Below are positions 1-25,277 of a stretch of 25,277 nucleotides of DNA, one piece after another (positions within the stretch are counted from its first letter, which is position 1; each line of letters starts with the position of its first letter). Source of the DNA: a virus. A model generated the notes under the pieces. The model had not been told where the DNA came from, did no database searches, and was given only the letters and a program-made list of their open reading frames with translations. A program made the position numbers and the translations under genes. The stretch is taken from positions 1 to 25,277 of IMG/VR virus record IMGVR_UViG_3300025141_000677. One strand, given 5' to 3'.

Positions 1-568
1 CTTTAATTGAACCTTTATTCTTCGCAAGCGCAGATGATTTACGCTTCGGCACCAGATTGGTTTGTGGAAAAGCACCCTTCGTCTTCGGGAGAGTGTAGGT
101 TAGTGTAAAATCAACACCATTATCCACGTCCGTAATGTCACCATAGTCAGGATTTAAAACTAGACCCAGCAATGTCTCATAAATGGTCTTACCATAACCC
201 CAAATGCGTACACCAGCTTCCTCGTTGCCCCGATCAATCACGGGTGAGAAAAAGCGTTGGCGAACGAAAAGAGACTTAGCCATTTTCTTGCTATCGTCAG
301 TTCCTTCTTGCCACAACTTTGAAGCGAAATCACAAATTGGACAGTTTTCACCAAACTGCCGCTTAGGACAAAGGACGCCTCCGCGAGCCCCTTCACCCAA
401 ATTATAATGAAAGTGATAAACCTTAAACGGATCACCGTCTTCGGTTGGAACAATTCTAATATCTTGATCACCTTCCTGCGGTCGCCACCAAACATTATCC
501 TGTTTGGATTTTCCGCCGCTTTCTAAATCTTGAAGCTTTGACTTCATTTTTGCCATATCTAATGCCAT
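1..568 (-). CDS. gp32-like single-stranded DNA binding protein (3' end cut by window edge)
   Basis: The visible 189 residues begin MALDMAKMKSKLQDL and run off the window, so the C-terminus is missing. The start ATG at 568-566 has a strong AAGGAGG at 576-584; a second in-frame Met at residue 5 is less well placed. A Cys/His cluster fits the zinc module of T4 gp32: H52, H54, C67, C76 and C79, the last two in CPICDFASK (T4 has CPVCQYISK). Further on, VRIWGYGKTIYETLLGLVL at 120-138 resembles the T4 stretch VFKYRFGKKIWDKINAMI. In the T4 family this protein coats ssDNA during replication, recombination and repair. It is the last visible gene of the replication cassette. Its codons look more GC-rich than those of the genes just upstream, similar to the capsid gene, which suggests high expression (inference). 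Assignment rests on motif recognition, not a search. Confidence 0.85.
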   Translation of the reverse strand, partial: MALDMAKMKSKLQDLESGGKSKQDNVWWRPQEGDQDIRIVPTEDGDPFKVYHFHYNLGEGARGGVLCPKRQFGENCPICDFASKLWQEGTDDSKKMAKSLFVRQRFFSPVIDRGNEEAGVRIWGYGKTIYETLLGLVLNPDYGDITDVDNGVDFTLTYTLPKTKGAFPQTNLVPKRKSSALAKNKGSIK

Positions 569-593
569 ATTTATATTCCTCCTTAAGAAATTA

Positions 594-1043
594 TTATATA
601 ATAGGATAGAGTCGGAGCTTACCGACTTTACAATCCGCTGGGTTATTGTATAAAGTTTTTGGACTGCAACCTCTTTCGATAGCTTCGGCTGCCGTCAAAC
701 GGAATGCAGCGAGCCCTTGTCTCACATGATTACTGGTCGCACCAGGATATACTGATGCAAATTTTGCCATGTCTACTGCGCATTTTCCATTTCCCGTAAG
801 AGTAACGCCCTCAACTTTATTACGACGGATGTTTTGATAATTAATTCCACCAAGAACTTTGCAAACATTCTTAATTGGAATGTTCGCCAACTTTATTGAG
901 GTATCTGTTTCCTCTTTAGAATTTGGATCCAAAAGCATGTTTATAAATTGTTCTATATCAACTTGAATCTTTAACTTATCAAAAGGTATTCCGACATTTT
1001 TATACAAGTGTAATACTTGTTCCAAAGTCATTTCCTTTAACAT
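594..1043 (-). CDS. Uncharacterised 149-residue protein next to the gp32-like gene
   Basis: I do not recognise this protein. It has a clear AAGGAG ribosome site ahead of the ATG at 1043-1041 and ends 25 nt before the gp32-like start, so it is a genuine gene of the replication cassette. The N-terminal third is helical and amphipathic (MLKEMTLEQVLHLYKNVGIP). The middle holds NVCKVLGGINYQNIRRNKVEG (in part), and the C-terminal part is Ala-rich and probably helical (residues ~105-125), followed by three Cys-containing turns. There is no signal peptide or membrane segment. T4 places gp59 (helicase loader) and gp33 beside gp32, but I see no resemblance to either. Context suggests a replication, recombination or late-transcription accessory role; this is position-based inference only. 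Confidence 0.75.
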   Translation of the reverse strand: MLKEMTLEQVLHLYKNVGIPFDKLKIQVDIEQFINMLLDPNSKEETDTSIKLANIPIKNVCKVLGGINYQNIRRNKVEGVTLTGNGKCAVDMAKFASVYPGATSNHVRQGLAAFRLTAAEAIERGCSPKTLYNNPADCKVGKLRLYPII

Positions 1044-1107
1044 ATTATAATTTCTCCTTTTACTTTTTTAAGGTGAGGCCAGCAAATCTTCCAGCCCCCC
1101 AATTCTT

Positions 1108-1938
1108 TTATTTTTGAATCACCGATGAGTGATTCACGCAATAAATATAATCTTGTTCATAATCTGTTTCGAATATTCCATAAGTAACTCTAACATCATC
1201 TTCTTTTTTTGACGATACTGCATTTTTAATCTTACTCATTAATTCAAAATCCGATTCAAGCTTGTCTTTATTGTGAGTATAATAATACACTATATCGGAC
1301 ACGTTGTCAAGAGAAAAAAACATTTTATCCTCATTTTTTTCTAGGTCTGACATTCCAATTGTTGTAAGGCGAGCACCTACAGGAACCGAACAAAATGTGT
1401 CATTAACAGAATCATTATTTTTATAAACATTAATCATATGAATTGTTGAAACCACCATTTCATTAATCTTATCATTATAATTCTTGATAGAAATGTTTCC
1501 TACAATATGGGCCACTTCTTCATTAGATACTAAATACATTCTTTCAAAAACTCCAGATCGAGTATACTCCTGAAAGACATTATAAACTAATTTTTCTAAT
1601 TGTGACTGAGATTGATTTAATAAAGAAAGTTCTGGCTGGATATAAAGAATATTTATGTTACATTTTTTAAGATATTGTAGTATTTGTAACGATGCTGATG
1701 ATACTTTTCCTGCACCGGCCACGACGAATAGAATGTCGCCACTCACATCCTTGAAGAATGTCTTAAGAGAGGGCATTTTTTCCTCATAATCTTCAAACTT
1801 TTCATACTCTTTTAGAGGGAAAGTAGTTGGGGTCCGCTTCAAGCCAACGTCCAATTTATACGTCAAATATTGAGGATATTTGGTGAACTTATCAACGATG
1901 TTACAGCCTGCATTTCCAAGTCCAATGATGGTATCCAT
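1108..1938 (-). CDS. Divergent FtsZ/tubulin-superfamily protein
   Basis: The 276-residue protein opens with MDTIIGLGNAGCNIVDKF, matching the first strand and glycine loop of FtsZ (IKVIGVGGGGGNAV in E. coli). Residues 67-83 (GDILFVVAGAGKVSSAS) align with the FtsZ segment ending in GGGTGTG, but the signature is reduced to AGAGKVSSAS. Residues ~132-170 (ERMYLVSNEEVAHIVGN, then a helix with N155-D156) follow the FtsZ order of a strand ending in a PN-like turn, then a helix with ND. The C-terminal half is short and I see no NxDxxD-type T7 loop, so GTP hydrolysis is doubtful. FtsZ is about 380 residues. The ribosome site is weak (GTGAG inside the preceding gene, whose stop lies 3 nt upstream), suggesting coupled translation. 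In other phages tubulin relatives (PhuZ, TubZ) make filaments that centre or segregate DNA; whether this one polymerises is unknown. Confidence 0.6.
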   Translation of the reverse strand: MDTIIGLGNAGCNIVDKFTKYPQYLTYKLDVGLKRTPTTFPLKEYEKFEDYEEKMPSLKTFFKDVSGDILFVVAGAGKVSSASLQILQYLKKCNINILYIQPELSLLNQSQSQLEKLVYNVFQEYTRSGVFERMYLVSNEEVAHIVGNISIKNYNDKINEMVVSTIHMINVYKNNDSVNDTFCSVPVGARLTTIGMSDLEKNEDKMFFSLDNVSDIVYYYTHNKDKLESDFELMSKIKNAVSSKKEDDVRVTYGIFETDYEQDYIYCVNHSSVIQK

Positions 1939-1941
1939 TAT

Positions 1942-2163
1942 TTATTGCTCACTTATGATTTTAGTTACGCCATCAATCTCAATTAATGTTTTTTCAGGAT
2001 GGTTTTTGCAAAGCAAATCCCAAGCAAATGCTGCTGCAATAATTCCAGGTTCTTTCCCAAAGTGTTCAGTAACCCATTTATAATTTAAAAGATCTTCAAC
2101 TAAATTTGAAGTTTCCATAATTAATACCCCTTCTTCAAATTCTATAAACTTACATGACTTCAT
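1942..2163 (-). CDS. Small uncharacterised protein, 73 residues
   Basis: The stop of the pyrophosphohydrolase gene and this start share a base (TAATG at 2165-2161), and GAGGAA lies about 6 nt upstream, so the MKSCKF start is supported. A second Met at residue 16 also has a GGGG-type site ahead of it and could be an internal start. The protein is acidic and probably mostly helical, with residues ~40-52 (IIAAAFAWDLLCKNHP) forming a hydrophobic helix that is too short and too interrupted to be a clear membrane span. It matches no family I know. It sits between a nucleotide-cleaning enzyme and the FtsZ-like gene, 3 nt from the latter, so co-expression with both is likely. Confidence 0.65.
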   Translation of the reverse strand: MKSCKFIEFEEGVLIMETSNLVEDLLNYKWVTEHFGKEPGIIAAAFAWDLLCKNHPEKTLIEIDGVTKIISEQ

Positions 2164-2552
2164 TATTCTTCCTCAAGATATAATGTATTGGAAGGTGTGT
2201 GTGAACACCACTTGCTTTTGGTAACGCTTTCGTTTTCAACGACGACATCGCTCACCTCTTGCAAAACAATCCGCCGCCAAAATCCTCCGCGTGTAAAATT
2301 CTTTGCAATTCTAGCGCCTGTAAGATCCCATTTGTTTACTTCCGCAATAGACAATAAAACTTCTTCAATGTCTGCTAGTTCTTCAACACAAGGATCTTCA
2401 AGAAATTCTTGAACTTCTTCTTGGAGTTTATCTTTAAGTCTTTGTTGATAGTCTTCATTAACTGCAACATAAACTTTGCATTGTTTACCTTGAGACTCAA
2501 TAATCTCTGGGATTTTGTCTCTTACGAGTTTATTATATTTTTTAACAGACAT
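2163..2552 (-). CDS. MazG-like / PRA-PH-type nucleotide pyrophosphohydrolase
   Basis: The 129-residue protein begins with KYNKLVRDKIPEIIESQGK, the hallmark start of the small all-alpha NTP pyrophosphohydrolases often annotated as phosphoribosyl-ATP pyrophosphohydrolase-like (COG4997-type). The metal-binding pattern is present: E45, E46 and E49 in EEVQE, then E57, E58 and D61 in EELAD. RGGFWRRIVL at 89-97 is also typical. Members hydrolyse (d)NTPs to monophosphate and pyrophosphate. In phages, MazG relatives are thought to clean up or rebalance nucleotide pools or alarmones; the substrate here cannot be told. About 30 residues follow the conserved RGGF motif (to WCSHTPSNTLYLEEE) and have no family counterpart I recognise. 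The start directly abuts the stop of the 54-residue gene (TAA then ATG) and the end overlaps the next gene by one base. Confidence 0.85.
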   Translation of the reverse strand: MSVKKYNKLVRDKIPEIIESQGKQCKVYVAVNEDYQQRLKDKLQEEVQEFLEDPCVEELADIEEVLLSIAEVNKWDLTGARIAKNFTRGGFWRRIVLQEVSDVVVENESVTKSKWCSHTPSNTLYLEEE

Positions 2553-2717
2553 TTATGCTGCTCCATAAAAGATCAATTCAAATTTAGAACCGCTTCTATA
2601 TTTTCCTGCTCCTAGTGCGACCTTTTGGCTTAACACAATCATAAGCGCGTCGGGGTCGTCAGCAACAACTGTAATTTGTCTATCATCTTCTTTATAAATT
2701 AATTTATATTTTTTCAT
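2553..2717 (-). CDS. 54-residue microprotein translationally coupled to the DNA polymerase gene
   Basis: This short ORF starts MKKYKLIYKEDDRQITVVAD and ends SGSKFELIFYGAA, 54 residues. Its ATG overlaps the polymerase stop as ATGA (2717-2714), and its TAA at 2555-2553 is followed immediately by the ATG of the pyrophosphohydrolase gene. It therefore fills the gap exactly, which is strong evidence that it is translated. A beta-strand pattern at both ends with a short helix (DALMIVLSQKVAL) between suggests a small alpha/beta fold. I know no family for it. The position suggests a polymerase accessory or a regulator of nucleotide supply; this is inference from context only. Confidence 0.7.
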   Translation of the reverse strand: MKKYKLIYKEDDRQITVVADDPDALMIVLSQKVALGAGKYRSGSKFELIFYGAA

Positions 2718-3916
2718 CTAAATTTCCTCATATTGCCAAAGCTTGTTCCAAGACTGGTATTGACTTTAAAAACACCTAAATCAGTATCTCCAAATTCTTT
2801 TATTAAATTGTCTAGAATATCTTTGTCATTACGATCAAAGTCAATTACCATACTATCATGAATGAGCCCCATTGTAAAGGACTTTCTTCCTTCCAATAAT
2901 TTATTTACTGCTATTGCTCGCCTTAGAAAAGTGTCTGAAGTTGTGCTTTGGATGAGTGCATTCAAAGCATGAAACTTATCTGCTTTTACTTTGCGACCGA
3001 AAGGATTAATAATTTCTTTGCCGTTCCAATAATTCTGTAATGCTTTTTCTTTATCATAATATCTTTGAACTTCTGGAATACCAAGAGATGCATTTGGTGG
3101 GCCATACAACCATCCAAATATTTTACGTTTAATTTCCTCTCGACTCATTGTGCAATTAAGAAGGCGATCAAATATGCGACCGTGCCACTGATGAATATCT
3201 TCTTCTGGCTGCTCTTGTTTGTTCAATGCCAGCAAACATCGAAGTTCTGCTGCATTAAAATCAAGTTCAACAAACCAATCATTCTTAGGCATCACAACAT
3301 TTCTGTAATTTTTATCCAGAGTTAAAATAGGAAAGGAATCTTTTTTTGTTGTAAGGCGACCTGTGATTGTTCCAAATACATTATAAGAAATACAAGGTTG
3401 TATTCTTGCGAGCTTTTCTTTAAACTTTCTGGTACGAAACTCATATAATTTGGTATCAAGTGCTGACAAATCAATGTTAAGTTTATTGTTTTCTATTTCA
3501 AAGATTAGATCTGAGAGTTCCAATAAGAAATTATAGTTCTCTGGTTTTTCATAAGAATTTAAAACATGATCTGTTATCTGAGATTTCATATCAAAATATT
3601 CTTTAACAAAAGATTCAGGCACAAGATCATAAAAACAATAATCATTATATTTAACCTTTGCTTCTTCAAAAGATTTAATATAAGCAAAGTGTTTTTGTTT
3701 AGTTTTTTCCCAATCATCTTTTAAAATGTCAGGACAACACTGATCAAGGTTTTGACCTTGAGCATATAAATAAGCATATTTAATATCTTGATCTTTTAAA
3801 ATTGAGTTATATGACCAAGTTTTTGAAAGCTTATTATATTCTGGTTCAGATATAATTTCCTTATTTGAATAAATGCTTGCGCATTGTTGTTTGTTATCTA
3901 TTATTTGAAATAACAT
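2714..3916 (-). CDS. Family A DNA polymerase, polymerase domain only, short form
   Basis: All core family A motifs are readable in 400 residues: TGRL at 185-188; motif A ELDFNAAELR with D219, E224 and R226; motif B with R259, K263, F267, Y271 and G272 in the canonical spacing; an IQSTTSD helix at 322-328 matching QGTAAD; and motif C IHDS with H353 and D354. The metal-binding aspartates are therefore kept. Motif C has Ser where most members have Glu (HDE). No 3'-5' exonuclease motifs appear in the ~165-residue N-terminal part, which looks unrelated to Klenow. The stretch from the motif B Tyr to the QGTAAD-like Gln is ~52 residues versus ~83 in E. coli Pol I, so the fingers are shortened. The start lies 13 nt after the preceding gene and lacks a good ribosome site. 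The role is probably replication or gap filling. Confidence 0.9.
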   Translation of the reverse strand: MLFQIIDNKQQCASIYSNKEIISEPEYNKLSKTWSYNSILKDQDIKYAYLYAQGQNLDQCCPDILKDDWEKTKQKHFAYIKSFEEAKVKYNDYCFYDLVPESFVKEYFDMKSQITDHVLNSYEKPENYNFLLELSDLIFEIENNKLNIDLSALDTKLYEFRTRKFKEKLARIQPCISYNVFGTITGRLTTKKDSFPILTLDKNYRNVVMPKNDWFVELDFNAAELRCLLALNKQEQPEEDIHQWHGRIFDRLLNCTMSREEIKRKIFGWLYGPPNASLGIPEVQRYYDKEKALQNYWNGKEIINPFGRKVKADKFHALNALIQSTTSDTFLRRAIAVNKLLEGRKSFTMGLIHDSMVIDFDRNDKDILDNLIKEFGDTDLGVFKVNTSLGTSFGNMRKFR

Positions 3917-3929
3917 ATTTCAGATCATA

Positions 3930-5129
3930 TCATATTTTCTTTTTGCTGTCAACAGATTTCTTTCCAAAAATTGTATAAACATATTTTGAACCCGCAGTTA
4001 TTCCTTGCTGCTTTGTTATTGTTTGAGCACGAACAATATGTATCCTCATGTCAGCATCTGAAAATGATTGAGGATTTTCTGCAAGCAATATTCTTATATA
4101 ATAAGTGACCCAAAAACTATCAGAAAAACGTTGATCTATATCGGCTGCACCAATTAATTCTCTTTCAATAATTTTATGAACTGTTTTTTGGTGAGGAATG
4201 GAAAACTTAGATAAAGTAAATACAGGATTATCTCTTACATAAGAATAATAAAAATTTACCAAAGCTTCTTTAATCAGATTTGCATCCACCTCATATGACC
4301 TATTATAATAATAATCAAATAAATTAGAAAAGCTAAGAAGAATTGCCGGTGTGGTTCCTTCAGTATCTTTCATAATATATTTTTCCATATACTTTTGCAT
4401 AATAGGTGATTTGAGATCTGCGACCAATCGCCACGGAGCATTCTTATCTATCTTGAATCCAAATTTTTCAGCTGTCGTAGTATAGCATCTAAAACAAGCG
4501 TGTGTCAAGAAGTTTTCATATTTATTTTCATCATCATCATGCGGGCTGTCATCCACTTCAATCATAATTCCGCTTATCATTGGGGTGGTAAACTTTGAAG
4601 TAATAAAATTGGTCATTGTTACTGGAAAACCCTGGCCTTTTTCATTCATAAACTTAGTAAATTCATTCACAAAGTCCATGAAGGTTCGGACATTTTCATA
4701 TCTTTTTTTAAAAGGAAGATAGGCTTCAACCATCATATTATATAAAGCATCCATGTATTGCTGTTTTTCTGTCGCAGGATCAGCCCACGCCTTAGAAGGA
4801 ATTAAAAATTCAAATGGAGAATTTGATGCATCATCTTTTTGTAAGAAAAAATAAGCGTTGCGGAAATCTTCGAAGGCATCCACCACAAAGTTTAAAGCAA
4901 ATAAATTTTCATTACTTGAGTTTATTTTTTTAAGCTTTGTAAAAAGTGGATAGATAGGAGTTGCTTCTCGATCCAATCTTCCATATAAATTTTTCTCATA
5001 CCATAAATCAATAGGAATTGGAACATCATCGTTTATTAAATCAGGATATGATTCTTCTTTATATTTTTTGCGTTCTTCAAACAGAGTAAAGGCATTTAAT
5101 TTGTTTTTTCCAATTGGTTTGATTGCCAT
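3930..5129 (-). CDS. Uncharacterised 399-residue protein between tail hub and polymerase
   Basis: I do not recognise this protein. It is preceded by AGGGGAG lying inside the end of the hub gene, which stops 2 nt upstream, so it is expressed as part of the tail unit. It is soluble-looking, rich in aromatic residues and mixed in charge, with no signal peptide or transmembrane span. Notable stretches are a Phe/Tyr-rich segment near residues 80-95, an acidic DDSPHDDDENKYENF patch near residue 195 followed by CFRCY, and PWRLVADLKSP near residue 232. The C-terminus is Lys-rich. Coupling to the hub suggests a virion or baseplate-assembly protein, while the replication cassette begins directly after it. 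Function is unknown. Confidence 0.8.
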   Translation of the reverse strand: MAIKPIGKNKLNAFTLFEERKKYKEESYPDLINDDVPIPIDLWYEKNLYGRLDREATPIYPLFTKLKKINSSNENLFALNFVVDAFEDFRNAYFFLQKDDASNSPFEFLIPSKAWADPATEKQQYMDALYNMMVEAYLPFKKRYENVRTFMDFVNEFTKFMNEKGQGFPVTMTNFITSKFTTPMISGIMIEVDDSPHDDDENKYENFLTHACFRCYTTTAEKFGFKIDKNAPWRLVADLKSPIMQKYMEKYIMKDTEGTTPAILLSFSNLFDYYYNRSYEVDANLIKEALVNFYYSYVRDNPVFTLSKFSIPHQKTVHKIIERELIGAADIDQRFSDSFWVTYYIRILLAENPQSFSDADMRIHIVRAQTITKQQGITAGSKYVYTIFGKKSVDSKKKI

Positions 5130-5131
5130 TG

Positions 5132-7840
5132 TTAACTCCCCTGTTTTGGTTTTTCTTCAATACTCTTGGTTGTAGATACAGATTTAATTTTAGTTGACAA
5201 TACGTCCCTCATTCTTAAACCAAACTCACTTTTGGTTGCGATTTTTGTATAATACATTCCTGGTCCGATTTCGTGTTCAACTCCAATAATTCTATAAAAG
5301 CCACCAAGTCCCAAAGTCATCGCCCATTTCATTCCTACATTTGGCCCAAGACCCAATGATCTAGGATCAATATACACTGCCATTCCAGGCTTAAAGTATG
5401 CATTACCCAACATTGAAACATTGGCATCATATTTATCCGACATTAATAGTTGAGATCGTACACCAGTATCGACGCCTCGTAAGATTGAGCTTGCTAATAA
5501 GCCTGGAACTTTATCCCTAGTAAACGATATGTTTTTAACAAGTCCTGTGGCATTTCCAACAAGCAAATGAGGAATGTTATAACCTTGAACCAACTTTAGT
5601 GCTTCTCCAACGTTATCAACTTTTGGCATTTTAGTAACAGCACTTATATAAATCCACGGAATAATAGTATTTGACGAACCTTTCGATTTACCACCTAACT
5701 TAGCTTGTGCCTCTTCTAATTCAGTTATTTCAATACGTTTGCGTTTGCCTTTCATCCAAAGATTATCTAATTTACTGTTTTTAGGAATATTTAATGTACT
5801 TATTTCTAAGTGAGTTGTTGGCTTATCTCCCAAAGAAGTCATTCTTCCGCTTGCGTCTTCTTCAGTATCTTGATCGAATTTTCTAACAGGAGAAGTTTGA
5901 AGTTTTAACACGCTCGTTACCAATTTGGAACAAACATCAGCAAGAAATTTTCTTAATGGCCAAGAAGATCGTCCTTCTGCAACGACAGATTTATAAAAGA
6001 ATATTTTAAACTGCTCCATAGAGATAGGAATATCTGCTAAATTCATCGGTTTTAGTTGTCCGTCTTTGGGATCAACTATAAGAACAGACCCCAACAAAAG
6101 TCTTGCGGTCTTATACATATATTTGCCATGAGGATTTGTTTTTCCCACCACTGGCCTATCACAATTTTCTTTTGTCTCTGGCCTCCAATGAATAATGCCC
6201 ATCGCAGCCTCAAATAAATCTCCTAAAAAAAAATAATTTATTCGATGAGTTAAACCTGGACCAGGTTGTTCTGAGGTTTGTTGCCAAGAAACTGGTTTTG
6301 CAACTTTAGCCACTCTTTCTTTAATTTCATCTTGTGATCTTGCATCCTTTATGAGTTCTTTAGATTCTTTTTCAACTTTCGCTTTAAAATTACTTGAGTC
6401 TATATTTTCAGACATATTAATTCTTATAGATTGTTGAATTTTTTTGGAGGCTATTGTTTGTGCTTTTTTTAATTTTGCCAAAACTTCTTTTGTCATGGTG
6501 GCTCCGGTCGCACCGTCCTTTCCCTTCGCCACAATTGTTCCAGGCGCACCTTTTTTATTGGGGGGAGCAATTCTTAATGTGCGTTCTTTGGCGCGTAAGG
6601 CTGATAAGTTTAGATATTCCTGAACTGCTTCTCGTGGAACGTCCACATAAAAGAGTCTACTATTTTTCTCAAAGCTCTCAATGTAACCCAAAAGTTTGCC
6701 CCACGCATCAGGCAAATTTTCTGCCCTTAACGAAAATAATTGTTCTGTTGTTAAGTCAAACTCAGATTGAAGTTTCGCTGCTTTTGTCAACTTTTCTTCA
6801 TTTTTTGCTTTCGAAACAGCTTGCGACAGTTTCTGTCGCTTATTGTTTAATGTTCTTATTGTTTGAGCCCTTACTTGCTCTTTTTCTGAGTTCTCATCAA
6901 TCATAAATAAATCATATTTTTGGGTATTCATAGCAGATTCTAATCTCCCAGTAAATTGACAATCTAATTTTACGACCCCGCCATCTCCAATATTTAAGTT
7001 AATTCGGTGCGTCTGAACTTGTAAGACAGATCTCAAAGTTTCAATAATTTTTATCTGGTCTGGTGTAAAAATTACGTTTCCGGGATCTGTAGGAACACTC
7101 CAGCCAGCTCTAATTTCTAATTCAAATGGTGGGATGACACGTTGGTTTGCTTCTATTATTGCCGCCAAACTTTCATTAGTTTCTTGAGGTTTAAGATTAG
7201 TTGGAACATTTGTGGTAAGATCACTAAATTGAACCATTACTTCTTTGTCAACCATCTTGCCACCTTCTTCTACTTTAGCTTTGACGCCAGTTGGTCGAGG
7301 CATAAAAAGTGCTTCAAAACTTTGAAAAGTTAATTTTAAATTTCCTTCAATGGTAACGCCTGCATATGCAATATCAGTTCCGGTATCACGCCATGTTAAA
7401 TTAGTGAGGGCTACATCGGTGCCACGGCCTTCAATAGACTTAGTTATAGAATCAACAGTGGTAATTTGATTAATCGGATAAGGGACAGACTTATACTCAC
7501 CACCTCCAACATTAACTTTTTTTATAAGTTTAATTTCTGGTGTTAAAAGGGACCAATGTTGCGGCTCTAATCGATTTAAAAATTCTGAGGAAAACACTCC
7601 TTGCAATTTATTCTTTGCAAAAATTGCTCCACCATCAAGCACAGCTATATTTTTATAAGCTTTCGGAACCAATGCGTTTGATGCTTGGGTCTGTACAGAT
7701 TTGCTGGCTTGTCTTCGATAGGGTTCGAGCTGATCATTTGAAAGCGCCGTTGCACGGTCATACTTATCAAAATCAACTTCATCATTGGTGAATTGGTCAA
7801 TAAAGTCTAATAAAAATGTTTGATCATTAATGGTTTCCAT
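5132..7840 (-). CDS. Large baseplate hub-like virion protein (gpD/gp27 type)
   Basis: The 902-residue protein ends (from about residue 820) with MAVYIDPRSLG, then GLGGFYRIIGVEHEIGPGMY near residues 845-865. This resembles the C-terminal beta-barrel of phage tail hub proteins (P2 gpD, T4 gp27, Mu gp44 families), where a G-Y-x-V-x-x-V-x-H-x-I pattern precedes the final strands. Upstream are an N-terminal part (1-~310) rich in beta strands, a charged helical stretch at ~320-378 that may be a coiled coil, and a Lys-rich Gly/Ala linker near 425-445. It follows the LysM-like gene by one nucleotide (TAATATG), as hub genes do in P2-type tails. Typical hubs are 350-450 residues, so half of this protein is extra. 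No lysozyme or peptidase motif was seen. The hub assignment is from one motif plus order. Confidence 0.6.
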   Translation of the reverse strand: METINDQTFLLDFIDQFTNDEVDFDKYDRATALSNDQLEPYRRQASKSVQTQASNALVPKAYKNIAVLDGGAIFAKNKLQGVFSSEFLNRLEPQHWSLLTPEIKLIKKVNVGGGEYKSVPYPINQITTVDSITKSIEGRGTDVALTNLTWRDTGTDIAYAGVTIEGNLKLTFQSFEALFMPRPTGVKAKVEEGGKMVDKEVMVQFSDLTTNVPTNLKPQETNESLAAIIEANQRVIPPFELEIRAGWSVPTDPGNVIFTPDQIKIIETLRSVLQVQTHRINLNIGDGGVVKLDCQFTGRLESAMNTQKYDLFMIDENSEKEQVRAQTIRTLNNKRQKLSQAVSKAKNEEKLTKAAKLQSEFDLTTEQLFSLRAENLPDAWGKLLGYIESFEKNSRLFYVDVPREAVQEYLNLSALRAKERTLRIAPPNKKGAPGTIVAKGKDGATGATMTKEVLAKLKKAQTIASKKIQQSIRINMSENIDSSNFKAKVEKESKELIKDARSQDEIKERVAKVAKPVSWQQTSEQPGPGLTHRINYFFLGDLFEAAMGIIHWRPETKENCDRPVVGKTNPHGKYMYKTARLLLGSVLIVDPKDGQLKPMNLADIPISMEQFKIFFYKSVVAEGRSSWPLRKFLADVCSKLVTSVLKLQTSPVRKFDQDTEEDASGRMTSLGDKPTTHLEISTLNIPKNSKLDNLWMKGKRKRIEITELEEAQAKLGGKSKGSSNTIIPWIYISAVTKMPKVDNVGEALKLVQGYNIPHLLVGNATGLVKNISFTRDKVPGLLASSILRGVDTGVRSQLLMSDKYDANVSMLGNAYFKPGMAVYIDPRSLGLGPNVGMKWAMTLGLGGFYRIIGVEHEIGPGMYYTKIATKSEFGLRMRDVLSTKIKSVSTTKSIEEKPKQGS

Positions 7841-7841
7841 A

Positions 7842-8180
7842 TTACAAGCCCCAATAATCTAAAACACGTTCAACAGGTAATGGAATTTGTACTACATCTC
7901 CCATCACTAAATGAGATTCAGTGGGTTTTTGATTAAAGCGAGCGATGACCCACCACAAAGTTGGATCTCCATAATACTTATTGGCTAATTTATAATAACG
8001 ATCTCCCATTACCCACAAATGAGAAATAAGTTGTAAAGACGAAATTTCATTTACACTCAATTCTCTCATTTCGAGCGTAAAATATTGTTCAATGTATGGC
8101 ACATTTCTTTCTTTAAAGATCTTGGCATATTTTTTTGAACTATTTATGCCGATGTCTGTTGTGTCATATCTTGATGCCAT
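7842..8180 (-). CDS. LysM-like baseplate protein, gp53/gpX type
   Basis: In 112 residues the C-terminal half reads GDRYYKLANKYYGDPTLWW, then VIARFNQKPTESHLVMGDVVQIP. This is the LysM-like pattern of T4 gp53 and of P2 gpX/XkdP-type tail proteins: D-R-x-x-x-L-A-x-x-x-Y-G-D-x-x-x-W-W-V-I followed by a late G-x-x-L-x-I-P strand. These proteins join baseplate or hub parts at the tip of the tail. The N-terminal ~60 residues, with a probable beta hairpin, are not diagnostic. The gene lies directly between the tube-initiator-like and hub-like genes. A sense ACTATTTAAT element lies 21 nt before the ATG. Confidence 0.75.
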   Translation of the reverse strand: MASRYDTTDIGINSSKKYAKIFKERNVPYIEQYFTLEMRELSVNEISSLQLISHLWVMGDRYYKLANKYYGDPTLWWVIARFNQKPTESHLVMGDVVQIPLPVERVLDYWGL

Positions 8181-8200
8181 TTATAATCCAACCTATTCTA

Positions 8201-8210
8201 ATTAAATAGT
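8201..8210 (-). promoter_or_regulatory. Repeated intergenic element ACTATTTAWT, copy 1
   Basis: The sense strand reads ACTATTTAAT. The element includes the stop codon of the preceding gene (8204-8202) and lies 21 nt before the next ATG. CTATT and AATAG form a perfect 5-bp inverted repeat (8193-8197 and 8205-8209). Four other copies occur upstream of structural genes. It may be a late promoter or an RNA signal; the function is inferred from repetition alone. Confidence 0.4.
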
Positions 8211-9092
8211 AATTGTTCCGCCCGACTCAAGCGCGGCAACGTCTTGGAGAAGTCTCGCTTGGTTGGCAGCCTTTACATTCGAATTTTTAGTTTTTTGCGC
8301 GGGCGTTTCAGCCAAAGCAGTAGTTTTTGGTGTAACCTTTTCTCCATAAGGAAATTTTTCATTGCCCGTAACAGGACCAAATTGAGTTTGATTTTGTGTG
8401 ACAGTTTTCTTGTCATCCTTAATACTTTTCGCCTGTCTGTTAGATTGCCCTTTTTCCCACCCAAGAGGATGCTCGTGGATCACATCTAATGTAACACTAA
8501 TATCAAAAGCTTTTGCATAAATGCTGGTTCCTCGATGAAACACACCATCTGCAAGTCTCGGTGCGAAAGAAAAACCCTTGCAAGCGACCAAGAGTCCACT
8601 TCCATCTTTACTATTTTGAACCCAATTCATAAATTGTACTTTCCATAATGGAGAAGCTTTAATTGTTCGCGCTGCTGCGCCGTATGCATCAGATCCCATA
8701 TCAAAAGTTGGATATAACATTTGTGTTAAAGTCGAAAGTTTTTTCATATTATCTATAGATTCTCTAACAGATGCAGCAGGCACACTAAAACCTAAACTTA
8801 TACTTCTGGATGTATTCTTAAAAATTTGAATATTATCCATTCGTCCATAGCCTTCCTCACCTTTCCAATTAGAATTATACCTATCTGTAAAGGCAGTAAG
8901 AAATGCTTTAAAGTCTACTACTTTGCCTGTGGCAACATGCATAAACTGGATTTGTTGTCCGCCCCGATTTGCTAATTCATTGGTTTGATCCGCAAACCTT
9001 GAAGTTGCTCCACCAAAAAAACCACGCACATCACCAACTGTATCATCTACGAACGTTGATACTGCGTCTTTTGAACTATCGAAAAATGCCAT
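8202..9092 (-). CDS. Tail tube initiator-like / gpU-position tail protein
   Basis: The 296-residue protein has a strong AGGAGG before its ATG. The core, roughly residues 50-130 (HVATGKVVDFKAFLTAFTD, then YGRMDNIQIFKNTSRSISL), carries the YGRxDxxxxFxxTxRxIS pattern that I associate with baseplate/tube-initiator proteins of contractile phages (T4 gp48/gp54 region). The first ~45 residues may form an amphipathic helix. The C-terminal ~90 residues are polar, rich in Lys/Thr/Gln and probably disordered, ending in GGTITI. Its place, directly after the tape measure and before the LysM protein and hub, matches the gpU or initiator slot of P2/SPO1-type tails. The exact equivalent is uncertain. Confidence 0.65.
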   Translation of the reverse strand: MAFFDSSKDAVSTFVDDTVGDVRGFFGGATSRFADQTNELANRGGQQIQFMHVATGKVVDFKAFLTAFTDRYNSNWKGEEGYGRMDNIQIFKNTSRSISLGFSVPAASVRESIDNMKKLSTLTQMLYPTFDMGSDAYGAAARTIKASPLWKVQFMNWVQNSKDGSGLLVACKGFSFAPRLADGVFHRGTSIYAKAFDISVTLDVIHEHPLGWEKGQSNRQAKSIKDDKKTVTQNQTQFGPVTGNEKFPYGEKVTPKTTALAETPAQKTKNSNVKAANQARLLQDVAALESGGTITI

Positions 9093-9162
9093 TATATCCT
9101 CCTATCCTTTCTATTAATAATTAGCGGGATAAGATTTTTGCTTCCAACAAAAGATGATCCTA

Positions 9163-11571
9163 TTATTTATCGAGATTGAGCATTGACATAATCGGTGCGT
9201 TCGTACTCGTTTGTGAAAATAGTTGTGCTACTGTGGTCGTGGCTACACTAGCAACTTTTGTATTTCCTGCGTCATTCCACACTAGATTTATTTCTAGGGG
9301 CTGTTCAAGAAGAGATTGAAGCAGTGGCGGAACACTCATCATTGGCCCTTGCTCTTCTTCGCCCGCGCTGGGTTGTTGGTATCCGCTGTATGGTCGCATT
9401 AAAGGCTCGTCGCCTGCGCCAGCTCTAAAAGGAGAAGCATATCCTTCGGGGGGAAGTCTCATTCTGCCAATTTCCACGAGTTCAGCCTCTAATTTTGCTT
9501 TTTCGGCAGACAGTCCCCCCATCTTACGTTTAACATTTTCATTATTTGGATCAAGCCATCCCCCTGCATAACGAGATCTATAATCCTCGATCTCCGACAA
9601 CTTTCCTTTAACAACGTCCTCGCGCTCAAAAGCTTCTCGGGTCATGCCTGGATACTTAAATAATTGGGATTGCATTTGAAGTTCTTTCTTCGCATCCGCC
9701 GCCCCGGTTCCGAACATCGCATAGCCCATAGGCCCGGTGGCCATGTTTGCCATCATACCAGTAAGCTGAGACATAAGTTGAAAAAATGAATGTTTCATAT
9801 TAGTAAACCATCCTATCACAGCGTTCGCCATTCTTGATACAGTTGCTTCAATCCCACCCTTGAAAAATCCTCTGTTGTTAACGAAATCTTCCCATAAGTT
9901 TTTAAGTGGACCTTTCACAAATTGATCAAAGAACCGTTGAGCTTTTGGGAGCATTACATCAAACCAATCCCCCAAGCCTCTCATCGCAGCAGGAATATTA
10001 TCTTTAAGAAATACATAAAGACTTTTCACATGATCCAACATTGGAAAACCCATGTCTCCCGCATGTGCATATTTATCAAAGAAGCTCATTACAATTACAT
10101 CAAGAGATACAAATTTTGCCTTTATTTTGTCCCAAAGTGCTCCCAAGTTGTCCCAATGCAAATATACTGTTGCCAAACCAGTGATCATAATAGACCACGG
10201 GTTTGTAAGAAGACCCATTAATGGACCAGCAATCTCCTTAACTTTTCCAAGAGCCAACGAAAAAAGTGATGCTTTAACAATAACTTCTCCAATGGTAACA
10301 ATAGAATTTTTAAAATCACCATCCAATGCTCGCCACCATTTGAAAATATTTTCAACACCCGCAGCAAAATGGTCAATAACACCAGCAGATTTGCTTAATT
10401 CTATTCTAGCCCAATTTGTAAACATTCGAGCAACTGGCAGAAAAGCTTTTCCAAAAACATTTGATAAGCGATTAAATTCTGCCGACCATTGTTGAGTAAG
10501 TGTAACACCATCTCTTATTGCCTTGGTTAAATCTTGTTGTGCGACGATAGCCGGATCAGCTTTGTTCGCGATTTCATCCCAAGTTGCTTGCTCTGTTCCA
10601 AACAACTTCATGGCATCTGTCATGTCTGAGATTCCCAAAACTGTGGCAACCCCTTTGCGCTGGAAGCGATCCATCATCTCCCAACTTTGGCCCGAAGCTC
10701 TAATTGATTCACGAATCATTTCAACTCGCTGTTCTTCTGAGGCTGTCAACATATCCACACTATTGATAAGATTTCCTCCCAACATAGCATTAAGTTGACC
10801 AGCTTTTTGAGCAGCTTGTTCAAATGTATCAAAGCCGCTTGCAATTTGTAAAAGAGTATTTATTGCAATTCCGGTTGCTTTTGATTGAACAGCCAATCCT
10901 TTAAAAACGGAAATACCTGATTGACCATATTTTGCAAGATTGCTCATCGCTGGGCCGAAAGCCCCTTCAATAACTTTTGGTGCCATCTCAATGGAAAGGG
11001 CGAACTTTTTCATATCATCAGAGGCTTTCTGAGATTGATCAATGCTCATTCCCAATCCTTTGCGATAGATATCAAAATTCTTGGTGGATGTTTGAATCGA
11101 AACACCCAAGCGAGTAAACCCAAGAGCTTGTTGAGTAATAGCATTTTGTGCTTTGGGAGCTAAAAGACTAAATTCAGAATAATTGTTATATAATTCAGAA
11201 AATGCGGCTTGTGTTTCAGAAGTTGCAACCCCCAAATCAGTCATTTTGGCCTGAAGATTGACTGCCATTTCAGCAAATTCTTCACCGCGACCAGTTGATT
11301 GTTGAAGTTCTGCTCGTAATTTATCTATATCTGTGGCAGCTTCAGCGAAACCTTTTAAGTTGGTTTCACCGACGCCCATCGCTTTCGCAAAATCTGTTGC
11401 TGCTCCTGCGGCTTCTTCAAAAGGCACCGCCAATGCTTCAGCATTCTTCCGCAGCGTTTTCATAATGTTTGCAAGCGCGGCTGCACCAGTTACCGTTTTA
11501 AGTGCTTCGGCGGCTTTGGCGGCTTTGGTTGGATCTACAGTGCCTCCGCCTTCTCCATCATTTTCTGCCAT
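9163..11571 (-). CDS. Tail tape measure protein
   Basis: This is an 802-residue, Ala-rich, largely helical protein between the frameshifted chaperone-like gene and the tube initiator. The N-terminal ~400 residues have the small-residue helical texture of tape measures (for example ATDFAKAMGVGETNLKGFAE). Around residues 430-475 there is a hydrophobic block (IVTIGEVIVKASLFSLALG, then SIMITGLATVYLHW) that may insert into the host membrane, and a second small hydrophobic stretch rich in Met and Gly lies near 605-630. No peptidase or lysozyme motif was noted. By the usual rule of about 1.5 Å per residue the tail would be roughly 120 nm (estimate). The ribosome site GAGGA is about 13 nt from the ATG, longer than usual. 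An ACTATTTAAT element lies 24 nt upstream. Confidence 0.9.
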   Translation of the reverse strand: MAENDGEGGGTVDPTKAAKAAEALKTVTGAAALANIMKTLRKNAEALAVPFEEAAGAATDFAKAMGVGETNLKGFAEAATDIDKLRAELQQSTGRGEEFAEMAVNLQAKMTDLGVATSETQAAFSELYNNYSEFSLLAPKAQNAITQQALGFTRLGVSIQTSTKNFDIYRKGLGMSIDQSQKASDDMKKFALSIEMAPKVIEGAFGPAMSNLAKYGQSGISVFKGLAVQSKATGIAINTLLQIASGFDTFEQAAQKAGQLNAMLGGNLINSVDMLTASEEQRVEMIRESIRASGQSWEMMDRFQRKGVATVLGISDMTDAMKLFGTEQATWDEIANKADPAIVAQQDLTKAIRDGVTLTQQWSAEFNRLSNVFGKAFLPVARMFTNWARIELSKSAGVIDHFAAGVENIFKWWRALDGDFKNSIVTIGEVIVKASLFSLALGKVKEIAGPLMGLLTNPWSIMITGLATVYLHWDNLGALWDKIKAKFVSLDVIVMSFFDKYAHAGDMGFPMLDHVKSLYVFLKDNIPAAMRGLGDWFDVMLPKAQRFFDQFVKGPLKNLWEDFVNNRGFFKGGIEATVSRMANAVIGWFTNMKHSFFQLMSQLTGMMANMATGPMGYAMFGTGAADAKKELQMQSQLFKYPGMTREAFEREDVVKGKLSEIEDYRSRYAGGWLDPNNENVKRKMGGLSAEKAKLEAELVEIGRMRLPPEGYASPFRAGAGDEPLMRPYSGYQQPSAGEEEQGPMMSVPPLLQSLLEQPLEINLVWNDAGNTKVASVATTTVAQLFSQTSTNAPIMSMLNLDK

Positions 11572-11594
11572 AATTTATAAGAATTCCTCTATAA

Positions 11595-11604
11595 ATTAAA
11601 TAGT
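11595..11604 (-). promoter_or_regulatory. Repeated intergenic element ACTATTTAWT, copy 2
   Basis: The sense strand reads ACTATTTAAT, 24 nt upstream of the tape measure ATG and downstream of the frameshift product's stop (11640-11638). It is identical to the copies at 8201 and 19147 and is followed by TTATAG, giving a CTAT/ATAG inverted repeat. It is a candidate late promoter; evidence is repetition and position only. Confidence 0.4.
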
Positions 11605-11637
11605 GGTTTAATGTAAAAAATGTGTGGTGGGCCGGTG

Positions 11638-11847
11638 CTAGCCAAGATGATTACGGCTATTGCGAGAAGTGTTTTGGGATCTTTCCATTTCTTCTTTTTC
11701 TCGTATAAATTCTTTTTCTATACGTTTAACCCACCATTCTCTTAATTGGATTGGTAGATTATAGGCTTCAATAAAACTCCATCCACCATATTGTTTGAGG
11801 TAGAAGAACTGTTCGTATATATTTTCAATATATCTATCACTCAGGCC
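11638..11847 (-). CDS. Frameshift extension of the gp26-like protein (GT-type product)
   Basis: Downstream of the seven-T run, the +1 frame is open for 69 residues to a TAG at 11640-11638. It begins GLSDRYIENIYEQFFYLKQ and continues with GGWSFIEAYNLPIQLREWW, then a highly charged helix (KRIEKEFIREKEEMERS). There is no ATG, GTG or TTG near its start, so it is best explained as an extension of the upstream protein, giving about 342 residues in total (343 if the shift is -2). The F-L-x-x-x-G-x-x-x-x-E-A-x-x-L-P-x-x-x-R-x-W motif is typical of the small T-domain of tail assembly chaperones. In phages with a gene G/GT arrangement, the short form binds the tape measure and the extended form recruits tube subunits. 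A sequencing indel in the homopolymer is the main alternative. Confidence 0.7.
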   Translation of the reverse strand, partial: GLSDRYIENIYEQFFYLKQYGGWSFIEAYNLPIQLREWWVKRIEKEFIREKEEMERSQNTSRNSRNHLG

Positions 11848-12667
11848 AAAAAAAGTTGGCTGAGAATGGGATATTACTTACGTTGCTGGCGTTACATGAC
11901 TCACAATCAACTAATTGTGTCATATCAACATCCGGGCGCACTTTATCATATTCTTTACGAAGATGAGTAGAGTCAAGTGCTGGCATAATATCTACGAATT
12001 CTTCAACCACCCCCTTGTCGGCCACTCCGTTAAGTGACACAATGATTTTTTTATACTGATCGGTCATGGACGAATCAGGTAATTTAAGTTTTTGTTTTTT
12101 CTCGGCTTTGTCCAATAACATCTTTTCATCATCGCCTGTTAGCAAACAACATTCTGCTACAACTTCAGTTTTTGGTAAAGTAATAAAAAATGTACCACTA
12201 TCTGAAAATCTTATTTCTTCTGAGGTTTCTTTTATTTTTATTTCACCGAGATCAAACTCATGTTCTGAAGCTGCTCCACAATGTTGACATGTAAGCTGAA
12301 CATCATATTTCTCTCCAAAGCCACTAATTCGTGCTGCAATAATTAAAGCATTTTTATCACCAGTAAACAGTTGTCGTGTTTTGATATTTTTATCTACCAA
12401 AATATTTTCGAGCATTCTATCAACTGCAAGTCCTTTCTTCAAAAGACTTTTTGATGTAAGAATATCCGTTTCTTTAGCAGTCATGTAACGTATTTCTACA
12501 GTTTCCACATTGTGCAACGGGTGTTCGGGGGGATAAAATTTTCCTTTTGTTGGGAGTTCAACAAACTCCGTTGGAATTACAAAACTTAAAGGTGATTTTG
12601 TGTTTTCAATGGGTGGCGATCCACCCTCATCTTGAACCCCGAGTCGAGATTCATCATTTCTTGGCAT
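11837..12667 (-). CDS. gp26-like tail/baseplate assembly protein (0-frame product)
   Basis: The 276-residue protein shows the T4 gp26-family signature (T4_baseplate type): LPTKGKFYPPEHPL at 38-51, VEIRYMTAKETDILTSKSLL at 57-76, KKG at 78-80, DKNIKTRQLFTGDKNALIIA at 92-111 and RISGFGEKY at 113-121. Two CxxC pairs (C127/C130 and C255/C258) could bind zinc. The start has AAGAGG. T4 gp26 helps assemble the baseplate hub, but here the gene sits between tube and tape measure, where tail assembly chaperones lie in lambda, P2 and SPO1. The 0 frame stops at 11837 just after a seven-T run, and an open +1 frame continues for 69 residues. Both facts suggest a chaperone role like lambda gpG/gpGT. Confidence 0.8.
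   Translation of the reverse strand: MPRNDESRLGVQDEGGSPPIENTKSPLSFVIPTEFVELPTKGKFYPPEHPLHNVETVEIRYMTAKETDILTSKSLLKKGLAVDRMLENILVDKNIKTRQLFTGDKNALIIAARISGFGEKYDVQLTCQHCGAASEHEFDLGEIKIKETSEEIRFSDSGTFFITLPKTEVVAECCLLTGDDEKMLLDKAEKKQKLKLPDSSMTDQYKKIIVSLNGVADKGVVEEFVDIMPALDSTHLRKEYDKVRPDVDMTQLVDCESCNASNVSNIPFSANFFWPE
11848..11854 (-). promoter_or_regulatory. Candidate slippery site (seven T) for +1/-2 frameshifting
   Basis: In the sense direction the gp26-like frame reads AAC TTT TTT TGG CCT GAG TGA. Skipping one T, or slipping back two, joins the 0 frame to the open 69-codon frame. A -1 slip would meet TGA after two codons (TTG GCC TGA), so -1 is excluded. No pronounced pseudoknot is obvious by eye. 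A homopolymer sequencing error would look the same. Confidence 0.55.
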
Positions 12668-12706
12668 ATATACCTCTTGTATTTTTCATTTTAATATTAA
12701 TTTGTG

Positions 12707-13291
12707 CTATGGTGCCACGTTCACGCCTGGGGTCGTTGGGTAATTCTTGTCACCAGCAACACTAAGATATGCATTATCATACCTTAATCCGATGGAAACG
12801 TTTAATAAATCTTCAGTTCCATAATCTAGTGATCCAAAATCAGCAGTCTTAACCCAAGCATTATTTAAAACCCATTCTTCAATTACTACACCTTCGGCAT
12901 TTAAAGTTTTAATCTTAACAGTGCCCAAACCAGTAACTGAAGCTTTTTTAGACATAGATTTTCTATCGGCTGCGGCCACGGGAGTCGTAGGCAGTTCATA
13001 TCCAGAAGCTTCTAAAAGTTTCATTACTTGTTTACTTGCATTTGCAGTTGGATCTACAGTATCTACTACAACAAAATTAACTTCCTGCCATGCAAAACGA
13101 CCAGGATAGAAAAAAGTATGGTTTAAGAAATTATGTGAACCTTCACCAACTGCTACAGCAGGCTTTTTCACACTTTTAATAAGAAATTGTGAAATACCAT
13201 CAGATCCGCCAATGCTTCCGCCTTGTACACTTAAGAGAAAGCGAAAACCTCTCTTGGGTTCCAAATTTACATTTTGCCAAAAATTCGCCAT
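12707..13291 (-). CDS. Tail tube protein, gp19-like
   Basis: The 194-residue protein follows the sheath gene, the usual place for the tube gene. GFRFLLSVQGG near residue 15, FYPGRFAWQEVNFVVVDTVD near 65-85 and IEEWVLNNAWVKTADFGSLDYG near 140-165, ending in LRYDNAYL, match the order of strands in gp19-type tubes (W-x-x-V-T-x-x-D, then E-x-W-x-L-x-N-A-W-I, then G-x-L-D-Y). T4 gp19 is 163 residues. The protein stacks as hexameric rings to form the DNA conduit. GGGAG lies 13 nt ahead of the ATG, a loose spacing. A diverged ACTACTTAGT copy of the repeated element lies at 13311-13320. Confidence 0.88.
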   Translation of the reverse strand: MANFWQNVNLEPKRGFRFLLSVQGGSIGGSDGISQFLIKSVKKPAVAVGEGSHNFLNHTFFYPGRFAWQEVNFVVVDTVDPTANASKQVMKLLEASGYELPTTPVAAADRKSMSKKASVTGLGTVKIKTLNAEGVVIEEWVLNNAWVKTADFGSLDYGTEDLLNVSIGLRYDNAYLSVAGDKNYPTTPGVNVAP

Positions 13292-13332
13292 CTTTCTTTT
13301 ATCTCCCTAAACTAAGTAGTCCTTTTATCGGT

Positions 13333-16300
13333 TTAATCCTCAAAAGCCGCACCACTATTTGTAATTACAAAATCAATTGCAATAAATTCTATCGACCGTG
13401 CAGGTTTTAAGAAAATCTTCGCATACATGATATTTCTATCAACCAAATCTGGCGTAGTTGTAGTCTTATCGAGGATTACACGATAATCTTCTAGGCCAAG
13501 TCGCATTCTAACACTGTCAAGAAATGGTATTACTTGTCCAGTAAACCGATCCCATGTTGTTTCTACGTTTTGATCAAACAATAATCTAGCAGCAATAGTA
13601 GAAATTTCTTTCTTCACATAAATCATAAGTCGTCTTACGTTTACGCGGTCTAATGCCGACCTTGTTTTTTGTAGTGTCTTCTGTCCGAACATTACAATGC
13701 CTTCTGCTGGGAAAGTTGCAATTGGATTGATATTTGCTTCGTAAAGCGAATCGCGTTCTTTGGAAGTTAGACGTTGTTTAACACCTGTCACCGGAATTCC
13801 GGCAGCACCTTCTGAAAGTCCGCCACGAGTAAATCCGGCTGGTGCAAACCAAAGTTCAAAATTATTTTGAGTATTGGCATATGTTCCAACGGCTGCAATC
13901 GATGGTGGACCCCAGAAACCCAATCCTCGATCTTGATCGTGATACCGCAACCAAGGATAATAAGTAGCAGCATAACTATTATTAAGAACTCTGGCATTTA
14001 AATCTCGTGTAGCTTCTGCAACACTACCGCGAACTGCCGAATTAGAATCACTTGAATAATAAGTTGAACGGTCATCGCGTGGTATATAATTGCCTGCAAT
14101 ATCTATAATTGCTAATGCATCAGCACGTTTTTCACACACCGTCATCAGATGATTAGTGATTCCAGGCGTTGCTGTGCCAGGAATTGTCATCATATTACAT
14201 TCAACAACTTCTGGGTCTGCGCATGAATCAATTGCCATTTTTACAGCATTAAAGGCCGAATTATTAATTTCGGTTTGTGTTGTGCTATTATAACGACCCA
14301 ACGAATAATCATTAAATGGGTTACGTTCTTCAATATCAATGCCGTCAAAACCACCAAAGAGTGGTAATGTAAACTTATCAAAACCAGCGTCCAAAGTGCC
14401 CGAATAATTAGATGAGCCTGTGGCACTGAGTGATGCACCATTCTCACGCGATCCAGATAAGTAATATGCTTGTGTGGTGCTTGGTGAATCGGAGTTAGCG
14501 TCTGTTCCTGCTACTGCAATATCTGAAGCTACACTTCCCGAATAACGAGTTACGTTGTCCAAGCTGAAAATATATGAATATTCAGTATCGCCAGTTGATG
14601 CGTCAGAAGGCGTTTGCGCCCCTTGATCTCCATCTCTATACCCATCAGGCAAGCCTCTTACTGCGTCCACATATGAATTGTTAAAACGAATGCTGCTGCC
14701 GGAAAGAGATGTGTCTAATCCGAAATAACATTCTTCGGCGTTAGAAATAACAGTTTCGAGAGTATTATTTCTCAAATATGTTTTAGGATAAACAAAAGAA
14801 CCTGTCCATTCGTTTTCAAAATAAACCAAAGGACTTCCACTTCTTCCGCCTGCTGATGCCGCAACCGCTTCGAGCACTGCATTGGTATACGGCGTTCCGC
14901 CGAGCGACGTATGAGTATGACCTTTTTGTCCGGTACTTGGGAGGGCTTGTACAGAACTTGATAAGTTCCAAGGTTTAAATCTTAGTGGTCCAAAATATCC
15001 AAATGGAATTAAGCTTTTTTCGTCAAGACCTGTTTTAACTTTAGAATCTACTTCAACATAAATATATCTAGATTGATTGGGATAATCTCCATATTCACGA
15101 TATCGTCGTTGGCCATCATCCCATCCTACATAACTATTACCAATTTTAATTCCAATATAATTGGACGAATTTGGGTTTAAGTTACAGTTAGCAAAAGTTT
15201 CAATCACAACCGGAGCATTATCACTATCGGAAGCTTGACGGAGTTCAACTGTAAAGGCACCATATGGTTCAAATTCATTTTGAGCTGCTTTAATATCTCT
15301 AATAGAAATTTTTAAATTTGATTGCTCCCAAGTTCCGCCCTCTAAAGTTTTAAAGCGGAATAATTTTTGCAAATCTTCAGGACTGTATGCTGCAAAAGTA
15401 CCTAAATCTTGAGAAAATACCCAGCCGGTGCTTGCGCGTCCTAAACTTGATTGATTGACATTGGTGTCAGTTTCAGCGTTACTTAATGGAATTATAACAC
15501 CTAAAACATTTCCTTGGTCGCTAGTACCACCACCACCGCCAGTGTTTGTAATATATTCCTTAACATTTCTGTCAAAAGTTTCTCCCAAAACATAAGTTTT
15601 TTGGGAAGAATATTGACGGCTATTTGGATCTATCGCAGTTGGGTCTGTATTAAAAACTTTGCGGATATAATTGTTTGAACTTTCATTAAAATTAAAAGTA
15701 ATCGTATCAGTAACAGTTCCGCGAGGTGAAGTTCCATCTCTTACTTGCGCTTTAAAAGTGATATCAGTACCAACGCTATGAATCAGGTGTCCAGCTGATG
15801 AGGTTTGCGTTGTAGCTCCAACAAGTGTTCCGGTTAGACCCACAAAACCTGCATTACAATAAAAAATAGCCCCTAAAGTGCCCGTTGTGTCCGTACTAGA
15901 AGAATTAATAAGCCATAACCCAAAAGCACCGCCCGTAGAAAGGCCGGTATAAGAGGAGCCGATTTTCCAACCTGCTTTTGCAGCATCGGTATTGTCTGCA
16001 TTTGAGTTAGCTTTTCCTAAAAGCCTTACAAAAGTGACAGGACTTGCATTTCTAAACCATGCTTCTGCGGCATACGCACCATAAGTGGGAGTAAGCCCCA
16101 TTGTGCCTTCGCGCCAAATATCACCGCTTTTATTTCCCGGTTGTGGCGAGCCAAAAATCTCAACAAAATCTGAAAACGAATTAACTTTAACAGGGCGAAG
16201 TGCTGGTCCCCTTTCAGCTAAACCAATAATCACCGGGCCAATAGGCTCGGCGTCCTTGGGAAGTTGTGAATTATCAATTTCTGCAATTTGCACACCTGGT

Positions 16301-16338
16301 GATACAAATCTAAATTTACTGACGCCGGTTTTTGCCAT
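13333..16338 (-). CDS. Contractile tail sheath protein, gp18-like, enlarged
   Basis: The N-terminus (VSPGVQIAEIDNSQLPKD, GPVIIGLAERGP and VNSFSDFVEIFGSP) and the C-terminus (ATFPAEGIVMFGQKTLQ; SALDRVNVRRLMIYVKKEIS; and a final domain with MYAKIFLKPARSIEFIAIDF) are unmistakable for contractile sheath proteins. The C-terminal domain forms the inner layer on the tube. At 1001 residues it exceeds T4 gp18 (659) by over 300, with the excess in the middle (about 170-700), which is Ser/Thr/Gly-rich and includes a six-Gly stretch near residue 270. These inserts likely form protruding outer domains. AAGGAG precedes the ATG, and an ACTATTTATT element lies 46 nt upstream. Confidence 0.95.
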   Translation of the reverse strand: MAKTGVSKFRFVSPGVQIAEIDNSQLPKDAEPIGPVIIGLAERGPALRPVKVNSFSDFVEIFGSPQPGNKSGDIWREGTMGLTPTYGAYAAEAWFRNASPVTFVRLLGKANSNADNTDAAKAGWKIGSSYTGLSTGGAFGLWLINSSSTDTTGTLGAIFYCNAGFVGLTGTLVGATTQTSSAGHLIHSVGTDITFKAQVRDGTSPRGTVTDTITFNFNESSNNYIRKVFNTDPTAIDPNSRQYSSQKTYVLGETFDRNVKEYITNTGGGGGTSDQGNVLGVIIPLSNAETDTNVNQSSLGRASTGWVFSQDLGTFAAYSPEDLQKLFRFKTLEGGTWEQSNLKISIRDIKAAQNEFEPYGAFTVELRQASDSDNAPVVIETFANCNLNPNSSNYIGIKIGNSYVGWDDGQRRYREYGDYPNQSRYIYVEVDSKVKTGLDEKSLIPFGYFGPLRFKPWNLSSSVQALPSTGQKGHTHTSLGGTPYTNAVLEAVAASAGGRSGSPLVYFENEWTGSFVYPKTYLRNNTLETVISNAEECYFGLDTSLSGSSIRFNNSYVDAVRGLPDGYRDGDQGAQTPSDASTGDTEYSYIFSLDNVTRYSGSVASDIAVAGTDANSDSPSTTQAYYLSGSRENGASLSATGSSNYSGTLDAGFDKFTLPLFGGFDGIDIEERNPFNDYSLGRYNSTTQTEINNSAFNAVKMAIDSCADPEVVECNMMTIPGTATPGITNHLMTVCEKRADALAIIDIAGNYIPRDDRSTYYSSDSNSAVRGSVAEATRDLNARVLNNSYAATYYPWLRYHDQDRGLGFWGPPSIAAVGTYANTQNNFELWFAPAGFTRGGLSEGAAGIPVTGVKQRLTSKERDSLYEANINPIATFPAEGIVMFGQKTLQKTRSALDRVNVRRLMIYVKKEISTIAARLLFDQNVETTWDRFTGQVIPFLDSVRMRLGLEDYRVILDKTTTTPDLVDRNIMYAKIFLKPARSIEFIAIDFVITNSGAAFED

Positions 16339-16383
16339 TGATTAAAATCTCCTTACACTAGTATAATAATACTTAAATTCTCT

Positions 16384-16393
16384 AATAAATAGT
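16384..16393 (-). promoter_or_regulatory. Repeated intergenic element ACTATTTAWT, copy 3
   Basis: The sense strand reads ACTATTTATT in the 85-nt gap before the sheath gene, 46 nt from its ATG. Further downstream the same gap holds AGTAT-TATT-ATACT, a 5-bp hairpin just ahead of the ribosome site. It is a candidate late promoter for the sheath unit; function is inferred from recurrence. Confidence 0.4.
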
Positions 16394-16423
16394 ATCTTAT
16401 CTGGTGAAAAGACTTACGAAACC

Positions 16424-17317
16424 TTATGAACGATATTTTCCATTTGGCCACTCTGGAATATCACCGAATACAACATGCTCTCTAGGAATTTTAACTTCAA
16501 CAGCATTTTCTCTGATAACAATATTTGGTTTTTCTCCATTTTTGCCTTCTCCTACCAAATATCCCAAAACCTTTAATGTTAGTTTAGTCTCATAAATCCT
16601 GGTTTCATCAGCCATTTGACTTATATTGTTGGTAACATTAAAAGATTGATCTAAAAAGCTTTCATAACGATGACCTTCTGGGCTATAAATAAGATCATAG
16701 TTTATGCCACCCGTTCGTGTCGCAAAAGGCTGTAGCATTTCATTCATTTGTTGCTGGTATTCTGTCCTAAGATTGATTGTATAAGAAACACTTACATAAA
16801 CTGGCATTGGAATGGTTACTGTTTCATATACTATTTTTTTATTCTTTTTCTTACTTGGAAAATTAATTTGCTGTCCGCCAGAAGCTCCTGCATTTCCAGC
16901 AATTCCACCTTTTTTCCGGTGGGTGTCTGCATTAAGAAAATTAGATGTTTTGTCCTGCTGTACTCTCCGTGCAATTGTAATGGAGCCACCCTTAACATCG
17001 TTAACTGGTGGGATATTTCCCCAAAATGCTCCTTTTTTAGAGAGATCTTTAGAAAAGCTTTCTCGTTGTAATGCCATAATGGGAAAAATTAAAGCTCCAT
17101 CATCATCTCTTAAATTCTTATGATTTTTAATTTGCCATGATCGTTCACCAGCAACCCATACAACCGGGACTTTCTTCCAACCTTTGTTTGTGGTGGCAAA
17201 TATTTTCATTTTTTCTTCTAGCCAATTATAAACTGCATAATCTATTGTTTCCAGTGTGGAAGGATCAAAAGGCATTATTTGGCGTTGAGTGCCATCGATG
17301 TCGCTTCTATCTTTCAT
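16424..17317 (-). CDS. Tail completion / sheath-stabilising protein, gp15-position
   Basis: The 297-residue protein sits directly upstream of the sheath gene, the position of T4 gp15 (tail terminator that binds the neck). The central part reads IPMPVYVSVSYTINLRTEYQ followed by QMNEMLQPFATRTGG, similar in style to gp15-type proteins, in which a beta strand with T-x-Y leads into a helix with Q-x-N/E-x-x-L. The ~30 residues before it are Gly/Ser/Lys-rich and may be a flexible loop (ASGGQQINFPSKKKNKK). The C-terminal portion contains LKVLGYLVGEG near residue 250. The start lies 2 nt after the preceding stop. Homology to gp15 is plausible but not established from the sequence alone. Confidence 0.55.
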   Translation of the reverse strand: MKDRSDIDGTQRQIMPFDPSTLETIDYAVYNWLEEKMKIFATTNKGWKKVPVVWVAGERSWQIKNHKNLRDDDGALIFPIMALQRESFSKDLSKKGAFWGNIPPVNDVKGGSITIARRVQQDKTSNFLNADTHRKKGGIAGNAGASGGQQINFPSKKKNKKIVYETVTIPMPVYVSVSYTINLRTEYQQQMNEMLQPFATRTGGINYDLIYSPEGHRYESFLDQSFNVTNNISQMADETRIYETKLTLKVLGYLVGEGKNGEKPNIVIRENAVEVKIPREHVVFGDIPEWPNGKYRS

Positions 17318-17319
17318 CT

Positions 17320-17811
17320 TTATGTACCATCAAAAAGCCCTTGTCGAGCACGAACACACTTAGCTGAAATTTCTAACATATGATCTGTATTTCCAAACAA
17401 TTGTTTTGGTTCGCTTAAACTAAGTATCTCATAATAATCTTCACCATATAAAATAAAATCACCTTCACGAACATATAAATCTTGATCTTCAGTTAATCTA
17501 CGTTTATGAAAATGACAAGTCAATGAATACAAACGATCAAGACCATACGCAGTAGCACTAGTAGTGGTTTCACCCCAATCAATTAAAACATAAACTCGAA
17601 TAGGGGGTAAAAAATTCTTTTCAATTGCCTCACCATAAAGAGAATGAAAATTTGTATGTGTATTGCTAATAGAATAGTATAAAACAGTTTGACCAATCAC
17701 TCTTTCGAGCAATTCATCATTAACTTGTTTGACCAGATTTCTTTCCTTATTGTTGAAAAAAAGAGGTGGTGGTGGAGCGTCGGGTCTATTCCATTTATTA
17801 TCAGATGACAT
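17320..17811 (-). CDS. Neck / head-closure protein candidate
   Basis: The 163-residue protein has AGAGGA ahead of tandem ATGs (ATGAATG); the second, at 17811-17809, opens the long frame. Residues ~30-75 carry ELLERVIGQTVLYYSISNTH, then a segment ending LYGEAIEKNFLPPIRVYVLI, a pattern (Y-x-I-S-x-x-x-x-x-x-H-x-L-Y-G-E-A-x-x-K-x-F-x-P-P-I) that I associate with conserved virion proteins in T4-like phages, probably in the neck. The remainder is beta-rich (REGDFILYGEDYYEIL). It lies between the 434-residue neck protein and the gp15-position gene, so a head-tail connector role (gp14 or a head-closure protein) is the best guess. I cannot assign a T4 equivalent confidently. Confidence 0.6.
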   Translation of the reverse strand: MSSDNKWNRPDAPPPPLFFNNKERNLVKQVNDELLERVIGQTVLYYSISNTHTNFHSLYGEAIEKNFLPPIRVYVLIDWGETTTSATAYGLDRLYSLTCHFHKRRLTEDQDLYVREGDFILYGEDYYEILSLSEPKQLFGNTDHMLEISAKCVRARQGLFDGT

Positions 17812-17825
17812 TCATTTTTCCTCTT

Positions 17826-19130
17826 TTAACCCTTATAAACGCCCATTGGAACGTGGACCTGGAGCCTATTAGCATCCTCAGACAATTTTGCATCTTTATC
17901 TACCATTGAAGCATATGTAAGAGAATCAAGCAATTCCACCAACTCTGTTTTTAAAGCAGTTTTTTCCGCTTCAGATTGTGTTGCCAAATCAGAAGCATTT
18001 AAAGTTACATCATTTCCTGGAATTGGAATGGAACCAAATTTGCCTCTCACTTGCGCTAACATTCCTTTAGCAATTGATAAAGCATATTTTCTAATCCATT
18101 GTTTCCCCATGCTATTAATATTTTCATATGGAATATTGGCAAACGGAAGGGTATTATAATTATTAATTCCGTCTACTCCATCCTTTCGAGATTCTTCTTC
18201 ATCCCACGGATCAGTAGGAATAGTAAATTGAAACCAGATTTTAGTAGGTGCCCCAACACCAGGAGCAGCTGGTGGGGGATAAATTCTAATTCTATTGTCC
18301 CTTATTTCATAAGAATAATGCGAAGCCCGAGTATAAAGATTTGTCTCAAAAGCCATTGATTGAAGTTTGTTTTGCCATGCCGGAACAACTTCAAATGTAG
18401 ATTCATCTGAATATTGTCCATAAGTGAAAAGATTGCCTACAACATTTAATCCCCCATAATAGCCATAAAACCTCCACATCGCTGTAGGAGATTTATAATA
18501 TACTCTTTGTATAGAAATTCTTTTGTTTTTTACCTTTCCTGCAAAAGATCCTCCCATCACGCTACCATCATCAGAAGCAACTTGTACAATTCCCTGAAGA
18601 TCATAATCTTGAGTATTCTTTTTCAAAGAAATAGATGCTGAATAAACTCTTACATCCCCAAGTGCTGCTTCAGCTGCAAGACCTTCGGCCACTCTTTTGG
18701 TATATTCAAATTGAAATTTGGGATATTTTAATGATAAGTGAGTTCCGCTTAAACTTGATGAAAGCTCGCCAGCTTGAAGGTTTCCCTCGTGATCAAAAGT
18801 GCCTGTAGTTTTTCCTAAAAAGCTAGAGAGAACATTTTTGGCTTGATGATTATTGACAATGTAAGAATATTCTAATGTTGCCATTTCATAAGAAGTATAA
18901 ATATTATTTTCGGTAAGTTCAACGTCTAAAACATCTCCACCCAACATTTTATAAGTATAGGAAACTTGAGCTACTGCACCAGAAGCCCATTGGCTAGATG
19001 AAAGTGCGCCAGCTAAATAGATTCCATAAGGAACGCTGCTTAAAGTTACAAGACTATAAGAGCCAGTAGATTTTAAAACATAAGGGCTTGTTTGTTGTAC
19101 TGGTGATAGAACGGGTGGTGCTGTTGCCAT
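17826..19130 (-). CDS. Large neck / head-tail connector protein candidate (gp13-position)
   Basis: The 434-residue protein follows the capsid gene after a terminator and a repeated promoter-like element, with TAGGAG before the ATG. It has segments I associate with neck proteins of T4-like phages: VSYTYKMLGGDVLDVELTEN near residue 57, then YEMATLEYSYIVNNHQAKNV near 80-100, YSYEIRDNRIRIYPPPAAPG near 275-290 and, near 345-375, QWIRKYALSIAKGMLAQVRG followed by KFGSIPIPGNDV. The last region looks like a helical connector module that ends in an acidic helix. The protein is larger than T4 gp13 (309 residues). A role in closing the portal and joining the tail fits the gene order. Exact homology cannot be confirmed without a profile search. 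Confidence 0.6.
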   Translation of the reverse strand: MATAPPVLSPVQQTSPYVLKSTGSYSLVTLSSVPYGIYLAGALSSSQWASGAVAQVSYTYKMLGGDVLDVELTENNIYTSYEMATLEYSYIVNNHQAKNVLSSFLGKTTGTFDHEGNLQAGELSSSLSGTHLSLKYPKFQFEYTKRVAEGLAAEAALGDVRVYSASISLKKNTQDYDLQGIVQVASDDGSVMGGSFAGKVKNKRISIQRVYYKSPTAMWRFYGYYGGLNVVGNLFTYGQYSDESTFEVVPAWQNKLQSMAFETNLYTRASHYSYEIRDNRIRIYPPPAAPGVGAPTKIWFQFTIPTDPWDEEESRKDGVDGINNYNTLPFANIPYENINSMGKQWIRKYALSIAKGMLAQVRGKFGSIPIPGNDVTLNASDLATQSEAEKTALKTELVELLDSLTYASMVDKDAKLSEDANRLQVHVPMGVYKG

Positions 19131-19146
19131 TGTTATTCTCCTATTA

Positions 19147-19156
19147 ATTAAATAGT
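19147..19156 (-). promoter_or_regulatory. Repeated intergenic element ACTATTTAWT, copy 4
   Basis: The sense strand reads ACTATTTAAT, only 17 nt before the neck-gene ATG and directly downstream of the capsid terminator. CTATT/AATAG make a perfect inverted repeat with a 5-nt loop at 19141-19155, ending in the TAGGAG ribosome site. Transcription must restart here if the terminator is efficient, which argues for a promoter. However, a start site 6-7 nt downstream would fall inside the ribosome site. Confidence 0.45.
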
Positions 19157-19171
19157 TAAATGAGGCTTTAA

Positions 19172-19215
19172 ACGAAAAAGAAAACCCCGCCTCCCAAAAG
19201 AAAGACGGGGTTTCA
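19172..19215 (-). terminator. Rho-independent terminator after the capsid gene
   Basis: In the sense direction AAACCCCGTC (19213-19204) pairs with GGCGGGGTTT (19191-19182), a 10-bp stem with one G-U pair and a 12-nt loop, followed by a T-rich tract (TTTTCTTTTTC). It sits 30 nt after the capsid stop. It is by far the most convincing intrinsic terminator in the window. Termination after gp23 would insulate the very abundant capsid transcript from the neck genes. Confidence 0.88.
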
Positions 19216-19242
19216 CAAAATTATAAAGATAATTCTAATAAA

Positions 19243-21042
19243 TTAGATAAGATCTTCAACAACAACTAAACCGTACATGTCCGGTCGAACCATCTTCTTA
19301 CCGTAACGGGTCATAACTCCCTTACGAGGTACAAAATCCTCTGTACCAAAGATAGTCGGCGTGACTTGCAGTGGAACATATGGGGCATATACATAGCCAC
19401 TTTCTAAGAAGCTATTACCCTTACGTCCTACAAGAATTAGATTTCGTGGGAAGTACGGGTCAACGTACACATCCCATTTCTTACTAATTTGTCCAACTTT
19501 AACTGCACCAGCGGTGCCTTTATTTTCGTCAGCCGTTGTATCAGCCCGGAATCCACTCGTGAACTCCATAACGTTAGCAATTTCTGGGCTTGTAACCAAG
19601 AAATTTGCTCCGCCACGAAGCGTCTTACGATGAATTTGAGCTGAAATATCATTAACCGTTTCAAGCAAGGTTTCGTACCATTCAGATACAGTACCCGTGA
19701 AATCTGGATATAGTGATTCGTTAGTCGATGCACCGGAACTCCTATTCACAAACTTGCCAGGTTTACGTGACCAGTAATAAGTACCAGCGGTTGCGCCAAC
19801 GATGAGATCTTCAAGAATTTCTTGATCAATCTCCAACGCAATCGTTTCTGATAAAATACCAGTCAATTCAACTTCGGCATCCAAATTATGATATGCATTG
19901 ATGTCTTGCTGCAATTCTGGTGTCCATTTAGCTTTGAGCTTCTTGGTCATCGCAGTGATTGACACGCTGTCAACCTTGATATCAATTTCTGGAATACCAG
20001 CATTGTTCTCAAGTCCCCATGCAGTCGTACCAACAACAGCTCCAAGAGCATCCGAAGATCCAGCCGATGGCGTTCCTCCAAAGTCATCAGTTTGTGTCCA
20101 ACTCCATGATGCTTGATCTCCAGCGGTGCGGTCAACATCAGTGCCAGACGTACCACCAAAGTTAGATGCTAGACTATCAGTACTTACAGTACCGTCAATT
20201 GAAGCAAAATACACCAGTATTGCCTGCTCGGGATCAGATGGTTTTCGTAGACCAAAATCAGATCCTGAATATTGACTGAGGCGACGAACTTGATGACCTC
20301 TCGCCGTGCTTTGCGCAACACTAGAACTCATCGCGATAAGATCATTTGTATTAAGTTGATCCATCGCTGTACTTCCGGTATTAATTCTCAATATAACAAC
20401 ATTTGTAGTACCAGAAATAAAAGCGGCATCAAACCGGCACAAACGATCAAATTGTGTCTGATTCAAGCCGGTTGCTGCCAGTCCAGGCAATAGTGCTGCC
20501 GCTGTTCCAGTTCCACCAAAAGTACCTGATGCAACAACATATGATTGAACTTGCGCACTTCCAGTTGCAGAAGCATAACCATTGTTTAAGTTATAAAAAC
20601 TACTTTCATCACCTGGTGGAGTGTCAATGTCTACGCCACCTGTAATCTGTTGGCCAACCTTTCCGCCGCCATAGATTGAAGCATTGATATTGCCAAATCG
20701 AGCCTGGTTATAAGTGAAGTCTAGGAAGAAAATAAGTCCTGACGGCAAGCTCATAGGCTGAACCGACACTAACTCATTTGCAATTAGACCACCAAACACA
20801 CGACGAACGATAGGAAATGCAACTGCTGCAAAACCTTCGACATCACCTGCCTGCATTGTAGAAGCTTCACGAAGAAGTTCTTTGGCTTGGTTTTCAAGAA
20901 GACATGCCATCGTTTGACGACTTTGATCTTTTTCAATCCCTTCCAATAGGCCAGTCTTTTCCCATTTATTGAGAAGAGCTTGACCCTCTTTTTGGACATT
21001 ACGACTAATAATGCCCTCTGTTAATTTTTCGATAATACTCAT
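19243..21042 (-). CDS. Major capsid protein, gp23-like
   Basis: The 599-residue protein shows the gp23 pattern: FPIVRRVFGGLIANELVSVQ at 76-95, then PMSLPSGLIFFLDF, and a C-terminus with PTIFGTEDFVPRKGVMTRYG and RPDMYGLVVVEDLI. In T4-like heads gp23 forms the hexamers, takes the HK97 fold and loses its N-terminal ~65 residues to the gp21 protease, which cuts after (I/L)-x-E. Here LLE at 48-50 and LRE at 57-59 are candidate cut sites (inference). It is ~80 residues longer than T4 gp23 (521), with Gly/Ser/Thr-rich stretches around 120-180 and 285-345 likely being surface loops. It has the strongest ribosome site (AAGGAGG), a more GC-rich codon choice and its own terminator, all fitting very high expression. 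The scaffold gene ends 14 nt upstream. Confidence 0.95.
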   Translation of the reverse strand: MSIIEKLTEGIISRNVQKEGQALLNKWEKTGLLEGIEKDQSRQTMACLLENQAKELLREASTMQAGDVEGFAAVAFPIVRRVFGGLIANELVSVQPMSLPSGLIFFLDFTYNQARFGNINASIYGGGKVGQQITGGVDIDTPPGDESSFYNLNNGYASATGSAQVQSYVVASGTFGGTGTAAALLPGLAATGLNQTQFDRLCRFDAAFISGTTNVVILRINTGSTAMDQLNTNDLIAMSSSVAQSTARGHQVRRLSQYSGSDFGLRKPSDPEQAILVYFASIDGTVSTDSLASNFGGTSGTDVDRTAGDQASWSWTQTDDFGGTPSAGSSDALGAVVGTTAWGLENNAGIPEIDIKVDSVSITAMTKKLKAKWTPELQQDINAYHNLDAEVELTGILSETIALEIDQEILEDLIVGATAGTYYWSRKPGKFVNRSSGASTNESLYPDFTGTVSEWYETLLETVNDISAQIHRKTLRGGANFLVTSPEIANVMEFTSGFRADTTADENKGTAGAVKVGQISKKWDVYVDPYFPRNLILVGRKGNSFLESGYVYAPYVPLQVTPTIFGTEDFVPRKGVMTRYGKKMVRPDMYGLVVVEDLI

Positions 21043-21056
21043 TGTATTATTCCTCC

Positions 21057-22112
21057 TTAAATAATTCCTGCAAGCTTTCTCATTCGCTCAACGGCGGACG
21101 AAGAAGCTTGGGATTCTTCTTTATTTGATTTCAAAACAAGCCTGCTATTTTTACTTACAGCTTCACTTAAATTCTTAGGAGAATTATCTCCCTTGCTAGA
21201 AAGTGAACCCTGCAAAGTATCAAAAATAACTTTGGCTTCTTTAGATGAAGTCGCGTTTGAAACCGCTTCGACAAGCTTTTGCTTTTGTCGCTCATTCAAG
21301 GAGTGGGATTTCAGAATACGATTCTGATATACCAATTTTGCATTGGCTGTATTAATTTCAGTCAGTTTTTCGCTGACTTGACGGGCAATACTCTTAAGCT
21401 CATTGTGCTCTTTTACAAGTCTATTCTTATCAGACTTGAGAGATTTTACTTGCTCTTCTAAATTTGCGATTTTACGTGCAGCTTTTTCAAATCCTGCATT
21501 ATCTTCTTTGACATCGGTATCTTCGTCGCGTGCTGCGGCGACTTCTACTGCTCGGACCTGTTCTTGTTTTGTTGGGTGTGTTGTCCCTAACATTCCACGA
21601 GGCACATTTTCTAAGTCAACTTTTAAAATTTCTTCGATGGCGGCTTTTATAGTTTCTTCATCCAACTCAATATCTTCCTCATTTTCTTCTAGTAATTCCT
21701 TTAACTCAGAACGTGTAGTCTCGTACATCATTTCTGGTGGTGGTTCTTCTAGGGGCATTTCCATTTCAGAAACTCCAGGACTTGAAGACAATTCACTTTT
21801 TAATGCATCTAGATCAAGTTCAATATGCACTCCATCATCTCCCTCATCACGTAAATTTTCGGTAGCTTTTAATGGAATTTTATCCAACGCCGGATCACTA
21901 GGAGATTCTTCAGCTGCTGCCATTGGGTCCATTGCCATTGGATCTGCCATTGGGTCCATTGCCATTGGATCTTCTTGTTCCAATAAAGCATCCACAGCCT
22001 CCTTGATTTCTCCTGCATATTTGTCCAAAACTTCTTGTTCTGCGTTCTTAATTGCAGCTTCTTTAAGTTCTTGGGCGTCAATGACGGCTTGTTCTAACAT
22101 TGATGATGACAT
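21057..22112 (-). CDS. Prohead core scaffolding protein, gp22-like
   Basis: The 351-residue protein is directly upstream of the capsid gene, as gp22 is in T4. It is strongly acidic and mostly helical: an N-terminal helix (residues 1-45), a Met/Pro/Asp-rich low-complexity segment at 48-66 made of DPMAMDPMA repeats, an acidic middle, a coiled coil around 205-265 (ANLEEQVKSLKSDKNRLVKE) and a conserved-looking end with SLNERQKQKLVEAVSNATSS, then KEAKVIFDTLQ, and RMRKLAGII at the terminus. Scaffold cores of this family guide capsid assembly and are digested by the prohead protease. Several L-x-E/I-x-E tripeptides are present, as expected for gp21-type cleavage. Homology is inferred from position, composition and the C-terminal motif. 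Confidence 0.82.
   Translation of the reverse strand: MSSSMLEQAVIDAQELKEAAIKNAEQEVLDKYAGEIKEAVDALLEQEDPMAMDPMADPMAMDPMAAAEESPSDPALDKIPLKATENLRDEGDDGVHIELDLDALKSELSSSPGVSEMEMPLEEPPPEMMYETTRSELKELLEENEEDIELDEETIKAAIEEILKVDLENVPRGMLGTTHPTKQEQVRAVEVAAARDEDTDVKEDNAGFEKAARKIANLEEQVKSLKSDKNRLVKEHNELKSIARQVSEKLTEINTANAKLVYQNRILKSHSLNERQKQKLVEAVSNATSSKEAKVIFDTLQGSLSSKGDNSPKNLSEAVSKNSRLVLKSNKEESQASSSAVERMRKLAGII
21919..21972. repeat. Perfect 27-bp tandem repeat, two copies, in the scaffold gene
   Basis: Positions 21919-21945 and 21946-21972 are identical 27-bp units, equal to nine codons, encoding DPMAMDPMA twice. Smaller internal repeats within each unit suggest growth by slippage. Because the unit is a multiple of three, copy-number change would leave the frame intact. 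Confidence 0.95.
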
Positions 22113-22128
22113 TTAAATCTCCTAAAAT

Positions 22129-22151
22129 ACTATTTGTCTCAAATAAATAGT
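22129..22151 (-). promoter_or_regulatory. Repeated element copy 5 inside a 7-bp inverted repeat before the scaffold gene
   Basis: The sense strand starts with ACTATTTATT (22151-22142) and ends with AAATAGT (22135-22129), a perfect 7-bp inverted repeat around a 9-nt loop. An alternative inner hairpin ATTTG-TCT-CAAAT also exists. The 68-nt gap additionally holds an 11-bp direct repeat (22123-22133 and 22164-22174; sense ATAGTATTTTA). The element ends 17 nt before the scaffold ATG. It is either a head-gene late promoter or an RNA structure. Confidence 0.5.
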
Positions 22152-22180
22152 CAGTAACTTTAGTAAAATACTATAAATTA

Positions 22181-22429
22181 TCAACCTGTCGGACCAGGAG
22201 GCAACCACGGCGCTGTTTTACATAAAGCTCGAATTTGTGATTGTGTATAAGTCGAAAGTCCAAGCGTTGCAACCCAAGCTGGTGGATCGCCTTTCCATTT
22301 TAAAATTGCTTGAGTTCCGTCCACTGATGTAGCTAATGTATTTATGTTGGTTTCAATACAATCATTCATAATAGATGGTGTAATATCAGAAACATTTATA
22401 GCTGTGTATGTTAAGTTATTATTGCTCAT
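22181..22429 (-). CDS. Small uncharacterised protein, 82 residues
   Basis: The gene starts one nucleotide after the stop of the LamG protein gene, with AGGA inside that gene's end, so translation is probably coupled. It opens MSNNNLTYTAINVSDITPSI and ends CKTAPWLPPGPTG. The central part (WKGDPPAWVATLGLSTYTQS) may form a short strand-turn-helix with three Trp residues overall. There is no signal peptide or membrane span. I do not recognise the family. Because it is coupled to an adhesin-like protein, it may be a virion accessory or fibre chaperone (inference). Confidence 0.7.
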   Translation of the reverse strand: MSNNNLTYTAINVSDITPSIMNDCIETNINTLATSVDGTQAILKWKGDPPAWVATLGLSTYTQSQIRALCKTAPWLPPGPTG

Positions 22430-22430
22430 T

Positions 22431-24779
22431 TTATCCTGCTCCGCAAGTTCCTGCGTCGGCGTTCAAAGTTCCCGAAAGATCATTTCCAGAAAGATCTAAT
22501 ACATTAGTAGAACCTGGACCATCACATTCCATATCTAAATAACAAACAAGCGCAGATGAACTAACTGTGTTTGCTTTTGCGCCTTGTCCTGAATTATATA
22601 AGTCGCTAATGGCTCCAGAGTCGAGAGCAACGTTATAAAACGCAACTTCGTCGATGTTTCCGGGCCAAGTATAAGACTCGTTTGTTCCACCACGACCAAT
22701 TCTAGTATTGTGCGTTCCTGCGATGGTCGTTCCTGTGGCTTTTGCTCCGTTCGTGTTCCCGATGACACCATCTAAATATATTTTAGATTCGTCGGCTACA
22801 TGATCATAAGTTGCCACAACATGTCTAAAAGTTAAGTCGATGCCGCGATCCCAGTCGCAACTAGCAACAGGTCCAGTCGTAGCCCACTTTCCAATGCGGA
22901 AATCTAATTCATCCTGGTCCGTGCCGTTATATCTCAAACTATAACCATCAGTGAACGACGATGCGCCGAGGCGGTGCCGACCAACCAATGCTTCATAAGA
23001 CTCATCTAAAGCCTCCGTGTTATTTGCCCATAATGAAATAGAAAAACTTTCGTTCCCATCTCCAAGAGGCAAATACGAAGATGATGCAATCTCAATGGAA
23101 TCATCTATACCATCACACAAAAATGAATACTTTCCAATTTTCCCTTGACCCCACGCACCAAAATCCGCAACCGACATATTGGTCATTGTGCCTGTGTGCG
23201 CTGTGGGTCCATGAAAAGATGCTGTAACAACATCATAAACACTCGCACTGGTGGGATGACCTAAAGCATGAAAGTTTCCTGAAACTGGGTTTGAGTCTCC
23301 AATCTCGAAATCGTAATATAATAGGAGCGAGCCGGTTGTGCCAGCGTCCATCCTTTGAAATGTACCATCATACCCATTACCAGATTTATCAGTCAGAGTC
23401 GAACTACCAGGACCATCGGTCATATCATAATAAAGTTGAAGATTAGATGAACTAATTGCGCTTGGTAAAGTTCCAGAGTGCCAATCATCAATAGCTCCCG
23501 CATCTAATACCACATCCCATATTGCTACTTCATCCATGCTACCACTGGCAAAGAATCCATTATAATCGGAATCTCGTGCTTGTAATCGCCCAAAAGAAAG
23601 AACATCTATCGCGCTGCTTAAAGTGGGCGAACCACTTCCCGCGTCACCCGATTGAAGTTCTCCATTTTTGTAAATAAATGGTGTGCTACTATTAATACCC
23701 GCTACGATATGAACCCAAGTGTCTGTAGGAGTTTGCACATCTTCATGCCAATATCTATATGCACCCCCATTCTGTACCAATAAAGAAATCTTATTATCAT
23801 AAGTATCTGAGGGGTTATCACCGGCACGAGTTAAAGTCCATCCGACAGGGCCAGAAAGTCCGCGATTTGTAATCATCGGGGAATAAGTATTGCCACCTGG
23901 GTTGGCAAACTTAAACCACCCACCCATCGTAAAATCATCATATAATCCCCCAACTGCTGTATTGGCGGCTTGAGAAGACGAAATCCAGCCTTGATTTGGA
24001 CCGACCGCAGGCGGTGCCATAGTTCCAGTAAATTCAATAGCGTATTCGCCAATGTATCCCGTTCCCCACTGTCCATCGCTTACGGCTGGCGGCGTAATGC
24101 TGTCGGCTCTTGCTGAACCTGTGGAAAGAAGCGAGATTTGTGCGTCTGTTAATGGAACGTCCCAGATTGCTACTTCATCCATTGAGCCACTATAAGGAAA
24201 ACTTAAAGTCCCTCCATTATATTCCATAATTCCCAGTGTTAAGTTATCTAATCCAGAATTATCAGCAAACCAATCACCATTATTTTCATAACCGTAGTTG
24301 GTTGCAGTATTATTTACGCCATTTAAATAAATTTTTGCAGTAGTTCCATCACTTGTTAGCGCAACGTGATTCCAGGTGTTTGGCGTAATCGCTGTATTAT
24401 TTAATATATTAGTGGTGCTTGATCCCGCGTTATAGTGAGCATATTTAACTTTACTATCTGTCTGGTTAATATAAAACTCAAAATACGTGTCGCTGACATC
24501 ATTATCACCTGCGGCGACAAGAGTGGGATAGTATTCACCAGAAATATTAGGATTAACCCACATTGCAACAGTGCCCTTCTCTAAGGCATGAATATCAGAA
24601 TAATTATTTATATCTATATAATTTTTAGGACTATCTGAAGAAATAAGTTTTACTCCATAATTGCCAACCTTGCCTTGAACCCAATCGCCGCCATAGCAGT
24701 ATGTGAAGTCGCAACTAGGAGTTGATGGTGTATTACTTGCTCGGCTTGCCCCAAAAGTTGTAAATGGAAATAAAGGCAT
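22431..24779 (-). CDS. Triple laminin-G-like (concanavalin fold) virion adhesin candidate
   Basis: The 782-residue protein contains three LamG/pentraxin-like domains, at about 30-225, 235-435 and 485-730. Each ends with a near-identical motif: SGSMDEVAIWDVPL (197-210), SGSMDEVAIWDVVL (412-425) and PGNIDEVAFYNVAL (706-719). Each also has a W-x-H-V/I strand (WNHVALTSDG, WVHIVAGIN and FRHVVATYD). Partial leader motifs of the LamG_3 type (YYDMTDGPGSSTLTDKSGNG near 450-469; again near 747-770) lie after domains 2 and 3. LamG domains bind glycans or proteins in a calcium-assisted way. With no signal peptide, a virion-bound receptor-binding or head/tail decoration protein is likely. Tandem ATGs (ATGAATG) precede it; the second, with AGGAG, opens the frame. 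T4 has no LamG gene next to its scaffold gene. Confidence 0.8.
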   Translation of the reverse strand: MPLFPFTTFGASRASNTPSTPSCDFTYCYGGDWVQGKVGNYGVKLISSDSPKNYIDINNYSDIHALEKGTVAMWVNPNISGEYYPTLVAAGDNDVSDTYFEFYINQTDSKVKYAHYNAGSSTTNILNNTAITPNTWNHVALTSDGTTAKIYLNGVNNTATNYGYENNGDWFADNSGLDNLTLGIMEYNGGTLSFPYSGSMDEVAIWDVPLTDAQISLLSTGSARADSITPPAVSDGQWGTGYIGEYAIEFTGTMAPPAVGPNQGWISSSQAANTAVGGLYDDFTMGGWFKFANPGGNTYSPMITNRGLSGPVGWTLTRAGDNPSDTYDNKISLLVQNGGAYRYWHEDVQTPTDTWVHIVAGINSSTPFIYKNGELQSGDAGSGSPTLSSAIDVLSFGRLQARDSDYNGFFASGSMDEVAIWDVVLDAGAIDDWHSGTLPSAISSSNLQLYYDMTDGPGSSTLTDKSGNGYDGTFQRMDAGTTGSLLLYYDFEIGDSNPVSGNFHALGHPTSASVYDVVTASFHGPTAHTGTMTNMSVADFGAWGQGKIGKYSFLCDGIDDSIEIASSSYLPLGDGNESFSISLWANNTEALDESYEALVGRHRLGASSFTDGYSLRYNGTDQDELDFRIGKWATTGPVASCDWDRGIDLTFRHVVATYDHVADESKIYLDGVIGNTNGAKATGTTIAGTHNTRIGRGGTNESYTWPGNIDEVAFYNVALDSGAISDLYNSGQGAKANTVSSSALVCYLDMECDGPGSTNVLDLSGNDLSGTLNADAGTCGAG

Positions 24780-24789
24780 TCATTATCTC

Positions 24790-25277
24790 CTAACTAAATG
24801 CTTTCGTAGTATCGGCATAAATATATTCTCCATCACTTATGCCACTGACAATATCAACTGCGCCACCGGCTATTGAAAGTGTTGGAGCCGTTCCTCCTGG
24901 CCATTTAAATCCTGAAAAGTCAACCGTGTGCGCACCAGTTCCATCTTGTCTGAAGAAAAACAAATAAGACGTTCCAGCTACAGGACTGCTTGCAGTTACT
25001 TCTGAATCAGCAGTTAAATGATAATTAAATACATTATATAAACTACACGTTGCATTAACAGGGCTTGAAATTGATGCTGAGAAATATTGCTGCTGCATTA
25101 TCCCGCCAGAAACGTGTAGGGTTCCTGAAACTTGGTGTGTCCAATTTCCGGTCCCTGCACCAAGTATTGTGCTCCCATCAATTGTCACGTCTTCTTGAAA
25201 TCGAGAACTTCCCGAAACATCAAATCTATAAGATGCGGTGGCGGGATACGGTATATTAATTCCTACTTTATCCTGTG
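24790..25277 (-). CDS. Fibre-like virion protein, C-terminal part (5' end outside window)
   Basis: The frame is open from the window edge to a TAG at 24792-24790, so 161 residues are visible. A GTG at 25188 could be read as a start, but the upstream 29 codons are open and protein-like, so I take it as internal. The visible sequence begins QDKVGINIPYPATASYRFDV followed by SGSSRF, then VTIDGS, then GTLHVSGGIMQQQYF. The V-G-I-...-P-...-D-V-S-G-S pattern is common in phage and bacterial trimeric fibre and beta-helix proteins. The rest (FFFRQDGTGAHTVDFSGFKW) resembles a beta-sandwich tip domain. The stop is 11 nt before the ATG of the LamG gene, implying a shared transcript. It is likely a tail fibre or decorating fibre. 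Confidence 0.65.
   Translation of the reverse strand, partial: QDKVGINIPYPATASYRFDVSGSSRFQEDVTIDGSTILGAGTGNWTHQVSGTLHVSGGIMQQQYFSASISSPVNATCSLYNVFNYHLTADSEVTASSPVAGTSYLFFFRQDGTGAHTVDFSGFKWPGGTAPTLSIAGGAVDIVSGISDGEYIYADTTKAFS

Follow-up and report, generated by a model that had tools for sequence, protein, structure and literature searches.

A viral replication operon was found to contain a gene for a 276-residue protein that, judging from its predicted structure, very probably has a complete two-domain tubulin/FtsZ fold. The reading that we favour, and to which we give about an even chance, is that the protein belongs to a tubulin-fold family built into the replication operon, where it would serve as a non-hydrolysing accessory or scaffold of a replisome tied to one particular family A DNA polymerase (PolA). 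The DNA analysed, referred to here as the window, is the whole 25,277 bp stretch (positions 1 to 25,277) of IMG/VR virus record IMGVR_UViG_3300025141_000677.

Gene family and predicted fold

The open reading frame was recovered at the previously described position, with 276 residues, on the minus strand and with an ATG start (Table 1). It is a real gene, since loci of its family were confirmed by the hundreds in IMG/VR: a first scan with the window protein gave 23 loci, and scans with alignments confirmed at least 524, later at least 589, of 600 candidate stretches. The gene is under purifying selection, with dN/dS values of 0.04-0.27 in 32 pairs, some of which are near-repeats, and dS up to 1.9. 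The alignment used throughout (A4) holds 102 sequences, namely the window protein and those of 101 of 150 loci (L001-L101, L103-L151), leaving out repeats of one contig and near-identical or truncated sequences. No significant match to the window protein was found in Pfam, PHROGs, NCBIfam or the sequences of the PDB, nor did PDB profile searches built from 19 and from 72 members of the family give any. Weak Pfam and PHROG matches (DEAD, TrkA_N and others) were judged to be chance; no family was common to many members, and the best were PF20835 (3.1e-4, in 1/72 members) and phrog_29734 (0.0013, in 3/72). A tblastn search of 50,697 phage records with the window protein gave no match at E<=1, and one with a relative gave two matches only, both at a chance-level E of 0.7. 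Among bacterial genome records there was a single carrier, a WOR-3 MAG (L151, CP070664.1), in which PolA, tubulin-like, SSB and RecA clusters lie at 6811-10873. The title of this contig names it a WOR-3 chromosome, and a canonical FtsZ is encoded elsewhere in it, so that the four clusters belong to a phage that is either inserted or mis-binned.

Table 1. Features of the tubulin-like gene, its product and the surrounding operon (window coordinates)
Feature	Position	Strand	Details
Tubulin-fold protein gene	1108..1938	minus	276 aa, ATG start
T1 phosphate loop	1897..1923	minus	residues 6-14, GLGNAGCNI; G6, G8, G11 in 102/102
Altered T4 loop	1690..1719	minus	residues 74-83, AGAGKVSSAS (FtsZ: GGGTGTG)
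Family motif QE[YF]xRS[G]	1552..1572	minus	residues 123-129, end of H5
T6 Asn139	1522..1524	minus	99/102
Helix H7	1420..1479	minus	residues 154-173, holds N159 and H167; from model and conservation
Segment expected for T7 and H8	1369..1419	minus	residues 174-190; placed by secondary-structure order
Second (C-terminal) domain	1111..1368	minus	residues 191-276; from model and fold comparison
gp32-like ssDNA-binding protein (SSB)	2..568	minus	cut by window end
ORF, 149 aa	594..1043	minus	between tubulin-like gene and SSB
ORF, 73 aa	1942..2163	minus	just upstream of tubulin-like gene
ORF, 129 aa	2163..2552	minus	cluster present in 30/102 loci
DNA polymerase family A (PolA)	2714..3916	minus	400 aa, upstream in operon

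The AlphaFold2 model of the window protein built from the 102 sequences reached a pLDDT of 95.1 and a pTM of 0.92 (94.3-95.1 across five models), and contains an N-terminal nucleotide domain, a central helix H7 and a C-terminal domain. No further domain is present within the 276 residues, and the predicted chain stops 5 residues past the final strand of its C-terminal domain. Foldseek comparison with the PDB gave 648 matches at E<=1e-3 (best 1.1e-11), and among the 50 matches listed all were TubZ or FtsZ entries. With VIA-align the best structural match was CetZ (3zid_B; Z 24.1, 3.0 Å, 254 residues, 16% identity), with TubZ (2xka_C; Z 22.7, 3.1 Å, 271 residues) and FtsZ (2r6r; Z 21.7, 3.5 Å, 264 residues) also aligned; in the 50 matches listed Z was 20.5-24.1 over 254-271 residues, and the range covered in the model ran from residue 1 to residues 272-276. 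An earlier model, built from 19 sequences, had a pLDDT of 72.5 and was confident chiefly in the first domain; its 50 listed PDB matches were all FtsZ, tubulin or tubulin-holding complexes, and its best VIA match was CetZ (Z 18.6). These predictions bear out the FtsZ/tubulin assignment made in the earlier note, as they contain both H7 and the second domain and not a Rossmann enzyme fold lacking them.

At the level of sequence, the link to FtsZ is marginal. Alignment of A4 with six FtsZ sequences (A5) by hhalign was collinear over 257 columns, with an E of 0.023 and a probability of 2%. This score was reached by 1/15 column shuffles and 3/60 block shuffles, and by 0/60 block shuffles when similar coverage was also asked for. 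The Pfam Tubulin family (PF00091) was matched in 5/72 members (best E 0.0085), whereas the window record gave no hit to it at E<=10, and comparison with PhuZ of phage phiKZ aligned 28 columns covering T1 only (E 0.05). The full-length tubulin match that the earlier note named as support was obtained from the modelled fold but not from the profiles, which together with the shuffle controls did not reach proof of homology to FtsZ. Since the profile evidence is weak, assignment to the superfamily depends on the structural prediction.

A second phage tubulin family, of canonical type, was met during these searches (alignment A9, built from 15 of 80 loci, with L318 left out for its stop codons). 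It is exemplified by L189:1030-2121 (minus strand) on contig IMGVR_UViG_3300025131_009739, where a weak late-sigma-factor match (E 0.018) adjoins the gene. The family has a GGGGGTGS loop and invariant D249 and D252 that align with FtsZ T7; a single scan confirmed 107 places, of which 80 were listed, on contigs of up to 281 kb, and no match was found in phage records. Against FtsZ this family was detected by hhalign at 97.7% (E 2.2e-12), showing that the method works and that the window-type family is more distant. Comparison of A4 with A9 shows nothing, because 20/60 shuffles reached its score. A general pairing of the two tubulins was considered and set aside: the second protein was present in 1/18 IMG/VR records (17 window-type, one PolA) and 0/3 phage records, and conversely a window-type protein occurs in 5/15 records that were selected by the second family.

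Nucleotide site and conserved motifs

The stretches that had been read as following FtsZ topology correspond to residues 4-15 (IIGLGNAGCNIV) and 67-83 (GDILFVVAGAGKVSSAS) of the window protein and to a later 'SN' at S138-N139. The hhalign alignment sets the T1 loop against the T1 glycines of FtsZ and N139 against N165. Neither GGGTGTG nor GGGTG[ST]G is present in the window protein, and the change extends to the family: the consensus of the T4 loop over 102 sequences is G-x-G-x-[IV]-S-[GAS]-A (G75 in 87, G77 in 95, position 78 variable, I or V79 in 95, S80 in 89, G, A or S81 in 96, A82 in 75), in which the T-G of the FtsZ signature is replaced by x-[IV]. The earlier description of a degenerate nucleotide loop holds with a qualification: T4 has been changed without being erased, and both T1 and T6 are retained. 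Its statement that the GGGTGTG signature is lost stands for the window protein and, in respect of T-G, for the consensus of the 102 sequences.

Two further residues may belong to the site. D30, at the end of strand S2, is kept in 98/102 sequences and may be the counterpart of the acid in the NTD motif of FtsZ; this placement is our own reading, and hhalign does not align D30 there. N159 (99/102) may be the guanine-contact residue, given its position on H7. The positions of T3, T7, H8, H9 and N159 were assigned by eye from the order of structural elements, by which H9 also seems to be missing from the model. A T3 motif was not found in residues 32-48 of the family alignment. Residues 174-190, where T7 and H8 would be expected, contain no conserved acid pair (NxDxxD in T7) in the 102 sequences, residue 176 being D or E in 58/102 and residue 180 being D in 36/102, and this agrees with the previous suggestion that the T7 catalytic loop is lost. 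No helix lies between H7 and the first strand of the second domain in the model, so H8 is not predicted. The T3 stretch (1.65 bits) and the T7/H8 stretch (1.88 bits) are the least conserved of 22 hand-drawn regions, against a mean of 2.54.

Strong conservation is found elsewhere, at Q23-Y24, Q123-E124-Y125-x-R127-S128 and H167-M168, H167 on H7 being present in 102/102. By the usual topology of tubulins we take the QE[YF]xRS motif, H167 and the like to lie on the lower face, away from the nucleotide face. Taken together, the retention of T1 and T6 suggests that nucleotide binding may persist, whereas the replacement of T-G in T4, the lack of a conserved acid pair and the lack of the helix suggest that the usual longitudinal contact and hydrolysis are missing. 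Handling of the gamma-phosphate and cross-subunit catalysis would then be lost, and canonical protofilaments are made less likely by the lack of the T7/H8 segment.

Replication operon and linkage to one polymerase

The gene had been placed inside a phage replication cassette, beside DNA polymerase and the ssDNA-binding protein. The cassette is real, but in the window the gene is near these two rather than adjacent to them, being separated from SSB by the 149-aa ORF, which has no significant family match, and from PolA by three small ORFs (54, 129 and 73 aa). In relatives the arrangement is often tighter: of 93 PolA ORFs, 59 immediately precede the tubulin-like gene. Between the stop of PolA and the start of the tubulin-like gene the median distance is 1 nt (n=92), and in 59 loci it does not exceed 50 nt, counting overlaps. 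Gene clusters, each named from one representative, were counted in the 102 loci, many of which are on short contigs; SSB was found in 98, PolA in 92, RecA/UvsX in 77, 5'-3' exonuclease in 59 and DnaB in 41, and all of these share the strand of the tubulin-like gene. It is highly likely that the tubulin-like gene is a core gene in this replication context. For the PolA of the window, of only 400 aa, tblastn against phage records gave a single distant match at E<=1e-5; this PolA could be a trimmed or split polymerase and possibly a marker of the lineage.

When loci were picked by PolA similarity (the best 80 of 589 confirmed places), 80/80 had the tubulin-like protein downstream of PolA and in the same orientation, at a distance of up to 312 nt in 75 and of 477-2497 nt in the other five. 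As the PolA query alignment itself came from tubulin-bearing loci, a more independent set was sought. This consisted of 15 long records picked by another gene (the contigs over 100 kb among the 80 places listed for the second tubulin family, apart from a sixteenth for which both proteins had been recorded before), in which two pairs look nearly identical. A strong PolA match (E<=6e-157) was found in five, all of which have the tubulin-like protein; in seven PolA was matched weakly (E 5e-23 to 1.3e-11) and in three not at all, and the tubulin-like protein was found in 0/10 of these at E<=1. All eight window-type records tested gave a strong PolA match (8/8). In five related phage records (LR756508, Mel-JY01, immuto, RM378 and LR756511) no tubulin-like match was obtained at E<=10; PolA was matched weakly in four and not at all in RM378. 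In the records examined, presence and absence thus go with the strength of the PolA match, indicating that the tubulin-like gene follows one clade of PolA, though a very divergent relative could be missed in the records that gave no match. In Mel-JY01 an ORF of 428 aa follows PolA; the idea that it encodes a longer relative was dropped once its translation had been read by eye, and the search of that record gave no match.

In immuto, Mel-JY01 and LR756508 a different protein of 129-151 aa (A8) lies downstream of PolA, either directly or after one ORF (L277:1346-1801, L278:5621-6064 and L279:7785-8174). It carries the motif HRKKxxNTxYTIN and has no convincing family match. Mutual exclusion between A8 and the tubulin-like protein is possible. 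A8 matched its three source records and neither of the two other related phages; it was matched weakly in 1/8 window-type records (E 1.8e-4) and in 0/15 of the other long records, in a search without any positive match.

The major capsid protein of the virus is nearest, among phage records, to those of LR756508, Mel-JY01, Flavobacterium immuto phages and RM378, which suggests an uncultured lineage related to the Far-T4 phages. In the available parts of the literature, Far-T4 phages are uncultured apart from RM378 (PMC4360716, PMC13037479) and a Far-T4 cluster is tied to Flavobacteriales (PMC13037479). The words 'ftsz' and 'tubulin' do not occur in the available text of either paper, and no tubulin-like protein in Far-T4 phages appears among the titles and abstract openings listed in literature searches, a scope outside which most subscription papers and bioRxiv preprints fall.

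Comparison with known tubulins and possible functions

PhuZ resembles the window protein in being phage-encoded and in having the tubulin fold, with its N-domain, H7 and C-domain, and PhuZ of phage Noxifer was matched among viral models in BFVD (9.5e-6). In those models PhuZ and the named phage tubulins rank below two others, the best being an uncultured Caudovirales phage 'FtsZ' (A0A6J5RW92; TMq 0.83, E 3.0e-12, 452 residues, 14% identity to the window protein) and the next a Myoviridae cell division protein. As described in the available parts of PMC3678025 and PMC10299810, PhuZ has a GTPase site and a T7 aspartate and forms filaments, and its homologue in phage RAY keeps the T4 signature, whereas the window protein lacks that signature, has an altered T4 and shows no T7 acids. 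The C-terminal helix and knuckle described for phiKZ PhuZ in the available text of PMC3678025 have no equivalent tail in the window chain. A further contrast with PhuZ is that the window protein has 276 aa and that its gene sits in a replication operon, in a lineage related to the Far-T4 phages. To TubZ the structural match is one of the best, over 271 residues, and the differences are that the window protein has neither a GGGTG[ST]G loop nor a C-terminal part beyond the core. With CetZ and FtsZ the window protein shares T1 and T6, and differs from them in the replaced T-G of T4, in T3 and T7 that were not found, in an H8 that is not predicted and an H9 that is apparently absent, and in a profile match that is not significant. 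Makarova and Koonin (2010, PMC2875224) used profile and motif searches to find distant families of the FtsZ superfamily. In the available text these are described with a GGGTG(S/T)G loop that binds GTP, a loop not present in the window protein, and nowhere does that text use the word 'phage'. Phage tubulins such as PhuZ and TubZ are thus known, and what appears new, within the libraries and literature searched, is a large family that lacks both the T4 signature and the T7 acids and is embedded in a replication operon.

For the favoured reading, a non-hydrolysing replisome accessory or scaffold, the protein may bind guanine nucleotide, would not hydrolyse GTP by the usual cross-subunit mechanism or form canonical protofilaments, and would serve the PolA/SSB machinery as a structural or accessory subunit, perhaps through QE[YF]xRS and H167. 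Polymerisation through a non-canonical interface is possible. The fold and the context are computed and the mechanism is inferred; an operon neighbourhood is not proof of physical partnership.

Alternatively, the protein may be a cytoskeletal filament of the PhuZ/TubZ kind with a divergent site, positioning or segregating replicating DNA. The full tubulin fold, with TubZ and CetZ among its best matches, the retained T1 and T6 Asn, and the action of known phage tubulins on phage DNA (in the available parts of PMC10299810) are consistent with a filament, but the replaced T-G of T4, the absence of a conserved acid pair and of a helix after H7, the poor conservation of residues 174-190 and the lack of a C-terminal tail after the last strand argue against one, and we consider it possible but unlikely. 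A stricter form of the accessory reading, in which the protein is an obligate subunit of the viral family A polymerase, such as a processivity or coupling factor, that has lost the tubulin GTPase cycle, is rather doubtful; related phages have a different small protein in the same place. The protein could also sense guanine nucleotides and thereby regulate PolA or the replication operon, without being a fixed replisome subunit. This would fit the retention of T1, N139 and N159 alongside an altered T4 and missing T7 acids, as well as the tight coupling of the gene to PolA. Such a sensor is improbable, there being no further domain in the 276 residues and nucleotide binding being itself predicted.

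The earlier note had also raised the possibility of a decoy that poisons host FtsZ and blocks division. An FtsZ-like fold would suit this role, and other phage proteins acting on FtsZ, namely lambda Kil, T7 Gp0.4 and P1 Icd, are described in the accessible part of the literature. Beyond the fold, however, nothing points to a decoy, and the constant position of the gene downstream of PolA in the 80 PolA-selected loci, the purifying selection and the location inside a replication operon make it very improbable. Last, a plain NAD(P)-binding Rossmann enzyme is rejected as extremely improbable on the fold comparisons, even though a GxGxxG after strand 1 (G6-x-G8-x-x-G11), D30 at the end of strand 2 and weak Pfam matches (TrkA_N in 8/72 members, Sacchrp_dh_NADP in 4, ApbA in 2) fit it, because the PDB matches listed (50 in each comparison) were all FtsZ, TubZ, CetZ, tubulin or tubulin complexes and covered both domains, and the six FtsZ sequences likewise have T1 glycines and, close to where S2 ends, the acid of the NTD motif.

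The phage tubulins considered here, PhuZ and TubZ, are filament-forming GTPases, and a non-hydrolysing family would show the fold outside the cytoskeleton. Its linkage to PolA would give a testable function to a core gene found hundreds of times in IMG/VR, with a bearing on the evolution of the tubulin fold without GTP hydrolysis and on replication by viruses with a PolA of only about 400 aa. If the favoured reading is true, a cytoskeletal fold would have been turned into part of a viral DNA-copying machine.

Follow-up and report, generated by a model that had tools for sequence, protein, structure and literature searches.

The question raised by this locus is whether a gp26-like gene whose reading frame closes just past a run of seven Ts gives rise to one protein or two and, if two, in which direction the ribosome changes frame. 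The window, by which we mean the whole stretch of 25,277 nucleotides that was analyzed (IMG/VR virus record IMGVR_UViG_3300025141_000677), is from a marine T4-like phage. It also encodes a gp23-like major capsid gene, and no tRNA genes were found in it. The features of the locus are as follows.

11837–12667, minus strand: 0-frame ORF of 276 amino acids plus stop, predicted short tail assembly chaperone (T4 gp26-like; TAC-N or lambda G role)
11638–11847, minus strand: +1-frame extension of 69 codons plus TAG, predicted C-terminal domain of the long chaperone (TAC-C, lambda T role, T4 gp51 tail)
11638–12667, minus strand: predicted 342-amino-acid long chaperone (TAC-NC, GT, gp51-like), obtained by a conceptual translation that skips one base at the site
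11846–11854, minus strand: shift site TTT TTT TGG, with the seven-T run at 11848–11854
12707–13291, minus strand: upstream neighbor, gp19-like tail tube protein (PHROG 4542, E 8e-19; PF06841, E 0.0013, below the cut-off)
9163–11571, minus strand: downstream neighbor, probable tape measure protein of 802 amino acids, assigned by position only

As stated in the first-pass annotation, the 0 frame ends just past the seven-T run; its 3′ end reads AAC TTT TTT TGG CCT GAG TGA, with the stop codon at 11837–11839. The +1 frame, described there as open and devoid of a nearby start, is indeed open from 11877 to the TAG at 11638–11640, which gives 69 codons past the shift, and it contains a single ATG, GTG or TTG codon, namely an ATG that lies 54 codons beyond the shift. 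The −1 frame at the site (TTG GCC TGA) closes after two codons, so that a −1 shift is excluded in the window as had been claimed, and the canonical −1 arrangement (X_XXY_YYZ with the extension in the −1 frame) is absent. This layout of frames is far from chance. The proposed position of the short ORF between tube and tape measure genes was confirmed on the upstream side by identification of the tube gene; on the downstream side, Pfam and PHROGs searches gave no family match to the 802-codon ORF 9163–11571, which is weakly similar (E 0.002) to the gene at the same position in Microcystis phage Mel-JY01. From the comparison with relatives, we consider it very likely that the gene encodes a short and a long tail assembly chaperone, the long one being made by a predicted +1 frameshift at the T run. 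On this reading, the gene is the T4-like counterpart of lambda G/GT.

The first search for relatives gave 38 loci, further scans added 235, and isolate phages and two huge-phage assemblies extended the set. The T run and both frames were compared across these loci, as the first-pass annotation had proposed, and the layout was kept in all 36 relatives from the first round whose 3′ end is intact and in 118 loci overall. Among the 284 loci with a recognizable gp26-like ORF, these 118 (104 distinct) carry the extension in the +1 frame and 161 (121 distinct) carry a homologous extension in the −1 frame; the remaining five are cut by contig ends near or before the site. Twelve extra loci from genome contigs were all +1. 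The labels of RM378 (+1) and Atu_ph07 (−1) rest on the site and the open frame and not on the extension profile: the +1 label of RM378 (L045), which has the site TTT TTT TGG and an open +1 frame with an extension that fails to match the profile, is tentative, and Atu_ph07 (L046) was assigned from its T_TTT_TTC site and open frame alone. For each of the 102 distinct +1 loci whose site is standard, the 0-frame stop lies 3, 4 or 6 codons past the slippery codons, and in the −1 loci it comes after 1 or 2 codons. In the tree a single change of direction suffices; the +1 group as a whole is poorly supported (29/0) because of the long branches of L043, L044, L045 and L046. One of these, the huge phage LR756511 (L044), adjoins the +1 phages in the tree, yet it has a −1 extension behind T_TTT_TTC.

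Seven-T runs are error-prone in some sequencing methods, but the same layout occurs in more than 100 assemblies and in isolate genomes, those with the +1 layout including Flavobacterium phage immuto and Microcystis phage Mel-JY01, and we give hardly any credence to a sequencing or assembly error in the homopolymer. No frame-fusing indel was found in the T run among the relatives. Their T runs are broken only by substitutions (TTC TTT T, TTT CTT T, TTT C), which keep a +1-compatible site, and a plain indel as the origin of the two frames found no support.

The direction of the shift is reflected in the codons at the site. Of the 104 distinct +1 relatives, 102 have the pattern (TTT/TTC) (TTT/CTT) T.., and the other two have TTT C. 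The second slippery codon of these 102 loci is TTT in 100, CTT in 2 and TTC in none, and a T follows it in every case. Members of the −1 group have T_TTT_TTC, with TTC as the second codon, in 117 of 119 cases. TTC accounts for 21% (+1 group) and 31% (−1 group) of the Phe codons elsewhere in these genes, and the codon contrast between the groups is significant when counted over 35 sequence clusters (Fisher p = 6e-8). The same two Phe codons are thus spelled oppositely according to the direction of the shift, and this is the strongest argument that both groups were assigned the right direction. The A-site codon in the +1 clade is TGG, TAC or TAT, mostly encoding Trp or Tyr. The T run is broken with retention of the +1 layout in L034 and L082 (TTC TTT T), in L027 and L041 (TTT CTT T) and in L040 (TTT CTA), and these breaks sit on separate branches of the tree. 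CTT T, the codon of prfB, is found in L027, L028 and L041. For Streptococcus phage GXN1 (L043), either TTT C or CCC C may serve as the site.

The first-pass annotation had left the shift as either +1 or −2. A Mu-like −2 slip would lead to the same frame with one extra residue, and on TTT TTT T, where UUU re-pairs perfectly, the window alone does not decide between the two. Across the family, Mu-type re-pairing fails in several members, since it would place tRNA-Phe on UCU in L034 and L082 (TTC TTT T) and on ACU in L040 (AAC TTT CTA), even though it is possible at the window's own site. Moreover, TTC as the second codon would suit a −2 slip but is present in 0 of the 102 loci, and the next base, irrelevant for −2, is always T. 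Several lineages have an interrupted T run but retain TTT-T, CTT-T or TTT-C; +1 therefore fits better than −2, which we regard as unlikely. The comparative data thus favor the +1 half of the original claim, and the −2 half can be argued against from the sites of the relatives.

Slippage of RNA polymerase on the seven Ts, giving some transcripts with an altered number of Us, would account for the frame as well, as most members have the seven-T run and a transcript short of one U would be read in the +1 frame. At least five lineages, however, keep the layout with runs of just three or four Ts (TTTTCTTT, TTCTTTT, TTTC), which are presumably too short and make transcript slippage unlikely there. 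The −1 relatives, in turn, have a canonical ribosomal heptamer with Shine-Dalgarno-like and downstream-structure bias. Overall, we consider slippage during transcription very improbable.

The extension might also be a separate gene, translated by internal initiation or by stop-start reinitiation. Close to the gp26 stop, 113 of the 121 distinct −1 relatives have an ATG in the frame of the extension, and Pseudomonas phage Cygsa01 combines a TAATG overlap with the lack of a slippery site. In the window, by contrast, no ATG, GTG or TTG occurs in the extension frame until 54 codons past the shift, and 29 of the 102 +1 loci lack such a codon up to codon 15. Two genes would, in addition, leave the direction-specific codon choice at the site unexplained, and no relative with two genes and their own starts was found on the window's side of the tree. 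We therefore consider independent initiation of the extension highly improbable in the window.

Selection on the extension was assessed in 24 distinct members of the window's clade. Over its first 50 codons the median dN/dS was 0.14, compared with 0.18 over the final 100 codons of the 0 frame. Most substitutions in the extension hit third codon positions of the +1 frame, and stops average 3.3 and 5.8 per locus in the two remaining frames. These values point to purifying selection on both frames. Comparison of the relatives thus shows a conserved layout, a conserved site and selection for both reading frames, and the locus has the features of a G/GT-type gene, namely an overlapping extension in another frame that is under selection and a short ORF that ends at a slippery site.

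The family assignment of the short form is consistent with this reading. The 0-frame protein scored 55.3 bits with PF12322 (T4_baseplate; cut-off 24.5), which places it in this family, and matched PHROG 150 (baseplate hub) with E 8e-18; the PF12322 scores of T4 gp26 and gp51 are 215.6 and 177.5 bits. T4 gp26 covers positions 14–235 and gp51 positions 13–280 of the 282 positions of PHROG 150. In the alignment, gp26 stops at the shift point of the other phages, and the tail of gp51 runs on and aligns with the extensions. Profile comparison linked the +1 to the −1 extensions (E 1.4e-5) and the −1 extensions to the T4 gp51 tail (E 1.7e-4). These two T4 paralogues group together in the tree as sisters (97/86), on long branches amid the −1 phages. 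The tail present in gp51 only, the profile matches and the sister relationship of the two proteins indicate that T4 appears to use two genes for what its relatives encode in one frameshifted gene, so that the gp26/gp51 pair appears equivalent to that single gene. A candidate family for the extension, DUF6760 (PF20546), stayed below its cut-off (18.8 bits against 27); it matches weakly in 13 of 42 extensions (best E 5e-4) and was absent from 14 control genomes.

For structure prediction, the short form and the extension were modeled apart, as plain translations of the window. The model of the short form had a pLDDT of 84, and its best two PDB entries in VIA-align were 3klu (YqbN; Z 5.7) and 2ob9 (the HK97 tail assembly chaperone; Z 5.5), over residues 19–122, matches that could be coincidental at Z values below 8. 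We take 3klu to represent a prophage tail-chaperone family. 2ob9 was also the top Foldseek match, with a weak E of 0.89, and a PDB sequence search with the 0-frame alignment gave no meaningful match. The extension was modeled as helices at residues 4–21, 25–29 and 33–67 (pLDDT 90). Foldseek against viral models gave only weak matches for it, which include Prochlorococcus phage Gp51 and two annotated chaperones. The chaperone role suggested in the first-pass annotation is supported by the comparative data, and these weak structural matches are compatible with it. The gp26-like protein also contains two distant CxxC pairs (CQHC and CESC; window 11840–12290, minus strand) and gave weak matches to zinc-binding folds, which suggests that the pairs form a split zinc site; they are missing in phage immuto (L041).

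According to the proposed mechanism, most ribosomes would stop three codons past the slippery codons and release the short form (276 amino acids, gp26- or G-like). A minority would pause with peptidyl-tRNA-Phe on UUU and UGG unfilled in the A site. Re-pairing of the P-site tRNA one base forward, from UUU to UUU, would make GGC the next codon and yield the 342-amino-acid form. If lambda G/GT is a guide, the N-terminal part common to both forms would coat the tape measure protein, and tube subunits would be recruited by the added C-terminal domain. That slippage takes place, how efficient it is, that the step is exactly +1 and that the products act as chaperones are inferences. Upstream of the +1 sites no Shine-Dalgarno-like bias was found, and downstream RNA structure in the +1 group gave no signal above the control (mean z −0.76 versus −0.56). 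The −1 group shows Shine-Dalgarno-like upstream bias and stable downstream structure (mean z −1.98); the upstream bias is only suggestive of a stimulator because it overlaps conserved coding sequence.

The link between the T4 gp26 family and the G/GT strategy that was part of the original claim holds. It is not new, however, as it was published by Vladimirov, Gautam and Davidson (2022, Virology 566:9–15), and the wider family mostly uses −1. T4 has one short and one long chaperone gene, and poly-T −1 signals are known from T4-like chaperone genes; the same gp26/gp51 family, with the two-gene T4 arrangement and −1 relatives, was recovered here. The category, that is, gp26/gp51 as G/GT-type genes, and the −1 signals of T4-like phages are thus already known. 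Unlike the T4-like chaperone genes with T TTT TTC, the window's clade shifts +1 at TTT TTT T(GG/AC/AT). It likewise differs from lambda G/GT, where the shift is −1 (Xu, Hendrix and Duda 2004; reviewed in PMC5009743) and to which it is likened by layout, site and selection. The 2016 review (PMC5009743) presents T4 as the exception to G/GT frameshifting and mentions that some phages use +1 and −2. The older literature describes T4 gp51 as an essential protein that is missing from the particle and whose function is unknown.

The closest mechanistic parallel is bacterial prfB (CUU UGA), in which the P-site tRNA also slips forward by one base and whose CUU-U is found in L027, L028 and L041. UUU is among the most or next most +1-slippery codons at the RF2 site (PRFect paper). 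Whereas the A site of prfB holds a stop codon and the signal includes a Shine-Dalgarno element, the window's clade has a sense codon at that place and no evident element of this kind. What appears to be new is a large +1 clade with a sense A-site codon and opposite codon choice at the homologous site. We lean toward regarding it as a new class of programmed +1 signal, consisting of UUU_U or CUU_U with a sense A-site codon (Trp/Tyr) and no evident stimulator in a large clade, in which the homologous Phe pair is the canonical −1 signal of the relatives and the direction changed in evolution with both products kept. Two directions at one spot in one gene provide a natural comparison of how a signal is reversed while its products are retained, and the clade offers a large testable set of +1 sites without the stop codon and Shine-Dalgarno element of prfB.

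Public records either lack the long chaperone or show it split. What is annotated in Synechococcus phage Sf-FS3 as a "baseplate hub assembly catalyst" (cyanophage gp51; L048:3199–3390) has its start ATG within the −1 extension; it probably corresponds to the C-terminal domain of the long protein and not to an independent gene. Extensions are annotated as separate or shortened hypothetical proteins in Mel-JY01 (L042:3761–3997), immuto (L041:3833–3943), L051 and L046. Cyanophage entries named "gp51 baseplate hub assembly catalyst", together with several hypothetical proteins, most likely represent the long chaperone's C-terminal domain. A comparable situation was described for the chaperone locus of phage Adele and the Vandenendeviridae (PMC12846349), which has a conserved T-rich frameshift and an extension usually annotated as a separate gene; that shift differs in being −1 with GTTTTT and in occurring in other phage families. 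The locus of Cygsa01 (L052:2072–2982) has no canonical slippery site, and the overlap of the gp26 stop with the extension start (TAATG) suggests that reinitiation replaces frameshifting in this phage.

Two further observations were made. A 276-amino-acid ORF at 1108–1938 of the window (minus strand), which has no Pfam match, contains GLGNAGCNIVDKF and GAGKVSSA motifs that, as an impression only, recall tubulin/FtsZ-like proteins. The 306-kb contig NHDW01000006.1, binned as Methylococcaceae, carries the same gp26-like gene near both ends (L292 and L293) and is probably a large phage genome with terminal repeats.
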